Source of the DNA: Methanomicrobiales archaeon HGW-Methanomicrobiales-3
GTDB lineage: Archaea > Halobacteriota > Methanomicrobia > Methanomicrobiales > Methanospirillaceae
DNA: 64,000 bases
Assembly (NCBI GenBank): GCA_002839605.1
Contig: PGYK01000009.1
Coordinates: forward strand, 1 to 64,000
Direction: 5' to 3'
Under the pieces are notes generated by a model. That model did not search any database. It was not told the DNA's origin and was given only the letters and a program-made list of their open reading frames with translations. This document shows, in pieces, positions 1 through 64,000 of the stretch; the first letter of the stretch is position 1; every line of letters starts with the position of its first letter. A program made the translations under genes and the position numbers.

Positions 1-110
1 TTGCCGATTTCTTAATTGTCTCCTTTCTATTTGACTTCACAATCAAGAAAAGGAGACATTGTACCTTAGATCTTTCGGTCCTCGATACAATCCGCTTTTA
101 GATAGGATTT

Positions 111-1301
111 CTACAGAGCAAAAAAATTAGAAACATTAGGGCGCACGGTATCATTTAGAATGAGGTCATCTTTTTGATTCCAAATGAAATACGAATAATT
201 ACTACCAACTGAGTATTCAACTGGCTCACCCAATTTTTCAAAAGCCAATCGTCTGTTTGAATTCTCAACTTGTAAGCTAATTATTACCGGGGGCTTCTGC
301 TTCAGATAATCTGACGAATCATAAGTCCAATAGATTTTATATTTTGGATTTTGGACACATTTTGGAATCAAGAATTCATCAGATCTTTTTTGGGTAAGCA
401 TCGTTATTGTATCAATTGTAATAAAATTCCCATAATTTGTGGACCAGTGACAATCATAATAATCTTTATTAATATCATGGCTATTATCAAATTCTGTAAA
501 GTCTGTGTCTATTAAAAAAATGTTTGGCGATTCACTATTTGTTGTTACACGGGACATATTGAATGATAAATTGAATGTTTTTGAGACTGTATATCCGGAT
601 GAAATATTGTAGATTGTAACACTATTATTGATGGTTGGAATAATCAAAGCTGCAATAAGGAGGATTAAAAACAGAACTATCAGAATCGAAGCCACGATTC
701 TAATGCCGTATGGATAATAACTTGAAAGTTCGATAAGGATCGCAATCAGAATCAATGAGATTAGAGCGAAAACGAAAGTAAAAATTGTAAGTCCGGAGAT
801 TGATATCGCTGCGTTATATCTTGTGAACCAAACAATCGCTAAAAACCAACCTAAGCCGAATATTGCCACGCTACCAACGAATAAAATGATAAAGGAAATA
901 ATTTTTTCAATTAGTCTGACATCTCCATTCAATAAGATTTGTCTAATCCAACGAGCGACTATTACCCAACCAAGAATAATAATGAATACTGAACTGGCGA
1001 AAGTTGCACTAATAATTGAGGTCAACGCCAGAATCCCCATTTGGGTGAATAATAGGATATGAAACCATTCATCTCCTAAGAAAAATGTTAAAAACACTGG
1101 TGCTAATGAAATGGCAGCAATAATTATTCCTATTATCGTCATTAAATCCAGGGAACTTGAAAAAAATTCAAACGAGTGTGAGTACGAATAATCTGGATTA
1201 GAATTTTCTCTCATCATTCGCCCAACTATTAAAAATAATAAAATAAATGCAAATAGTCCGATGAAAAAAGCACCTGGAAACGAAAATAATTTATCAATCA
1301 T
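111..1301 (-). CDS. multi-pass membrane protein of unknown function
   Basis: No family recognised. The 396-residue product has about six hydrophobic segments in its first ~225 residues (near 7-26, 52-76, 83-119, 134-160, 168-196 and 203-225). A polar tail of ~170 residues rich in Asn, Ser and Tyr follows and probably lies outside the membrane. The gene is much more AT-rich than the genes beyond 5 kb and belongs to the AT-rich island at 1-4.7 kb, which suggests acquired DNA. It is divergent from the rhomboid gene, with about 170 bp of AT-rich sequence between them that could hold both promoters. The reading frame is open throughout and the length is typical of a real gene, so coding is likely although function is unknown. 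Confidence 0.72.
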   Translation of the reverse strand: MIDKLFSFPGAFFIGLFAFILLFLIVGRMMRENSNPDYSYSHSFEFFSSSLDLMTIIGIIIAAISLAPVFLTFFLGDEWFHILLFTQMGILALTSIISATFASSVFIIILGWVIVARWIRQILLNGDVRLIEKIISFIILFVGSVAIFGLGWFLAIVWFTRYNAAISISGLTIFTFVFALISLILIAILIELSSYYPYGIRIVASILIVLFLILLIAALIIPTINNSVTIYNISSGYTVSKTFNLSFNMSRVTTNSESPNIFLIDTDFTEFDNSHDINKDYYDCHWSTNYGNFITIDTITMLTQKRSDEFLIPKCVQNPKYKIYWTYDSSDYLKQKPPVIISLQVENSNRRLAFEKLGEPVEYSVGSNYSYFIWNQKDDLILNDTVRPNVSNFFAL

Positions 1302-1470
1302 TTCGATCCGAAATTCTTTCCTTTCATTAAATAAATTTGTCGATTATGATTTCTATGCCCACCTATGAATGTAAAACATTTTGTTAACTGATTGCATTAA
1401 CAAATGCATGGAAATATTGTATAAAGGAAATATGAGTACATTTAAACAATTGAATGTCAGATAGACGAAT

Positions 1471-2295
1471 ATGGGAAAGCAGGAACTCATCGCTGGCGTA
1501 AAAGAGAGATCTTCCCAGATTTCAAATAATCTAAAATCGTGGTCAAAGTTTGAATGGGTTCTGTTTTTTGTAATAATTCCGCTTCTACTATTCGTTGTTT
1601 TCCTTCTCCCTCAAAACGTCAAAGATGTTTATCTGATCTTCAATACAACTGAAATTTTCCAGGTTCACACAATCATTCTTCATGCCTACACCCATTCAAC
1701 GTTCGATCATCTTATCGGAAACGTCACGTTCTACATTTTTGTCCTGGCTGTGATTTTTCTTTTCGAGAATGATAAAAAACGATTCTGGATACTCATGGGA
1801 TGTGCTTTTCTTCTGGTTCCTGTCATTAATGCGGTTTTTACTTTTATATTCTGGAATTTTCTGAACAAAGATACGACATCCCAGGGATTCTCCGGGATTG
1901 CTGCAACATTGAGCGCCTATGCATTGATGGCGTTTATCTTCTGGGGATTGCATGATGTTATGCCGATGTTCAGGAATACCACGAAATTGAAAGGCAGAGA
2001 GTATATCGGATATACAGTCATGTGCGTATTGCTCGCAATTGTCATCGGTTGTATAATTTTATTCGGCTTTCAACTGGGCCAGTTTATCTCTGGCGAAAAT
2101 GTCGTGTCCAATGGCATTGCTCATTTTTCTGGTTTTATTGTAGGATTGCTTGTCTTATTCCTCTATGACATTCTTCAAGAAGACCGGATTATTAATTTCG
2201 ATGTCATGTTTGCGATATCGATCCTGATGGGATTATATATGTACATTCCTTACCTGCAAAAACTCATTACCGTGGTAAATCTAGGTGGAATATAA
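1471..2295 (+). CDS. rhomboid-family intramembrane serine protease
   Basis: Predicted to cut transmembrane substrates inside the membrane. The 274-residue product has about six or seven membrane segments and all rhomboid landmarks: an HxxxN motif (H80, N84) in an early helix, the catalytic serine in GFSG (S141), and the catalytic histidine in a late helix (H218, followed by FSGFIVG). The order and spacing fit the Ser-His dyad of GlpG-type enzymes. The ATG at 1471 gives a short polar N terminus before the first helix at ~28-46. It lies in the AT-rich island, divergent from the membrane protein upstream, near a zinc-ribbon membrane gene and an M48-type peptidase gene. The substrate is unknown. 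Confidence 0.85.
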   Translation: MGKQELIAGVKERSSQISNNLKSWSKFEWVLFFVIIPLLLFVVFLLPQNVKDVYLIFNTTEIFQVHTIILHAYTHSTFDHLIGNVTFYIFVLAVIFLFENDKKRFWILMGCAFLLVPVINAVFTFIFWNFLNKDTTSQGFSGIAATLSAYALMAFIFWGLHDVMPMFRNTTKLKGREYIGYTVMCVLLAIVIGCIILFGFQLGQFISGENVVSNGIAHFSGFIVGLLVLFLYDILQEDRIINFDVMFAISILMGLYMYIPYLQKLITVVNLGGI

Positions 2296-2363
2296 CCTCA
2301 AAAAAGATCTCGTCAAATAAGGTGGGATTGTCCTTTTTCAGAAGAAATGATTGGGTAATAGAA

Positions 2364-2394
2364 GCCGCCGCGGGGCGCCCTTCGGGGCGGCGGC
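2364..2394 (+). repeat. dispersed GC palindrome, copy 1 (TTCG loop)
   Basis: GCCGCCGC pairs with GCGGCGGC at the ends. Inside, CGCCC and GGGCG close a TTCG tetraloop. The flanks resemble the other copies: TAATAGAA on the left and AGGGCATCGCAT on the right. It lies about 70 bp after the rhomboid stop codon. The rest of the 418-bp gap up to 2713 is AT-rich and shows no gene. Confidence 0.7.
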
Positions 2395-2712
2395 AGGGCA
2401 TCGCATATACTTACGGATTACAAAAAACTCCGATATCATGTGGAAGAGTCCACCACTTATTGACCCCTGCACACCTATATTCAGTCAATTAAGACTCAGG
2501 TAAACTAATATTAACACATCTCTATACACGAAATCCCCGGCACCTCACTCCATAGTTAGACCAATAGTTCTATACTAACAATAAAATCAGAGTGTAATTT
2601 TCTCATCCTCGTACAAATCGCGGGTATCAAACATCTGATGAGAGTGGGAGAAGCGATCCCCAAAAACTCTGTCGGAATATTCATTGTCTTGGAACTCATT
2701 AATTGGATAAAC

Positions 2713-3033
2713 ATGATATGTCCTAAATGCGGAACGAGGCTACCTCCCAAAATTACAAAATGTCATTTTTGCGGAAATGAAGTCTTTTGTGAGACTAAGA
2801 TTGTTTGTAGGAATGAAATAACCTATATTGACAAATTCATAGCTTTATTCACAGTACTGGCACTCTCTATTGCTATTTCAGCCTTTTTTTATACCTACCT
2901 TGTTGAATTTGAGAACCCTCTCCGAGCCATGGGAAGTTTATTCTTCGGTTTTCTTGCAGGTGGATCCTATATGTTCATCAGCTCTCATTTGGTTAAACAT
3001 CTAATTGATCCAATGCTAAAGTGGGAAAAGTAA
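2713..3033 (+). CDS. small zinc-ribbon membrane protein
   Basis: A 106-residue protein when started at the ATG at 2713. The frame is open to 2638, but starting here places the zinc ribbon at the very N terminus, as is usual. Cysteines C3, C6, C17 and C20 form a CPxCG...CxxCG ribbon of the kind found at the start of many archaeal membrane proteins. Two hydrophobic helices follow, near residues 38-60 and 70-88, then a short basic tail. It is probably a membrane protein with a cytoplasmic zinc ribbon; its function is unknown. It sits between the rhomboid gene and the M48-like peptidase gene in the AT-rich island, on the same strand as both. Confidence 0.6.
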   Translation: MICPKCGTRLPPKITKCHFCGNEVFCETKIVCRNEITYIDKFIALFTVLALSIAISAFFYTYLVEFENPLRAMGSLFFGFLAGGSYMFISSHLVKHLIDPMLKWEK

Positions 3034-3166
3034 CTCCGCTACATTTTTTTCCAGCTTCTCATTAAAGCAAAAAGAAAACTCCGGTTCATAGAAAAAAGAG
3101 AATTCCAAATACTGCGAATCCGGAACAGGATAATTCATAATCATTTGAGAATTATTGAAACTATTA

Positions 3167-3811
3167 ATGAGTAAACCTGAGCCTTCACGATTGTCCAATC
3201 TTTTTAAAGACCTCCAACAAAGAAAATTGATTGACTCTCATAGAAAACTTGAACTCAGTAGGAACCCCGTTATCGGAATGCAGGGAAATAAACTTTCAAA
3301 GAAAATCCTGTATACTGAAAAATTCGATAACACCGTTTTGACCGAATTGGATGACGATACGCTGAGATTCGTGTTGCTTCATGAAGAGGGACATATCCAA
3401 AAAGGATCGTTATTTTCACATGCTATCCTGAGCACGTTTGTGATAATTTTCATCGCCCTATTCTATTATCCTTTCAATTTCGGTTGGCCGTTGTGGTTTT
3501 TTTATCTTTTAATCGGTTTCCCACTCTCGTATCGAATCATGTATATACCAATGTTCAAGGAGGAATTGATGGCAGATCTGTTTGCAGCCGAGGCAATGAA
3601 AAAGGAATTTCATGTAGATCAGCCATCTGTCTTGCTTCAAAAACTATTTTCGAAAGCTGATGAGAAGCTGTATCAGAATCAATCTAAGAAATATTCAAAA
3701 TTGGTTCTTCTCGGATTGCTAATTTTATTTGGTTTTTTCCCGGGATATCACCCGCCTGATTGTACGCGGATTTCAAACATTGTAGAAAAATGTGAGAATA
3801 GTTTTAGTTGA
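3167..3811 (+). CDS. M48-like membrane zinc metallopeptidase
   Basis: The 214-residue product carries the zinc motif HEEGH at 72-76 and a downstream ELMAD (E133, D137), matching the HExxH and ExxxD arrangement of M48-type peptidases. Two membrane segments near 84-101 and 107-124 lie between the motifs, as in HtpX/Ste24-like proteins, and a third hydrophobic stretch lies near the C terminus. A TTG at 3155 would add four residues; the ATG at 3167 is preferred. It is shorter than typical HtpX (~290 residues), so it may be a minimal or divergent member. It follows the zinc-ribbon gene on the same strand. A dispersed palindrome begins only a few bases after its stop codon. Confidence 0.75.
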   Translation: MSKPEPSRLSNLFKDLQQRKLIDSHRKLELSRNPVIGMQGNKLSKKILYTEKFDNTVLTELDDDTLRFVLLHEEGHIQKGSLFSHAILSTFVIIFIALFYYPFNFGWPLWFFYLLIGFPLSYRIMYIPMFKEELMADLFAAEAMKKEFHVDQPSVLLQKLFSKADEKLYQNQSKKYSKLVLLGLLILFGFFPGYHPPDCTRISNIVEKCENSFS

Positions 3812-3815
3812 ATCC

Positions 3816-3843
3816 GGCCGCGGGGCGCCCTTCAGGGCGGCGG
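3816..3843 (+). repeat. dispersed GC palindrome, copy 2 (TTCA loop)
   Basis: Same core as the copy at 2364 but shortened at the outer stem. CGCCC and GGGCG close a TTCA loop. It starts about 5 bp after the metallopeptidase stop codon, so it could act as a transcript end. Confidence 0.6.
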
Positions 3844-3914
3844 GGTATTGTATATAAAATTCTTTAAAAAGTATTATCGTCGATTACCATCAGTACTTCA
3901 CTAGTGAATATTTT

Positions 3915-4691
3915 ATGAAAGTTTTTATCAGTTGGTCCGGAGAACGCAGTAAAAAAATTGCTGATATATTCTCAGATTGGCTTCCTCAAATAATTCAAGC
4001 GTTAGATCCTTGGATCTCTACAAATATCGCTAAAGGGGCTCGTTCAACACCTGAAATCTCTTCAGAGCTTGAAAAATCAAAAATTGGCATAATCTGCTTA
4101 ACTCCGGAAAATCTGGATAGCAATTGGATATTATTTGAAGCTGGGGCATTGTCAAAAATGAGTGATACCAAAGTCTGTACATTTTTGCTTGATTTGACCC
4201 CCTCCGATGTTAAACCCCCTTTAAGCCAATTCCAACATACAATCTTTTCACGAGAGGATGTTTTCAGACTTTTAATTACAATAAATCAACAATTACCTGA
4301 ATCCGGAGAAAAATCACTCGCTGATAAAACACTTCATCAGGTTTTTGAACGATCTTGGTCAGAATTTGAAGAGAAGATTAAAGATGTTCTTAAATCCCCT
4401 CCGGAAAAAGCTAAACAAGTTCGTTCGGATCGAGATATCCTTGAAGAAATACTTGTACTAGTTAGAAAACAGATTCCAATGAAAAGATCTATTGAAGAAG
4501 GATTAACTGTTGATGATATGGAACTTTTACAAAAAGTTGGGAAAAAGTATTCAAGATTAGTGAAAGAATTTGGAGTTCAACCAAGTGAAGCAGCAAGATC
4601 CATCCTAAATGAAATTTCAAGAGATGGAACACTGATATCTCCATTTTTACAAGATGCGATTTACAATTATTTGAGAACATTAAAAATCTAA
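3915..4691 (+). CDS. stand-alone TIR-domain protein (possible NADase or immune effector)
   Basis: Residues 1 to ~150 form a TIR-like domain: first strand KVFISWSGE (2-10), then PEIS and ELEKSKIGIICLTPENL, and FEAGALSK with E75 where catalytic TIR NADases carry glutamate. The remaining ~100 residues are polar and helical with no recognised domain; no membrane segment is visible. In bacteria and archaea such proteins often act in anti-phage systems by consuming NAD or making a cyclic ADP-ribose signal. Here no sensor, SIR2, SLOG or NLR-type gene is adjacent, so a role in defence is inference. The gene is AT-rich like the rest of the island. A second promoter-sized gap (~100 bp, with the short palindrome) separates it from the peptidase gene. 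Confidence 0.8.
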   Translation: MKVFISWSGERSKKIADIFSDWLPQIIQALDPWISTNIAKGARSTPEISSELEKSKIGIICLTPENLDSNWILFEAGALSKMSDTKVCTFLLDLTPSDVKPPLSQFQHTIFSREDVFRLLITINQQLPESGEKSLADKTLHQVFERSWSEFEEKIKDVLKSPPEKAKQVRSDRDILEEILVLVRKQIPMKRSIEEGLTVDDMELLQKVGKKYSRLVKEFGVQPSEAARSILNEISRDGTLISPFLQDAIYNYLRTLKI

Positions 4692-5394
4692 TTCCTTTTC
4701 TGATGGGGATGTGTTATAAACGGTTACCCAATTCTCTAAAACCGCCCCGCGATAGTTCCGGAAAAAAAACGCTCCACGAATTTTCCGGGAAAATCGATCC
4801 CTCCACACATCCCCAAGGTTCCCGAAAAAACCACCACTCCCCGCGGCCCCCTCCCCCTTCCCCCCCTCACTTCCCGCCCCGCACCCGCGAGTACCAACCC
4901 GGCCGACGGCAACGTGCTCTGTCGGACCGCTTCCGGCACCCCCCCTCCCCCCCTCCGGACATCTGGACCATGGGGGGGTGGGTCCCCTCCGGAAAATAAT
5001 GGGAGGGGGGGAGGTACCCCCACCCCCCCTACCCGATTATGGGAACGATGCAGGAATTCACCGCGGATCCCCCGGCCACTTCCCTTACGATTCCGCCGGT
5101 GCCAGGGTTTTCCGGTGCCACTCAAAAATGGGAAAACGGGTGGCCCGGGTCCCGCGTGAAGGGGGGGGAGGTCCCCCCCTCTCCCCCCCTATGAGGCAGG
5201 GGGGGTGGGTCCCCTCCGGAAAAATAACGGGAGGGGGGGCAGGGGTACCCCCCCACCCCCATGCCAGGGGGGTCACCCCCTTACGGAAAATTCATGACGG
5301 GGGGTCGGTCCGGATTTGGAAATTCATGAAGGGGGGGTCAGCAGGAGAGGGTCCTCGTTTAAAAAAATCGACTCTTTTGTTTTTCCCAACCCGG
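4692..5394. repeat. GC-rich intergenic repeat block
   Basis: Non-coding stretch made of C-runs and G-runs. The segment 4937-5160 is repeated almost unchanged at 10898-11120. A sub-unit starting GGGTCCCCTCCGGAAAA occurs at about 4980 and again near 5207. The last part (about 5255-5310, with ATGCCAGG, CACCCCCTTACGGAA and a following ATGA) recurs near 57725-57780. Open frames here encode only Pro/Gly/Arg-rich low-complexity peptides and are not genes. Confidence 0.65.
4937..5160 (+). repeat. ~224-bp direct repeat, left copy
   Basis: Near-identical to 10898-11120 in the same orientation. Shared landmarks in order: CCCTCCGGAC, GGGTCCCCTCCGGAAAATAA, GGAGGTACCCCCACC, GAATTCACCGCGGATCCCC, GATTCCGCCGGTGCCAGG and GTGGCCCGGGTCCCGC. 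The two copies bracket the accessory genes from the winged-helix regulator to the PIN gene. Confidence 0.8.
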
Positions 5395-6024
5395 CTACCT
5401 TAATCCGGTCCGGCTCCCCCACAATACCCACACCAGAATCCCGGCCTGAACGATAACGGCCGCCACTGCAACGATAAACATCAGCAGGAACGGGTCATCG
5501 TAGCCGGGATACCAGGGCCGTATGTCCAGCCGCGGTATAGTGAGATATGTGAAAACCGCGACCAGTGCAGTGCAGAACGTAAGAGCAGCCGAGAGAATTA
5601 TCGAGAGCCGAACCTTTTTCTCCGGGTTGAAGATGGCCCGGCCGAATGGTGTAAGCTGGAAGTATACCCATTTGTGCCCGTCCTCATGAGCTTGAATAAG
5701 GCCCGCATCTTTCAGGTGTTCAAGATGGTGGCGGATAGTCGGGGCAGCAAGCGATAACTCCCTGGCCAGTTCAGCGTTGGTTTTACGGCGGTCCATAAGC
5801 GATGAGAGGATCCGTATGCGTGTATCGGAAGACAGGCTGTCGATAGCATTTCTATCAAGCGTGAAATCTGCAGTCTCTTCCATAACCGGTTTATAATCTG
5901 ATAAAAATATGATATCAGGTTTTCCCTGCGCCACAATACGCGGTATGGTTCCGGTGTTCTCAATAGTTTTCGGTTTTGTTAGATTGAAATCTTCGATTTT
6001 CTGAATCCTGTTATCCTGTCCCAT
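5395..6024 (-). CDS. membrane-anchored ArsR-like winged-helix regulator
   Basis: 209 residues from the ATG at 6024; the frame is open to 6093, but that longer start would run into the divergent protease gene. An N-terminal segment of ~60 residues has no clear family. A winged-helix domain follows (about 63-132) with the ArsR-type recognition stretch AAPTIRHHLEHLKDAGLI and a wing ending in WVYFQLT. Two hydrophobic helices (about 138-163 and 178-200) then anchor it in the membrane. It probably binds DNA from the membrane. Only about 47 bp separate its start from that of the secreted protease, so a shared promoter region and control of the protease are likely, though inferred. Confidence 0.75.
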   Translation of the reverse strand: MGQDNRIQKIEDFNLTKPKTIENTGTIPRIVAQGKPDIIFLSDYKPVMEETADFTLDRNAIDSLSSDTRIRILSSLMDRRKTNAELARELSLAAPTIRHHLEHLKDAGLIQAHEDGHKWVYFQLTPFGRAIFNPEKKVRLSIILSAALTFCTALVAVFTYLTIPRLDIRPWYPGYDDPFLLMFIVAVAAVIVQAGILVWVLWGSRTGLR

Positions 6025-6071
6025 TGAAACAATGCCTGAAGACAGAAGTCTTCGGGAAAAAGGTGAAATGA

Positions 6072-7208
6072 ATGAAACGTCTGATTCTTGCAATCAGTAT
6101 TGCCAGCCTGTTTTTTATGGCAGGCATCGCAACGGCAGCAGACAATCCCGATGGAAAAGTCATACCCATGACAATCGGAAACGACCTGGATAACACCCCT
6201 CCGCTTCCATTCAGTAATGAACCGGGCAGGGTAATGAATGACAGCATGTATGCGTCTCTTGCACCCTCCTACGTGGAAAACATGATACAAACATATGGCC
6301 CGGTTCCGGTCTTTTCCAAAGATCACAGGATTGTATCGCGGGGGATCCTATCCGGTTATTCAGTTGAAGAACGGGATTTTCTCTATACCAGACTCGACAA
6401 TGTCTACAAGGCAATGATACCCGCTTTCAACAACAGGTATTCCTACCCGAAAGGTCCGGTTATTTCTTATGGATATGACGCTCTGGGTTCGATAACCGTT
6501 GGCATTTACGAAAAAACCACCATTGATGAAAATGCTCTCCATGAAATGTATGAGGTTATTGCCAGCGAAGCGAAGAGCCAGGGGATTGAGGATGTACCGG
6601 TTGTCTTTTATTCCGAACGCATCCCAGATCTGGATCTTGGAAGAGCCGATGTCTGGAGGCCGGTAATTGGCGGTGTCCAGACCGGTACGCCCGCTGGAGC
6701 CTTTACGACCGGATTTGTTGCATCAGTTGATGGACAGATGGGTTTTGTGACAACAGGTCACAGTGGGGGAGTCGGTACTGCTGTGTACCAGCCGGACCCG
6801 GGGTATCCTGTCTCAACGATAACCATCTCATCGGGAGGAGTATCATCAGATTCGGCGTGGGTCAGTTATAGTAACTGTGCCGGCCGGGTATTCGAAAGTT
6901 CATCAAGCCAGCCGTGGGTATATGGCTGGAGCGATCCATCGGTAGGCATGAATGTGTACATGTCTGGCATCACGTCAGGTGTGAGTTCTGGTACTGTCCA
7001 GAAGAAAGATTCTGCCTGGAACAGTCATTTCGGAAAGATGATTGATAACCAATGGTATGCGGATTATTCAGCTGGTGGCGGTGACAGTGGTGCGCCGGTT
7101 TACTACCTGGATTCAAGCGGGCATATCCAGCTTACGGGAATTCACTGGGGGCACACGACATCCTCAATTTTCTCACCTATTTCGAATGTGTTGAGCGACC
7201 TGAGTTGA
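6072..7208 (+). CDS. secreted chymotrypsin-like (S1) serine protease
   Basis: A signal peptide is visible (MKRLILAISIASLFFMAGI, cut near ATA-AD at ~23). A propeptide-like region of about 170 residues follows, then a protease domain from ~195. The likely triad is H230 (TTGHSG), D260 (SSDSAWV) and S339 (GGGDSGAP), in the order of trypsin-like enzymes and with the spacing of the small streptogrisin/alpha-lytic group. The GDSGAP motif is unmistakable. There is no C-terminal anchor, so the mature enzyme is probably released or held in the cell envelope. It is divergent from a membrane winged-helix regulator with a very short shared upstream region. Confidence 0.85.
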   Translation: MKRLILAISIASLFFMAGIATAADNPDGKVIPMTIGNDLDNTPPLPFSNEPGRVMNDSMYASLAPSYVENMIQTYGPVPVFSKDHRIVSRGILSGYSVEERDFLYTRLDNVYKAMIPAFNNRYSYPKGPVISYGYDALGSITVGIYEKTTIDENALHEMYEVIASEAKSQGIEDVPVVFYSERIPDLDLGRADVWRPVIGGVQTGTPAGAFTTGFVASVDGQMGFVTTGHSGGVGTAVYQPDPGYPVSTITISSGGVSSDSAWVSYSNCAGRVFESSSSQPWVYGWSDPSVGMNVYMSGITSGVSSGTVQKKDSAWNSHFGKMIDNQWYADYSAGGGDSGAPVYYLDSSGHIQLTGIHWGHTTSSIFSPISNVLSDLS

Positions 7209-7706
7209 AACTCATCCATTTTTTGTCGTTTAATCCCTGTAATCCTCAGTAACGAATCGAAAAAAGAATCATTCTTCAACTGGATCAAAATTTCACTCGC
7301 TCTTCTATCCGCTTCATCCTTTCTCCACCTCCTGCCGCAGTCCTCCCACCACTATCCAATGCACTAGACCGAATACCCGCAGCCACACCAAATCCACCTC
7401 CCGCCGTGAACACGCAAGACCCGCAGCCTACCCGCGATTGAGCAGGGGGGGTCCCCCGGGCACAAAGGGGGGAGGGGGTCAGCCGCAGACCCCCCCCATG
7501 GGGCAGGGAGGGGGATTGGATCGGATTTGAAAAAAAGGGGAGGGGGGGTAGGGCGGGAACCCCCCCTGAACATTTTTCATGCGACCCCCCACCCCCTCCC
7601 GAAAAAAGATTAGGGATCCAATGATTCTACACTTTCATAACCGGACCGGCAGCATCGACAATCGGGAACCCGTGCGGATCTTAACAACTCCAAAAAAGAA
7701 ATGATT
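7209..7706. repeat. gene-free stretch with G/C-run repeat
   Basis: No credible gene. The part at about 7440-7610 is made of long G-runs and C-runs, with ACCCCCCCCATGG and a GGGGAGGGGGGG block resembling the elements at 4.9-5.3 kb and 57.4-57.8 kb, but more diverged. The remaining sequence is unremarkable. Confidence 0.5.
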
Positions 7707-7949
7707 CTAACACGGCATGGCAGAGCCGGGAACGTACCTTCGGACATCGACCAGCGCCCCGCTTTTTGCCATCCGTTCTGCGATGACGAGAATTTCGTGG
7801 GCTACATGCTCGTCCACGTAATCCTCGCCACAGTTCGTGCATACCTGGGCGGGGACATCTTTCACGACAAGGGTCATCCCGTCCCGGTCAAAAGTAACCG
7901 TTGTCGTTCCCTCTCTTGTTTCGCCGTGTTTGCAGATGACGCACTTCAT
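7707..7949 (-). CDS. YgiT-type zinc-finger antitoxin
   Basis: 80 residues from the ATG at 7949. It begins MKCVICKHGE and carries a second cysteine pair in VCTNCGE, giving the CxxC...CxxC zinc finger of YgiT/MqsA N-terminal domains. The C terminus is a short helix. The start overlaps the stop of the DUF4258 gene by four bases (ATGA), so the two are translationally coupled. In this family the zinc-finger partner is taken as the antitoxin and the DUF4258 partner as the toxin. The full MqsA helix-turn-helix is absent, as is usual for such short pairs. Confidence 0.75.
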   Translation of the reverse strand: MKCVICKHGETREGTTTVTFDRDGMTLVVKDVPAQVCTNCGEDYVDEHVAHEILVIAERMAKSGALVDVRRYVPGSAMPC

Positions 7950-8248
7950 GATACCCTCCGCGTAAAGTTTTCCGACCAAGAATCCAGGTCCGGTTCGTAT
8001 GCTGTGATTACAATTGCTTCACGATCTACATTATTGTATGCCATCACCACGTGAAGCGGCCGTCCGTTCACTATTCCAAAGATAAGAAAGCTGGGATAGG
8101 GAACATCATCAGGATATTCTTCTATGATTACGCCAAGCCCGAGCAGTTCACGAATATCTGAATCGGATATTTTCCGCTGGAACATCTGGCGTAATGCATG
8201 GATGCGGAAGGTCAGATGCCGGTATGCCGGATATTTTTTTTCGTTCAT
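7946..8248 (-). CDS. DUF4258 toxin-like protein
   Basis: 100 residues from the ATG at 8248; a GTG three codons upstream is possible. The pattern FRIHALRQMFQRKIS, then GVIIEEYPDD, LIFGIVNGRPLHVVMAYN and a final ITAYEPD is typical of DUF4258, a small RelE/BrnT-like fold found with YgiT-type zinc-finger antitoxins. The toxin gene comes first and overlaps the antitoxin gene by four bases. Likely activity is RNase or translation interference, by analogy only. Confidence 0.75.
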   Translation of the reverse strand: MNEKKYPAYRHLTFRIHALRQMFQRKISDSDIRELLGLGVIIEEYPDDVPYPSFLIFGIVNGRPLHVVMAYNNVDREAIVITAYEPDLDSWSENFTRRVS

Positions 8249-8836
8249 TTCCCACACCCTGCATTACAATTTTCTTATTCTAAACCGGATGTTTGGGTTT
8301 TTATAATGTTGTACCAGGGTGTGAAAATGAATGTAGTCCGGTATGCGGAATATCAACATCTCTGGTGCGTGGGCTCCTTTGTCGGGGCCTCGCTGAGCAG
8401 ATTACCGGTAATCAAACCCGCCGCAAAGCCCCCCCGGCCCGGCGGACGTTCATCGCAAATCCCCATGGTTCAAAAAAATTGTCACATCATGAGGGAGCCC
8501 ACCCCTTCGTGGTCACAGCGACGCCCCGCCATGCTCAGGCAAAGGTGGCTCACCCCCCATCCCACCAACAACATATTATTCAAAAATATCTCTCCTTAGA
8601 CAATCAAATGCACCGCACCCCCCAACACTCACCACCCCGGGGGAGCGGACCAGTCCGTACAGAACCGCAGAACAAAAACCATTCCGACACAACGGAGATG
8701 AAAATATAGTCACACCCATCCGCAAAAAAAATCAGCCGGCCCGGCAATCCCGCCATGCGCCGGATGCAGTACAGCAATCGTTGACAACATTACCTGCCCA
8801 CAAACCGGGCAGAAAAATATTCCGGAGGCCGACCCC
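8249..8836. other. gene-free stretch
   Basis: Apart from a degenerate palindrome at 8406-8460, nothing is recognised. Open frames on the plus strand here are Pro/His/Arg-rich, overlap in two frames and have no family likeness. Confidence 0.4.
8406..8460 (+). repeat. dispersed GC palindrome, degenerate copy
   Basis: GGTAAT on the left, CCGCCG pairing with CGGCGG, and CATCGCAAAT on the right match the flanks and outer stem of the palindrome family. The inner tetraloop hairpin has decayed. Confidence 0.45.
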
Positions 8837-9262
8837 ATGAGCCGCGGAGCCCGCCCGCACAAGGCACTCGCGGAAGCGATCCCGATCGCAAAAGCCCGCG
8901 GCCTCATCCAGATGGCGATGGGAGGACCGGAACGGATCTTCGATATCGCGATCGTCTCGAAAATACCAATTACGTTCGTAGGAATAATGTTCGCGCCGAA
9001 AATTCTCGCGGGAACTCCGGAACTTGTGGAGTATTACCAAAAAGATCTCGCCCGCCTCCGGCTCATCGCCCGCGATGCCGCGAATGTGATTGAGCTCTGG
9101 ATCCGGTCCCGTCACGGCACGTGGCGGTTCTTCCAGGTCACGCCTTCAACGATCGTGGAGATCGACCGCGATGGAAAACGGATCGTGTTCGGTAAGTCAA
9201 TCGAGTACCTGGCCAAGGTCGCAGCGAAGGAGCAGGGCGGGGCAAACACTGCTCCGTCGTAA
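8837..9262 (+). CDS. conserved-looking protein of unknown function
   Basis: 141 residues, soluble, basic, with good strand/helix alternation. The core AIVSKIPITFVGIMFAP, then a helical stretch with ARLRLIARDAANVIELW, then RHGTWRFFQV and a final STIVEIDRDGKRIVFG looks like a compact globular fold. It loosely suggests a nuclease-like or single-strand-binding architecture, but no family motif is certain. The frame uses the G/C third positions typical of this genome, unlike the low-complexity frames around it. It stands alone on the plus strand. Confidence 0.6.
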   Translation: MSRGARPHKALAEAIPIAKARGLIQMAMGGPERIFDIAIVSKIPITFVGIMFAPKILAGTPELVEYYQKDLARLRLIARDAANVIELWIRSRHGTWRFFQVTPSTIVEIDRDGKRIVFGKSIEYLAKVAAKEQGGANTAPS

Positions 9263-9596
9263 AACCTCTTTTTTCCCCTCCCTTTGGGGTAAGGAAATCG
9301 GAGCCCTTATAAGGCCCGGTTGTACGAGTTTTGCCTCACCCCCCATTTTGGCAGAGGCAATGTTTCCCAAAAACGCGGTAATTAGTCCGGAAAAGATCAA
9401 GGTTTTACGACGGGAATTGGTGAGGTACTATGGAGCAACGTTACAGCAGCGGGCGGCGGTGAGATCCCGCAAATAGCAAAGGGATCCGCTCGGGAGGGGG
9501 GTTTTCCGGCACTGCGCCGGTTGTTTATTGCAGCCGAACCATTTCACCAGTCGGGACGAGCTGACCGTCAAGGTAATAATCGTGACACAAAAAAGG
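9263..9596. other. gene-free stretch with possible tiny ORF
   Basis: A frame near 9360-9476 could encode a 38-residue basic peptide starting MFPKNAVISPEKIK, but it has no recognised relatives or clear ribosome binding site. It may be a gene remnant. Confidence 0.3.
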
Positions 9597-9800
9597 TCAG
9601 AGAGATTTCTGCAATTTTAGAATCTCTTCTCCGATTTGCTTTACGGATTTCTTCCCGAGGATTTCTTTTCGCTCCTTCGTATAATCGCCGCTGCCGGAAT
9701 CATAACTCCGGATAAACCGGGCTGCATCCTCCGGTCCCAGTGCCTTTACCAGGGCCTCATACCCCTCACTCTGGATCCGGGCGATGGTCTTCCACGTCAT
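9597..9800 (-). CDS. small PIN-associated protein, paralog 2 (putative antitoxin)
   Basis: 67 residues. It aligns along its length with the product of 9832-10041: both share T(W/L)..I..I(Q)..G...LV..LGP(E/D)DA.RF(I/L)R.(Y/F)(D/E).GSGD(Y/W)TK(E/D)R(K)(E/K)IL. The pair therefore arose by tandem duplication. It lies 31 bp after its paralog, downstream of a PIN-domain gene. An antitoxin or accessory role is inferred from context; no DNA-binding motif is obvious. Confidence 0.7.
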   Translation of the reverse strand: MTWKTIARIQSEGYEALVKALGPEDAARFIRSYDSGSGDYTKERKEILGKKSVKQIGEEILKLQKSL

Positions 9801-9831
9801 GGGGGTTCCCCGCTGCTCTTTTTTTAAAGGT

Positions 9832-10041
9832 TCATGGTGCCGGAGTCCTCTTCCGGCGTTTCATGATACTTTCGATGATCTTATCCGGGTCTTTCTCCAG
9901 GATTTTTTTCCGGTCCTTCGTCCAGTCCCCGCTGCCCGGCTCAAAGATCCGGAGGAACCGGATTGCATCATCCGGCCCAAGTTTCTCCACCAGTATGTCG
10001 AGACCTTCCTGCTGGATCTGGTGCAATGTTTTGGCGCTCAT
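9832..10041 (-). CDS. small PIN-associated protein, paralog 1 (putative antitoxin)
   Basis: 69 residues, starting MSAKTLHQIQQEGLD and ending in a basic tail. Its start overlaps the PIN gene stop by four bases (ATGA), giving translational coupling. The motif LGPDDAIRFLR...GSGDWTKDRKKIL is shared with the downstream paralog. Small proteins of this type recur next to orphan PIN genes in methanogens and cyanobacteria (recollection, not searched). Confidence 0.72.
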   Translation of the reverse strand: MSAKTLHQIQQEGLDILVEKLGPDDAIRFLRIFEPGSGDWTKDRKKILEKDPDKIIESIMKRRKRTPAP

Positions 10042-10475
10042 CGATTCTCCTCCTTCAGCCAGGTAACCGGATTTTCTATACGTACCTGTATGTTCCGGTG
10101 CACCTTAAAAAATGTTATCAGTCCATCATCAGTAGTGAGGAATACTGCGCCGGCCCGTTCAGCACAGGCGATATGAAGCGAGTCCATTGCACCGCCGCCA
10201 TCAGCAATCAACTCGTGTATCCGCGAGATTATTCTCTCGTCAATGAATATGGACCCTTTTGCGACTGATACAATCTTCTGCACCCGCATTCGTTTCCTGA
10301 TATCGGGGATTTTTGCGAGCTCTTCGGTTATCGCTTCGCTGGTAACCAGCGTGAATTCCTGTGTCGCGCAACGACGAATGATCTCCTGGACGGCGGTCAC
10401 TTCCAGCCGGATTCTCCTGTCCCTCTGGTTGTCGAACGGCCTGCACAGGCAGCAGACATCGAGATAAATTTTCAT
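10038..10475 (-). CDS. PIN-domain protein (VapC-like RNase toxin)
   Basis: 145 residues. The four acidic positions of the PIN active site are in place: D6 (KIYLDVC), E47 (TSEAITEEL), D98 (GGAMDSLHIACAE) and D116 (LTTDDGLI). Family members cut RNA, often tRNA or rRNA, using Mg2+ or Mn2+. It is first in a three-gene minus-strand operon; the next two genes are paralogs and the first overlaps it by four bases. In most VapBC pairs the antitoxin comes first; here the nuclease gene leads. Confidence 0.85.
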   Translation of the reverse strand: MKIYLDVCCLCRPFDNQRDRRIRLEVTAVQEIIRRCATQEFTLVTSEAITEELAKIPDIRKRMRVQKIVSVAKGSIFIDERIISRIHELIADGGGAMDSLHIACAERAGAVFLTTDDGLITFFKVHRNIQVRIENPVTWLKEENR

Positions 10476-11295
10476 GCGAATGACCGTGGATTATGGTTCG
10501 GCCGTACGGGTTTATGAAGAGCGGGCTGTGGGGAGTGAAAATGAAACCATTTCCTAAAAAGTCATTATGAGACCTGATATATCAGCACTTCATCTGCTCG
10601 TCCCCAAAAATACTGCTTTTGTGTTTTCATTTCAACATCGCAACAACATCCGCGTTTTAAAAACCATTCCAAAAAAATCGCTTACCGTTTTTCATTGTAA
10701 AATCGATCCGCGATTTCTATGGAAGAAACGCTCCGCGATTTTTTTACAAAAACCGGATCACGATCGAACCAGCCGCCAGTCAATCCCCGGCACTCTCTGA
10801 AACGAACGGCATCCGCTCCGCCCCCAGTCGCCTCGCGAGGGCGGCTGTGCATCGCAAGCCCTCCACAAATCCCGCCCGTCCGGCCGGACCCATGAGGGCC
10901 CCCTCCCTCCCCCCTCCGGACTTTTGGAAGGTGGGGGGTGGGTCCCCTCCGGAAAATAATGGGAGGGGGGGAGGTACCCCCACCCCCCTACCCGATTCCG
11001 GGAACGATGCGGGAATTCACCGCGGATCCCCCGGCCACTTCCCGGGTGATTCCGCCGGTGCCAGGGTTTTCCGGTGCTACCCAAAAATGGGATAATGGGT
11101 GGCCCGGGTCCCGCATGATGGGGGTTGAAGGTGAACTTCTCAAAGGCGTACCTGATTGAATTTTTCAGCCAGTCCATTCCTCATTGGATGGAACGCACCG
11201 GCTGGAAGTATCTGATCACCAAGAAATGTCACAGAAAAGGTTCAGAAAGAATGGCTTTAAAAAGGAACCTGAAGCATCGAACTTGGCGCCCGGAT
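10476..11295. other. gene-free stretch with repeat copy
   Basis: It contains the right copy of the ~224-bp repeat (10898-11120), preceded by short direct repeats such as CGCTCCGCGATTTTT and CGATCCGCGATTT. No credible gene. Confidence 0.5.
10898..11120 (+). repeat. ~224-bp direct repeat, right copy
   Basis: Same order of landmarks as 4937-5160 with few differences (for example CCCGATTCCGGG where the left copy has CCCGATTATGGG). It ends about 175 bp before tRNA-Leu. Confidence 0.8.
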
Positions 11296-11379
11296 GCGTG
11301 GAGCAGGAGTTGAACCTGCGAACGCCTGCGCGACGGGACCCTAAATCCCGCTCCTTTGACCAGACTCGGATATCCACGC
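11296..11379 (-). tRNA. tRNA-Leu (anticodon UAG)
   Basis: On the minus strand the ends GCGTGGA and TCCACGC pair. The anticodon stem CGGGA/TCCCG closes loop TTTAGGG with anticodon TAG. A long variable arm (GTCGCGCAGGCGTTC region) marks it as a class II tRNA. The T arm reads GCAGGTTCAACTCCTGC. No encoded CCA. Confidence 0.93.
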
Positions 11380-11555
11380 GAAAGGGGACTGAATAGATTT
11401 TTTGGGTGTAACCAGGAGCAGCCCGCATCCATGAAATGTCTGCCGGACTCCTGCCTGCCGGGATAGTTTGTCCGTTTGCGATAAGAGCATATCGGCGGGC
11501 GGTAATCCCCCTGATACCTGCACGCTGTGGAAGGGCAGAATAAAAAAACCCTGCC

Positions 11556-13370
11556 TCACATATCCACGCGGGTCACGACGCCATGGATCTTGTCGGACGG
11601 CAGCTTGTAGAACTGCACCACCGAAGGCGACAGCCGCTTGATTGCTGCAAATATCCGCCAGAGGGCGTGAGTCGTGACAATATCCTCCATGCCATAGAAG
11701 ATCGTCTTCTCCTCGATCTCGGCCTCTTGCAAGATTTTGCCAATATCCACGATCTCCATGTAGCCGAGATAGATTTCAAAGATGGAGAGCCCTTTGGTTA
11801 TCTCGCGGGTGAACCCCCATGTAACCCCGAATGGCTGCTCGGTTCGGATGATGGAGATGATGATGTTGTCATCATACAGGATATTGTTCGTGAACATGAT
11901 CCGCGGGATATACTGGGGAAGTTTCCTGAAATCCCGGGCAAAGAAGAGCGCGGTGCCCGCGATGCGGTTGGCCGACCCGTATACCTTGTCAAACTCCGGC
12001 AGGAAGTCGTCAAGCGGCACCGGGCTCAACGCGGCGGCGAGTTTTCGCTGGCCATAGATGAAGATCATGATGATCATGAACGGGATGAACGCGATGAGGA
12101 GCGAGATATAGCCGCCATGCGGGATCTTGTTAAAGGTTGCAAACAGGAACGTGAAGTTCACGCAGAGGATCCCGATGGCAAACAGCGTCTTGAAGATCTC
12201 CCCGCGGTAGGCAAGGATCATGACGAGGAAGATACCGGTAATAGCCATATCACCGCTGACCGCAAGACCGTACGCGAGGGTCAGGTTCTCGGATGTCCGG
12301 AAGATAAGGATCACGACAAGAACGGCAAAGAGCAGCAGCCAGTTCATCACATCGATATAGATCTGGGACCGGAGCTGCGGGGAGGTGTAATCGATGCGCA
12401 GGAGCGGCAGGATCCGGGTGGTGATGGCCTGGTACACGATAGAGAAGATACCCGAGATCATGGCCTGCGAGGCTATCACCGTTGCCGCGATGCTCATGAT
12501 GAGGAACGGAATATAGAGGATCTGTGCCTGGGCGAAGACCATCTCAAAAAGGATGTTATGCGCATCCGGGTGTGCCATGGCATACGCCCCCTGCCCGAGG
12601 TAATTGAGCGTGAGGGCACAGAAGACCAGATACCATGCTTTGATGATCGGCTCACGGCCAAGGTGGCCCATATCGGCATAGAGTGCCTCGCTGCCGGTTG
12701 CAACGAGGATGACCGCAGAGAGGATCAAAAGCCCTTCAAGCCCATGGCTGATCAGGTAGTTGATGGCATACATCGGGCTGATGGCAAGCAGCACCGAAGG
12801 GGCACTCACCAGCGCCATCAGGCCGAAACCAGCAAGCGCGAGAAACCAGAGGACCATGATCGGCCCGAATGTGAACGCAACTTTCTCGGTACCTTTTGTC
12901 TGGAAAGAGAAGAGGAGGATGGCGATGACCCCGGCAAGGATCATCAGCGTGGTCTGGGGCATGGCCTCGAATCCCGGGATCAGGAGAATGCCTTCAACTG
13001 CCGAAAGGATACTGATGGCCGGGGTGATAACCCCGTCACCGATAAAGAGCGAGATGCCGATGATGGTTAAGAGCGAGACGAACGCCGCCTGGTTGCCGGA
13101 CTTCAACAGCGGCAGGAGGGTCTCCTTGAGCACGATGGTGCCCCCTTCACCCTTCTTCCCGATGTGCATGGCAAGGTACGTGTACTCGAACGTGACCAGG
13201 ATGGTCATTGTCCAGATGACGAGCGAGAGGATCCCCATCACGTTCTCGGGAGTCGGGGGGATGAGGAGAAAGATGGCGGTCAGCGCGTAAATCGGGCTTG
13301 TGCCGATATCGCCAAACACCAGCCCCATGGATTTGACTATCTCGGACGGGGTTACCTTTCCTTTGAACAT
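11556..13370 (-). CDS. kup: Kup-type potassium uptake transporter
   Basis: 604 residues, the usual length for KUP/HAK/KT proteins (slightly under the ~620 of E. coli Kup). The N-terminal signature GLVFGDIGTSPIYAL (about 16-30) is diagnostic. GKKGEGG follows near 71 and GDGVITPAISILSAVEG near 110-126. About twelve membrane helices fill the first ~440 residues and a cytoplasmic C-terminal domain of ~150 residues follows. It imports K+, probably with protons. Together with the TrkH gene 1.2 kb away it suggests two K+ routes under different conditions. It is minus strand, followed by an AI-2E family gene upstream on the same strand. Confidence 0.95.
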   Translation of the reverse strand: MFKGKVTPSEIVKSMGLVFGDIGTSPIYALTAIFLLIPPTPENVMGILSLVIWTMTILVTFEYTYLAMHIGKKGEGGTIVLKETLLPLLKSGNQAAFVSLLTIIGISLFIGDGVITPAISILSAVEGILLIPGFEAMPQTTLMILAGVIAILLFSFQTKGTEKVAFTFGPIMVLWFLALAGFGLMALVSAPSVLLAISPMYAINYLISHGLEGLLILSAVILVATGSEALYADMGHLGREPIIKAWYLVFCALTLNYLGQGAYAMAHPDAHNILFEMVFAQAQILYIPFLIMSIAATVIASQAMISGIFSIVYQAITTRILPLLRIDYTSPQLRSQIYIDVMNWLLLFAVLVVILIFRTSENLTLAYGLAVSGDMAITGIFLVMILAYRGEIFKTLFAIGILCVNFTFLFATFNKIPHGGYISLLIAFIPFMIIMIFIYGQRKLAAALSPVPLDDFLPEFDKVYGSANRIAGTALFFARDFRKLPQYIPRIMFTNNILYDDNIIISIIRTEQPFGVTWGFTREITKGLSIFEIYLGYMEIVDIGKILQEAEIEEKTIFYGMEDIVTTHALWRIFAAIKRLSPSVVQFYKLPSDKIHGVVTRVDM

Positions 13371-13424
13371 TGGTTCATACCGGTATATTGAAACAGGGAT
13401 AATCCTTTCTCTTTTTGTTGCAGT

Positions 13425-14462
13425 TCAGGAGTTGTCACGGAAAAAAACCTTCGGCAGGGTGCCGTCCTTCCGGTCCCGGATGTACATCCGGTAGGTATTG
13501 ATGAAAAGCACGATGATGACCGGCCCCAAAACAAAGCCCGCGAGCCCCATGGTCAGGATCCCGCCGATGATGCCGATGAACATGATGACCGGGTGGATCT
13601 TCACGCGCCTGCCGACAAGGACCGGGCGGATCCAGATCTCCGGCAGGAGTGCGACAACGAAATAACCCAAAAAGAAGAGGATGAGCACGCCCCGCATATC
13701 CCCCAGCGCAAATGCATAGGCCCCGATGACGATGAAGGTGGCTGACGACCCAAGTACCGGGATCAGTTCGCAGAACGCAGCAAAGAACGAGTAAAAGAGG
13801 ATGTTGCCGTACCCGAGCAGGTAAAAGACCGGCAGCGCGATGAAGAACGTGAGGACCGCGATCGCGATCTGGACCACATAGATCGCATAGAGTGTATCGA
13901 CCGTCACATCCGAGAGCCGGGTCACGTACTCGGTCATGGATGGCGGGAGATGCTCCATGATCCGGCCCCTGAGTTCATCCCCGTGAAGGAGCAGAATGAA
14001 GAGGGTAAAGAAGAAGGTGAAGAGCTTGAAGATGATGATATTGAGGTACTCGATGACGGTATCGGTGAAATTGACAAAGATGGCATCGGCCTGGGCGAGC
14101 ATTCCTGTAAGATTCGCCTTGCTGAGCGGGATGCCGTAGGCCAGGGGATTAGTTGCCGGGTTGCCAATCCAGTTCCCGATGGTAGTAAACATGGTCGTGA
14201 GCGCCCCCGCATTGGAGGTGAAGATGCTGTACGTTCCATAGGCAAGAACCCCGCACAGGGCAAGGGCTATGAGCGTGATAAGTGCGGCAGAGACGACCGG
14301 CCGGGTCCGGGCCACAAGCCTGCGGTGGAGCGGGATGAGCACGATGGCAAGCGATGCCCCGAGGAGCACCATATCCATGATCGACCAGAAGACCACGATG
14401 CAGGAGACGGCAAGGATGACCATCAGGATGAAGGGGAACTGGTCGGACCGGAAGACGTTCAT
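13425..14462 (-). CDS. AI-2E family transporter
   Basis: 345 residues from the ATG at 14462. The frame is open further, but the longer N terminus would add an odd extension that runs towards the divergent trkH. Hydrophobic pairs at the N terminus (IMDMVLLGASLAIVLIPL) and a C-terminal cluster with LGSSATFIVIGAYAFALGD, FFLGYFVVALLPEIWIRPVLVGRRVKIHP and GGILTMGLAGFVLGPV are typical of the AI-2E/YdiK/PerM superfamily. Substrates vary (signals, Na+/H+ exchange, sporulation solutes), so none is claimed. It lies 54 bp upstream of kup on the same strand. Confidence 0.85.
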   Translation of the reverse strand: MNVFRSDQFPFILMVILAVSCIVVFWSIMDMVLLGASLAIVLIPLHRRLVARTRPVVSAALITLIALALCGVLAYGTYSIFTSNAGALTTMFTTIGNWIGNPATNPLAYGIPLSKANLTGMLAQADAIFVNFTDTVIEYLNIIIFKLFTFFFTLFILLLHGDELRGRIMEHLPPSMTEYVTRLSDVTVDTLYAIYVVQIAIAVLTFFIALPVFYLLGYGNILFYSFFAAFCELIPVLGSSATFIVIGAYAFALGDMRGVLILFFLGYFVVALLPEIWIRPVLVGRRVKIHPVIMFIGIIGGILTMGLAGFVLGPVIIVLFINTYRMYIRDRKDGTLPKVFFRDNS

Positions 14463-14592
14463 GATATACCGTGTATCTAAAGTTCCGGCCCCGGCATTTA
14501 AAAACGTGCCCTGCATCACCCGCAGGGGAATTTTTGCCCCGTAAGCGATACCCATAACACCCAAAACAGAGAAAATCACTTACGAGTGTCCC

Positions 14593-16098
14593 ATGAAACG
14601 CACCGGCCACCTTGCCATGATCGCCCATGACATGGGGCTCATCTTTGAATTTCTGGGCATTGTCTCATTTCTGCCCTTCCTCGTACTCGCCATCTTTGGC
14701 GAATGGAACCTGCTCGTTCCCATGGCGACAGCGCCGCTCACGTTCCTCATCCTTGGGTTTATCATCTCCCATATCCCCCACGAGGATGTCGAACCCTCGT
14801 CAACGGTGACGCTTGCAGCAATCACCTTATCCTGGGTGGCAATCGCCATCATCGGCGCACTGCCCTTCATGTTCGGCCTTCACATGTCGTTTACCGACAG
14901 CGTCTTTGAGGCAATGTCCGGCTGGACGGGGACCGGGTTTTCCATGATCACCTCCCTTGACACCACGCCCTATACGCTCCTGTTCTGGCGATCGTTCACG
15001 CACTGGATCGGCGGCATCGGGATCATCGCGTTCAGTATCTCGCTGCGGGGCAAGACCCGGGTCTCCCTCTTCCGGATGTACAAGTCCGAGGGGAGGGTGG
15101 ACGCGCTGCTGTCCGCAACCGATTCCACGAGCCGGCGGATGTGGATGATCTACCTGGTCCTCACCTTTGCCTTCACCGGCCTCCTCATGCTCGCAGACAT
15201 CCCGCTCTGGGACGCCCTCAATCTCGTTATGGCAGCCATTGCAACCGGGGGATTCACCCTTCATACCGGCGGGCTTTTGTATTACAACAACCCGCTGCTC
15301 GAAGCGCTCTTGATCCCGGTCATGATCACCGGGGCGATCCCGTTCAAGTTCTTCCTCCTCATGTATCACGGCAAGATCCGGGATATGCTCAAAGACCGGA
15401 CCGTCCGTGCGCTCGTACTCATCGCTCTTGCCGGATCGATCCTTGTCTCGCTCGACCTCTGGCTCTTTGGAACCCTTCCCCTTGCAGAAGCGGTCCGGCA
15501 GGGAACGTTCACTGCCATATCGGGGCTCTGCACCTGCGGTATGCAGAACTCAAATCCCCATGTCTGGACAACGATCCCGCTCGCGATCATTGCGATGATG
15601 ATGTTCATCGGCGGGGCAATGGGGAGCGGGGCCGGCGGGGTGAAGGTGAACCGCATCCAGCTGGCCTATCATGGAATCCGGTGGTGGTTCCGGCGGTTCT
15701 TTGTGTCGAGCCGGGTGCTGGTGCCGTTCCGGTCCGGGAGCAGGATGGGGTCCCGGGAAGTGTCGGAACTTGCCATCTCCAAAAACATGCTGGTCATCGT
15801 CATCTATGTCCTGACCATCTTTGTTGCAACCATCCTTACGCTCCACCTCTACATCACCTCGTTTCGCATGGAAGAGGTGGTCTTTGAGCTGGTCTCTGCC
15901 CTCTCGAATGTCGGCCTGTCGGTCGGATTTATCGGAGCTGCAAGCCCGATAGCCATCAAATGGATCTTCATCATCCTCATGTGGCTTGGCAGGCTGGAGA
16001 TCGTCCCCGTCCTCATCCTGACGCTCGGGCTTCTCAAGGGGCTCGAAGACGACAGCCGGAGCCTGACCCCGCCGGATCCGGATTTCCAGATCCGGTGA
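14593..16098 (+). CDS. trkH: TrkH/KtrB-type potassium channel subunit
   Basis: 501 residues with four pore-loop repeats carrying the filter glycine: SGWTGTGFS (about 109-117), AIATGGFTLHT, SGLCTCGMQ and LSNVGLSVGF. Between them are HWIGGIGIIAFS and GGAMGSGAGGVKVNRI, hallmarks of TrkH. Its partner TrkA, which gates the channel by nucleotide binding, is not in this window. It is divergent from the AI-2E gene, with ~130 bp between starts that may serve both. It is a membrane K+ uptake channel. Confidence 0.93.
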   Translation: MKRTGHLAMIAHDMGLIFEFLGIVSFLPFLVLAIFGEWNLLVPMATAPLTFLILGFIISHIPHEDVEPSSTVTLAAITLSWVAIAIIGALPFMFGLHMSFTDSVFEAMSGWTGTGFSMITSLDTTPYTLLFWRSFTHWIGGIGIIAFSISLRGKTRVSLFRMYKSEGRVDALLSATDSTSRRMWMIYLVLTFAFTGLLMLADIPLWDALNLVMAAIATGGFTLHTGGLLYYNNPLLEALLIPVMITGAIPFKFFLLMYHGKIRDMLKDRTVRALVLIALAGSILVSLDLWLFGTLPLAEAVRQGTFTAISGLCTCGMQNSNPHVWTTIPLAIIAMMMFIGGAMGSGAGGVKVNRIQLAYHGIRWWFRRFFVSSRVLVPFRSGSRMGSREVSELAISKNMLVIVIYVLTIFVATILTLHLYITSFRMEEVVFELVSALSNVGLSVGFIGAASPIAIKWIFIILMWLGRLEIVPVLILTLGLLKGLEDDSRSLTPPDPDFQIR

Positions 16099-16173
16099 AC
16101 CCTAAAAAGGAGTTTTTATTACCTCATCGCTTATCTTGGTGCAGCGCCAATAGTAGTGGCATAACGGTGGCAG

Positions 16174-17379
16174 ATGGCTGAGATAAAAATAATCGGGACC
16201 GCACATGTCTCGCAGGCAAGTGTCGATGAGGTCAGAAACGCGATCGAGGAGTACCACCCGGATGTCGTGGCAATCGAACTCGACCCGTCCCGGTTTGCTG
16301 CCCTCAAGCGACAGGCTGCTGACCCTTCGGTAAAAGATGTGCTTGAAGTCAAAAACTTCAACACGCTGCTCGTCCAGTGGCTGCTTGCCTATCTCCAGCG
16401 GAAGATCGGCCTCGATGTGGGGGTCGAGCCCGGCGCCGAGATGAAAGTGGCAATTGAGGAGGCCGAGAAACGCACGATCCCCATTGCCCTTGTTGACCGC
16501 GACATCCGCATTACCCTTCTCCGGTTCTGGAATTCGCTCGGGTTTTTCGGGAAGATAAAGATGGGGTGGGCGCTCGTGCTCTCCATTGCCGAAGTTGATA
16601 ACGGGCAGGAGATTGATATCGAGTCCTTAAAAGACCAGGATGTGATCGATATGGTCATGGAGGAGTTCCGGAAATTCTCCCCGAGTGGCGCCCATGCACT
16701 CATCGATGAACGGGACGCGTACATCGCCCACCAGCTGGTCCTCCTCAAAGCCCAGCGCCCCGAAGGCAAAATCCTTGCTGTTGTCGGCGCCGGGCACCGG
16801 CAGGGAATTGACGGGTATCTCGCAAACCCAAAAACCCTGCCGCCGTTCAACACGCTCACGGCCGAGCCCCGGTCGTTCCCGTGGGGAAAGATCTTCGGGT
16901 TTGCGGTCACGGGCCTCTTTGCGTTCCTCCTTGCCGCCATCTGGTTCTCGGGTGTCGGCTTTGGCGTGCTCTTCGAGGCCTTCATCTTCTGGGTTGTCAT
17001 CCACGGGGTTCTTTCGGGCCTTTTTGTCCTGTTGGCCGGCGGCCACCCGTACTCTGCGCTTGCCTGTTTCTGTGTTGCATGGATGACCTCGCTCAATCCC
17101 ATGCTCCAGGCCGGCTGGGTGGGTGCCTATGTTGAAGCCCGCGTACGGCAGCCGCCCCTTACGGATTTCCGGAAGATCTACGAGACCGAGTCCTTAACCG
17201 AGATGGCAAAAGTTCCGCTCTTTAAAGTGGTGCTCGTGGCAGCACTGGGAAATCTCGGGAGCATCCTTGGGACGGTCCTGTATTTCATCTTCCTCTTCCC
17301 CCTGCTCGGTATTGACCCGGCCCAGGTAATCTCGCAGGGTGTCCAGAATATGGCTGCCTGGATTTCGGGATTGATCTGA
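16174..17379 (+). CDS. TraB family protein with membrane tail
   Basis: 401 residues. The N-terminal domain begins with KIIGTAHVS (GTAH 8-11) and has VAIELDPSRFAAL, the signature of the TraB/PrgY/GumN group, which shares the Tiki-type fold. Later motifs are ALVDRDIRITLLRF, DERDAYIAHQL and VVGAGHRQGI. About four hydrophobic helices occupy the C terminus from ~235. PrgY in Enterococcus blocks pheromone signalling, but archaeal members have no known role; a metal-dependent protease or hydrolase function is inference. It lies about 75 bp after trkH on the same strand. Confidence 0.88.
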   Translation: MAEIKIIGTAHVSQASVDEVRNAIEEYHPDVVAIELDPSRFAALKRQAADPSVKDVLEVKNFNTLLVQWLLAYLQRKIGLDVGVEPGAEMKVAIEEAEKRTIPIALVDRDIRITLLRFWNSLGFFGKIKMGWALVLSIAEVDNGQEIDIESLKDQDVIDMVMEEFRKFSPSGAHALIDERDAYIAHQLVLLKAQRPEGKILAVVGAGHRQGIDGYLANPKTLPPFNTLTAEPRSFPWGKIFGFAVTGLFAFLLAAIWFSGVGFGVLFEAFIFWVVIHGVLSGLFVLLAGGHPYSALACFCVAWMTSLNPMLQAGWVGAYVEARVRQPPLTDFRKIYETESLTEMAKVPLFKVVLVAALGNLGSILGTVLYFIFLFPLLGIDPAQVISQGVQNMAAWISGLI

Positions 17380-17382
17380 TCC

Positions 17383-17712
17383 TTACTGGAGGAGGCAAAT
17401 CTCCTCATCTATCCATTCCTGGATGATGCGTTTCAACTCGTCTTTTGTCATGCCCGCCCGGTAACGCACGCGGATCTCACCTTCGAGCATGTCGAGAATG
17501 GGCTGCACGGTAGAAAAGTATGCGGCCGTTGAGGTGAATCCGCCTTCTTTGTCAAGATGGAGCATGACCAGTTCGTTGAGGTGCTCTATCTCACCGGTGA
17601 GATCGATGAGGCTCTCAAGCGACATTCCGGCCGGCATTGAGGGTGTGATGAGATCGGACGAGTCCTCTTCGGATGGCGGGCTGCAGGATTTTTCCGTTTC
17701 TGGATCTTGCAT
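17383..17712 (-). CDS. small acidic protein of unknown function
   Basis: 109 residues, no recognised family. The first ~30 residues are polar and probably disordered. From ~30 there are helical segments (SLESLIDLTGEIEHLNELVMLHLDK and KDELKRIIQEWIDEEICLL) that could form a helical bundle. The G/C third-position bias of this genome is present. It is convergent with the TraB gene, ends only a few bases from it, and is divergent from the caspase-like gene. Confidence 0.55.
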   Translation of the reverse strand: MQDPETEKSCSPPSEEDSSDLITPSMPAGMSLESLIDLTGEIEHLNELVMLHLDKEGGFTSTAAYFSTVQPILDMLEGEIRVRYRAGMTKDELKRIIQEWIDEEICLLQ

Positions 17713-17832
17713 GGCATGGCCTCAGGAAATCCCGCCTTTGAAAACCGGGTGGCAGGGATGATGGTACAGGCTCGTATGGCATGGGATTTAAAGATTCGGC
17801 AGCGGGCATGAACCGGGGGGTAAGTTTATCAC

Positions 17833-18585
17833 GTGTCCGGCTCTTCACTAGTTGTTGGCAAATCCCTGCCGCGTGATGATGGCATGACCACGACCGCACT
17901 CCTTGTCATTGAAGGGCTCTGGTGGACTCCGGAGGAGAAGCCAAAGCGCCCATCCGTACTGCAGTTTTTCGAAGGCCTTGAGAGTATCGAGGGGGACTTC
18001 AATATCTATTATGCGAACTTTTACGAGAAGGAAGGGTTCCGCCACGCCCTTGAGGACGATCTCACCAATACCCGCGAGGACCGGCTGTTCCTGTACATTG
18101 CAGCGCACGGGACGGGAAAACGCATTGGCGGCCTGAAATCCCGGAGCGGTATAAAACTGCCTGCCATGTTCAAGGCGGTAAGAAATGCCGCGAATTACTC
18201 AAACATCGAAGGGGTGCTCATCAGTTCCTGCAATATCGGGAACAATATCGACGATTTCATCTCGACCACCCGGAACTCCCACATTGCCTGGATCTTTGGT
18301 TACACCTGCGAGATCAGCTGGATGGCAAGCACGCTCATCGACATCTCGATCTTCGAGCACTTAATGAAACTCAACAAGAATGATCTCAGGAACCGCAAGA
18401 AGATCCTCGATGCGTTCACCAAAGCCCTGCGGCGGTTTAATGGCGACTATATCCTCTGTAAGGAAAAATCAAAGAGCATAGCTCTCAAAGACGCCATCAC
18501 ACTGGTTGTCCAGCCGCGGGCACCAAAAGAGAAGGCGCAGGACGAAACAGCAAACCTTCTCGCAAAACTCGGCTGGAAAAAGTAG
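17833..18585 (+). CDS. stand-alone caspase-fold-like protein (candidate cysteine peptidase)
   Basis: 250 residues from the GTG at 17833, which has a G-rich sequence ahead of it; the ATG at 17884 (233 residues) is a good alternative because the first strand, TALLVIEGLWW, starts there. Strand-rich segments end in LFLYIAAHGTG (H92-G93) and VLISSCNIGNN (C133). A strand followed by HG and a later strand followed by C, about 40 residues apart, is the pattern of the caspase/CHAT/C13 clan. The remaining part is helical with a basic C terminus. No partner domain, signal peptide or regulatory module is fused. Peptidase activity is inference from this pattern only. It could instead be an inactive relative. 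Confidence 0.62.
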   Translation: MSGSSLVVGKSLPRDDGMTTTALLVIEGLWWTPEEKPKRPSVLQFFEGLESIEGDFNIYYANFYEKEGFRHALEDDLTNTREDRLFLYIAAHGTGKRIGGLKSRSGIKLPAMFKAVRNAANYSNIEGVLISSCNIGNNIDDFISTTRNSHIAWIFGYTCEISWMASTLIDISIFEHLMKLNKNDLRNRKKILDAFTKALRRFNGDYILCKEKSKSIALKDAITLVVQPRAPKEKAQDETANLLAKLGWKK

Positions 18586-18702
18586 CGGCCGGGTCTCCTG
18601 ATTGAAGGACACTTTTTTGTGAGAGTGGAAGTGTGGTGGCAGGAGATTGCCGGTACTCAGGAATCAAAATTTCAGGCACTATCGGATAGACGGGTAATTG
18701 AG

Positions 18703-18733
18703 GCCGCCGCGGGGCGCCCTACGGGGCGGCGGC
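18703..18733 (+). repeat. dispersed GC palindrome, copy 3 (TACG loop)
   Basis: Outer stem GCCGCCGC/GCGGCGGC and inner CGCCC/GGGCG close a TACG tetraloop, a UNCG type. Left flank GGTAATTGAG, right flank TGGTATCGCTATT. About 17 bp on lies a G5/C5 hairpin with loop TCTCAA. Confidence 0.7.
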
Positions 18734-18846
18734 TGGTATCGCTATTTGGGGGTATGGGGGTCTCAACCCCCTTCTTTATAAAAAAGTTTTCTTCAAATAC
18801 AGTTTTTCCTAAAAATCTCTCAACCTGGTTTCCATGCACGATAAAG

Positions 18847-18920
18847 GAACGAGTGCCCCCCAACCCCCTCCCCCTCCGACTGCCGCCACGGGCAGGCAGT
18901 CGTACGGGCGGGGGAGAAAG
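18847..18920 (+). repeat. ~75-bp inverted repeat, left arm
   Basis: GAACGAGTGCCCCCC, then C-rich sequence, TGCCGCCACGGGCAGGCAGT and GGGCGGGGGAGAAAG. The reverse complement of 26975-27055 gives the same order with a few changes. Confidence 0.7.
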
Positions 18921-19085
18921 GTTGCCAGTTCGGGAATTTTTTCAAAATATCTGAATGAGATTTTTCTGTTATTACAGCGGCCTGATATAATTCCCAGTCA
19001 AAGGAGTCTTTTAATCCATCACAGGAATTTTCAGATGCCAGTACTCAGTTGCGTAGTTTCCGGGATCCGGGTTAAAAAAGGAGAA

Positions 19086-19778
19086 TCAATCCCGTTGTAT
19101 CTCGGGCTTTGGCAGATACGGGATGATGGATGCGGCAATCTTGGCAATGTCCATTGACTGGAGTACGACCTTTCCCGGGCCGGTGAGGGTGGTGACAAAG
19201 AGCCCTTCGCCGCCGAAGAGCGCCGTGGTTATCCCGCCAACCAGCGCAATGTCGTACCTGACCCTTTCCTCAAAACCCACAACAAGGCCGGTCTGGACTT
19301 TGACCATCTCGCCTGCTTTGAGGTCGAGTTCGATGATGTCCCCGCAGCAGTGCAGAAAGGCCGTGCCGTATCCGGTCATCCGCTGGAGAATGAACCCCTC
19401 ACCGCCGAACAAGCCGGCCCGGATAGTGTTGGTTATCGCAATGTCGAGATTTACCGACTCTTCGCAGGCAAGAAAGGAACTCCTCTGCGCGATAAACTCC
19501 GACCGGGGGGTCACCAGGACGGTGAAGATCTTGCCCGGCATGCTGCCGGCAAATGAGACAAATCCCTGCCGTTCCGGTGCGGTAAATTTTGTTAAAAAGA
19601 TACTGTCCCCGCCAACCGCCCGCTTCAGCCCGGAGATGATACCGCCTTTGAGCTGGCTTTCCATGGTGATGTGGCCGCTCATGTTCACCATGGTGCCGGC
19701 CTCTGCAAAGACCCCCTCGCCCGGCGAAAGCTCGATCTTTGCCATCTGGAGGTTGTTGCCGATAATCTCGTGCTTCAT
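19086..19778 (-). CDS. AIM24/TIGR00266 family protein
   Basis: 230 residues of short beta repeats: LSPGEGVFAEAGTMVNMSG, GGDSIFLTKF, GKIFTVLVTPRSEFIAQRSSFLAC, then LFGGEGFILQRMTGYGTAFLH and TALFGGEGLFVTTLTGPGKV. The repeated FGGEG and G-rich turns are typical of AIM24-like double-jelly-roll proteins. Members are widespread in bacteria and archaea with no agreed activity; the yeast relative is mitochondrial. It is divergent from the cobalamin operon, with ~690 bp of repeat-rich sequence between. Confidence 0.88.
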   Translation of the reverse strand: MKHEIIGNNLQMAKIELSPGEGVFAEAGTMVNMSGHITMESQLKGGIISGLKRAVGGDSIFLTKFTAPERQGFVSFAGSMPGKIFTVLVTPRSEFIAQRSSFLACEESVNLDIAITNTIRAGLFGGEGFILQRMTGYGTAFLHCCGDIIELDLKAGEMVKVQTGLVVGFEERVRYDIALVGGITTALFGGEGLFVTTLTGPGKVVLQSMDIAKIAASIIPYLPKPEIQRD

Positions 19779-19898
19779 AGTCTCTGGTATTCGTTTTGTC
19801 GTGGAGAGGTGAAAATCGTTGTGGGGATTTTTACAGGAATGTTGTCTGGTAGGGACCGGGAAAAATGTTCATTGGGCAATGTTCTTTTTTTCCCTGTA

Positions 19899-19944
19899 GA
19901 AACGCACATGAACGGGCATTCACACCCGAAGCATGAAAAACGCT
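19899..19944 (+). repeat. conserved ~43-nt hairpin element, copy A
   Basis: GAAACGCACATGAAC, a CGGG...CCCG hairpin and ACACCCGAA..ATGAAAA. Copy B lies at 36968-37010. Confidence 0.5.
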
Positions 19945-20037
19945 GCACGCGGGATATCTTTTTAGCACTTCCCGATTCAGGACACCTCACAGGGAACGTT
20001 GGGAGGAAATACCCCGTCCGGAAAACCGGTAATTGAA

Positions 20038-20068
20038 GCCGCCGCGGGGCGCCCATCGGGGCGGCGGC
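20038..20068 (+). repeat. dispersed GC palindrome, copy 4 (ATCG loop)
   Basis: Same stems as the other copies, inner loop ATCG. Left flank CGGTAATTGAA. It is followed by a G5/C5 hairpin about 30 bp on, as for the copy at 18703. Confidence 0.7.
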
Positions 20069-20464
20069 AGTAATCCCCACGGGGGTATGGGGGCATCAGC
20101 CCCCATAATCTATTCTTTGCGATGGATTGTATTGGGTTGCGATGGGACCACGGGGGCTCGGGGTCTCATCGACCCTCGCCCCGTGGAGCAGGCGGTAAAT
20201 GGGTACTTGTAACTGAATGATAGAACCGGGGGTCAAGGGGGTTTGCACCCTTGGGGAGCCTCCCCCTTTGGGGGGGAGAGGGGGGTCACCCTCGCAATTC
20301 CACAAAATGACTCCTTGGGAATGATTTCACCAGAGCAGTTTTTTTCCGTGTATTAGTATCCGCAGGCACCCCTTATTCTTGGTATCAAAAGACATGCCGG
20401 TTGCCCGATCCAACCTCTTTTCGAAAACAAGCCTTAATACAATAACGCAACCAAAATTGTGCAG

Positions 20465-21007
20465 ATGAACAGTCGCAAGCTGGCCGGTGGCCCGACGCAG
20501 GACGAGATCATGGCCGTCTCTTTACTCAAGCTGGGACTTGTCAGCACCGACAGCGTCCTTGAGATCGGTTGCGGTACCGGGAAGGTTTCTGTCGCTATGG
20601 CAAAGGCTGCAAAGAAGCTCTACTCTCTTGACAAGCGGCCGGATGCCGTCTCGCTTGCAACCGAAACCGCACGGCAGGCCGGGGTGCGGAATATCGAATT
20701 TTTCTGCACGGATGCCCGGGAATTTTTACGCACCGATGCGACCTGGGACTGTGCATTCCTTGGCGGAACCAGCGGGCTTGAAGAGATCCTTCCCATCCTT
20801 GCAAAGAAGGTGAAGCGGACGATCGTCATCAACGCGGTCATGCTCAGCACCCTCGACCGTGCGGTTACGGTTCTTCAGGATCTCGGGATCTTCTGCGAGG
20901 TCGTGCAGGTGCAGGTCTCCCGGTCGCATGAGATCGCGGGAAGCATCATGTTCAAACCCATCGATCCGGTATTTGTCATCGTTGCGCGGGGTGCAGCATG
21001 CTCGTAG
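20465..21007 (+). CDS. cbiT: cobalt-precorrin-6B C15-methyltransferase/decarboxylase
   Basis: 180 residues from the ATG at 20465; a GTG two codons earlier is also open. The SAM-binding motif VLEIGCGTGKVSVAMAK and the N-terminal GGPTQDEI are characteristic of CbiT. It methylates C15 and removes the acetate carboxyl at C12 in the anaerobic corrin pathway; CbiE does the C5 methylation. The archaeal form is a separate protein, not fused as CobL. It is the first gene of an eight-gene operon; cbiL starts inside its last codons. Confidence 0.93.
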   Translation: MNSRKLAGGPTQDEIMAVSLLKLGLVSTDSVLEIGCGTGKVSVAMAKAAKKLYSLDKRPDAVSLATETARQAGVRNIEFFCTDAREFLRTDATWDCAFLGGTSGLEEILPILAKKVKRTIVINAVMLSTLDRAVTVLQDLGIFCEVVQVQVSRSHEIAGSIMFKPIDPVFVIVARGAACS

Positions 21008-21603
21008 GTCTCGGCCTTGGCCCGGGCAACCCGGAACTTCTCACGCTCCGGGCAGTCCGGCTCTTGAAAGAGGCAGATGCGGTATTTGTGCCGGGCAGGA
21101 TTGCCTGTGACCTGGTTGCCCCGTACCGGGAAGCAGTCATGCTCGACTTCCCGATGACCGATGACGAGACGAAGATCCGCGAGTGCATGGTGGCAAATGC
21201 GAAAAAGATCGCCCCGGTTGCAGAATCCGGTCTTGCCGTCTTTGGCATTCTTGGAGATCCGAACTTCTTCTCAACCTTCTCCCGGCTCTGTGCGGTCATT
21301 GCCGAATCGCACCCGGACATTGAGTTCCGGACCGAGCCTGGCATCAGTTCCATCACGGCCTTTGCCGCTGCCGCCGGTATCCCGGTGAACTGCGGGTTTA
21401 CCGTATCAGATGGGTCTGAAGAGGGAGCCGGGATCTTTCTCAAGGTGCGCAAACCGCAGCAGAAAGCTGCCGAGCTGAGATCGCAGGGATACCGGGATTT
21501 TGTTCTGGTGGAACGGATGTACTTTTCGGACATGAAAGTGTACCGGAACGGGGAGCTCCCGATACAGAGCGATTACATGAGTGTGATGTATGCCCGGAAA
21601 TAA
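20998..21603 (+). CDS. cbiL: cobalt-factor II C20-methyltransferase
   Basis: 201 residues. It begins MLVGLGLGPGNPELLTLRAVRLLKEADAVF, the glycine-rich start of the tetrapyrrole methylase fold, followed by a PG motif (FVPGR). GILGDPNFFSTF and the C-terminal VLVERMYF fit CbiL rather than other family members. It uses SAM to methylate C20 of cobalt-factor II. It overlaps cbiT by ten bases and cbiF by fourteen, so expression is coupled. Confidence 0.92.
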   Translation: MLVGLGLGPGNPELLTLRAVRLLKEADAVFVPGRIACDLVAPYREAVMLDFPMTDDETKIRECMVANAKKIAPVAESGLAVFGILGDPNFFSTFSRLCAVIAESHPDIEFRTEPGISSITAFAAAAGIPVNCGFTVSDGSEEGAGIFLKVRKPQQKAAELRSQGYRDFVLVERMYFSDMKVYRNGELPIQSDYMSVMYARK

Positions 21604-22324
21604 GAGTGACCCCCTCATCTGGTTTGTCGGCGCCGGTCCCGGCGACCCGGAACTGATTACGGTAAAAGGAAAAGCCCTGCTCGACAAAGCGGACGTGCTG
21701 CTCTATGCGGGATCGCTTGTCAATCCTGAACTGGTTGCTCTCAGTCCGGCTATTGAAAAAGTGGACAGCTGGGGCATGCAGCTCGATGCCATGGTTGCTC
21801 TCATGGTTGACCGGGCCCGGGCCGGAAAGCTCGTTGTCCGGCTCCATTCCGGTGACCCGGCACTGTACGGGTCCATTGTCGAGCAGATTGCGGAGCTGAA
21901 AAAAGCAGGGATCGCCGTCCGGATTGTGCCGGGAGTTTCCTCGGTCTTTGCTGCTGCCGCAGCGCTCACCACCGAGTTCACCCCCCGGGGAGTATCGGAG
22001 ACCCTCATCATCACCCGGCCCGCCGGTAAGACGCTTGAGAAGGACTTTATTGCGGAACTCTCGCAGTACCCGGCAACGCTCGCATTCTATCTTGGCAGCG
22101 AACATTTCTTCGAGATCACCGCAAAACTTGCCTGTCCCCCCGAAACCCCGGCAGTTGTCATCTACCATGCCTCGTGGCCCGACCAGAAGATCATTTCCGG
22201 AACCGTTGCCGATATCGCCCAGAAAGCGCAGGCTTCCGGTATCACCCGCTCCGCGCTCCTCATCGTCGGCCGGGCAGTCCTTGGGACGGATTCCGGCTAC
22301 CAGCGATCGCACCTCTACTCATGA
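21590..22324 (+). CDS. cbiF: cobalt-precorrin-4 C11-methyltransferase
   Basis: 244 residues. IWFVGAGPGDPELITVKGKALLDKADVLLYAGSLV is diagnostic of CbiF/CobM. RLHSGDPALYGSI and PRGVSETLIITRPAG are the usual second and third conserved blocks. It methylates C11 of cobalt-precorrin-4 with SAM. The start overlaps cbiL; the next gene starts within its last four bases. Confidence 0.95.
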   Translation: MPGNKSDPLIWFVGAGPGDPELITVKGKALLDKADVLLYAGSLVNPELVALSPAIEKVDSWGMQLDAMVALMVDRARAGKLVVRLHSGDPALYGSIVEQIAELKKAGIAVRIVPGVSSVFAAAAALTTEFTPRGVSETLIITRPAGKTLEKDFIAELSQYPATLAFYLGSEHFFEITAKLACPPETPAVVIYHASWPDQKIISGTVADIAQKAQASGITRSALLIVGRAVLGTDSGYQRSHLYS

Positions 22325-23193
22325 ACGAGACGGTTGTCATCACGTTTCCCTATTCCCGCGCAGAAGCGGAACGCATCGCATCATTCCTGGATGCCGATGT
22401 CATTGAATACGCACCGGATATCTTCGATTCGGTATTTGCCGCACGAAAACGGGTTGTCGCCCTCATGTCGATGGGCATTGTCGTGCGGAAGATTGCCCCC
22501 CTGCTCGAAGACAAGTGGAAGGACCCGGCAATCGTTGTCGTGAGCCCGGACCTCCGGTTTGCCGTTCCGCTTCTCGGGGGCCACCATGGCGCCAATGAGC
22601 TGGCACGGGAACTCATCAGGCTCGGGATACAGCCGGTCATCACGACCGCAACCGAGTCGCGGGGCCGGGATTCTGTGGAGACGATAGCGGAACGGACCGG
22701 TACTGATGTGGTAAACCGCAATTCAACCCGTGAAGTGAACGCTGCCCTGCTGGCAACTGACGTTCCGGTTCACGCGGTTCAGGGACCGGCGATAGTCCTT
22801 GCGGGCCCGGATGTATCATTCCTTGCAAGAAAGGGCACCTATTCTGTCGGTATCGGGTGCCGGAAAGGAGTTACTTCCGGCGAGGTAGTGGAGGCAGTCA
22901 GGGCTGCCCTTGCAGAACAGGATATTCCTGAACCGGAGGTTTTTGTGTACGCAACGACTACGAAAAAAATGCACGAGACCGGCCTTGTTGACGCAGTCGG
23001 CGAACTTTTGGGGAATTTAATATTCCTTGATGACGATACCATAAACGCACAGGCAGGAACCGGCCCCTCGCGGGCAAATAAGATCGGTCTGCTCGGGGTT
23101 GCAGAGCCCTGTGCCCTGGCAACCTCAAAGAGAAAAGAACTCATCATGACTAAGAAGGTGTACGGGAGAGTCACGGTTGCCATCGCACGCTGA
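22321..23193 (+). CDS. cbiG: cobalt-precorrin-5A hydrolase
   Basis: 290 residues from the ATG at 22321, chosen because it overlaps the cbiF stop (ATGA) and fits family starts; the frame is open 147 bp upstream. The N-terminal domain has VVALMSMGIVVRKIAPLLEDKW and AVPLLGGHHGANELAREL, the CbiG motifs. The C-terminal domain begins YSVGIGCRKGVTSGEVVEAV. It opens the lactone ring and removes C20 with its methyl as acetaldehyde. It overlaps cbiH by 17 bp. Confidence 0.94.
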   Translation: MNETVVITFPYSRAEAERIASFLDADVIEYAPDIFDSVFAARKRVVALMSMGIVVRKIAPLLEDKWKDPAIVVVSPDLRFAVPLLGGHHGANELARELIRLGIQPVITTATESRGRDSVETIAERTGTDVVNRNSTREVNAALLATDVPVHAVQGPAIVLAGPDVSFLARKGTYSVGIGCRKGVTSGEVVEAVRAALAEQDIPEPEVFVYATTTKKMHETGLVDAVGELLGNLIFLDDDTINAQAGTGPSRANKIGLLGVAEPCALATSKRKELIMTKKVYGRVTVAIAR

Positions 23194-23959
23194 AGGAAAA
23201 GGAAGTCTTGCCATTGTCGGGCTTGGCCCGGGCAAGCGGGATTACATGACTGCCCGGGCCTTAAAAGCCATTGCCGGGGCGGATTATGTCCTCGGCCATG
23301 CCATGTATCTCGAACCGCTTGCCCCCCTGCTTGCAGGAAAACAGGTCATCAGCAGTTCCATGGGTAAAGAGGTTGACCGGGCACAACAGGCAATCGATCT
23401 GGCCCGTGCACACGCCGTTGCGATAGTCTCAGGAGGCGATGCCGGCGTCTATGGCATGGCAAGCATCGTCCTTGAGGTTCTCGAGCATGACGGCGCAGAA
23501 ATTGACGTTGAGATCATACCCGGCGTAACGGCTGCCAATGCCGCAGCATCCCGGGCCGGCTCACCGCTCTCCGGTGACTTTGCGGTGATCAGCCTCTCTG
23601 ACCTGTTGACGCCGCTTGAGGTGATCGAGAAGCGCCTTGACGCGGTCTTCTCGGTTGGGATCCCGGTTGTCCTGTACAATCCCAAGAGCCGGGGCCGCCC
23701 GCACAACTTTTCGCTTGCGGTTGAGCATGCCCGCAGGCACCTGGATTCTGGAACGCCGATCGCGATTGTGAGAAATGCCCTGCGGGAGGATGAAAAAACC
23801 ATCATCATCACGCTGGCGGAGATCGAAGAACACGAACCTGCCATCGATATGCATACCACGGTCATTATCGGCGGCAGCGAGAGCAGGATATGGAGGATGG
23901 GAGACGATGTCAAAGGAATCATCACGCCACGGGGATACCACCGCAAATACGTATATTGA
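23177..23959 (+). CDS. cbiH: cobalt-factor III C17-methyltransferase
   Basis: 260 residues. LAIVGLGPGKRDYMTARALKAIAGADYVLGHAMYLEPL and IVSGGDAGVYGMAS identify CbiH/CobJ. It methylates C17 and drives ring contraction. There is no fused Fe-S domain, unlike some CobJ/CbiH60 forms. It overlaps cbiG at the 5' end and cbiC by 53 bp at the 3' end, the longest overlap in the operon. Confidence 0.94.
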   Translation: MPSHAEGKGSLAIVGLGPGKRDYMTARALKAIAGADYVLGHAMYLEPLAPLLAGKQVISSSMGKEVDRAQQAIDLARAHAVAIVSGGDAGVYGMASIVLEVLEHDGAEIDVEIIPGVTAANAAASRAGSPLSGDFAVISLSDLLTPLEVIEKRLDAVFSVGIPVVLYNPKSRGRPHNFSLAVEHARRHLDSGTPIAIVRNALREDEKTIIITLAEIEEHEPAIDMHTTVIIGGSESRIWRMGDDVKGIITPRGYHRKYVY

Positions 23960-24572
23960 CGTGGGCGCGGACACAGCGGAAGGCTACGCGATCTCAAAGA
24001 AGTCCCGGACTCTTGCCCGGGATGTTGTCGGGAATGTCACGGTCGAAGACCGGATACGGCAGCGGTGTTCGATCGCGGTCGGTGACTTTGCCATGGCCGG
24101 CCTGATGCGGTTTTCGCACGATCCGGTGCCGGCAGCCCTCGCAGCCCTGAAAAATGGCGAACCGGTCATCACCGATATCCGGATGGTGCAGATCGGGATC
24201 CAGAAGAAAGGGCACCAGAGTGAAGTTGTCTGTGCGCTCGATTATGGTGCAGATATCGCAAAGGAGCAGGGCATTACACGAAGCTCGGCCGGATTCCTTG
24301 CCCTGAAAGACCGGCTTCCGGGATCCATCGTGGTTATCGGGAATGCGCCATCCGCCCTCCTTGTCCTCTGCACGATGATACGCGAAGGGATTCGCCCGGC
24401 GGTCGTAATTGGCACACCGGTCGGATTCGTCAACGCTGCCGAGTCCAAGGAACTGCTCCGGAGGGTTGCCATCCCCTCCATCTCCAACGAGGGAACGCGG
24501 GGGGGAACCCCGGTGGCGGTAGCAGCGCTCAACGAGTGCATCACCATCTTTGTTGAAGGCGCACGGGAATGA
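23907..24572 (+). CDS. cbiC: cobalt-precorrin-8 methylmutase
   Basis: 221 residues from the ATG at 23907. Motifs ISKKSRTLARDVVG, DIRMVQIGI and GTPVGFVNAAESKELL are the CbiC/CobH signature. It moves the methyl group from C11 to C12 to give cobyrinate. It starts within cbiH and ends with an ATGA overlap with cbiD. Confidence 0.94.
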   Translation: MSKESSRHGDTTANTYIDVGADTAEGYAISKKSRTLARDVVGNVTVEDRIRQRCSIAVGDFAMAGLMRFSHDPVPAALAALKNGEPVITDIRMVQIGIQKKGHQSEVVCALDYGADIAKEQGITRSSAGFLALKDRLPGSIVVIGNAPSALLVLCTMIREGIRPAVVIGTPVGFVNAAESKELLRRVAIPSISNEGTRGGTPVAVAALNECITIFVEGARE

Positions 24573-25573
24573 GAGATCCGGTCAGCGGTTTTGAATACCC
24601 GGATGACTGGGTCAGGCGATGCAGCGACCCGGAAAAATTGCAGCTGGCCCGCGACGGTCTTGGCGTCCTGACATCGTCCGGAGCGGTTCTCCGGCGCGGA
24701 TTTACCACCGGGACCACGGCTGCGGCAGTTGCAAAAGCTGCCGTCCTCTCGCTCAGAACGGACACGGAATCGGTCACGCTCACCCTTCCCTCGGGGATTC
24801 CGGTTCTTGTCCCTGCAAAAGGAAGAGCCGGCAAAGGGCGCGGGAAAAAATATTCCGGGGACTACCCGTCCGACGTGACAGCGGGTCTTGAATTTGTAGC
24901 GGAAGCTGTATTGCAACCGGGGAGCATCACGATCCATTTTGGAGAAGGTATCGGCCGGTTCTCGCGGGATACCCCGCGGTACCGGAAAGGAGCTCCGGCA
25001 GTCAGTCCCCCGGCGCTTACTGCCATTGTCCGGGCGGTGCAGGAGGTGCTGGACAATATCGGAGAAACGGGAGTTTCTGTTACGATCTCCTCGCCCTGCG
25101 GTGCAATGATCGCAAAACAGACTCTCAACCCGAACGTGGGAGTTGAGGGCGGAATCTCCGTGCTCGGTACCACCGGGCTGGTTGAACCCTGGGACGATCA
25201 CCTGACGGAATCGACAACCGACCGGATTGCCGCAGCTGACCGGCCTGTGCTCACCACCGGGCGGGTTGGCCTTCGCATCTCCCGGCTGCTCTTTCCGGAT
25301 CGCGAGGTCATCCTCATTGGCGGGAAACTCCGGCAGGCGCTTGATGCTGCACGGGGTGAGGTGACGCTCTGCGGGCTTCCGGCACTCATCCTCCGGCATA
25401 TCGATCCGGACATCCTTGCGGGAACCGGGTTTTTAACTGTCGAGGAACTCTCGGTATCCCCGCAGTTTCCAGAAATTGTCACTGCGGCCCTCACTGAGTT
25501 TAAACGAGTCCGGCCGAACGTGACCGTTGTCCTGATAAACCGGCAAGGCACAGTGATTGGTGAGAGTCCATGA
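24569..25573 (+). CDS. cbiD: cobalt-precorrin-5B C1-methyltransferase
   Basis: 334 residues. LRRGFTTGTTAAAVAKAA is the CbiD landmark; NPNVGVEGGISVLGTTGLVEPW follows. It methylates C1 with SAM in the anaerobic route. Overlap of four bases with both neighbours shows translational coupling. Confidence 0.95.
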   Translation: MRDPVSGFEYPDDWVRRCSDPEKLQLARDGLGVLTSSGAVLRRGFTTGTTAAAVAKAAVLSLRTDTESVTLTLPSGIPVLVPAKGRAGKGRGKKYSGDYPSDVTAGLEFVAEAVLQPGSITIHFGEGIGRFSRDTPRYRKGAPAVSPPALTAIVRAVQEVLDNIGETGVSVTISSPCGAMIAKQTLNPNVGVEGGISVLGTTGLVEPWDDHLTESTTDRIAAADRPVLTTGRVGLRISRLLFPDREVILIGGKLRQALDAARGEVTLCGLPALILRHIDPDILAGTGFLTVEELSVSPQFPEIVTAALTEFKRVRPNVTVVLINRQGTVIGESP

Positions 25574-26151
25574 AGATCATCGGTGTCGGGTGCGGGCCGG
25601 GCCTGCTGACGGAACAGGCAATAAAAGAACTCAAAAGGGCACGTTTTGCGTATGGCTCGGAACGGGCAATCGCTCTTGCCCGCCCGTTTCTGCCACCCAA
25701 CTGCTCGGTAAAATCCATCGACGATTACAAGAGACTCCACACGCTTCCGGATGATGCCGTTGTCCTGTCTACCGGCGATCCCATGCTTGCCGGCCTTGGG
25801 TATCTGAAGGGAGAGGTTATCCCGGGAATCTCTTCCCTCCAAATCGCTACGTCGCGGCTTCACATCCCCCTGTCCCGGGTCTCTGTGGTTGTTGCCCATG
25901 GCCATGGCCATGAGAAGGGGATGCGGGATACGCTTGATGAAGTCCGGCGGCAGAAGATCGTCTTCCTTCTCGCAGATCCAAAATTTGACGTGGATGAACT
26001 CTACCGGCGGCTCGCAACCCTCTCCCCTCCGCTCCAGGTAGCGCTCTGTGAGAATCTTGCGTACAAGGATGAACACATCGTTGTTGGAAGCATCGAAGAT
26101 CCGCCAAAGCCGGGCGCTGCTCTTTATTCTCTGGTCATTGGCAATTTCTGA
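25570..26151 (+). CDS. cbiE: cobalt-precorrin-7 C5-methyltransferase
   Basis: 193 residues. It begins MKIIGVGCGPGLLTEQAIKELKRARFAYGSERAI, a tetrapyrrole-methylase start, with STGDPMLAGLGYL and VIPGISSLQIA later. It methylates C5; CbiT acts at C15. It is the last clear cobalamin gene of the operon. Genes for cobalt insertion, cbiJ (precorrin-6A reductase) and the later amidation and adenosylation steps are not here. Confidence 0.92.
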   Translation: MKIIGVGCGPGLLTEQAIKELKRARFAYGSERAIALARPFLPPNCSVKSIDDYKRLHTLPDDAVVLSTGDPMLAGLGYLKGEVIPGISSLQIATSRLHIPLSRVSVVVAHGHGHEKGMRDTLDEVRRQKIVFLLADPKFDVDELYRRLATLSPPLQVALCENLAYKDEHIVVGSIEDPPKPGAALYSLVIGNF

Positions 26152-26227
26152 TATCCCTTTTTTTGGCGTCGCAGCAGCAAGCTTTTTTCATCAGCCTCCT
26201 AATAATTTTTCACGATAGGAGTATTCC

Positions 26228-26404
26228 ATGGATAAAGCAACACGAACCCAGGTCAGTATCGCACTGTTTGTCATCGGATTTGCCATGATAGCCGTGCAGG
26301 ATCTCAAGAGGCTCGACTCCATCAACCTTGGCTTTTCATGGCCGTTTGCCCTGATGTTCTACCTCGGGCTTATCTGTATGGCTGCCGGGTATTACCTGAA
26401 ATAA
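26228..26404 (+). CDS. small two-helix membrane protein
   Basis: 58 residues, too short for many gene callers. AGGAG sits six bases before the ATG, a strong ribosome binding site. The product starts MDKATRTQVS and has two hydrophobic helices (about 9-24 and 36-56) joined by a polar loop VQDLKRLDSINLG. It lies about 75 bp after cbiE on the same strand and could be on the same transcript. No family recognised. Confidence 0.68.
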   Translation: MDKATRTQVSIALFVIGFAMIAVQDLKRLDSINLGFSWPFALMFYLGLICMAAGYYLK

Positions 26405-27174
26405 CAACGTCACTGCGGTGGTGAAACGCCCGAACGCCGGAAAACCGGCTGAACGATTTTTTGCCGTGATTCACAGCGGGAGTGCCCTGTCGGGACAGGC
26501 GGCGGTTATCACATCCATATGTATGGTGGCAGCGTGCTCCCGTAATACTTACATTTCGCGTTTTTCATGGGAAAAGCTAACCAAAATCCCCGATGTATTA
26601 CGATGGAGCCACGGGCGCTCGCCGCCTCATCGGGGCTCGCCCCCGGGAGCATGGCCGTGGATAGTGATTCATGGGAAAAATTCTGCTCTGGTGAAATCCC
26701 CATTTCTGGTTATGATCCCTCTCCCCCTTGCGTCCCCGCTCCCAAAGGGGCTCAATAGCGTTATTGAGTGATGTCGCGGTATCGCCCAAACGTGAAATAT
26801 TTCAATAATTATGTACACGTAATCCGGGACAAGCTCAATAGGGACATGCCGCACGCGTGCAGGGGGGGCATACTTGCAAGCTCCCGGCAGTATACAAGGC
26901 CGTCAGGCTACAGTACCCAATGGATGTGAGATACCCATAGTCGCGAATAGATTATTCATGAAAAATCATCAACACTTCTCCCCCGCCCGCACGACTGCCT
27001 GCCCGTGGCGGTAGTCGGGAGGGGAGGGGGTCGGGGGGCACATGCTCCATTCGTGTCACCGGCCAAAAAGAGTTCCTGAGCATCGGCCTATGGTAACCCC
27101 CATTCGAGAATCAGAAAAATTTTCATTTCAGGGTTAAACCTATCCGGTTCATACCCGCTTCGCCAAAGCAAGCA
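26405..27174. other. gene-free, repeat-rich stretch
   Basis: A GC-rich block at 26602-26655 resembles 20139-20193. The right arm of an inverted repeat lies at 26975-27055. No credible gene on either strand. Confidence 0.45.
26975..27055 (-). repeat. ~75-bp inverted repeat, right arm
   Basis: Reverse complement of 18847-18920 with few changes; shared core GACTRCCGCCACGGGCAGGC on the minus strand. The two arms face each other across the AIM24 gene and the cobalamin operon. Confidence 0.7.
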
Positions 27175-27747
27175 TTACTTTTTCTCTTTATCCTTTGGCC
27201 CGTTCTTCTGGATCTTAATTTCGCACTGGCGGTCTCCCGTGCACATGGTGCGGACAAACCGTGCTGAAAAATCCTTGTTCAGCAAGGGTATGCCAGTCAG
27301 GATAAATGCCATGCACTTGTGGAATGTGCGTTCACCATCGGATCCGGAGTCGTGGCCCTGTGACAGGATGGGGCAGCGCTTAACGATGATGACAGCCCCG
27401 TCATGGGACAGTTCAAGAGCCTCGTTCTTGAAATACGGGCCAAAGAGGATCACCATGACCGTTGACATTGTTTGGGCTAAATCCTGCGCGGTACCTATCG
27501 GAAGGGAGAGGTTTTTTGCAACCACATACGCAAACCGTGCCGCCTCCATCCAGATATCCTGCTCTAACCGGTCATACTCACGGCCAACGACCGTGCGGAA
27601 TGTCCTGTCGTACAGGGCTGGAAGTTGTGCAGAGAACTCTGCTGCAATCCGCCATTTCACATCATCCGGAATTGAATTCTGGCCGGTCATGGGTAGCGCT
27701 CCCGGGATCTTTACCGAGATACTGGGAATTTTTTGCATATCAACCAT
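27175..27747 (-). CDS. cysteine-containing soluble protein of unknown function
   Basis: 190 residues. A helical N-terminal half with PDDVKWRIAAEFSAQLPALYDRTFRTVVG is followed by a region with KRCPILSQ, HKCMAF and a final TMCTGDRQCEIKI. The C-terminal GDxxC pattern resembles 4-vinyl-reductase-like and ATC-hydrolase-like proteins, which bind ligands or metals through such cysteines, but the match is weak. It lies 39 bp downstream of the MutY-like gene on the same strand. It may be co-transcribed with the repair genes. Confidence 0.6.
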   Translation of the reverse strand: MVDMQKIPSISVKIPGALPMTGQNSIPDDVKWRIAAEFSAQLPALYDRTFRTVVGREYDRLEQDIWMEAARFAYVVAKNLSLPIGTAQDLAQTMSTVMVILFGPYFKNEALELSHDGAVIIVKRCPILSQGHDSGSDGERTFHKCMAFILTGIPLLNKDFSARFVRTMCTGDRQCEIKIQKNGPKDKEKK

Positions 27748-27786
27748 GCGCTCATGACAATGCCTGCCCGAATCCGGGTTTTCCTG

Positions 27787-28659
27787 TCATTTTGTTGAGA
27801 TTGACAGGTATGAACCCGATCGGGTGAGGAACCCTTCGGCCTCCAGGTTTTTGATGATCTGGTCCATCCGTCCGGAATCTTCACCGATTGTGGCAATCAC
27901 CTGCTTTTTTGTCATACGCCCGCTGGATATGAGCAGCCTGAGGATACGGCCCCGGATCTTCCGGTCCGATCCTTCAAAAGCTGCCTGTTTTGTATACTGG
28001 CGGCTGCGCCGGTTCGGGTTTTGAATGGTTGTTTTCAAATCGGTCCCCATGTCCATGAGGGCATTGTACCAGGTCCGGGGACTTTCATGGTACAGGGTTG
28101 CTTTGACAAGTGGCAGGATCTCCGTGTCACTCACCGTTGAGTTATCAGGAAAGAAGAAGTGGATGAAGACCCGCCTGATATTCGTTTCAATGAAGATTAC
28201 CGGAAGGTCAAAGGCAAAGGCGCAGATGGAAGATGCCGTGGCCCTCCCAATACCCGGAAACGTGGCAAGAATATCCACATCGGCCGGCAGGGCTCCTTCG
28301 AACTCTTCCATAACCTTCTGGCAGCATCTCCGGAGCGCGATTGCCCTGCGGTTGTAACCGAGGCCCTGCCAGCAGGCAAGCACCTCCGGAAGTGGGGCGC
28401 CAGCAAGAGCCCGAAAGTCCAAAAAGCGTTCAGTAAATTTTCCAAATTTTTGCATCACGCGGTCGACCTGCGTCTGCTGGAGCATGATCTCCGATACAAG
28501 GATCCGGTACGGATCGGTTGTTCTCCGCCAGGGAAGGTCGCGCCCGTGCCGGGAATAGTGCAAAAGCACCATCTCCTGGAACGTTTCAACTGCGACAGGG
28601 TCATCGGGGCTGAACCGGGGTGTGGTTGTCGTGAGGGGTGCCTGGTGTGTTTCTCTCAT
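27787..28659 (-). CDS. MutY-like HhH-GPD glycosylase lacking the Fe-S cluster
   Basis: 290 residues. DLPWRRTTDPYRILVSEIMLQQTQV is the MutY N-terminal signature, with catalytic Glu E57. The helix-hairpin-helix TFPGIGRATASSI (133-145) is intact. At the catalytic Asp position MutY has DGNVKRV, while this protein has ETNIRRV (E158). After LMDMGTDLK the four cysteines of the Fe-S cluster are missing, and the C terminus is instead a winged-helix-like segment (RGRILRLLISSGRMTKKQVIATIG). It probably acts on DNA bases, possibly A:oxoG, but the altered residues make specificity uncertain. It lies ~100 bp downstream of mutL. Confidence 0.82.
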   Translation of the reverse strand: MRETHQAPLTTTTPRFSPDDPVAVETFQEMVLLHYSRHGRDLPWRRTTDPYRILVSEIMLQQTQVDRVMQKFGKFTERFLDFRALAGAPLPEVLACWQGLGYNRRAIALRRCCQKVMEEFEGALPADVDILATFPGIGRATASSICAFAFDLPVIFIETNIRRVFIHFFFPDNSTVSDTEILPLVKATLYHESPRTWYNALMDMGTDLKTTIQNPNRRSRQYTKQAAFEGSDRKIRGRILRLLISSGRMTKKQVIATIGEDSGRMDQIIKNLEAEGFLTRSGSYLSISTK

Positions 28660-28762
28660 GCCGTAGGTCCTGCTTGAGGATTTTTAGTGACAACGGATTG
28701 GTACTTGGCGGTGATAATCATTGACGTGGCGGCAAAGGAGGTAAAAAGAATGCCCACGTGGA

Positions 28763-30568
28763 TTATACCCGCAGAAATCTGGCGTCAAGCTCGTGCCGCG
28801 TGAACCGTATCAGGGTTGGCCTCCCGTGTGGGCAGGTGAAGGGATTCTGCGTCATCCTGAGCTGGTCAACGATGCGCTGGCACTGTTCGCGGGAACAGAC
28901 GGTTCCTGCCTTGATTGCACCCCGGCAGGCAACGATCCTGACGATTCGTTCGCGGTTCGAGACTGCCTGGGATGCTTCTTCACTCACCAGATCGCTGATG
29001 ATCTCATCGATGACCGGTGACTCTTCCACCCGTCCAAGAATGACCGGGACTGCCCGCACCAGAAACGAGTCCCCGCCAAACTCCTCAAGAACAAAACCCT
29101 CTTTTGCAAGAGCAGGCAGAAGATCACGGATAATTGCTGCTTCTTTTGGTGTCCGGTGCAGGACTACTGGGCTGATAAGTTCCTGGGATGGACGTACTGC
29201 TCCTGACGGTCCGCTCACCTGTTCGTAGAGGATCCGCTCATGAGCTGCGTGCTGGTCGATGATGAGGAGTTCCCCGTCCGGTGTCCGGGCAAGGATGTAG
29301 ATCCCCCCAAATTCGCCAATGACCTCCATCCTTGGCAGGAGCGAGGAGATGACAGCAGTTGGTCGGGGAGTCAGGGGCAGTTCTGTCTGCCGGAGGCGCT
29401 GGTCCGTTGTGATCGTTCCGGCATGGGTGCTCTCTGCAACCATGCCCGGTTGCCGGTTATCGGATACCGGGTAGCCGGACGGCGCGGCATGCGGGGGATC
29501 CGTTGCAAGACGTTCCACAGGCCCGGGAACTTCAATGGACGGGATGAGGTCATGAGAGAACAATGCCTCCCGCACTGCATCACGAACTGCCTCGAAAATC
29601 TCCTTCTCCTGCGAGAGCCGGATCTGTTTTTTTGTCGGGTGGACGTTCACATCTACAAGGCCGGTATCGATTATTAAGGAGATGAATGCTACCGGGAACC
29701 GATCCTTTGGGAGGAGCGTGCCATACCCTGCCTTTATCGCGTCATTGATCCCGGCAGAAGTGATGTACCGCTGGTTGACGGATACGAGCATACGCGCCCG
29801 GTCTTTCCGGGAAAGTGAGGGCCGGGAGACAAAACCGCGGACTTCGATGAATGGCAGGATCAGTTCAACCGGCACAAGCTCCGCTGCAACCGTGCTGCCA
29901 TAGAGCCGGGCGATGGCGTCCAGCGGCCGGCCTGTGCTGTCGGTGATGAGGTGTTCAGACCCGTTATGGACCAGGCGAAACGCAATCTCCGGGTGGGAGA
30001 GACAGATCCCTTCGCAGATATCGTGGATATGGGCAAGCTCGGTGTTTTTGCTCTTCTGGAACTTCTTCCGGGCCGGGGTGTTGAAGAAGAGGTCCTCGAC
30101 AAGGATGCTCGTCCCGTCAGGGCAACCGGTACCACTCGTTTCCCGTACCCTGCCACCTTCAACAACGATCCTTGTACCAGCTACCAGGCCGCTCCCAACA
30201 GATTTAGTGACAAGGGTTACCCGGGATACCGCTGCAATCGTTGCCAGCGCCTCGCCCCGGAAACCGAGCGTGTGGATCCGGTGGAGATCAGAAATTGTGC
30301 TGATCTTGCTGGTTGCGTGCGGCACAAAAGCGAGTCGTGCATCCGCATCAGACATTCCGCACCCGTCATCAGTAACCCGGATGGTTGCAATAGAGTCCCG
30401 AATCGAGGTCAGCTCAATGGTAACTGATCCAGCCCCGGCATCAATGGCGTTCTCGACCAGTTCCTTCACAACCGAGGCCGGCCGCTCGATCACCTCGCCT
30501 GCCGCAATCTGGTTGATGGTCGCGGGATCGAGGACGCGGATACGGGAGGCGGGCTCCTGCTCACTCAT
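28763..30568 (-). CDS. mutL: DNA mismatch repair protein MutL (endonuclease type)
   Basis: 601 residues. The N-terminal GHKL ATPase has ELVENAIDAGA (36-46), DDGCGM (67-72) and TLGFRGEAL (100-108). The C-terminal domain has the metal-binding endonuclease motif DQHAAHERILYE (438-449), plus ACRGAIKAG and CPHGRP. These belong to the MutL group that nicks DNA itself and needs no MutH. It starts four bases inside mutS and so is coupled to it. Bacterial-type MutS-MutL is found in only some archaea, including Methanomicrobia and haloarchaea, and is thought to have been acquired. Confidence 0.96.
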   Translation of the reverse strand: MSEQEPASRIRVLDPATINQIAAGEVIERPASVVKELVENAIDAGAGSVTIELTSIRDSIATIRVTDDGCGMSDADARLAFVPHATSKISTISDLHRIHTLGFRGEALATIAAVSRVTLVTKSVGSGLVAGTRIVVEGGRVRETSGTGCPDGTSILVEDLFFNTPARKKFQKSKNTELAHIHDICEGICLSHPEIAFRLVHNGSEHLITDSTGRPLDAIARLYGSTVAAELVPVELILPFIEVRGFVSRPSLSRKDRARMLVSVNQRYITSAGINDAIKAGYGTLLPKDRFPVAFISLIIDTGLVDVNVHPTKKQIRLSQEKEIFEAVRDAVREALFSHDLIPSIEVPGPVERLATDPPHAAPSGYPVSDNRQPGMVAESTHAGTITTDQRLRQTELPLTPRPTAVISSLLPRMEVIGEFGGIYILARTPDGELLIIDQHAAHERILYEQVSGPSGAVRPSQELISPVVLHRTPKEAAIIRDLLPALAKEGFVLEEFGGDSFLVRAVPVILGRVEESPVIDEIISDLVSEEASQAVSNRERIVRIVACRGAIKAGTVCSREQCQRIVDQLRMTQNPFTCPHGRPTLIRFTRHELDARFLRV

Positions 30569-33237
30569 GGCCGGTCGCCGCCGTCAAGGGATTTTTTGAG
30601 CTCGGAAAGTGCGTTCAATGCCTGGAGGGGGGTCATCTCGTTTGGGTTCAGCTGCCGGAGTGCCTGGAGCGCAGGGTGATCATCCGGATCGTTTTGTCTT
30701 TGCTCATCGACAAGCAGGATCTGGGTATAGCGCTGCGGCCGGATTCCCCTGCCAGTTCCGCGGTTCATTCCTTCAGACAGGAGCGCTTCGGCGCGTTCGG
30801 TAACCCTCTTCGGGATGCCGGCAAGCCGGGCAACATGGATACCGTAACTCTTGTCCGTTGCACCCGGAATGAGTTTTCTTAAAAAGACCACCTCGTCTTT
30901 TGTCTCTCTGACCGCGAAATGGTAGTTCTTCACCCGTTTTAAGGTTTCTTCAGCAGTGATCAACTCATGGAAGTGGGTGGCAAAGAGGGTCTTTGGCCCG
31001 GCGGTTCCCTTCCCATGCAGGTACTCAAGGACTGCCCGTGCGATTGAGCAGCCATCAGCGGTACTCGTCCCCCTCCCGATCTCATCCAGGATGACAAGGG
31101 ATTTGGGCGTTACGTTGTTGAGAATATTTGCAAGTTCCAGCATCTCGACAAAGAAGGTGCTCTGTCCGCTCGCAAGGTCATCGAATGCCCCAACACGGGT
31201 GAAGATCCGATCGATGATCCCGATGCTGGCATACCGGGCCGGGACAAAACTGCCGGCCTGCGCCATGATGCAGATCAGCGCCGTTGCGCGCATGTAGGTG
31301 GATTTCCCTGCCATGTTGGCACCCGTGATGATGAGGATCTGGGTATCGCTGCCCGAGAGGTCGGCATCGTTTGGTACAAACCCCCCACGTACTCCCTGCT
31401 CCACAACCGGGTGGCGCCCGTCGCGGATGGTAAGTTTATCCCCGTTGTCCAGCCTGGGCCGGACGTAATTTCTGGTCTTTGCCACTTCGGCGAGTGCCGC
31501 GCTGACGTCTAGTGCCGCGATTCCGGATGCGATGGTCTGAAGGTCAATGACGCGTTCCCGCAACGTATCGATGAGATCCGTATAGAGCGCCCGTTCGAGC
31601 GAGAGAACTTTCTCATCGGCATTGGTGATGAGTGCCTCCTTCTTCTGGAGTTCGGGCAGCGTGTAGCGTTCTCCGGTTGCGGTTGTCTGCTTTCGTTCAT
31701 AATGCGCCGGCACAAGGGGGAGGTTGGGTTTTGTGATATCGATGTAATACCCGAAGATCCGGTTATACCCGATCTTGAGCGACTTGATCCCGGTCTTTTC
31801 CCGTTCCTTTTCCTGTAACTGCACGATCCAGTCTTTTCCCGAATGGAGTTCGGTTGTGATCTCGTCAAGTTCGGCCGAGAATCCCCGGCGGATAACGCCA
31901 CCGTTCCGGGATATGGCTGGAGGATCATCAACAATTGCAGTGCGGATGAGCGAGATGGTGTCGGGAAGTTCACGGATATTTCCAAGGGCAAGGGAAATGA
32001 GATCCGGGAGAGCCGGTGTATCGGCTCCTGCCAGGACTTTTTTGAGATCCGGAAGCGCTGCAAGAGAATCGGCCAGTGCAACGAGATCGCGCGGCCCGGC
32101 GTTCCCGTAGGATACCCGTGCGGCAATCCGTTCGATATCGGTAAACCGGCCAAGGGCTGACCTGAGGGCAAGTCTTGTCGTGGTGGCATCAGAAAAAAAT
32201 TCCACGGCATCCAGCCGTTCCTGGATTGCCCCGATGTCAAGGAGCGGCCGGACCAACTGGTGATGGAGCAGCCGGCTGCCCATCGGCGTTTTTGTCTGGT
32301 CGAGGCAGCCAAAGAGCGTGGCGCCTTTTGCACCGGTACGGATACTCTCGGTCACTTCAAGGTTGCGCAGCGTGATGGCATCGAGGGTCATCGACTGGGA
32401 TGATGAACGGGTGGAGATTGCAGTGATATGTGCAAGCGGGGAGTTCTGCGTCTCCTTTGCATACGCGAGTGCAGCCCCGGCAGCCCCGACAGCGGCCGGG
32501 TCATCGCAGCCATAGCCGGCAAGGGATGCAACGGCAAAGTGCGTGCAGAGGATATTCTCGGCACGCTCGCGAAAGAACGCCTCGTCACGGAACCGGGATA
32601 CCAGAACTCCCATGCGGGTAATGGTTTCTGCAACCGGTGCCGGGACGCTCGCGGGAAGGATGCATTCTGCCGGCCGGTAACGGGCGATCTCGGACGTGAG
32701 GTTCTGGAGGGGTTCGTCGTGTGGGATCGTGGAGACAAAAAAATCTCCGGTCGAGATGTCCAGGAGCGCGCAGCCCCATTCCTTTCCCCTGGCATCGGGG
32801 CAGAGCGCCATGAGGTAGGCTGCTGATGCCGATGAGAGCATGGAGGGATCGATGACGGTGCCCGGCGTGATGATCCGGGCAAGTTCACGCCGGAGGATCC
32901 CTTTTGTCGTTTTGGGATCATCCACCTGTTCAACTACGGCTACCTTGTAGCCCTTTCCCACCAGTTTTGCAATATATCCTTCAGCAGCGTGGTAGGGAAC
33001 CCCGGCAAGGGGGATCTTTGCCTCCCCGCTCTTGGATCGGGACGTGAGGACGATATCCAGTTCCCGGGCAATGAGTTCGGCATCGTGGTAAAAGGTCTCG
33101 TAAAAGTCCCCAATCCGGAACAACAGGATCGTGTCCGGATGCTGATTCTTGAGATCCTGGTACTGGCGCATGACCGGAGATACCCTTGAACCGGTTGTAT
33201 TTTCGTCCTTCTTCTCCGGACCTTTCCCTGATGCCAT
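30565..33237 (-). CDS. mutS: DNA mismatch recognition protein MutS
   Basis: 890 residues, the length of MutS1. The mismatch domain has LLFRIGDFYETF near residues 40-50, with the Phe-x-Glu that stacks on the mispaired base. The ATPase has Walker A ITGANMAGKSTYMRATA, Walker B LVILDEIGRGTSTADG and a later ATHFHELI. It recognises mismatches and small loops and recruits MutL, encoded next. It is transcribed on the minus strand, first in the repair operon. Confidence 0.97.
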   Translation of the reverse strand: MASGKGPEKKDENTTGSRVSPVMRQYQDLKNQHPDTILLFRIGDFYETFYHDAELIARELDIVLTSRSKSGEAKIPLAGVPYHAAEGYIAKLVGKGYKVAVVEQVDDPKTTKGILRRELARIITPGTVIDPSMLSSASAAYLMALCPDARGKEWGCALLDISTGDFFVSTIPHDEPLQNLTSEIARYRPAECILPASVPAPVAETITRMGVLVSRFRDEAFFRERAENILCTHFAVASLAGYGCDDPAAVGAAGAALAYAKETQNSPLAHITAISTRSSSQSMTLDAITLRNLEVTESIRTGAKGATLFGCLDQTKTPMGSRLLHHQLVRPLLDIGAIQERLDAVEFFSDATTTRLALRSALGRFTDIERIAARVSYGNAGPRDLVALADSLAALPDLKKVLAGADTPALPDLISLALGNIRELPDTISLIRTAIVDDPPAISRNGGVIRRGFSAELDEITTELHSGKDWIVQLQEKEREKTGIKSLKIGYNRIFGYYIDITKPNLPLVPAHYERKQTTATGERYTLPELQKKEALITNADEKVLSLERALYTDLIDTLRERVIDLQTIASGIAALDVSAALAEVAKTRNYVRPRLDNGDKLTIRDGRHPVVEQGVRGGFVPNDADLSGSDTQILIITGANMAGKSTYMRATALICIMAQAGSFVPARYASIGIIDRIFTRVGAFDDLASGQSTFFVEMLELANILNNVTPKSLVILDEIGRGTSTADGCSIARAVLEYLHGKGTAGPKTLFATHFHELITAEETLKRVKNYHFAVRETKDEVVFLRKLIPGATDKSYGIHVARLAGIPKRVTERAEALLSEGMNRGTGRGIRPQRYTQILLVDEQRQNDPDDHPALQALRQLNPNEMTPLQALNALSELKKSLDGGDRP

Positions 33238-33294
33238 TTCCGTAAAAAGGTAGCCTTTTGGATCAATTAATACCGATCTTACTACATTCCCGTA

Positions 33295-34026
33295 TTACTG
33301 TCGTGTCCGGGTTAACGCGTACATGAGTACAAGAGGTGAAGAGATGAAAAGCGCGATCAGGCCATACACCAGCCCGAGAGTAAACCCGATCTCGAGCAGG
33401 TGCAGGAATTCTGTTACGATCTCTGCAGCAACCGGAATCCCGCTCAGGATTGCCATGATTACAGCAAGGGACAGAAGGCAGATGCCAACAGCAGCATTTT
33501 TCATATCCTGCCTGCTCGGGGCAATGGACAAGACCAGACTTATGGTCAGGTAGATGTACAAAAGGAACCAGCTATTGAACTGAATCACGAGATTGGTGTG
33601 AAACGATGCAACGATCTCTTCTCCCAGTACAAGAAGTGCGTCAATTGATGTTATGGTCGGGGGAAAGACCGGAAATGTGCAGCCGAGATAGGTTGAGAAA
33701 ACCAAGGTTACTCCGGAAAGGACGAGAGGGATGACAAAGAGCGGCGCAGTGCTGATGATGACATCACCCAGGTACGGGATGAGTGGACGGGTGTAGGTCA
33801 CCGATCCCCCCTCCCGCGAGAAGAAGACCACATGCCGGATCCGGGCACCGGTTATGACGCAGCCGGCCATGTGGGAGCATTCATGAACGATAACCCCCGG
33901 GGCGCGGAGAATATAGTACAGCGTCCGCGAGGGGATTGTCGCTGCCCAGATATGGTCCAGGACATAGGAGATGGCAACCACGGTTGCACCAATCAGGAAG
34001 ATGGTGATTATTCCAAAAGATTCCAT
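33295..34026 (-). CDS. M50-like membrane metalloprotease homolog
   Basis: 243 residues with about six membrane helices. The zinc motif HECSH (H48, E49, H52) lies in the second hydrophobic stretch and is followed by GCVITGARIRHVVFF, as in M50/site-2-type proteases. A later APSRQD may supply the third metal ligand. It is short and without PDZ or CBS domains. Likely a site-2-type intramembrane protease, target unknown. It is ~60 bp upstream of mutS on the same strand and divergent from the thioredoxin-domain gene. Confidence 0.78.
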   Translation of the reverse strand: MESFGIITIFLIGATVVAISYVLDHIWAATIPSRTLYYILRAPGVIVHECSHMAGCVITGARIRHVVFFSREGGSVTYTRPLIPYLGDVIISTAPLFVIPLVLSGVTLVFSTYLGCTFPVFPPTITSIDALLVLGEEIVASFHTNLVIQFNSWFLLYIYLTISLVLSIAPSRQDMKNAAVGICLLSLAVIMAILSGIPVAAEIVTEFLHLLEIGFTLGLVYGLIALFISSPLVLMYALTRTRQ

Positions 34027-34123
34027 GAGCCCCCGTATCTACCGGATCATGGTTGCCGCATCCTCATAATGGTCTTCCCTTTAAAGGCCCGGCACAAAAC
34101 CTCATCAGGCCGGCCGGTATACG

Positions 34124-36259
34124 ATGGAGTGTATGCAGGGAAAATCCGGTACGGCGTCACCTTCAGATGGGAGGAGCGAGCGCCCATTCAATCACCTGCG
34201 GTATGAAAAGAGCCCCTATCTCAAAAAGCATGTCCGGAATCCGGTGGACTGGTTTCCATGGGGGGATGAGGCATTTTCCCGTGCCGTCCAGGAAGACAAG
34301 CCGGTCTTTCTCTCAATCGGGTATGCTACCTGTCACTGGTGCCATGTTATGGCCCGCGAATCATTTGAAGACGATGCGGTCGCAGCGATCCTGAATGAAC
34401 ACTACATCTCCATAAAAGTTGACCGGGAGGAACGACCCGATATCGACGCTGTGTACATGATGGCATGCCAGCAGATGACCGGCCAGGGCGGATGGCCCTT
34501 ATCCATCATCACGACCCCGGCAAAGGAGCCGTTCTTTGCCGGCACGTACTTTCCCCGTTCGGGGCGCGCGGGCATGCCCGGCCTGCTGGATCTCCTTCCC
34601 CAAATTGCCCGGATCTGGGCTAAAGAGCGCGGGGATCTTGAACGGTCAGCACGGGTGGTGACCGAGGCCCTGCGAAGCACGGCAGAAAACCTTCCGGGGG
34701 GGAAGGTTGATTCACGCCTCCTTACGCGGGGATATGAGGATCTAGCCCTCATGTTCGACCCTGTTTATGGGGGATTTGGCAGGGCTCCAAAGTTCCCGAC
34801 ACCGACAACGCTCCAATTCCTGCTCCGGTTCTGGAAACGGAACGGATCTGATCAGGCCCTGAATATGGTAACAACAACGCTTGACGCTCTCTCCTGCGGG
34901 GGAATTCATGATCAACTCGGGGGAGGCTTCCACCGGTATTCAACCGATGCCTCATGGCGGGTGCCCCATTTCGAGAAGATGCTCTATGATCAGGCTTTGC
35001 TCCTCACCGCGTTCTCGGATGCATGGCTGGCGACAAAAAATCCCGTGTACCGGGAGACTGCAAAGGATATTGTCACGTATCTCCTGCGTGACCTGCAGTC
35101 GGACAATGGCGGTTTCATCGCAGCTGAAGACGCGGATACTGTCGAGGGAGAGGGGGCATATTATTCCTGGACGCTGGAAGAGTTCACGCAGGTTCTTGGC
35201 AGGAATGAAGCAGCGCATGCTGCACGGCATTTCGGCGTCACCGCTTCCGGGAACTTTGTCGTGCCTGAAAGCAACCGGAGGGTAAATGTCCTGATTCTGG
35301 ATCGTGAGAATCGCGTGAATTCTCAGGAAACGGGTTTACTTCCGGAAGCAGATGATGCCCGGATAAAAAATATTACCACCCGTCTTCTCCTGGCACGGAA
35401 CCAGCGCCCCCGCCCGGCCCGGGACACGAAAATTCTTGCCGACTGGAACGGGCTGGCAATAGCCGCTCTGGCACACGCATACCGGGCATCTGGTGATCCG
35501 GCATGCCTTGCTGCCGCAGAGAAGGCGATGCAGTTTGTCCGGTCAAACCTGCGGACTACGGACGGGGGATTGTTTCACCGGTATTGTGATGGCGAGGCTG
35601 CAATTTTAGGATTTGCCGATGACTACGCCTTCATGATCGCGGCACTTCTCGAATTGTATGGCGCGACTTTTGATCCCCGCCTGATCAGCGAGGCGATTCA
35701 CCTTGAGCAGTATCTGACCCGGCACTTCTCTGATCCTGTCCATGGGGGATATTATTCCACTCCGGACAATGGCGATCCCCTCATAGTCAGGACAAAAGAG
35801 ATCTATGACGGGGCATTGCCGTCTTCAAATTCTGTGATGCTGCAAAATCTCGTCACGCTGGGATACCTTACCGGGAATGCCGGCTATACCGATCGGGCGT
35901 CTTCGCTTGCTGCAGCCTTTTTTCGGATCGCAGAAAGATCCCCGTCCGCCTATACGGCATACCTGTGCGGTCTTGACGACCTTCTTGGTCCGGCAACCTG
36001 TATTGTCATTGCCGGTGATGGCAAGAGACCGGACACAGAGCAGATGATCCGGGAGATCCGGGACCGTTACCTCCCTGCCACGAACCTCATTCTCCGGACC
36101 CCGGATTCAGTGGCCGGGGGTCTTGACAATTGTGTTCCCTTCACGAGCGCAATGACTGCGCTGGAGGGAAAAGTAACGGCATACATCTGCCACGGGACAA
36201 CCTGTTCTGAACCGGTCACAAAAATTGAAGATCTTGTGGCACACCTTGAGGGGAAATAA
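34124..36259 (+). CDS. thioredoxin-domain protein of the DUF255/YyaL family
   Basis: 711 residues. [13 protein letters not shown], then [12 protein letters not shown] with the redox pair C70-x-x-C73, [19 protein letters not shown] and GTYFP are the family hallmarks (human SPATA20, B. subtilis YyaL). The rest forms an (alpha/alpha)6 barrel like that of N-acyl-glucosamine epimerases. Its reaction is unknown. The first ~25 residues are atypical, but no later ATG precedes the conserved region; a start at 34124 is the best available. The gene stands alone. Confidence 0.9.
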
Positions 36260-36268
36260 GGGGGGAGA

Positions 36269-36745
36269 TCAGAGATTTTTTAATGACACGATATCCTTAA
36301 CACCGGCCAGTTTCCAGACAAGCGACCGTTCTTCCTCGGCGATGGCAACCGGTGCGTCCATGGGCGAGTGCCCGAGTGCTGCCATAATATTGCAGGAGAG
36401 GTTGCGTTCCACAATAAGATCAACAAATTTCTCCCGGACGAGTTTCTTCTCGATCGAGTCGTGCACCTCCTCAAGGTACCCGTGCAGGGTAACAAACGTG
36501 TACGAGGAGAGGTCTTTGGTATATTTCTCGATCTCGACCGCAGCATACGGGCTTTTTCTGAAGTATTCAATCTTCTTTCCGTACTTGGTTGAGAGGAAGT
36601 AGAGGAAGGACCCGTCGAATACGTACAGAAATGGCGCAATGTAGGGGTATTTTTCGCCCTGGAATGCAATACGGCAGACATATCCCCGCTCGATCAGCTT
36701 GTCGTATTCAGCCTTGTCCGCCCGCGGGATCTTGATGATATCCAT
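36269..36745 (-). CDS. pyridoxamine 5'-phosphate oxidase-like flavin protein
   Basis: 158 residues. The start MDIIKIPRADKAEYDKLIERGYVCRIAF, then PYIAPFLYVFDGSFLYFLS and SPYAAVEIEKY, is the split-barrel fold of Nim-like/PNPOx-like FMN proteins. Such proteins in methanogens are often annotated as nitroreductase-like or flavin-binding; the substrate is unknown. It is convergent with the DUF255 gene, ends ~10 bp apart. Confidence 0.85.
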   Translation of the reverse strand: MDIIKIPRADKAEYDKLIERGYVCRIAFQGEKYPYIAPFLYVFDGSFLYFLSTKYGKKIEYFRKSPYAAVEIEKYTKDLSSYTFVTLHGYLEEVHDSIEKKLVREKFVDLIVERNLSCNIMAALGHSPMDAPVAIAEEERSLVWKLAGVKDIVSLKNL

Positions 36746-36967
36746 GGATTCTCACACTTCGTTCCCATGGAGGAATGATAAATCTTTTGAAATGTGGCGG
36801 GAAAATCCAGGGTATTCGAATTGCTGCGCACCAGAAAAACCGGTGATTGTTGTATACGGAGATCACACTTCAATTATGGTTTGGGATAACCATGATGCGG
36901 AATCGGGCTTCCGGTCTTAGTTTTTTCAAAAAAAACTGCATTTTTGTGCGTAAGATTTGGCTCTGGT

Positions 36968-37010
36968 GAAACGCACAAGAACTACCCGGGTTTACACCCG
37001 AATGATGAAA
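36968..37010 (+). repeat. conserved ~43-nt hairpin element, copy B
   Basis: GAAACGCACAAGAAC, the hairpin CGGGTTTACACCCG, then AA..ATGAAAA. It parallels 19899-19944; the hairpin here pairs five bases round a TTAC loop. Confidence 0.5.
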
Positions 37011-37192
37011 ATCGGATAAATATTTGCACATATCTGTCCTCGCCCGCATCCTTGCATACCTTATGGGGGCGGTACGGCCCTAGAGCGTCGTGCAATGGTC
37101 GGGCTGCGGATGCGATACTGCCCTTTATGGTCTCCATGCGGGACCCTCAAACAGGCGATTTCCCGGGACATTTTCATGAAAACCGAATTGAG

Positions 37193-37226
37193 GCCGCCAC
37201 ACAGGAAGCCCCGCGGGGGTGGCGGC
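37193..37226 (+). repeat. dispersed GC palindrome, covarying copy
   Basis: Outer stem GCCGCCAC/GTGGCGGC, where the other copies have GCCGCCGC/GCGGCGGC. A G-C pair has become A-T on both sides. Flanks AATTGAG and AGGCATCGCAATT match the family and add an outer AATTG/CAATT pairing. The inner tetraloop hairpin is changed. Confidence 0.65.
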
Positions 37227-37427
37227 AGGCATCGCAATTAACTCATAAAAGTTCTCTAAAAAACTTGGCGATTGTGATTTTCATGCACGTTTCTATTGAG
37301 CAAAAAAACCGCAATATTTATACTGGAAAATTGTTTAATGAACAGAAACCGGGAGGATAATTATCCACGCATACTTCCCCAAGTGAGGGAAACGAGGTAA
37401 AACCGGTCCTTTTAACCCCATTTTCCC

Positions 37428-38723
37428 CTACGGGTGTGGATAGCGGAGGGAGATGGGCTGATCATTCCCGCTGCTTTCAAGATTGCGGATGCAGGAACAG
37501 ATCTCCCGAAGGCTTACCGGTACATAACCGAGGACTTCCGCGCTCACGTTGATGTGACGATTGGCGGGATTTACGAACGGGTATCTTCGGAGATCGTTAT
37601 TGTGGTGGTGCCCATGAAGTATCCAGCCGTCAAATCCCGATGGTGCATCTGCCGGGTCATGAACGAGAAGGAACCGGAACCCATCATGCTCGATCACCAT
37701 CGATCTTCCGCCCGCCATGGTATCGTCATCGTGGTTTCCGGAAATGAAGGTGATATCTCCCTTGAGTTGTTCGAGGTAGTGACTGGCAGGGGGCGCTCCT
37801 TTTCCGTATCGTAAATCACCAATAAAAAATACCCGTGAACCGGGACCCACCGCAAGATTCCAGTTCCGGATGAGGACAGCGTCCATCTCTCCCACATCAG
37901 AACCGGAAAACGGGCGCGAGCAGTACCGGATAATATTGGCATGGCCGAGATGCAGGTCAGAGATAACAAAAGTATCGTTCTCGTTCTGCGGTAATGGAAT
38001 ACTGTGTTCAAACCCGGATTCCGTTCGATGGGCCCGGAGCGTGGTCTGCCACGACTCCCCGTAATGGTCGTGACCCTGGAATAACCACTCCTTTTTAAAA
38101 AAATCATACTCGGCAAGGATCTCTTCGTTTTTCATGATGGTGAGGCGGAGACCGGTTTCATCAAGGAGCGGCGGAGAAAAGTCTGTTCTCTTGTGGGACA
38201 TTTTCAAAAACCAGCGGTGCAGCCCATTACGCCATCGGGTGTACCGGCTGGCATGCGGGGCAGTGTTTCCTGAAAGATGGTGAAATACGGTATCCGCAAT
38301 TACCGGATTGAGATAATTCGCAACCGTAACATGGAACCATTTCTTATCAGGATATGGATCCCAGGCGTTCAGGCTCGAACAGATGGGAAGGAGTGCTTCT
38401 GCAATCTCCCGGGTGAGCAAAAGTAATTTATCTGAAGGCCTGACCGCAATTGCGATAACGCTGCCGTGCATTCCCTCACGTTTTTCCCAGCCGTCGAGCA
38501 TGAATGATACTGGATGGTATCGTGCAGCAATCGTACCGGTAATATTGAGCAGTTGCTCCTCGGAAGTATCCGGATTCAGGATAAGCGGGCCAAAAATGGT
38601 GACATGGGGGTGCTGCTCGATGTGTTCATGAAGATGGAATCGGGCAGCAATGGATGCGATCTGCTGCTTGATACGCCATTTTGTCCGCCCGAGCCGGAGT
38701 TCGATCAGGTAGGTGGTATCCAT
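37428..38723 (-). CDS. fused 2H phosphoesterase and calcineurin-like phosphoesterase
   Basis: 431 residues with two enzyme domains. Residues 1 to ~210 have two HxT motifs (H40-V-T42 in HPHVTIFGP and H131-V-T133 in WFHVTVANYL), as in 2'-5' RNA ligase/LigT-type 2H phosphoesterases. Residues ~250-415 have SDLHLGH (D256, H258), GDLRYG (D303), GNHD (N330-D332) and HGHHH (370-374), the dinuclear-metal site of calcineurin-like phosphoesterases. Both domains act on phosphate esters; 2H enzymes open cyclic 2',3'-phosphates and calcineurin-like ones can remove the product, so RNA-end or cyclic-nucleotide processing is plausible. The gene is alone on the minus strand. Confidence 0.87.
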   Translation of the reverse strand: MDTTYLIELRLGRTKWRIKQQIASIAARFHLHEHIEQHPHVTIFGPLILNPDTSEEQLLNITGTIAARYHPVSFMLDGWEKREGMHGSVIAIAVRPSDKLLLLTREIAEALLPICSSLNAWDPYPDKKWFHVTVANYLNPVIADTVFHHLSGNTAPHASRYTRWRNGLHRWFLKMSHKRTDFSPPLLDETGLRLTIMKNEEILAEYDFFKKEWLFQGHDHYGESWQTTLRAHRTESGFEHSIPLPQNENDTFVISDLHLGHANIIRYCSRPFSGSDVGEMDAVLIRNWNLAVGPGSRVFFIGDLRYGKGAPPASHYLEQLKGDITFISGNHDDDTMAGGRSMVIEHDGFRFLLVHDPADAPSGFDGWILHGHHHNNDLRRYPFVNPANRHINVSAEVLGYVPVSLREICSCIRNLESSGNDQPISLRYPHP

Positions 38724-38844
38724 GGTATCCGCGACTGTTGGATCAGGGTATGGACCATCCTTATGGATAATCTCTTGTTATTTTTGGTGTGATGCAGAAA
38801 AATTTATTATTTTTCACAGTAATGAGAGAACCGGAGTTTGCCGT

Positions 38845-39084
38845 ATGGCATGCATCTGTTATACGATGAGTACCGGTCACCAGTCTCACCCCATAACCTG
38901 GGTTACGCTTGGCACCTATCCCCGGACCGAGGCAGGATTCCACCAGGCACTCCGTCATGAGGTCCGGATCCTTGATTCAGATTATGCCGCACGGATCATC
39001 AGGGCCCGTGACGATGATTGCCGGAAAGTCTGGCTGGTCCAGCAGTGCAGCCCGTGGAGATGCTGCCGGAAGGATGATACCTGA
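38845..39084 (+). CDS. small protein of unknown function
   Basis: 79 residues from the ATG at 38845, with GGAG about eight bases before it. The product starts MACICYTMSTG and ends in a basic, cysteine-rich SPWRCCRKDDT. No family recognised. The central part (VTLGTYPRTEAGFHQALRHEVRILDSD) looks like a folded helical segment. Short, single, moderate support. Confidence 0.42.
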   Translation: MACICYTMSTGHQSHPITWVTLGTYPRTEAGFHQALRHEVRILDSDYAARIIRARDDDCRKVWLVQQCSPWRCCRKDDT

Positions 39085-39230
39085 TACCGGTTTGATCCAG
39101 TGCCCCTCCCGGAAAAACTACCAGATTGTGCCAATTTACCGGACTATCTGGAGAAAAAACCGGGATTTGAAAAAAAGGGAGAAAGACCGGAACGGAATAA
39201 AAACCCACAGTTTTGGTGCACAGCACCGGA

Positions 39231-39419
39231 TTATCGCACTTTCCCGTTGGGTTCCTTATTGCCTTTTGCAAGGTCGACCAGCATAACCAGTCCCACAAGG
39301 ATCGTAGCAACGCCCCCGATGCTGACAACAATGCCAATCCATGCTGCGGTGGTTGCTGCAAAATATACCCCTATTGCGATAAGCAGCGCACCTATCAGGA
39401 TTGCAATGATCGGGCCCAT
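39231..39419 (-). CDS. small two-helix membrane protein
   Basis: 62 residues: MGPIIAILIGALLIAIGVYF, then a short turn and AAWIGIVVSIGGVATILVGLVML, then a charged tail. It resembles small glycine-rich membrane proteins of methanogens. No function known. Confidence 0.6.
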   Translation of the reverse strand: MGPIIAILIGALLIAIGVYFAATTAAWIGIVVSIGGVATILVGLVMLVDLAKGNKEPNGKVR

Positions 39420-39557
39420 AACCGGTTCTGCGATAAAAAATTCCCCCCTAACCCTCAGAATTGGGTAATGTATAATTCCTATTTACGCCGATGAAGTATT
39501 AAAAATATGGTGTAACCTAAATGCTCAATAGGGGTTGGCAACAAGGTACTATACGGC

Positions 39558-40256
39558 ATGACAAAACCGGTCAACACCATCCTTTTTGATATGGACAATA
39601 CCCTTTTTGATTTTGCTGCCGCACAGCTGGCAGCCTGCAATGCCGTGGCAGCGTATCTCGGGCGCAATGACGGTGCATTGCTCTTTGACGATTTTTTTAA
39701 GAGCGGGCAGCGGGGCTATGAATCGATTGAGAATATCCGCGATTACCTGAAATCCCGCTCCATTTTGGAGGGGGATGCATTCCGGCCGGCCTGCAGGATT
39801 TACGAACAGGTGAAACTGGAGCATGTCGTCCCGTACGAGAGTGTCCCCGAGACACTCACGAGCCTCCGAAATGACGGGTACACTATGGCTGTGATAACCG
39901 ACGCACATTCTTTGGATGCGACACGCCGCCTTGAACGGGCCGGTCTGATGCCGTTCTTTGACGGTATGGTGACTTTTGATATGGTTATGGTCAAGAAACC
40001 GGCCCCGGAGCCGTTCCTTGCCGCGCTCGATATGATGAAATCAGAAGCGGAGACTTCACTCCTTATCGGGGACAGCCCGCCGCGCGATCTTTACCCGGCC
40101 CGGCAACTCGGGATTCGTACGGTGTATGCAAAATATGGTGACCAGTACTCCGATTCCCGGACCTCCGTTGATGCGGACTTCACCATTGCCCGCATGGCCG
40201 AACTGCTGCAGGTTATCGGGTCGCTGAAAGAGGACCGTCGGAGAGTGAACTCATGA
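39558..40256 (+). CDS. HAD-superfamily hydrolase
   Basis: 232 residues. Motif I ILFDMDNTLFDF gives the nucleophile D11 and acid D13; motif II is AVITDAHS; motif III lies in MVKKPAPEPF with a following LLIGDSPPRDLYPAR. An alpha-helical cap lies near 20-90. Phosphatase of the Gph/YjjG-type; the substrate cannot be read from sequence. It overlaps the GNAT gene by four bases (ATGA). Confidence 0.92.
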   Translation: MTKPVNTILFDMDNTLFDFAAAQLAACNAVAAYLGRNDGALLFDDFFKSGQRGYESIENIRDYLKSRSILEGDAFRPACRIYEQVKLEHVVPYESVPETLTSLRNDGYTMAVITDAHSLDATRRLERAGLMPFFDGMVTFDMVMVKKPAPEPFLAALDMMKSEAETSLLIGDSPPRDLYPARQLGIRTVYAKYGDQYSDSRTSVDADFTIARMAELLQVIGSLKEDRRRVNS

Positions 40257-40705
40257 CCGGCACGCTCTCGTTCCATACAATCAATGGTGACAAACAGGCA
40301 TTTCTCCCCCTGATCTATGAAGCAGATCCCGACCCTGCGATGGTAGGGCGGTACCTGGATCGGGGGACCCTTTTCGTTGCGTACTGCGGCAATGAACCGG
40401 CCTGCGCTGCGGTTGTCGTGCACATATCACCGGAAGAGTGCGAGCTCAAAGCCCTCGCAACGGAAGAGAGGTTCCGGCGCCGGGGCATCGCATCGGCAAT
40501 GATCCGGCACCTTGCCGAAACGTTCCAGGGCAGGTACGCCTCCATCCTTGTCGGCACTGCCGAACCCGGGGTCCCTTTCTATGAAAAATCCGGGTTTGTC
40601 CGGTTCCGTACCCTGAAGGGTTTCTTTGTTGAGAATTATCCCGAGCCGGTCTATGACGGGGGTTTCCTTTGCAGGGACATGATCTGCCTGCGAAAAACAC
40701 TCTGA
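40253..40705 (+). CDS. GNAT-family acetyltransferase
   Basis: 150 residues. The acetyl-CoA loop reads RFRRRGIASAMIRHL, and a C-terminal PFYEKSGFVRF closes the fold. It is coupled to the HAD gene by ATGA overlap, so the two likely serve one small-molecule or protein modification step. Target unknown. Confidence 0.9.
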   Translation: MTGTLSFHTINGDKQAFLPLIYEADPDPAMVGRYLDRGTLFVAYCGNEPACAAVVVHISPEECELKALATEERFRRRGIASAMIRHLAETFQGRYASILVGTAEPGVPFYEKSGFVRFRTLKGFFVENYPEPVYDGGFLCRDMICLRKTL

Positions 40706-40865
40706 CCGGTTTTTAGCAGCGGTCCGCCCGGCATAATCAGCCACATTATGGATCGGCCGCCCCGGGCCAGCCTCATCAGATGGTATCCGTGCGCGTTGGT
40801 CACTGGAATCAATAATTTGGATCATTTTTAGGAAAATAATCATCATTTTCGCTGGTTCTACCACA

Positions 40866-40880
40866 ATAGTTTTAAAAACG
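40866..40880 (+). promoter_or_regulatory. probable TATA element for pdaD
   Basis: TAGTTTTAAAAAC centred near 40874, about 28 bp before the ATG at 40902. In archaea transcription starts ~25 bp after TATA, so the message would be nearly leaderless. Confidence 0.4.
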
Positions 40881-40901
40881 GGGTTAAAAACACAAGTCCA
40901 T

Positions 40902-41444
40902 ATGTATGTTCCGACCAAGATATTTTTCACCAAGGGCGTTGGTGTTCATAAAGACCGGTTGGCATCGTTTGAGCTGGCGCTTCGAAAAGCCGGCATAGAA
41001 AAATGCAATCTTGTGTATGTGTCCAGTATATTTCCGCCTAACTGCAAGCATGTGTCACGTAAGGATGGGCTCAAATGTCTCCAGCCAGGGGGAATTACCT
41101 ACTGTGTCATGGCTCGTAATGATACCAATGAACCCAACCGGCTGGTCTCATCCGCAATCGGGCTGGCACTCCCCAGCGATTCAGAAGATTACGGGTACCT
41201 CTCCGAACACCATGCGTATGGTGAGACCGAGAAACGGACTGGCGAATATGCAGAAGATCTTGCCGCAACCATGCTCGCCACAACGCTTGGTATAAAGTTC
41301 GATGTCAATGCTGCCTGGCAGGAGCGCGAACAGATCTACAAGACCAGCGGCAAGATCATCAAGACCAAGAATGTCTGCCAGTCGGCTGAGGGCGACAAGA
41401 ATGGCTTGTGGACAACAACCCTTGCAGCGGCTGTTTTTATCTGA
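40902..41444 (+). CDS. pdaD: pyruvoyl-dependent arginine decarboxylase
   Basis: 180 residues. The start [16 protein letters not shown], the processing site [11 protein letters not shown] (Ser41-Ser42) and [28 protein letters not shown] are the PvlArgDC family pattern. The chain cuts itself before the second serine to make the pyruvoyl group. It converts arginine to agmatine, first step to polyamines in methanogens. It has its own TATA-type element. Confidence 0.94.
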
Positions 41445-41518
41445 TTTTCCTTTTTTACTCTAAGTTGTTATCGGAGTGGAAGATATCCGATAAATTCTGG
41501 ACCCGGGAGTGTTACCTG

Positions 41519-41610
41519 AGCCGCCGCTAGGGCACCCTGCTGGTAAGCGGCCAGGTCCGGCGCAGGAGTGGTTATGGGGTGTTAAGCCCCCCTTGGTTTG
41601 CGTATCCGGA
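41519..41610 (+). repeat. degenerate palindrome with second hairpin
   Basis: GAGCCGCCGC and AAGCGGC recall the outer stem; the later ATGGGGTGTTAAGCCCC mirrors the second hairpin found after the copies at 18703 and 20038. Confidence 0.35.
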
Positions 41611-41718
41611 TCCGGGAGAATTCACCCAAATCCGCGAAGAGCCATTTTTCGTGCTCTGTTGAAATCCTTTGAAGTAATGATGGGGGCAAACTGCCCTCTT
41701 ACCCCCTTTAGGATGCTT

Positions 41719-41749
41719 GCCGCCGCCCCGAAGGGCGCCCCGCGGCGGC
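41719..41749 (-). repeat. dispersed GC palindrome, copy 6 (TTCG loop)
   Basis: On the minus strand it reads GCCGCCGC...GCGGCGGC with inner CGCCC-TTCG-GGGCG, identical to copy 1. Left flank AAATTGAG. A second hairpin, GGGCAGTTTGCCC, follows it on the minus strand. Confidence 0.7.
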
Positions 41750-41919
41750 CTCAATTTCTGTTTTGTGAAAACAATTTTTGTCGGAGTGTCCCATACACGT
41801 AATATTGAGGCATCGCATGCGCCCCCGCCCCCTTGGGGGCAGGGCTGGCGCAAGGGGGGAACAATGATCCGGAAGGAGGATTTCAACAGTGCCATTTTTC
41901 ATAAATACATCGGGATATT

Positions 41920-42696
41920 TTATTCAGATCCCCTCTGCTTTCTCTCTAAAGCCAGTGCGACAATCTTCTCCGCAAGCGCTCTCACCGCTACCCGCGCCGG
42001 GCTTTCTTTTTGGATACGTGATACCGGCAGAGCGTTCAGGTCTGCCTCTTCAACCGCCGGGTCATCAGGAATGATCGCGATGGGTTCCTCGTTCCCGAAA
42101 TCAATGGGCGCGGTACCTCCTTTGTACTGGTTGAAGACCACCCTGATCTTCTCGTTCGGAAGCCCGAGCTGGGTTGCGATCTCACGAATCCTTGCAATCG
42201 TGCGGAGTCCCCGGGCACCGGGATCGCTCACAACCAGGAGGAGGTCCGGTGTGCCAATGGTACCCCGGGCGATATGCTCCATCCCCGCTTCGGTATCAAT
42301 GACAATGAAATGATAATCCCGTTCGAGATCCTTCATGCATTCCGAGAGCAGGTCATTGGCAAAGCAGTAACACCCTCTCCCTTCAGGCCGACCCATGGCA
42401 ACGAGATCGAATCCTTCCGATTCCACAAGAGACTGCCGGAAACGGAGCCGGACATAATCGTGCCTGCTCATCCCCGGAGGGATAGTGCGCCCGAATGCTT
42501 CTTCGCGCATACTGCCCAGCGTCTCCTGAACCGAAACTCCCAGCGCTTCGTGGAGGTTCGCATTCGGATCGGCATCGACAGCGAGCACGGGTTTTTCGTT
42601 CAGGTCAATAAAGGCACGGACGAGCAGGGAGCTGGTCGTGGTCTTACCGGTCCCGCCTTTTCCGGATAGCGCGATGGTGAAAGGTCTCTTTGGCAT
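41920..42696 (-). CDS. cooC: CooC-type ATPase for nickel/CODH-ACS maturation
   Basis: 258 residues. Deviant Walker A SGKGGTGKTTTS (11-22), the CxC metal motif GCYCFAND (C109, C111) and FIVIDTEAGMEH identify a CooC/AcsF-type MinD-like ATPase. It helps insert nickel into CO dehydrogenase or acetyl-CoA synthase. It is the last gene of the acs operon, 28 bp after the methionine-synthase-like gene. With only acetyl-CoA synthase in this operon, its target here may be the A-cluster. Confidence 0.9.
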   Translation of the reverse strand: MPKRPFTIALSGKGGTGKTTTSSLLVRAFIDLNEKPVLAVDADPNANLHEALGVSVQETLGSMREEAFGRTIPPGMSRHDYVRLRFRQSLVESEGFDLVAMGRPEGRGCYCFANDLLSECMKDLERDYHFIVIDTEAGMEHIARGTIGTPDLLLVVSDPGARGLRTIARIREIATQLGLPNEKIRVVFNQYKGGTAPIDFGNEEPIAIIPDDPAVEEADLNALPVSRIQKESPARVAVRALAEKIVALALERKQRGSE

Positions 42697-42724
42697 GGTG
42701 TCATCTCCCGACTATCTCGCCCAC

Positions 42725-43768
42725 TTACAGGTGCTTTTTCCGGATACGTCGGGAAATTTCTGCAGCAGCATCCATGATCGCAACCGAACCGTCCCGGTCG
42801 GCAAACCGGATCCCGCAGCTGGGAGTGATGAGCGACTGGGCATCAAAGAGTTTTTCGGGCATCCGGGTGCATAGCTGCGTCCGGATAGCGAGATATTTCC
42901 CGTACAGGGAATCGACCGTCTCTGTTGCAAAGATCTTCTGCTCTGCCGGCACAATTCCCCACGCGATGACGCCGCCGCGCTCCATGTAGGAGGCGATTGT
43001 ATCAGCATAGAGCAGGAACTCTGTCGCGGTTGCATACGCGTCAAGGGAGATGACCGCAGGGTCAAGGCTGACAACGAATTCCCAGTCCGTGTTGGAACAG
43101 CAATGAACTCCCAAACCCCCGGTGACCATGGATGCGATGTCCGCCCAGCCTGACCGGATCGTCTCCTTGTCAAGAGGAACAACCGAGGATCCCAAAGAAG
43201 CAAGGTAAGGCTCATTGAGGACAACGAGCGTCTCGCCAACACCCGTATTCTTCCGCATCTCCTCCTCGCACCACCGGGCCTTGAGTGCAATCATCTTGGA
43301 GAGGACATCGGCAAGCTGCGTATCGTAATAGATGGGGCGCTTGTCTGCATCTACAACCTGCATACCAAAAGTGACCGGCCCGGTAACCTGGCACTTGAGC
43401 ACCTGCGCCGAGGGGATCTTCCGGCCCATCATCTCGATGAATGCCGACGCATACTCCTCATGAAGGCCATAGGATGAGAAATCACCTTCAACAAAATCCA
43501 TGTACACTTTTTCCATTGCGGCGGTCTGGTCCCGGGTACTGTCGAAGAGGAGTCGGTCTTCCCGGATCACTCTTCCCGGGAGCTGCTCGGAGTCATTGAA
43601 GACGATGCCTTCAAGCAGTGCCCGGTTCGGGAGGGTCGGAATGTACGGAAATTCCGGAAAAATTGCCAGAACATCGTCGCAGGCCTGCACGGGATCCGTG
43701 TGGGGGAGACCTCCGATTCCGGTTGCAAGTGAATGGGGCGGGGGGATCATCTTTGCCATTACGATCAC
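42725..43768 (-). CDS. core methionine-synthase-like methyltransferase (MetE/UROD-like barrel)
   Basis: 347 residues from 43768; M4 or M7 are possible starts. ATGIGGLPHTDP opens it, then LKCQVTGPVTFGMQV, VVLNEPYLASLGSS, VHCCSNTDW and LITPSCGIRF. The likely zinc ligands are H222, C224 and C318, matching MetE's HxC...C set. It lacks the N-terminal folate-binding half of MetE. Core methionine synthases of types MesB/MesC are predicted to take methyl groups from the corrinoid Fe-S protein in organisms with the Wood-Ljungdahl pathway; placement between RACo and cooC fits this. The MesB/MesC assignment itself is inference. ATGA overlap with the RACo gene. Confidence 0.82.
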   Translation of the reverse strand: MIVMAKMIPPPHSLATGIGGLPHTDPVQACDDVLAIFPEFPYIPTLPNRALLEGIVFNDSEQLPGRVIREDRLLFDSTRDQTAAMEKVYMDFVEGDFSSYGLHEEYASAFIEMMGRKIPSAQVLKCQVTGPVTFGMQVVDADKRPIYYDTQLADVLSKMIALKARWCEEEMRKNTGVGETLVVLNEPYLASLGSSVVPLDKETIRSGWADIASMVTGGLGVHCCSNTDWEFVVSLDPAVISLDAYATATEFLLYADTIASYMERGGVIAWGIVPAEQKIFATETVDSLYGKYLAIRTQLCTRMPEKLFDAQSLITPSCGIRFADRDGSVAIMDAAAEISRRIRKKHL

Positions 43769-45666
43769 CCCTTCCTGAGCCGGCAGGTCTCAAGCATCTT
43801 CTGGACCTCGGGAAAGAGGGTGAGATCCGTGTGCGGCAGGAACGAACTTGACGTATACTCGTCCATGAAAGCGTTCTCGGCATTGAGTTCGATGTAGCCG
43901 ATCTTATGGGCAATCTCGTCAAGCTGCTTTCGAACCCTCCGGTTGACCAGGGCAATATTTGCTCCCACAACGGCCCCGTTGCCGAGGTTATGGATCTGGT
44001 TGATCTCAATTTCCGGAATGAGACCGATGGTTGTTGCATTCTTCTTGTCAAGGTAGTTGCCAAACGCACCGGCAAAATAGATGGTCGAGATCTCGTGGCG
44101 CGAGATCCCTGCCTCCTTCATGAGCGTGACGCAGGCAGCATGGATGGATGCTTTACTCATGATAAGGTTCTTGATATCATTCTCCGTGATGACAATGTCT
44201 TTGTTAATATCGGTCTCCTTTGCCCAGGCAATAACAAATTCCGGGAAATGGTTGATCTTCCGGATCCGCGGATTATCGATTTCGGTGTTGATACGACCAG
44301 TCCGGTCGATTACGCACGTCTCGAGAAGCTCGGCCAGAAGGTCGATGAGGCCCGAACCGCAGATGCCCCGGGGTTTAATATTATTTATCGTGGTAAATTT
44401 CGGGTTGAGCGTCCCGGCGTCGATTGTTATCTTCTCGATCGCCCCGGGGTTTGCCCGCATCCCGAAGAGCACCTCGCCGCCCTCAAGTGCCGGACCGGCT
44501 GCGCCGGCACACGAGAACATCCATTCTTTGTTTCCGAGCACAACTTCAAAGTTGGTCCCGATATCGATCAAAAGCGAGATCTCATCGCGTTCAGCCATAC
44601 CACAGGCAAGGATGTCGGCGATAATGTCGCCACCGATGAAGTCGCTGACTGCGGGGAATGCAAAAAGGCCCCCGTTCGGGTTGCAGGCAATACCTATCCG
44701 GCTGGCTGCAACCGAAAGGGCACGGCGCACAACCGGAACATAGGGTTCGGCTATCATGTAGGCAGGATCGATTCCAAGGAGCATGTGGGTCATGACCGTG
44801 TTTCCGGCCACCACCACTTCATAGATATCATCCCGGTCAATGCCCGCCGTGTTGCAGGCAGATGTTATTGCCGAGTTGATACTCTCGGTTGCAAGTGTCT
44901 GGAGCCGGGTCAGCCCGTTCTTTCGCGCATAATTCACCCGCGCAAGGATGTCCTCGCCACAGCTGATCTGCTTGTTGTAGTTCGAGGCAACCCCGACTAC
45001 TTTTCCGGAGACAAGATCCCAGAGATAGACAACAACCGTTGTCGAGCCAAGATCCACGGCGGCACCGTAAACCCGCCCGGACGTGTCGTTCTCCTGCAGA
45101 TCAATGCAGCGGTACCCGCCCGGGACAAGACCGATCGTTGCAGTAACTTTCCAGTCGCTGTGCCGGAGGATAGAGGGGATCTCCCGGAGCACTTCGAGAG
45201 GGACATACATCTTCTCCGCTTCCGGGCCGCCGCTCTTCTGGATGCCCCAGAGAAGTCGCGAGAGATCCGGGGAGGGATCGCCCAATGTCGGGGGGTGAAG
45301 TTCGACAAAATATTTTTTTACCGATGGGCGGAAATCAATCGGGTTGTCCTCCCCTTCAATGAGGATCTTCTGTTCCTGGATGAGGGTGCTCTCGGGAACC
45401 ATCACCTGAAGATCGCCCTGCACGAGCGTCTCGCAGGCAAGACAGGCCCCTTTTGAGAGTTCTTCTGCGGTAAAGAAGCGGCCGTATTTCTGTGCATCAA
45501 ACTCGGTCTTGCCGGACTGGATATAGACCACGCATTTGCCGCACTTGCCCTGGCCCCCGCAGACAACATTCATGTTCAGGCCGGCCCGCTGGGCAGCGTC
45601 AAGGATCGTTGTCCCGCGTACTACTTCGATCTTCCGGTAACTGGGAAGAAATGTTACGGTTCGCAT
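43765..45666 (-). CDS. acsV: RACo, ATP-dependent reductive activator of the corrinoid Fe-S protein
   Basis: 633 residues. The N terminus is a plant-type [2Fe-2S] ferredoxin domain with C36, C42, C45 and C78 (CGGQGKCGKC and CLACET). A linker follows, then an ASKHA ATPase with AAVDLGSTTVVVYL, VVAGNTVMTHMLLG, LLIDIGTNFEVVLG and YFAGAFGNYL. RACo re-reduces the inactive Co(II) corrinoid to Co(I) using ATP. It is typical of bacterial acetogens and found with AcsCD. It lies ~105 bp after the gamma-subunit gene. Confidence 0.92.
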   Translation of the reverse strand: MRTVTFLPSYRKIEVVRGTTILDAAQRAGLNMNVVCGGQGKCGKCVVYIQSGKTEFDAQKYGRFFTAEELSKGACLACETLVQGDLQVMVPESTLIQEQKILIEGEDNPIDFRPSVKKYFVELHPPTLGDPSPDLSRLLWGIQKSGGPEAEKMYVPLEVLREIPSILRHSDWKVTATIGLVPGGYRCIDLQENDTSGRVYGAAVDLGSTTVVVYLWDLVSGKVVGVASNYNKQISCGEDILARVNYARKNGLTRLQTLATESINSAITSACNTAGIDRDDIYEVVVAGNTVMTHMLLGIDPAYMIAEPYVPVVRRALSVAASRIGIACNPNGGLFAFPAVSDFIGGDIIADILACGMAERDEISLLIDIGTNFEVVLGNKEWMFSCAGAAGPALEGGEVLFGMRANPGAIEKITIDAGTLNPKFTTINNIKPRGICGSGLIDLLAELLETCVIDRTGRINTEIDNPRIRKINHFPEFVIAWAKETDINKDIVITENDIKNLIMSKASIHAACVTLMKEAGISRHEISTIYFAGAFGNYLDKKNATTIGLIPEIEINQIHNLGNGAVVGANIALVNRRVRKQLDEIAHKIGYIELNAENAFMDEYTSSSFLPHTDLTLFPEVQKMLETCRLRKG

Positions 45667-45772
45667 AGATGGAATCCCTTCTCGTTTTTACCATTGGGAA
45701 ATATGAGTGAAATATTCTCCGGTGAGGGACAATCTCCCACACCGGAATACTATCAGGATAAAACCCCGGATC

Positions 45773-47137
45773 TCATTCCGGAGGAGAACCGGCACCCTGC
45801 TCTTTTTTCCATTCCTCGTGGAGGTAGTCGCCGATCTCCGCGGCATCGCGGGGACCGACAAGCACTTTCCAGCCGGTTGCATCTTCAATCCGGCCGGACA
45901 GAGGCGAGGCATAGCCGGGAATGATCATCTTCCGGTGGGTCACCTCATTCTCCACACCGAATTTCTTAATTGAATCCCGCACCAGCATCTCGCTCAGTTT
46001 TCCCGCTGCAACTGCGGTAAGGACCGATAACCCTTCCGTGTCAACGATCAGCATGAAACAGGGGATGCGGCTGGATTCAAGATACCCCTGGAGGGTGAAG
46101 AAGGTGAGCGAGAAGTTCACCGTCATCAGTACCGGGGCATTCTTGTCCGGGGAACCGACACGGTACAGGCCGGGGGTCATCTGGATCGGCTTCTGGGGAT
46201 CGGTATAGATGTTCTGGCGGAGAGTCAGGGCAGCCTTTGCCGAGCCGGGAGTTAAGGGCCGCGTCACGATGACGGACGCGTATTTGGTGATGCCAAGAGC
46301 AATTGCAGCATCCGGCTGCCCGGTAGATGCGGTATCCAGGTAGACCGGGTACCCGAGTTCGGGAATCGTACGGGTAATGGCCAGCTGCCGTATCTCGGTC
46401 GATCGGATCAGGAAATCGCCCAGGGACGCAGGTTTGGGATCGAGTACCAGGTCCTGCACGCCTTCCTGAGCACACTCTTTTGCCAGCCGGACCAGACCTT
46501 CGATGGTTTCCGACTGGATGACCAGCGGGCACCCGTGCTTCTTTGCAAGGGCGCACATCCCGTTGAAATTCTCTGCTGTTGCTGCATGCAGCAGCGGGCG
46601 GTACGTACCGCAATGGACAAGCCCTGCTGCAAAAGCAGCCGGGTCTTTTGCAATGAGTACGGGAGGAAGATGGGCCTGTTCGCCCTCCACGGCGGCAACT
46701 GCCCGTCCAAAGACTTCCGGAGATCCGCTCCGGTTTTCAATGGCAATGCCGTTGAACCGGAGATCGGAGCCAACCCGGGTCAGCGTCTCGTCACGGACTC
46801 TGCGGGTTACGGCCGCAATCTCCTCAACAGGCATTGTGTCATCCACGGAAAAGAGGATGCCGGGCGGGTGATAGAACGTCTTCTCATGACGATACAGGAC
46901 ATTCTCCTCGCCAACCTTGACCAGCCGCTCCCCAAAGCCAATCCGTATAAGCCGGATAGGTGGGCGGGTTGAAGCCCCGAGCAGTGCTTTTGCCGCATCG
47001 TCAAGGTACGGGCAGAGGTCAACATCCGCTTTTCCCCCGGCCAGCTTCATGGCAAACGTCAGGCAGGTGGGATCCCCGCATTCCTTGCAGTTCTTCTTCG
47101 GGAGGAGCTTGTAAATGTCGAGTGCCTTGAGTGCCAT
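45773..47137 (-). CDS. cdhE: corrinoid Fe-S protein large (gamma) subunit
   Basis: 454 residues. The N-terminal domain binds one [4Fe-4S] cluster through C17, C20, C25 and C42 (KNCKECGDPTC and DLCPYL). The middle is a TIM-barrel and the C-terminal part binds the corrinoid (IVDTEGLSVLTAVAAGKLS). It is AcsC of acetogens and CdhE of archaea. It carries the methyl group to acetyl-CoA synthase. It begins one base after the delta-subunit gene ends, in the same operon. Confidence 0.95.
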   Translation of the reverse strand: MALKALDIYKLLPKKNCKECGDPTCLTFAMKLAGGKADVDLCPYLDDAAKALLGASTRPPIRLIRIGFGERLVKVGEENVLYRHEKTFYHPPGILFSVDDTMPVEEIAAVTRRVRDETLTRVGSDLRFNGIAIENRSGSPEVFGRAVAAVEGEQAHLPPVLIAKDPAAFAAGLVHCGTYRPLLHAATAENFNGMCALAKKHGCPLVIQSETIEGLVRLAKECAQEGVQDLVLDPKPASLGDFLIRSTEIRQLAITRTIPELGYPVYLDTASTGQPDAAIALGITKYASVIVTRPLTPGSAKAALTLRQNIYTDPQKPIQMTPGLYRVGSPDKNAPVLMTVNFSLTFFTLQGYLESSRIPCFMLIVDTEGLSVLTAVAAGKLSEMLVRDSIKKFGVENEVTHRKMIIPGYASPLSGRIEDATGWKVLVGPRDAAEIGDYLHEEWKKEQGAGSPPE

Positions 47138-47138
47138 A

Positions 47139-48104
47139 TTACGGCACCTCCGCAGCAGTGGAGCTCGTTTTCATACCGGCAAATGCTTCGCGCAGGAGCC
47201 CGATGGTCTTCGGGTGGCGGACACAGATGATCTCTGCACCGGCAACTGCCGCCGCAACACCGGTATAGAATTCCCAGGCAACCGCAACATCATCGATTGA
47301 TGCGGGATCGGCTTCACGCACTTCCTTGATGGTGAGCGTGTCCGCAGCGGAACAGATCATCGGCATCGCGAGATCCGTATCCCCTTTGAGGGCAGAGAAC
47401 CGGATCCGTTCCATGGCGGAGTAGGAGTATTCGAAGCCGTACCCGAGCGAACCGGTGTAGGGGTCAATGACGATATGATCCCGCTGGACGCCGATCTCGC
47501 GCAGAAGAATGTTGAGCTGTTTTGCAAGATTGATATCAATGGGTGACTGGGCGATGATGGAATGATTATAGGCAAGCGCAGCAGCAGCAATGCTCCGGTA
47601 CCGCCCGGCTTCCGCAGTGCCGAGAAGGAGTCGTTCTCCCTCTCCGGCTTCGCCGCATTTTAAGAACACCTCACTGTCGATCTTTGGTTCATTGCTGCCT
47701 TCGATGATAAGCGGCAGGCTGGTTGCCGAAAGGACGGCTTCAACGGTTTTTTGAACAGAAGCGATATCGGAAAAATTCCGTACTTTCGTGCTGGTGAGGT
47801 GGAGTTTTACCAGATCCGCCTGATAATCACTCGTGGCAGCTTTTGCCCAATCAGTCGTACTGTTTACCAGGTCACCGCAATAGTTCCGGATTATCGGCGA
47901 CCAGAAATCAGGATTATCGCAGATCTCAAACGCGATAAGCGGGGTGGGCGATGCGGGAGCATTTTTTAGAAACGGGAGCGTTGTTCCACCACCAATACGG
48001 TAGGATGTGCTCCGTGTCCCCCCGTCATCTCTTGTTGCCCCGAGTGTCACTTCACCGATTGTGCCGGTCCATCCAAAGGAGAGATCGTGAGTCATGGTTT
48101 TCAC
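47139..48104 (-). CDS. cdhD: corrinoid Fe-S protein small (delta) subunit
   Basis: 321 residues. The TIM-barrel pattern with LIAFEICDNPDFWSPIIRNYC, LPLIIEGSNEPKID and IVIDPYTGSLGYGFEYSYSAMERIR is that of AcsD/CdhD. It pairs with the gamma subunit to hold the corrinoid. Start overlaps the acetyl-CoA synthase stop by four bases. Confidence 0.95.
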   Translation of the reverse strand: MKTMTHDLSFGWTGTIGEVTLGATRDDGGTRSTSYRIGGGTTLPFLKNAPASPTPLIAFEICDNPDFWSPIIRNYCGDLVNSTTDWAKAATSDYQADLVKLHLTSTKVRNFSDIASVQKTVEAVLSATSLPLIIEGSNEPKIDSEVFLKCGEAGEGERLLLGTAEAGRYRSIAAAALAYNHSIIAQSPIDINLAKQLNILLREIGVQRDHIVIDPYTGSLGYGFEYSYSAMERIRFSALKGDTDLAMPMICSAADTLTIKEVREADPASIDDVAVAWEFYTGVAAAVAGAEIICVRHPKTIGLLREAFAGMKTSSTAAEVP

Positions 48105-50131
48105 ATCAGTGGTTTCATGGCAAGAGCCGGGTGCTCCACACGCTCGAGAAATACCGTAAGATCCTCGATCGTCGTCGCGGTATTCTCATCAGCGATCTTT
48201 TCAAAGAATCCGGCTTTTCCTTTATCTGAGAGTATCTTCTCAAGCCGGCTTTTCAGCTCTTCTTTGAGCTGGGATGGCATCCAGACGAGTCGTTCGATCC
48301 CGCCCTCGCCCTGTAAGAACCGGTCAGACAGAACAAAGTTCTTTGCAATCCCGGCAAACCCCGGGGTCTGGGCTCCGCCGCCGATTGTTCCGGCGAGGGT
48401 CGAGAAGGTCATACCGGAGGGAGTGATTCCGGTAAACTCGCGATTCACGACCATGATGCCGTTCACTTCCGGCAGCATGAGGGCAATAGCCTCAAAACAC
48501 CCGCAGCAGGTCATGGGATATTCCATCACGCTGTAGAGCGAGATGCGCTCGATCTCACCGTGGCTTGCCTTCTTGACAAACCTGTTCACTCCCTCATATT
48601 CCCCGTTCTGGAGATTGAGCACTGCACCTTTCTCCACCGGCTGGTTGGCGCCGGATGGTGATATCTCGAACGCAATCCTGCCATCAAGCCAGCTGAGCGC
48701 CCCGCAGAGCCCCATCCGTTCGGGGGTGATGACACAGACATGGTTGGGGGCAAAGGTCTGGCAGAGCGTGCAGGAGTAGTAGGTGTTCACCTCATTATCC
48801 TTCATCCCCTTGATCCGGGCATCGCGTTCCTCATAGACCCGTTCTGCTTCCTTTTTTGCTTCCAGGATTTTTTGCGGATCCGTGATGAGCGTAACAGAGA
48901 CTGCTTCAAGAAGCTGGGGGAAGTCCATCCGGAACTTGCTTGCCAGCAGTTTTCCGATATGCTCGATCTTCACTCCTTTTGCCACGGCCTCTTTGGAGAG
49001 CCGGACCCAGATGAGATCCCGCTGGGCCACGTGCCATGATCCTTCGCCATAGTTCACGAAATTATGAATACGTCGTTCAAGGACCGGCTCGTAATCCTTC
49101 TTCATGGTCTTTCCGGCAACATCGATGATGATGCCCAGCGGGTTGGCACTTCCCTGGACCATGGTATCGACTTCCATCCCGATGACCGTCACTTCACCAT
49201 CCGTGATTTCGCTGGCATCCCGCATCCGGAGAAGTTCGAACGCGGTGGATCTCCCGCCCCCGAACTCGACATACATCTCCTCCTTGCGGATACTTTTCCC
49301 TTCGAACGCGGGCGAGCATCCCATCGGGATGGGAATTGCAGTGACGTTGACACGGATCCCTTTCTCTTCCATTCCTCTCCGGACAATATCTTCGGCACCC
49401 GCGGTAATCCATGTTCCACCCTCATAGCCCCCGGGAGTGAGAATCGGAAATCCCAGTACCCGCATCCCGTCAACAAACGCGATCTCCTCATCGGAGAGGC
49501 CGGGGAAGACGATGACAATGGCCTTTGCCCGTTCCGCCGCATAATGGAGCAGGCGGTGCATATCCCCGGGTGTGACCCCGCCAAACATCATGGCAACACG
49601 GGCAATAATGTCCACAAAATGGATCCCGTACACGGATTTGGAGCCAAGCGGGATGAGACGGTAATCAAGACCGAGTTTCACGCCGGAATTCAGAAGAACT
49701 GGAATAACATCTCCGGCAAGGAATGTCAGCATATATTTTTCCTGGAGTTCCCGGCAGATCGCTGCAGCACTGTCTGCATTGGCGGGTTTTCCCAGGATGA
49801 GAGCAAGCCCGAGGATGCTCCCGTCAACAAGCGAGTACCCGAGTTTCCGGATAACGGTATCGCTGATGAAACCGGTGAAGGGTTCGGGCTCTTTTCCGGC
49901 TGATGCTGTTTGTGCTGCCAGCAGACACTCCGAAGCGACAATCGGGTTGTTTCCGGTCTTTGCATATACCTCCTGTGCCCCGGGCTTGTCGTGGACGGCA
50001 ATGCCGGTCAGGGCAAATGAGATCGGGAGGTGGTAGGCCGTATCGTCATAGGTGAATGATCCTGACAATGCAGGAACTTTTATTTGCAGCTCTTGATCAC
50101 CATGTTTTCTGGCGAATTCAACGTCGGTCAT
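48101..50131 (-). CDS. acsB: acetyl-CoA synthase, bacterial architecture
   Basis: 676 residues from the ATG at 50131; the open frame to 50215 adds 28 residues unlike family starts. A-cluster cysteines are C454, C457, C466, C476, C543 and C545. Their spacing (3, 9, 10, 67, 2) is exactly that of Moorella AcsB (C506-C597). About 450 residues precede the first of them, so the N-terminal domain that binds CO dehydrogenase in bacteria is present; archaeal CdhC lacks it and has its first cysteine before residue 200. The protein is ~50 residues shorter than Moorella AcsB. It joins a methyl group, CO and CoA to acetyl-CoA. It leads the operon, but no CO dehydrogenase gene is present. Confidence 0.93.
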   Translation of the reverse strand: MTDVEFARKHGDQELQIKVPALSGSFTYDDTAYHLPISFALTGIAVHDKPGAQEVYAKTGNNPIVASECLLAAQTASAGKEPEPFTGFISDTVIRKLGYSLVDGSILGLALILGKPANADSAAAICRELQEKYMLTFLAGDVIPVLLNSGVKLGLDYRLIPLGSKSVYGIHFVDIIARVAMMFGGVTPGDMHRLLHYAAERAKAIVIVFPGLSDEEIAFVDGMRVLGFPILTPGGYEGGTWITAGAEDIVRRGMEEKGIRVNVTAIPIPMGCSPAFEGKSIRKEEMYVEFGGGRSTAFELLRMRDASEITDGEVTVIGMEVDTMVQGSANPLGIIIDVAGKTMKKDYEPVLERRIHNFVNYGEGSWHVAQRDLIWVRLSKEAVAKGVKIEHIGKLLASKFRMDFPQLLEAVSVTLITDPQKILEAKKEAERVYEERDARIKGMKDNEVNTYYSCTLCQTFAPNHVCVITPERMGLCGALSWLDGRIAFEISPSGANQPVEKGAVLNLQNGEYEGVNRFVKKASHGEIERISLYSVMEYPMTCCGCFEAIALMLPEVNGIMVVNREFTGITPSGMTFSTLAGTIGGGAQTPGFAGIAKNFVLSDRFLQGEGGIERLVWMPSQLKEELKSRLEKILSDKGKAGFFEKIADENTATTIEDLTVFLERVEHPALAMKPLM

Positions 50132-50163
50132 TGTCCTTTGCCTCTGATACGTTTTGTTACCCC

Positions 50164-50182
50164 GTAAGATAGATATAGTTTC
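50164..50182 (-). promoter_or_regulatory. probable TATA element for the acs operon
   Basis: On the minus strand AACTATATCTATC lies about 45 bp before the acsB ATG, giving a leader of ~20 nt. The region also lies upstream of the divergent surface-protein gene. Confidence 0.38.
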
Positions 50183-50280
50183 GTTATAGGGTAGAGATCC
50201 TGTCTCAATCAGCAAAAACAGAATGATGACAAAAAGATATTCATTCGCAATGATAATCTCTTACCATAAAAGGGACATTC

Positions 50281-51393
50281 ATGACAAATTACCGGAAGAA
50301 AAACCAGGTTATATTGTGCTTTTTCCTTGCCGCCCTCATGATACTTATCATGCCGGCTGGTGCAGTGAACGGCACCATGAGCATTGCCTACCGGGGATCC
50401 GGGGGATACTATATCGGCGACACGATTATTTTTGACGGGCAGAACACCTTTGGCAACGTCACGCTTATCCGGATATCCGGCCCCGATCTTCCAAACGGTG
50501 GCGTTCCGATTTATGATCTCAACGGCGATGTCGGGACGGGCAATGTCATTCCGGGCGAGACTGCCGGTTCCTGGAAATTTGCATGGTACACCGGTACGAT
50601 CCGGGGAATTGAAAAACTCCAGACCGCACGCTATACCCTCACGGTCTTTGATAAAACGTATCCGGACAAGACTGCGACAACCACCATCCTGTTGAAAAAA
50701 CCTGAATTTTATGTTATTGCAACGCCCAGCGTTGCCAGAAACGGGGATTATGTCCAGCTTACCGGGTCGATCGAAAAAGAGGCAACCCGCGCTCACCTGG
50801 AAATTACGGATGCGAGCGGAAACCTTGTCCATACGTATGATACATCGGTGAGTTCCTCAGGATATTTTAATAAGGGATTTCACATCGATATGGCCCCGGG
50901 CGTTTACCAAATCCGGCTGTCAAGCCCTTCCCTTCGGACAACGCAAACCTGTTACCTGACCGTTGAATCCCCGTCGGGTCCTGTCGACCCTTCAGAACCG
51001 GCGATGGCCGGATCGCCGGCTCCTGAACCGGGAGCTGCAACCCAGACGACCCGGACACCATCTGCACCGATTGCAACAACCGATGGCACGGGATCTCTCA
51101 TGGTGACGTCCAGTCCGCTGGGTGCAACGGTATTTCTCGATTCAGCGATTGCAGGCCAGACCCCTCTTGAGCTGGTACCGGTATCATACGGCACCCATCT
51201 GGTCGAGATCAAGGCCCCGGGATACCAGACCTATTCTGTCCAGGTTTTGGTGGATTCAACGGAGACTAAAGAGATCAATACGATGTTGCTGAAACAGTCT
51301 GCATCAACACCGGTTTCCCCGCTCACCCTTGCGTTGGGCATTCTCATCTCCTGTGCACTGGCTGGTATTGCATCCCGGCGCAGGAAACCCTGA
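50281..51393 (+). CDS. surface protein with DUF3821-like and PEGA domains
   Basis: 370 residues. A signal segment lies at ~9-29 (ILCFFLAALMILIMPAGAV). It is followed by a beta-rich domain beginning GYYIGDTIIFDGQN, typical of DUF3821 in Methanomicrobiales, and a second beta domain to ~225. A Pro/Thr/Ala-rich linker (226-265) comes next, then a PEGA domain (GSLMVTSSPLGATVFLDS...GYQTYSV), and a C-terminal helix followed by RRRKP as a membrane anchor. It probably is a cell-surface protein of the S-layer zone. It is divergent from the acs operon. Confidence 0.88.
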   Translation: MTNYRKKNQVILCFFLAALMILIMPAGAVNGTMSIAYRGSGGYYIGDTIIFDGQNTFGNVTLIRISGPDLPNGGVPIYDLNGDVGTGNVIPGETAGSWKFAWYTGTIRGIEKLQTARYTLTVFDKTYPDKTATTTILLKKPEFYVIATPSVARNGDYVQLTGSIEKEATRAHLEITDASGNLVHTYDTSVSSSGYFNKGFHIDMAPGVYQIRLSSPSLRTTQTCYLTVESPSGPVDPSEPAMAGSPAPEPGAATQTTRTPSAPIATTDGTGSLMVTSSPLGATVFLDSAIAGQTPLELVPVSYGTHLVEIKAPGYQTYSVQVLVDSTETKEINTMLLKQSASTPVSPLTLALGILISCALAGIASRRRKP

Positions 51394-51473
51394 TCCGGCT
51401 TATCCCCGGTAACGGGGATAACCTATTTCGATTCCAAAAACGCATTGGTACATCCAAAACCGGTGATGTTTTC

Positions 51474-52988
51474 GTGAAAAATTTTTCCTTTGTCGCCCAT
51501 ATGCCGGATACTCCCGGATCTCTTCACCGTGCTGCTGAGATCATAAAAAAATACGACGGGAATATCAACCGAATCCAGTTCGACCGGCGTATCGATCCCG
51601 GGACCGTCTTTTATGAAGTTACCGCGTCAGAAGACTCGTATGCGGCAATAACGCGGGATCTTGCCGCAATCGGCTATCTCCAGACATCAATAAAACCGCC
51701 CGACTTCCTGAAATTCTCTGTCGATATGCCGCACCAGCCCGGGGCGCTGTATGAGTTTTTACAATTTATTACTTCAGCGGGTGCAAACATCACGTTTATT
51801 GATTTTGACGATAAGAGCCGGCATCCCAATCGCCTTACCGTCAGCCTGGACATTGAGCAGAGTACGGTTGTTGAAAAACTTCTTGACCAGCTGAAATCCC
51901 GTTACCGCCTTGAAATCCTGGAGTACGACACGACCGGCAAGCATCTGGATGACACGGTTTTTTACGTGCGGTACGCGCAGGCAGTCCGTGATATTATCGG
52001 GGATTCTGAAGATGAGTTTCTGCTGTCGTTTCTCGCCGACACCAATCATATCGCACAGGAACTCATGGACCGGGGTTGTGATCCGCACCAGGTTTTCGAA
52101 AGTGTTCTTGCCACCGGCCGGACCATGAATGCCACAAACGGCGAAAATTTTTATGCCGATGTTCAGCAGTTTTCCATAACAAAAAGGGTTACTTTATCCT
52201 GCTTCCAGGTTCCCTGCGGGGGCAGCGTCTTCATTCTCCATACTCCGGATGAAATGCTGATGATCGACACGGCATACGGGATTTATCACGATTCCCTGGT
52301 CTCCATGCTGACGCATTACGGGCTGGCTGTCGGGCAGAAACTGACACAGATCCTCATAACTCACGCGGATGCAGACCATTGTGGTGCAGCCGGCTTCTTC
52401 GATGTCCCGGTGTCGATGCATGCCGGAACACTCGACATCATCAGAACCAACAACCGGGCATACGGTTCCAAAAGCGATCATTCCAGCCTGGATGCATTTT
52501 ACACAAAGATGATCAACCTCTTCTCCCGGTTCAATATTCCAAAAGATATCCGGTGTTTCCCTGGCCCGGACGGATCCCTCCGGGGGATTTTTCCGGTAAT
52601 CGGCCGATACCAATTCGGGGATGTCGAGCTTGAAATCCTTGACGGGCTGGGGGGCCATACCCACGGGCAGGTGTTTCTGTATTCTGAAAAACACGGGCTC
52701 CTGTTTACCGCAGACAGCGTCATCAATTTCGCAAGCCTGTCACGGGAACGGGCGGACTATAGTTCCCTTGCCGCATTCCTGGTCACTTCCGTTAATGTCA
52801 GCAGTGAAAATGCTAAAAAAGAGCGGGGAGGGCTCCTTGATCTTGCCCGTGTAACCGACCAGGCGCTTGCCGGGACCGGGAAACGATGCCTCATATGCGG
52901 CGGTCATGGACCCGTATCGGTCCTTGATGAGGGAAAAATCATCCCTGCCGGCACCATTGAACACTATACAGGTAAAAGATCCGAATAA
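51474..52988 (+). CDS. ACT-ACT-metallo-beta-lactamase fusion
   Basis: 504 residues from a GTG at 51474 with GGTGAT eight bases before it, a good match to 16S rRNA. Two ACT domains lie at ~1-70 (MPDTPGSLHRAAEIIKKYDGNINRI) and ~78-150 (MPHQPGALYEFLQFITSAGANITFI). After a ~90-residue linker, a metallo-beta-lactamase domain has THADADHCG (H297, D299, D301, H302), GGHTHG and ICGGHGP. ACT domains usually bind amino acids, so a hydrolase controlled by an amino acid is plausible. No partner is certain. It precedes hxlB. Confidence 0.85.
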   Translation: MKNFSFVAHMPDTPGSLHRAAEIIKKYDGNINRIQFDRRIDPGTVFYEVTASEDSYAAITRDLAAIGYLQTSIKPPDFLKFSVDMPHQPGALYEFLQFITSAGANITFIDFDDKSRHPNRLTVSLDIEQSTVVEKLLDQLKSRYRLEILEYDTTGKHLDDTVFYVRYAQAVRDIIGDSEDEFLLSFLADTNHIAQELMDRGCDPHQVFESVLATGRTMNATNGENFYADVQQFSITKRVTLSCFQVPCGGSVFILHTPDEMLMIDTAYGIYHDSLVSMLTHYGLAVGQKLTQILITHADADHCGAAGFFDVPVSMHAGTLDIIRTNNRAYGSKSDHSSLDAFYTKMINLFSRFNIPKDIRCFPGPDGSLRGIFPVIGRYQFGDVELEILDGLGGHTHGQVFLYSEKHGLLFTADSVINFASLSRERADYSSLAAFLVTSVNVSSENAKKERGGLLDLARVTDQALAGTGKRCLICGGHGPVSVLDEGKIIPAGTIEHYTGKRSE

Positions 52989-53099
52989 CTTTTTCAACCG
53001 CTCGTTTTTCACCAGTGCCGGAAATCCTGTCCATCTCCAGGGTTTTTAATTTTTTTCGGTAATACAGTCGAAATTCTCATCTACTTTGCAGATACATCA

Positions 53100-53714
53100 A
53101 TGGTAGAGAGAATCATGGAGAGTCACAGGGTACAGGAAATGATGCGGCTGATGGCATCACGGATCCGGTCCATTGCAAATACCATTTCTGACGATGATGT
53201 CAAAAAATTTCTCGCGGAACTTCTGCAGGCGAAACGGGTTTATGTCATCGGAGCCGGGCGGTCCGGTCTTGTTGCAAAGGCTTTTGCCATGCGCCTGATG
53301 CATCTTGGCCTGCAGGCATACGTTGTCGGGGAGACCATCACTCCTGCGCTGAACAAGGGGGATCTTTTAGTGGTCTTCTCAGGTTCCGGGAAGACCCGGA
53401 CGATTGCAGATATTGCAAAGACCGCACACGAGATCGGTGCGCATATCTGCCTGATAACCTCCAACGCCGATTCCGTTATCGGAAACCTGTCCGAATGTAT
53501 TGTCATTATTGAACATCAGCGCGATGCGGTGCAGGATGATGCGGCGGAGTTTGAGATCCGGCAGATGATGGGCGATCACAAATCGTTTGCTCCGCTTGGT
53601 ACACTCTTTGAGACGGCTTCCATGATCTTTGCCGATGCCGTCATCTCCCGGCTCATGGAGATCACCCAGACCGATGAGAGTGCATTGAAGAACCGTCATA
53701 CGAATATCGAGTAG
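53100..53714 (+). CDS. hxlB: 6-phospho-3-hexuloisomerase
   Basis: 204 residues, a single SIS domain: VYVIGAGRSGLVAKAFAMRLMHLGLQAYVVGET, VFSGSGKTRTIADIAKTA and FAPLGTLFETAS. These match the PHI branch of SIS proteins. It interconverts hexulose-6-phosphate and fructose-6-phosphate; in methanogens it works in ribose-phosphate supply with 3-hexulose-6-phosphate synthase, often fused to Fae and not seen here. It lies 15 bp before the aminotransferase gene. Confidence 0.92.
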   Translation: MVERIMESHRVQEMMRLMASRIRSIANTISDDDVKKFLAELLQAKRVYVIGAGRSGLVAKAFAMRLMHLGLQAYVVGETITPALNKGDLLVVFSGSGKTRTIADIAKTAHEIGAHICLITSNADSVIGNLSECIVIIEHQRDAVQDDAAEFEIRQMMGDHKSFAPLGTLFETASMIFADAVISRLMEITQTDESALKNRHTNIE

Positions 53715-53728
53715 AAAGGAAGTGACCT

Positions 53729-54832
53729 ATGAGCATGAAATTCTCAGAACGGCTTGCGGGAATCGAGATCTCCGGCATCCGGAAAATTTTCGAGGCTGCC
53801 GGGCCGGGCTCCATCAATCTCGGGCTCGGCCAGCCCGATTTTGATACACCGCAGCACATCAAGGATGCGGCAATAAAGGCAATCCAGGAAGGAAAGACCG
53901 GCTACACCACAAACAACGGAATTCCGGAACTCCGGGCTGCCATCAGTAAAAAATTCAAAAACGAGAACGGGCTGAAATACCACCCGGATCAGCTCATCGT
54001 AACTGCCGGTGCAAGCGAGGCGCTCCATATCGTTATGCAGGCATTTGTAAACCCCGGCGACCGCGTCCTCTGTCCGGACCCCGGTTTTGTCTCGTATGCA
54101 TCACTTGCAACCATGGCCGGAGGAAGACCTGTCGGCGTCCCCCTGACGCCGTCTCTCCATATCGATGTCGAAGCCGCCAAGAACGAAATGGACGGGGCAA
54201 AACTCATCGTCATCAACTCGCCCGCAAACCCGACCGGCGCGGTTGAGAGCAAAGAATCCATACGGGCAATTGTCGAATATGCGGCAGATGCGGATGTGAC
54301 GGTAGTCTCCGATGAGGTGTACGAGCACTTCATTTATGGTAAGAAACACTACAGTGCCGGAACCTTTGGGGATAACGTCATTACGATTAATGCCACGAGC
54401 AAGACCTATGCAATGACCGGCTGGCGCCTCGGGTACCTTGCGGCTTCCCCGGATGTCATTGCACAGTGCCTCAAGGTTCACCAGTACTGCCAGGCTTGCG
54501 CCACATCCATAGCCCAGTATGCCGCAGTTGCCGCGTACGAGGGTGACCAGAGTGCCGTTAAAACCATGCGCGATGAATACGAGGCGCGGCGTGATCTCAT
54601 GTGTAAAGGCCTCAATGCCATGGGCTTTGAGTTCCCAAAGCCGGAAGGGGCGTTCTATACCTTTGTCCCGATGGAACCTGATCTGACGAAGAAGATAATA
54701 AACGCTGGTGTCATCGTTGTTCCCGGTGCTGCCTTCGGGGCTAATGCACCGAAATATACCCGGTTCAGTTATGCCAATTCACGAGAGAATATTTCCATTG
54801 CACTGGAACGGATAGAGAAACTGGTGAAGTGA
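53729..54832 (+). CDS. class I PLP-dependent aminotransferase (aspartate type)
   Basis: 367 residues. INLGLGQPDFDTPQHI, INSPANPTGAV, VVSDEVYEHFIYG and the lysine site NATSKTYAMTGWRLGY are fold-type I aminotransferase marks. Archaeal members handle aspartate, alanine or aromatic acids; the substrate is uncertain. It follows hxlB closely and precedes an M42 peptidase by four bases, so a joint operon is likely. Confidence 0.93.
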   Translation: MSMKFSERLAGIEISGIRKIFEAAGPGSINLGLGQPDFDTPQHIKDAAIKAIQEGKTGYTTNNGIPELRAAISKKFKNENGLKYHPDQLIVTAGASEALHIVMQAFVNPGDRVLCPDPGFVSYASLATMAGGRPVGVPLTPSLHIDVEAAKNEMDGAKLIVINSPANPTGAVESKESIRAIVEYAADADVTVVSDEVYEHFIYGKKHYSAGTFGDNVITINATSKTYAMTGWRLGYLAASPDVIAQCLKVHQYCQACATSIAQYAAVAAYEGDQSAVKTMRDEYEARRDLMCKGLNAMGFEFPKPEGAFYTFVPMEPDLTKKIINAGVIVVPGAAFGANAPKYTRFSYANSRENISIALERIEKLVK

Positions 54833-54836
54833 TACT

Positions 54837-55874
54837 ATGGTCAAAGAACTGTTAGCAAAATTGTCCAATGCCCACGGGGTTTCCGGAAGCGAAGGCAGTG
54901 TAGTTTCGGTAATTAAAAAAGAACTCAAGGGGCACGTGGATGAAATCCGCGAAGATGCGATGGGGAATCTCATTGCCACAAAGAAAGGGAATAGTTTCAA
55001 GGTCATGCTCGCAGCCCACATGGACGAGATCGGGCTGATGGTGAAATATATCGACGACAAGGGTTATATCCGGTTCGTTGCTCTCGGGGGCTGGTATGGT
55101 CCCACCCTGTATAACCAGCGCGTTATCCTGCATGGGGTAAACGGCCCGTGTGTCGGGGTTATTGGCGGAAAACCCCCGCATATGATGGACGATGACGAGC
55201 GCAAGAAAGGAGTGAAGGTTGATGATCTCTTCATCGATGTCGGCGCGGTCAACAGAGAGGAGGTTGTGTATCTCGGGATTGATGTCGGAACCCCCGTTAC
55301 TGTCGACCGTGAGTTTACGGCTCTTGCCAACAGCCGGGTGACCGGAAAAGCTTTTGACAACCGCGCCGGTGTTGCGATGCTCATCAAGACCTTGAAGGAG
55401 GTCCGTTCCCCGCTCACCATCTACGGGGTATTTACCGTGCAGGAGGAAGTCGGTCTCAAGGGAGCCCGCACCTCAGCGTACTCGCTCGATCCTGACTGCG
55501 CCATTGCAACGGATGTCACGATCCCCGGCGATCACCCGGGAATCGAGATGAAAGATGCACCCGTTGCGATGGGCAAGGGCCCGGTTGTGACGGTCGTTGA
55601 TTCCAGTGGCCGAGGGCTCATTGCGAGCCGCAAGGTGGTTGGCTGGCTTAAGGATGCTGCCGATGCCAATAACATCCCCGTTCAACTGGAAGTCGGGAGC
55701 GGCGGGACAACGGATGCAACTGCGATCCATCTCACAAAAGGCGGAATCCCGAGCACCACGGTCAGCATTCCTTCGCGGTATATCCATTCTCCGGTTGAAG
55801 TCATCGATCTCAACGATCTCGAGGCCGGGGTGAACCTGCTCAAGGCTGCGCTGAAGAAGAAACCTATCCTTTAA
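54837..55874 (+). CDS. M42-family aminopeptidase
   Basis: 345 residues. Metal and catalytic motifs: AAHMDEIGLMV, GKAFDNRAGVAML, TVQEEVGLKGAR and a late RYIHSPVEV. It is the TET-type M42 family of large dodecameric aminopeptidases that trims short peptides. It follows the aminotransferase gene with four bases between. Confidence 0.93.
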   Translation: MVKELLAKLSNAHGVSGSEGSVVSVIKKELKGHVDEIREDAMGNLIATKKGNSFKVMLAAHMDEIGLMVKYIDDKGYIRFVALGGWYGPTLYNQRVILHGVNGPCVGVIGGKPPHMMDDDERKKGVKVDDLFIDVGAVNREEVVYLGIDVGTPVTVDREFTALANSRVTGKAFDNRAGVAMLIKTLKEVRSPLTIYGVFTVQEEVGLKGARTSAYSLDPDCAIATDVTIPGDHPGIEMKDAPVAMGKGPVVTVVDSSGRGLIASRKVVGWLKDAADANNIPVQLEVGSGGTTDATAIHLTKGGIPSTTVSIPSRYIHSPVEVIDLNDLEAGVNLLKAALKKKPIL

Positions 55875-55889
55875 AAAAAATCTTTTTTA

Positions 55890-56837
55890 TTATCCTTTTC
55901 CGCCCATGAAGAGGCTGAGCGCAAGCCCCGTTACCAGGGCAACAAGCGCATCGGTCTGGAAGAATGCCGGTGACAGGAGCTGGTCGATGGGGATATTTCC
56001 CCAGAAATGGCCCAGCACGAGGGCGATAATCGTGCCGATAACGATTGCCATTGCCAGGTGGCGGAGGCCGGTTATATAGTTGTTATACGTGAAATGGATA
56101 AAAACAAGGCCGGCGATCAAGAAGATGACAAAGAATGAGAGTCCGACCTGAAACGATGGTGCCGGCATGGTTTTTGACGAGAATACGCCAAACTGGGCGA
56201 TAACCAGGTAGGCAAGAACTGCTCCAAGACTCTTGTCGCTTTTCAGGTTACTGACCGAGATGCTGTCTTTCATGGCCGTGAAAGTTGCACCCATACCTTC
56301 AGGAGCAGGTGCGGTCCCGGAAGGGGGTGGGGATGAAGTTGTTGCCGAGACCGTATCCAGCCCGGCCGATGACTGTAGAGCAGGGGGTTCGGTCTCCAAA
56401 GCGGAGGTACGGGAAGGTTCAAGATCGGGGATGACCGGTGCAGCCCCCGGTGTGCCGGGGGCTTCAGGTTCAGGCTCTGCACGCGCCTCGTGATAGGATC
56501 GGAGCGCGACAAAGAGGGAGGTACTGATGGCAATGAAACCAAGGATGAACCCGATGGCTCCGAAGATGATGGTGTCCTGGGTAAACCCCTCAGTAGTAAC
56601 CTTTCCGTAAAACATAATCACGAACTGCCAGAACGCGAGGGTGACAATGAGAAAGAGGATGGCTTTTTTCAAAAATCCAATGAGGAGTCCGGTAAGCTGG
56701 TTGATGATCACGACCGCGATGAAGAAGGCGATGAGGCTGATGGTAAGGGCAAAGACATCCCCCTGCATGATAGCGGCAGGCATCGTATCGATCAGGTTTG
56801 TGACATACGCGACAATCCCTTCTGGAGAGAGTTCCAT
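55890..56837 (-). CDS. membrane protein with central Pro/Ala-rich linker
   Basis: 315 residues. N-terminal membrane helices (about 25-115) are followed by a disordered acidic Pro/Ala/Ser linker (~120-185), then four more helices to the end (YLVIAQFGVFSS, VGLSFFVIFLIAGLVFI, LAMAIVIGTIIALVLG and DALVALVTGLALSLF). No family recognised. It is convergent with the M42 gene. Confidence 0.7.
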   Translation of the reverse strand: MELSPEGIVAYVTNLIDTMPAAIMQGDVFALTISLIAFFIAVVIINQLTGLLIGFLKKAILFLIVTLAFWQFVIMFYGKVTTEGFTQDTIIFGAIGFILGFIAISTSLFVALRSYHEARAEPEPEAPGTPGAAPVIPDLEPSRTSALETEPPALQSSAGLDTVSATTSSPPPSGTAPAPEGMGATFTAMKDSISVSNLKSDKSLGAVLAYLVIAQFGVFSSKTMPAPSFQVGLSFFVIFLIAGLVFIHFTYNNYITGLRHLAMAIVIGTIIALVLGHFWGNIPIDQLLSPAFFQTDALVALVTGLALSLFMGGKG

Positions 56838-58000
56838 TTCCGGTTCACCTTTTTACTGTGGATTAGATTACGATACCATATAGTTATAGCATCCGCTCAA
56901 TGGGATCTGTCCGTTTTTTTGGGTTCCGGCGCCCGGGCGTAAATTAGTCCGCCTGTCAACCCCAGGATTTCGGGAATGCATTCCATAGTCCCTGTTACCA
57001 ACAGAAGGCCCAGTCGTGAAGGAGATAGTTTGAACCGATCCTTCGGCAAGCCCCGATTGGGTTTTTGCGGAATCGGAGATGATAATTCGTAAAAAACGGG
57101 GTAATATTTGGGGGGAATTTTGGATTTTCCCGTCAGAGATGAGAGACCAAATTGAGTGGTATTCAGGAAGCAAAATTGGGTGGGATATGAGGTTTCTTTT
57201 TATTACCGGGATAAACCGGATTCCGGGGGGCTCGTGAAATACTGCGAGCGTGCGGGTCTCTCCACTATGAAGGCATCAAAAAAACGAGGGACTCACCTCG
57301 CGGTCAAGTGGAGGGGTTACCCCTTGCAATTGATTCAATGGGGTATTCCTTATGCGTGCGAGCCGGTGAGGGGGGCTCGTGAAAAGAAATGCAGCAGGCC
57401 CCCCCCTCCCCCTCCCCCCCCTTCGGCATGGTCCCCGGCTTTTGCGCTCCGCCGGAGATTTCCTGTATGCGGGCATAGCGGATGGGGGGGTACCCCCGCA
57501 GTATTTCAAAGAGGTGGGGGGAGTATCCCCCTCCGGATTTTTTTATTGTGGGGGGAGGGGGGGTACCCTCCCCCGACTCATGGATGAGTAAGGAGCCGGT
57601 TTTTTCGAATCAGGAATCTAACGATCTTCAGTTTTTCCGCCGTTCGATTATCTTGAACATTCAGAACAAAAATGAGAAGGTGGCCGCTTTTCCCATAACT
57701 GGTGGGGGGAGGGGACCCCCACCCACCCCCCATGCCAGGCAGGGGGGGCACCCCCTTACGGAATTTTTTGCATGAGGGGGAGGGGGGGCCCTCCCCCACG
57801 TGTTTTTTATCCGGTTTCCGGTTGGGCCGGTAACGTGGGGGTGTCGTACGCGCAAAATGCCTGCCAGTCTTTTACGCTACCGATTGCAGTTACTGGTTGG
57901 GATTCAACCGATCTACCCGGCGAGGTCCGGGGCAAAGTGTCCGAGCAAATCCCGCGGGCAGGCTCAGTATCGCAAGTAAAAAAATTAAGAAAACTGTAAC
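56838..58000. repeat. gene-free stretch with GC-run repeats
   Basis: No credible gene. Two blocks of C/G runs, at about 57395-57595 and 57700-57810, share sub-units with 4.9-5.3 kb: CCCCCCATGCCAGG, then CACCCCCTTACGGAA, then ATGAGGGGG. Short direct copies of GGGGCTCGTGAAA occur at ~57225 and ~57370. The part before 57150 is ordinary AT-moderate sequence. Confidence 0.55.
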
Positions 58001-58071
58001 GCCCCGGCCGGGACTTGAACCCGGGTCAAAAGCTCCGGAGGCTTCTAGGATGTCCACTACCCTACCGAGGC
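58001..58071 (-). tRNA. tRNA-Arg (anticodon CCG)
   Basis: On the minus strand GCCTCGG pairs with CCGGGGC (one G-U pair). Anticodon stem GAAGC/GCTTT closes loop CTCCGGA with anticodon CCG. The T arm reads CCGGGTTCAAGTCCCGG. No encoded CCA. Confidence 0.92.
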
Positions 58072-58176
58072 ATACGTTGTTACCCTGCATTTGCATGCAA
58101 AGTACCACATAACTAACGCCATGCTGGCTAATAAACCTCACGCTGACGGCCGGGAAAAAGACAGAGATCGCCCGGG

Positions 58177-58506
58177 TCACACGTTCTCAAACGAGAGATC
58201 AGGCTTTTTGTTCACCAGACCGTAGATTAAAAGGCCGATCGCCACCCCCCAGCCCATGATGAGTGCCAGGAGGTAAAGGAAATTTTGCGGGAACGGCGGG
58301 GCAAATTCCCCCATGGCGATCGCGGCAAGGGTGAGCGGGCTGCCGATCCTGCCCGGCACAGGGAATAACGGGAACAGGTACATTGAGGCAACAACGATAA
58401 TGCCGATAAGAACCGGGAACGGATCGGGGCTCCAGGTATAGGTGATATCCTCATCCTGCATCTCCGGCATTCCGGGTCGAGGTCCAGCAGTAGCATCCCA
58501 TTTCAC
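58177..58506 (-). CDS. small membrane protein of unknown function
   Basis: 109 residues, or 94 from an ATG at 58461. Two or three helices: FPVLIGIIVVASMYLFPLFPV, PLTLAAIAMGEFA and LYLLALIMGWGVAIGLLIYGL. It lies 35 bp downstream of hypD on the same strand. Function unknown. Confidence 0.6.
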   Translation of the reverse strand: MKWDATAGPRPGMPEMQDEDITYTWSPDPFPVLIGIIVVASMYLFPLFPVPGRIGSPLTLAAIAMGEFAPPFPQNFLYLLALIMGWGVAIGLLIYGLVNKKPDLSFENV

Positions 58507-58540
58507 AATGGCACTCTCATCTTTTTTTAATACGTAATTT

Positions 58541-59569
58541 CTACTTCTTTTTCATCTGGTACATGTGCCAGATCTTGCATGCGCCTTCGTGGCTTACCAT
58601 GCACGGTCCCACCGGATTACGCGGTGTGCAGACCCGGCCGAAGAGCTTGCAGTCCGAGGGATTGGCAAGCCCCCGCAGGATCTTGTCGCAGCTGCAGGCC
58701 GAGTGCTTGGTGACGTGCTTGAACTCGATAGCGAACTTCTTCTGTGCATCGTACCGCTCAAATTCTTTTTTAAGGCGAAGACCGGAGCCGGGTATGATGG
58801 GAAAACCGCGCCACTCGACATCGGATGGCTCAAAGACCTGGTACATGATCTTCTTTGCCTTGACATTTCCTTCGCGGCTGACCGCTCGCGGATAGGCGTT
58901 ATCCACGCGGGTTGTGCCCTCCTTCACCTGCTTTGCGAGCATCAGGAGGCCGAGCAGGATGTCTTCAGGCTCGAACCCGGCAACAACCTGCGGGACGGGG
59001 AATTCCTCGTACTCCTCGTATCCCATCACTACGCAGACATGGCCCGGGAGCATAAACCCGTCAAGTTTTGCCTCACCCTGCTCAAGCAGCCATTTCATTG
59101 CCGGCGGCACGATGCGGTGGCAGGAGAGGATGGAGAAGTTTTCCGGGGGTTCGGTGAGAAGCATCGCGGCAACCGTCGGGGCGGTGGTCTCGAACCCGAC
59201 CGAGATAAAGACAACTTCTTTATCCGTCTTCTTTGCAATCTCGACTGCCTTGTGGATGCCCTGCACGATCCGTACATCGCCACCGCAGGACTCCAGTGTT
59301 CCCTCCGACCCGGGAACATGGAGGAGATCCCCGTAAGTGGCGACAATACAATCCTTTGATGCCAGGTCAAGTGCTGCATCAATCTCGCCCTGCGGTGTGA
59401 TACAGACCGGGCACCCGGGCCCCATCACTATCTTCAGCTGTTCGGGAAGCAAACTTCGCAGCCCCGAGCGGGCGATTGCTGCCTCGTGCGTGCCGCAGAT
59501 GTGCATGAAGGTCATGTCCCGGTCCACGATCTCATGCAGTTTTGCTGCAATCTCTTTGCCTGTCGCCAT
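58541..59569 (-). CDS. hypD: hydrogenase maturation protein HypD
   Basis: 342 residues. FMHICGTHEAAI, MGPGCPVCITP, FISVGFETTAPT and a C-terminal Fe-S cysteine group (HSACSCDKIL, SDCKLFGRVC and GPCMVSHEGAC) are diagnostic. With HypC it carries Fe(CN)2CO to [NiFe] hydrogenases. Other hyp genes are not in this window. Divergent from mscS by ~47 bp. Confidence 0.96.
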   Translation of the reverse strand: MATGKEIAAKLHEIVDRDMTFMHICGTHEAAIARSGLRSLLPEQLKIVMGPGCPVCITPQGEIDAALDLASKDCIVATYGDLLHVPGSEGTLESCGGDVRIVQGIHKAVEIAKKTDKEVVFISVGFETTAPTVAAMLLTEPPENFSILSCHRIVPPAMKWLLEQGEAKLDGFMLPGHVCVVMGYEEYEEFPVPQVVAGFEPEDILLGLLMLAKQVKEGTTRVDNAYPRAVSREGNVKAKKIMYQVFEPSDVEWRGFPIIPGSGLRLKKEFERYDAQKKFAIEFKHVTKHSACSCDKILRGLANPSDCKLFGRVCTPRNPVGPCMVSHEGACKIWHMYQMKKK

Positions 59570-59615
59570 AACGTTCTCGAAAGTATTAATCGGGATATGG
59601 CATAAGAGTACGGGT

Positions 59616-60647
59616 ATGGATATGAATACAGTCTATGCCGCGGGCATTATCCTTGCCGGCATCGTCATTGCTCTTGTTGCACGCAGGATCGTTGCGTGGC
59701 TAAAAGTGAAAGCAGAAGAGACCGACACGATGTGGGACGATATCGTGATGAAAGCAATCGGAACACCCGTCCAGTTCACCATCGTGGCATTTTTCACCTA
59801 TTATGCTATCACGACTTACACCTCGCTTGCGACGCCGTACCCGATCCTGTCAGACCCGCGCCTCATCACCAGCTTCTGGATCTTCATTGGTGCATGGATC
59901 CTCTCCTCGTTCCTGCACGACATCATCAGCACCTACGGGCGGGCAATCGCCGAGAAGTCCGAGGGTGACTGGGATGACCGGCTCATCGAGCTCCTCGAAC
60001 ATATCACCAAGTATCTTATCTGGTTTGTCGCTCTCTTTGTGATCTTCACGATCTTCCAGATTGATATTGCACCCCTGCTGGCCGGTGCCGGGATCGCAGG
60101 ACTCGCCATCGCTTTGGCTGCGCAGGACATTGTCTCGAACTTCTTCTCAGGCGCCCTCATCACCATCGACAAACCGTTCAAGGTTGGCGACCGGATCATG
60201 ATTGACAAATACATCGGCGATGTCATCTCGGTTGGTCCGCGGAGCACCCGGATCCGGACACTGGAATACCAGGTGGTCACGGTACCGAACAACAAGATCA
60301 CTTCCGAGTATGTCGTGAACTATGTCATGCCCGACCCCAAGCTGAAGATGACCCTGCCTGTCTCGGTTGCTTACGGCACCGACATCGACAAGGTGACAAA
60401 CATCCTGTACGAGATCATCAACGATGCGGTCGAGAAGACCGATTACCTCCTCTCCGACCCGGCTCCGAAAGTATGGTTTATCGAATTCGGGGCATCCGAT
60501 CTCAAATTTGTCATCATCGTCTGGTCCAAAGCATTCAATACCAGTTTTGAAGTGAAAGATACCATCAACCGCCGCATCAATGCCCGCTTTGCCGAAGAAG
60601 GCATAGAGATCCCGTTCCAGCAGGTCGATGTCCACATGCGGACCTGA
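59616..60647 (+). CDS. mscS: small-conductance mechanosensitive channel (MscS)
   Basis: 343 residues from the ATG at 59616; the frame is open upstream over hypD but that part is antisense. Three to four N-terminal helices lead to the pore helix GLAIALAAQDIVSNFFSG and the beta domain LITIDKPFKVGDRIMIDKYIGDV, typical of MscS. A mixed alpha/beta C terminus follows. It releases solutes upon hypo-osmotic shock. It shares a ~47-bp upstream gap with hypD. Confidence 0.93.
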   Translation: MDMNTVYAAGIILAGIVIALVARRIVAWLKVKAEETDTMWDDIVMKAIGTPVQFTIVAFFTYYAITTYTSLATPYPILSDPRLITSFWIFIGAWILSSFLHDIISTYGRAIAEKSEGDWDDRLIELLEHITKYLIWFVALFVIFTIFQIDIAPLLAGAGIAGLAIALAAQDIVSNFFSGALITIDKPFKVGDRIMIDKYIGDVISVGPRSTRIRTLEYQVVTVPNNKITSEYVVNYVMPDPKLKMTLPVSVAYGTDIDKVTNILYEIINDAVEKTDYLLSDPAPKVWFIEFGASDLKFVIIVWSKAFNTSFEVKDTINRRINARFAEEGIEIPFQQVDVHMRT

Positions 60648-60950
60648 TCTTCCCGCATTTTTTTTCAATTTCTTTTCTGGCTGTTCATAAAAAGGCTGCA
60701 CCATCGCAGGTCTGGAATCCCGACGTTCTGCTTCCCGTACGATATGTTCGGAAGCCCCTGACCTGCTTCCGGTCGGTTTATGGAATTCCTGCGCGAAGCA
60801 CAAAAATGGTACAAAAAAACTGAAAAATCCGGTAAAACTCCGCAATGTTTTATAGGGAGTACCAACAACGTAGTTAGGCAACCGGACACGGTGGAGCAGC
60901 ACGCTGTTCTTCTCCCGTGAGATTACGTTCCGGTATGATTCCTGCCAAAT
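60648..60950. other. intergenic stretch before tRNA-Thr
   Basis: No gene. A TATA-like TTTTATAG lies near 60850, about 100 bp before the tRNA, so its link to the tRNA is uncertain. Confidence 0.3.
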
Positions 60951-61023
60951 GCCTATGTGACACAGCCCGGCAGTGTGCCTCCTTGGTAAGGAGGAAGTCC
61001 CGAGTTCAAATCTCGGCATAGGC
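60951..61023 (+). tRNA. tRNA-Thr (anticodon GGU)
   Basis: Ends GCCTATG and CATAGGC pair perfectly. Anticodon stem CCTCC/GGAGG closes TTGGTAA with anticodon GGT. T arm CGAGTTCAAATCTCG. No encoded CCA. Confidence 0.93.
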
Positions 61024-61219
61024 TTGAATTGTTTTATCCGGTTTTTCCAATTGATTGCCCAAACAATCGGTATTTATTTTCCTGTTAAAATGGTATTTCG
61101 ATCTCTGCATTGCCATAAGCAGAGCACTTTTACCACGGTTTCAGCCACATGGTTTTCAGGGAAACGGTGATTGATTCAAGGGGAGTACCTGCCGTTGCAG
61201 GTGAAGCCACTGGTAAGGG

Positions 61220-61462
61220 ATGTCAGCGGAGTCTCATTACCAGATCGCCATCTGCTGTCAGGGAAAAACGCTGCCGGACGGCATCGTCCGGAAGGGTAAG
61301 GGCAAGCCCGAACGTATCGAAGAACTTTTCACGTATCCTCTTCAGCTGGACAGGGTCCGTATGGGCCAGGCACTCACGTGCCGCAAATGTATCGGTCATA
61401 CCCTATTGTTGGCTGATTATACTATCAGGATGAGCCATGGGCAGCGTGAAAGTGAACCGTAA
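61220..61462 (+). CDS. small cysteine-containing protein of unknown function
   Basis: 80 residues starting MSAESHYQIAICCQGKTLPDG. Contains TCRKCIGH, a possible half zinc site, and alternating strand/helix residues. The frame shows normal codon use for this genome. GGTAAGGG just before the ATG may serve as ribosome binding site. It precedes the LysN-like gene by ~65 bp. Confidence 0.5.
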   Translation: MSAESHYQIAICCQGKTLPDGIVRKGKGKPERIEELFTYPLQLDRVRMGQALTCRKCIGHTLLLADYTIRMSHGQRESEP

Positions 61463-61527
61463 CCTTCTTCCCCCGTACATTATTCTTCTTGGAAATACAA
61501 CGGTGCTGGAATAACTCTGGTGAATCC

Positions 61528-62760
61528 ATGAACCCGCAGGAACCTGCCTCACCCGCTCAATTGCGGCTGCATGCACAAAGTGCAATGTTTGCATCCCGGA
61601 TGGCAAAGACCCCGAAGTCCTTCATCCGCGAGATCCTCAAGGTGACCGAAGACCCCCGAATCATCTCCTTTGCCGGGGGACTTCCGAGCCCCGATCTCAT
61701 CGACGTACCGGGGATTACCCGGGCAGCCGGGCAGGTCCTTGCAGCAGAAGGAAAGACAGCGTTACAATATTCCACCACCGAAGGATACCTCCCTCTCCGG
61801 CAGTTCATTGCCAACCGGTATAAAAAACGGCTCGGGCTCGATATCTCTCCTGAAGAGATCCTCATAACGAACGGATCCCAGCAGTGCCTTGACCTCATCG
61901 GCAAGGTCTTTATCGACAAGGATGACAACATCGCCATCGAGCGGCCGGGGTATCTTGGGGCAATCCAGGCATTCTCGCTCTATGAACCCCAATTCCACCC
62001 GGTTATTCTCCACGAGGATGGCCCGGACCTCTCAATGCTCACTGATGTCCTTGAAAAATACCGGCCAAAACTCTTCTACGGCGTCCCAAACTCCCAGAAC
62101 CCGTCCGGTATAACTTATTCTGCCGAAAGGCGCCGGGAAGTTGCCGCAGTTCTTAAGGGAACCGGGACATTCTTTGTCGAAGACGATGCCTACGGGGAAC
62201 TGAATTTCTCAGGGATCTCCCTTCCCTCGATCCGCGAGTATCTTCCCGGGCAGACCATCATCACCGGATCGTTCTCCAAGATCCTTGCACCGGGAATGCG
62301 CCTTGGCTGGATTGTTGCACCCATGGATGTCATGGAACAGATAATTATCGCAAAGCAGGCTTCAGACCTCCACTCCAATTATCTCTGCCAGCGAATCGCG
62401 TACGAATACTTCTCGCACACGGACCTCGATTCCCATATCCGTACCATCCGGTCAACCTATGGCAACCGGTGCAGGCTTATGCAGGATCTCATCCGCGAAC
62501 AATTCCCGGAATCAATCCGGTGCACCCGGCCGGAAGGGGGAATGTTTGTCTGGGTTACCCTTCCGGACGGTATCTCTTCCATGGACGTATTTGATGAAGC
62601 CATCAAAGAGCAGGTCGCGGTCCTGCCCGGCAAACCGTTCTTTATCGATGGCGGGGGGGATAATACCCTGCGGATCAACTTCTCGAACTCGTCAGAGGAG
62701 AAGATCCGTGAAGGTATCGAAAGGCTTGCGCGGGTTATCCGCAGGCTCGGGATTTCCTAA
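61528..62760 (+). CDS. PLP-dependent aminotransferase, LysN-like (2-aminoadipate type)
   Basis: 410 residues from the ATG at 61528, with GGTGA five bases ahead. IISFAGGLPSPDLIDV, ALQYSTTEGYLPLRQFIA, ITNGSQQCLDLIGKVF, GVPNSQNPSGITYS and the lysine site TGSFSKILAPGMRLGW belong to the LysN/MocR catalytic-domain group. There is no fused DNA-binding domain. It moves an amino group between an amino acid and a 2-oxo acid; aminoadipate or aromatic/branched acids are likely. It stands alone. Confidence 0.9.
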   Translation: MNPQEPASPAQLRLHAQSAMFASRMAKTPKSFIREILKVTEDPRIISFAGGLPSPDLIDVPGITRAAGQVLAAEGKTALQYSTTEGYLPLRQFIANRYKKRLGLDISPEEILITNGSQQCLDLIGKVFIDKDDNIAIERPGYLGAIQAFSLYEPQFHPVILHEDGPDLSMLTDVLEKYRPKLFYGVPNSQNPSGITYSAERRREVAAVLKGTGTFFVEDDAYGELNFSGISLPSIREYLPGQTIITGSFSKILAPGMRLGWIVAPMDVMEQIIIAKQASDLHSNYLCQRIAYEYFSHTDLDSHIRTIRSTYGNRCRLMQDLIREQFPESIRCTRPEGGMFVWVTLPDGISSMDVFDEAIKEQVAVLPGKPFFIDGGGDNTLRINFSNSSEEKIREGIERLARVIRRLGIS

Positions 62761-62980
62761 AATATACTGATAACAATCCCAGAACTCTCCTTTTTTAATC
62801 AGGCAAACGGTATAAAAACAGGATTCATAAATGAATACGGATCATAGTTAAGTACCGGAAAGGGTATATGCCGCCGTCATACAACCTGTATAGTGATAAA
62901 AGATCTTCGGAGCTTCGGAGATCCATTGCAGCCGGCATTTCAAAACCATCGATGAGTCCAGACGAGAGGTAGCCATATTC

Positions 62981-64000
62981 ATGAACAAGAGTGATGCGGA
63001 AGCACTGATGCGGCAGGGCATTGAACTCTATGATCTTGGAAAGTTCCAGGAAGCCATAGTCATGTTCGACCGGGGCCTTGCGCTGTTCCCCAATCTCGCA
63101 AAAGCGCATTATTTCAAGGGTATTGCCCTGTATGACCTGGGAAAGTTCGAAGAGGCTATCGAATCGTATGATCGGGCGACCGGTCTCGAACCGCAGGATC
63201 CCAATGCCTGGTACAACAAGGCTGCAACTCTTGCCCAGATGGGCAAAAACGAGGAAGCGCTGGATGCCTGCGAACATCTGCTTGCGATAAAATTCGATAA
63301 TGCCGAGGCATGGATCCTCAAAGGGATAGCACTCTATGAACTTGGCCGGTTCCAGGACGCCATCAGTGCCTACGACCATGCACTCATGGTTGACCCGCGC
63401 CATGCCAAGGTCTATTACAACAAGGGTATTGCCCTTGCCGACATGGGCCGGCACCAGGAAGCAATCGCAGCCTACGATAAAGCCATCGGGATCGTTCCCG
63501 ATTATGCCCGGGCTTTTTACAACAAAGGCATCTCGTTGTACGAGATCAACCGGTTCGATGAGGCGCTTGTCGCGTTCGACAAGGCCTGCCTTTTTGATCC
63601 CGACGACATCTGGGTCTGGTATTACAAGGGTTTCATCCTTGCAAAACAGGACAAGTCTGAAGCTGCAGTCGAAGCAGCAGATACGTTCATCCGCCACGAG
63701 CCCGGCCATGCCGACATCTGGGCGATCAAGGGTATCGCGCTCTACAAGCTTGGCCGGTACGCCGATGCGATCCTGGCCCTCCAGCAGGCAGTCACACTCA
63801 ACCCCGATATGCCGGATGCCCTCCTGCACCTGGGGCTTTCGTATGCCCAGATCTTACGGCATGAGGACGCGATTGAAGCGTTCACAAAAGCGATAGAGGC
63901 CGGCCAGCCCTCTGCTGCGATCCTGTACCAGCGTGGTCTTGCATTCTTCCATCTCAAGAACTACCGTGAGGCACATGCCGATTTTGACCAGGCACTCTCC
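62981..64000 (+). CDS. tetratricopeptide-repeat protein (runs off the window)
   Basis: 340 codons are present and the frame is still open at the window end. It starts at ATG 62981 with GAGGTA upstream. The product is a chain of about ten 34-residue TPR units, each with the pattern A..(Y/W)..KG.AL..LGR..EAI..YD.A; for instance KGIALYDLGKFEEAIESYDRA and KGIALYELGRFQDAISAYDHA. No signal peptide. TPR chains are protein-binding scaffolds. Whether another domain follows cannot be seen. The minus-strand open frame opposite is a shadow of the repeats. Confidence 0.9.
   Translation, partial: MNKSDAEALMRQGIELYDLGKFQEAIVMFDRGLALFPNLAKAHYFKGIALYDLGKFEEAIESYDRATGLEPQDPNAWYNKAATLAQMGKNEEALDACEHLLAIKFDNAEAWILKGIALYELGRFQDAISAYDHALMVDPRHAKVYYNKGIALADMGRHQEAIAAYDKAIGIVPDYARAFYNKGISLYEINRFDEALVAFDKACLFDPDDIWVWYYKGFILAKQDKSEAAVEAADTFIRHEPGHADIWAIKGIALYKLGRYADAILALQQAVTLNPDMPDALLHLGLSYAQILRHEDAIEAFTKAIEAGQPSAAILYQRGLAFFHLKNYREAHADFDQALS

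Follow-up and report, generated by a model that had tools for sequence, protein, structure and literature searches.

The window, a stretch of 64,000 nucleotides from a Methanoregula genome, contains a six-gene operon, acsB-cdhD-cdhE-RACo-mesB-cooC, which lies entirely on the minus strand between positions 41920 and 50131. From acsB to cooC, the junctions measure -4, +1, +106, -4 and +28 bp, in agreement with the original prediction of a single-strand operon with overlaps or short gaps. Read from the promoter, the features are as follows.

50170..50187, minus strand: operon promoter ATAACGAAACTATATCTA, BRE/TATA-like, from the upstream comparison
48101..50131, minus strand: acsB, A-cluster subunit of an acetyl-CoA synthase of bacterial type, 676 aa with ATG start (NF040764, PDB ACS matches, tree)
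47139..48104, minus strand: cdhD/acsD, corrinoid Fe-S protein (CoFeSP) small subunit, 321 aa (NF003376, PDB CoFeSP small subunits)
45773..47137, minus strand: cdhE/acsC, CoFeSP large subunit, 454 aa (NF003195, C. hydrogenoformans CoFeSP, tree)
43765..45666, minus strand: RACo/AcsV-type reductive activator of corrinoid protein, 633 aa (domains, PDB 3zyy)
42725..43768, minus strand: mesB-like core methionine synthase consisting of the catalytic barrel of MetE alone, 347 aa with GTG start (AlphaFold model, Foldseek, Zn ligands)
41920..42696, minus strand: cooC/acsF-type nickel-insertion ATPase, 258 aa (CbiA/AAA_31 domains)

Comparison of upstream regions revealed that the promoter element is kept 5' of acsB in Methanoregula and its near relatives. 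A genome-wide search for further copies that might form a regulon, allowing up to three mismatches, returned only the site at the operon. No riboswitch or other RNA family was found 5' of the operon, both Rfam matches in the window being tRNAs, and a repeat finder run on the window itself detected no inverted repeat at the promoter, where one had been suspected.

We found that AcsB has the features of the bacterial enzyme, including the N-terminal domain and the A-cluster domains covered by NF040764 (904 bits, cut-off 800). Its start at the ATG at 50131 is supported by many relatives that begin at exactly the same residue. All six predicted A-cluster cysteines are present at residues 454, 457, 466, 476, 543 and 545 (spacing 3-9-10-67-2); they align with those of C. 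hydrogenoformans ACS and are invariant across 24 aligned sequences. The predicted N-terminal domain is likewise there; its helical region (residues 29-110) is trimmed, however, with about 16-20 residues missing relative to bacterial enzymes. This region, which in the ACS of Moorella contains the helices where CODH docks, is also the fastest-evolving part of the protein, with 34-48% identity within the clade versus 60-75% elsewhere.

Phylogenetic trees, which the original prediction had proposed as a check on bacterial origin, covered AcsB and CdhE. With a support of 100/100 in each case, the operon AcsB branches away from archaeal CdhC, among bacterial and bacterial-like sequences, and the operon CdhE branches away from archaeal CdhE, on the bacterial side. 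Placement within the archaeal Cdh families, which would have counted against the original prediction, is seen for neither protein. Bacterial sampling in these trees is thin, because the best 80 loci from the genome-contig scan were essentially all from Methanomicrobiales. Viral contigs yielded no relatives, and the plasmid search returned nothing beyond a remote protein from Desulfosarcina and an acs cluster from Acetoanaerobium, the latter of which we used as a reference. The proposal that the operon is a transferred module stands in part: transfer is plausible, but a recent event is not, given that the operon is kept across much of Methanomicrobiales.

The remaining subunits also have recognizable counterparts. 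CdhE scores 542 bits against NF003195 (cut-off 306) and 389 bits against the C. hydrogenoformans CoFeSP, while CdhD scores 361 bits against NF003376 (cut-off 280) and its PDB matches are CoFeSP small subunits. The activator carries all four Pfam domains of RACo (Fer2, RACo_linker, Raco_middle and RACo_C_ter) and matches PDB 3zyy with 523 bits; its 570 bits against the AcsV family NF040756 lie under the cut-off of 800. The CooC-type P-loop ATPase, with its CbiA/AAA_31 domains, is 38% identical to the CooC adjoining acsB in Acetoanaerobium, versus 29-30% to the two CooC proteins of its own genome's archaeal operon. RACo had also been read as a bacterial feature, which is wrong for this genome, whose archaeal CODH/ACS operon has a RACo of its own.

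That second operon (L007) came to light in the genome search that the original prediction had suggested, which also found MesA. It is a complete archaeal operon, cooC-cooC-cdhABCDE-RACo, whose ACS and CoFeSP subunits are homologues of those in the window operon; CooC and RACo are shared as well. It differs in that its CdhC lacks the N-terminal domain and, over 406 aa, shares 42% identity with AcsB, and in that the proteins form separate clades; its CdhE and CdhD are 36% and 32% identical to those of the operon. The description of the operon as lacking CO dehydrogenase therefore holds for its own genes and fails for the genome, which encodes CdhA in this complete archaeal CODH/ACS operon, a system that could supply CO for acetyl-CoA synthesis. 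No CooS/AcsA above the cut-off was found in the window genome. Compared with the CODH/ACS clusters of Moorella, Carboxydothermus and Acetoanaerobium, the window operon shares AcsB with its N-terminal domain, AcsCD, RACo and CooC/AcsF, but lacks acsA and acsE, has gained mesB and encodes an AcsB with a shorter N-terminus. A search of the genome found no AcsE-type route, its sole PF00809 protein, encoded next to FolD, looking like a dihydropteroate synthase.

A complete archaeal operon elsewhere, with the window operon silent, had been named as grounds for abandoning the prediction. The first half is true; as to the second, operon dN/dS between Methanoregula species is 0.06-0.11, and the window operon is therefore under selection. 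The same data bear on the possibility that the operon is left over from a CODH/ACS and is now decaying or in part redundant, an idea in keeping with "partial deletion" readings of Methanoculleus genomes and with published surveys that call the Codh/Acs gene set of Methanoculleus incomplete (PMC8621161). We consider this very improbable: AcsB and CdhE are separated from archaeal Cdh proteins at 100/100, so the operon is not what is left of the archaeal one, and its genes are intact in many lineages, with an overall dN/dS range of 0.04-0.23. This suggests that where Methanoculleus and its relatives have been called "incomplete Codh/Acs", the call reflects this separate operon of bacterial type and not a decayed archaeal one. 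Since there are cultivable Methanoculleus species, the question is accessible to testing.

Of 89 Methanomicrobiales genomes with a completeness of at least 90%, 51 encode both AcsB and the MesB-like protein, 38 encode neither, and none has one without the other. Where present, the two genes belong to one conserved operon. CODH type, on the other hand, is unlinked to the presence of the operon: 13 of the 51 operon-bearing genomes have CdhA only, 16 CdhA and CooS, 17 CooS only, and five neither. In these last five (G015, G059, G061, G066 and G075, the last a single contig and 99% complete), all six operon genes are intact and no Ni-CODH was detected. In the CODH-free pair G059/G066, operon dN/dS is 0.04-0.13, indicating strong purifying selection, with dS near saturation.

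ACS is a reversible enzyme, and the operon could instead serve accessory acetyl-CoA synthesis, with methyl groups from methyl-H4MPT, CO from CdhA, CooS or the environment, and the MesB-like protein as a side branch drawing methyl for methionine. The presence of some CODH in 46 of the 51 genomes fits such a role, as does a cooS gene that lies a few kb downstream of mesB, in the same orientation, in three or four relatives (about 3 kb in G044, G050 and G058). We asked whether this CooS could be the CODH that the operon lacks and rejected the idea, since an unrelated predicted membrane-protein ORF lies between cooC and cooS, and CooS is as common without the operon (27 of 38 genomes) as with it (33 of 51). 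Together with the five genomes that keep the operon without detectable CODH, the trimmed N-terminal region of AcsB, and the fact that MesB is never absent from good genomes where AcsB is present, these observations make accessory synthesis a somewhat unlikely, though serious, alternative.

The product of mesB (P0002) is a single barrel that, as in MesB, matches the catalytic barrel of MetE and lacks the N-terminal domain that binds folate. An in-frame ATG at 43759 would yield 344 aa instead of the 347 aa from GTG. Pfam and NCBIfam gave no match, nor did a search of solved structures by sequence, whether with the single sequence or a profile. The AlphaFold model (pLDDT 94.5) has cobalamin-independent methionine synthases (MetE) as its top Foldseek matches, and the zinc ligands H222, C224, D243 and C318 follow the H-C-D/E-C pattern and are the same in all 50 relatives; characterised MesB has the same HCDC set (PMC7857596). 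A further likeness to MesB is that CoFeSP is encoded in the genome, here by cdhD and cdhE of the same operon. Among bacterial proteins, the closest available comes from a Desulfosarcina plasmid and is distant (27% identity, 136 bits); the threshold for MesB, a Phmmer score of at least 130 bits, is set against another sequence, the characterised Dehalococcoides protein.

The protein departs from MesB at two positions, where G20 and N185 replace the MetE homocysteine contacts Ser433 and Asp599, residues "mostly conserved" among MesB (PMC7857596). Position 20 is Ala or Gly in 38 of 50 relatives and position 185 is Asn or Ser in 42, while Ser and Asp occur together in only 8. Coenzyme M is an abundant thiol in methanogens, and these substitutions, along with a methionine supply already provided by MesA, could point to a MesB-like enzyme that methylates another thiol. 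Were that thiol coenzyme M, for example, the operon would connect acetyl-CoA to methyl-CoM by a route around Mtr. In the MesB tree, however, operons with the same gene content switch at least four times between Ser/Asp and the substituted residues, one example being L109 inside a Methanoregula-like clade. Such a pattern points to two coupled residues of one pocket more than to a new substrate. Since the zinc ligands are moreover MesB-like and a search for sequence features specific to CoM methyltransferases found none, we judge this reading improbable. Slimmer still are the chances of its fullest form, in which methyl transfer between the operon CoFeSP and CoM or another non-homocysteine thiol joins acetyl-CoA directly to methyl-CoM and the methanogenic pathway with neither CODH nor Mtr.

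Methionine is the most likely use of the methyl transfer, with homocysteine as the presumed acceptor. MesA is nearly universal in Methanomicrobiales (114 of 120) and present in the window genome too, and therefore methionine does not depend on the operon. With both homocysteine contacts replaced and a MesA in the genome in any case, we offer the link to methionine as a proposal; of the original claim, the association of methyl handling with a methionine-synthase-like enzyme stands, and methionine as its purpose is most likely only.

Our preferred reading, to which we give an even chance, is that the operon is a CODH-independent module carrying methyl groups from acetyl-CoA through methyl-CoFeSP to a thiol, most likely homocysteine. 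It is motivated by the strict co-occurrence of AcsB and MesB, the CODH-free genomes, the trimmed AcsB N-terminus and the lack of an AcsE route. AcsB would act between acetyl-CoA on one side and CoA, CO and methylated CdhDE, the corrinoid Fe-S protein, on the other, probably in the direction of cleavage rather than synthesis; RACo would re-reduce the corrinoid upon oxidation, and the CooC/AcsF-type ATPase would load nickel into AcsB. From the corrinoid protein, the MesB-like enzyme would then pass the methyl on to a zinc-bound thiol, most likely homocysteine, yielding methionine, and CO might exit the enzyme freely or be used by any CODH in the cell. Archaeal-type CoFeSP can accept methyl directly from methyl-H4MPT, and acetyl-CoA is therefore not necessarily the methyl source. 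To judge from their gene content, several Methanomicrobiales appear to retain a working acetyl-CoA synthase without CODH, which would imply a role for the enzyme other than CO2 fixation.

MesB was already known to adjoin MesA in some Methanomicrobiales, and mesB to cluster with acsCD in some methanogens (Price 2021, PMC7857596), very probably the same gene cluster as the window operon. The text of that study does not discuss a bacterial-type AcsB, its strict co-occurrence with MesB, CODH independence or the trimmed N-terminus; the co-occurrence, the CODH independence and the anatomy of AcsB are what is new here. The module would represent an archaeal, single-operon version of a pathway from acetyl-CoA through methyl-CoFeSP to methionine, until now argued mainly for Dehalococcoides. 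Dehalococcoides mccartyi has an incomplete Wood-Ljungdahl pathway with a core-MetE (MesB), for which acetyl-CoA was proposed as the methyl source (PMC7005905). Both systems combine ACS and CoFeSP, without AcsE, with a folate-independent core methionine synthase. CODH is absent from Dehalococcoides (PMC7005905), as it appears to be from the five relatives at least 90% complete, unlike the window genome with its CdhA. The archaeon differs further in that the six genes form one operon and in that the window genome adds a full archaeal CODH/ACS and MesA, whereas in Dehalococcoides strain CBDB1 the core-MetE gene lies in an operon near SAM-metabolism genes (PMC7005905).

The operon at 41920-50131 comprises six tightly spaced genes on the minus strand, acsB-cdhD-cdhE-RACo-mesB-cooC, with junctions of -4, +1, +106, -4 and +28 bp. 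We show that its AcsB reaches 904 bits in the profile search for bacterial-type ACS, against a curated cut-off of 800, and carries all six of the A-cluster cysteines originally noted, with the Moorella spacing of 3-9-10-67-2. These cysteines align with those of C. hydrogenoformans ACS and are invariant across 24 aligned sequences. In the ACS-core tree, operon AcsBs form one clade (support 100/99) that groups with bacterial ACS and the CODH-ACS fusion protein of another Halobacteriota family, and a 100/100 branch parts this side from 21 archaeal CdhC proteins, including that of the window genome. The CdhE tree, with three bacterial CoFeSP proteins, gave the same picture. Neither tree has an effective root, and each includes no more than two or three bacterial sequences, so they support the proposed bacterial type of AcsB and CdhE and fix neither the donor nor the date of transfer. 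RACo, also put forward as a bacterial feature, lost that status: the operon protein is about equally close to bacterial RACo (35%) and to the genome's own archaeal homologue (36%), which is encoded in the archaeal operon on contig C2. In a phylum-wide sample of 295 genomes, AcsB of the operon type is restricted to Methanomicrobiales.

The fusion proteins (1,350-1,400 aa, with cdhD and cdhE adjacent) consist of a CooS/AcsA-type CODH (TIGR01702, 719 bits) joined with a complete AcsB (NF040764, 939 bits). They are encoded at loci L179:4164-8297 (minus strand), L180, L181 and L183 in a Halobacteriota lineage (family f7, genus g35; genomes G120, G138, G155 and G129).

The window genome (2.59 Mb, 18 contigs, 98% complete) has CO dehydrogenase elsewhere:

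Contig C2, ~61370-71920: complete archaeal CODH/ACS operon (cooC, cooC, cdhA, cdhB, cdhC, cdhD, cdhE, RACo homologue)

Its cdhA product (784 aa) matches TIGR00314 at 1160 bits. A CooS/AcsA-type CODH was not found in this genome, where the top matches were hybrid-cluster proteins. With cdhA on contig C2, the noted absence of CO dehydrogenase is true of the operon and not of the genome. The search for methionine synthases recovered a MesA-type PF01717 core protein on contig C16. No AcsE-type methyltransferase was found in the genome, since the sole PF00809 protein looks like a dihydropteroate synthase; its gene adjoins folD (L204:1441-3083, contig C17), an arrangement suggesting that this methanogen has a folate pathway.

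In the Moorella structures, ACS touches CODH through its N-terminal domain. In all 20 operon AcsBs compared, the N-terminal helical region is ~16-20 residues shorter than in CODH-partnered or CODH-fused ACSs, and two aligned anchor points lie 56 residues apart, versus 76 in C. hydrogenoformans ACS. Conservation within the AcsB clade is lowest here, too (identity 34-48%, versus 60-75% elsewhere). Judged from sequence, the deletion would take away CODH contacts.

The MetE-like protein (42725-43768) had no match in the family search. Its confident predicted structure retrieved cobalamin-independent methionine synthases first, followed by uroporphyrinogen decarboxylases (TM ~0.6). Its zinc ligands H222, C224, D243 and C318 are invariant in the aligned relatives and follow the pattern of characterised MesB. 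Positions equivalent to MetE Ser433 and Asp599, assigned from the motif and from an alignment to the genome's MesA, are Gly20 and Asn185. Among 50 aligned relatives, Asp185 is always paired with Ser20 (8/8), and on the Methanomicrobiales MesB-like tree the two residues changed jointly at least four times, between Ser+Asp and Ala/Gly+Asn/Ser. Because this toggling recurs in operons of equal make-up, it favours two coupled residues sharing one pocket over a change of substrate, and homocysteine is the candidate thiol.

A MesB-like protein 27% identical to the operon protein is encoded on Desulfosarcina ovata plasmid NZ_AP021877.1 (L177:8992-10020); its neighbours are hcp and genes for an FprA flavoprotein and nitric oxide reductase, and CoFeSP genes are absent from the vicinity. 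A Methanoregula-like MesB contig in a betaproteobacterial MAG (L160, PHCO01000101.1, labelled Betaproteobacteria HGW-18) is most likely binning contamination, and NZ_CP154629.1, a 2.6 Mb Acetoanaerobium record bearing an acs cluster and listed as a plasmid, is probably a mislabelled chromosome.

The best-supported reading is that the operon encodes a module for acetyl-CoA decarbonylation and methyl transfer that works independently of CODH. AcsB would convert acetyl-CoA to methyl-CoFeSP and CO, RACo would maintain the corrinoid in its reduced state, the CooC/AcsF-type ATPase would provide nickel, and the MesB-like enzyme would pass the methyl group to homocysteine; we infer both the direction and the acceptor. 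Almost all genomes of the order encode MesA (114/120), and therefore the operon is not the sole methionine source. Among these 120 relatives, the MetE-like gene occurs in 73 and operon-type AcsB in 76. Of the 89 genomes with a completeness of 90% or more, 51 have both, 38 neither and none one alone, a co-occurrence partly explained by joint inheritance in one operon. Gene order was identical across the loci examined, at several of which, GC-rich, a simple ORF picker masked some operon genes. Four genomes at least 90% complete (G025, G060, G076 and G086) have archaeal CdhA without operon AcsB, and all four lack the MetE-like gene; thus, archaeal CODH/ACS alone does not bring it.

The main rival to decarbonylation is acetyl-CoA synthesis using CO from CdhA, CooS or outside. 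The 51 operon genomes include 13 with CdhA only, 16 with CdhA and CooS, 17 with CooS only and five with neither (G015, G059, G061, G066 and G075). Of these five, G075 is assembled as one contig, and the other four are drafts in which a gene could escape detection. In the CODH-free pair G059/G066, dN/dS of the operon genes is 0.04-0.13 where computable, with dS high throughout and saturated for cdhD; within Methanoregula it is 0.06-0.11.

The core idea is already published: MesB in Methanomicrobiales, a mesB that apparently shares an operon with acsCD in some methanogens, and the prediction that CoFeSP donates the methyl group (PMC7857596), and an acetyl-CoA route releasing CO in Dehalococcoides (PMC7005905). 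A bacterial-type ACS in Methanomicrobiales may be a new point, with some uncertainty, as CODH/ACS phylogenies may already discuss it. A methanogen survey read incomplete Codh/Acs sets in Methanoculleus as partial deletion (PMC8621161). Named Methanoculleus loci bear the same MesB-like gene, among the matches listed, and another reading, for example in G105 and G075, is that the incomplete set is this separate bacterial-type operon. The closest named matches to the MetE-like gene, among those listed, are from Methanoregula.

Start-site comparison places the acsB start at the ATG at 50131, common to many relatives; a longer frame from the TTG at 50215 is not common to them. Comparison of upstream regions revealed one element:

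50170-50187, minus strand: BRE/TATA-like promoter element ATAACGAAACTATATCTA upstream of acsB

Methanoregula and its near relatives share this element, of which the window genome has a single copy. A search for RNA elements upstream of the operon found none. In some relatives, TTACCC/GGGTAA half-sites flank the promoter element and could form an operator.
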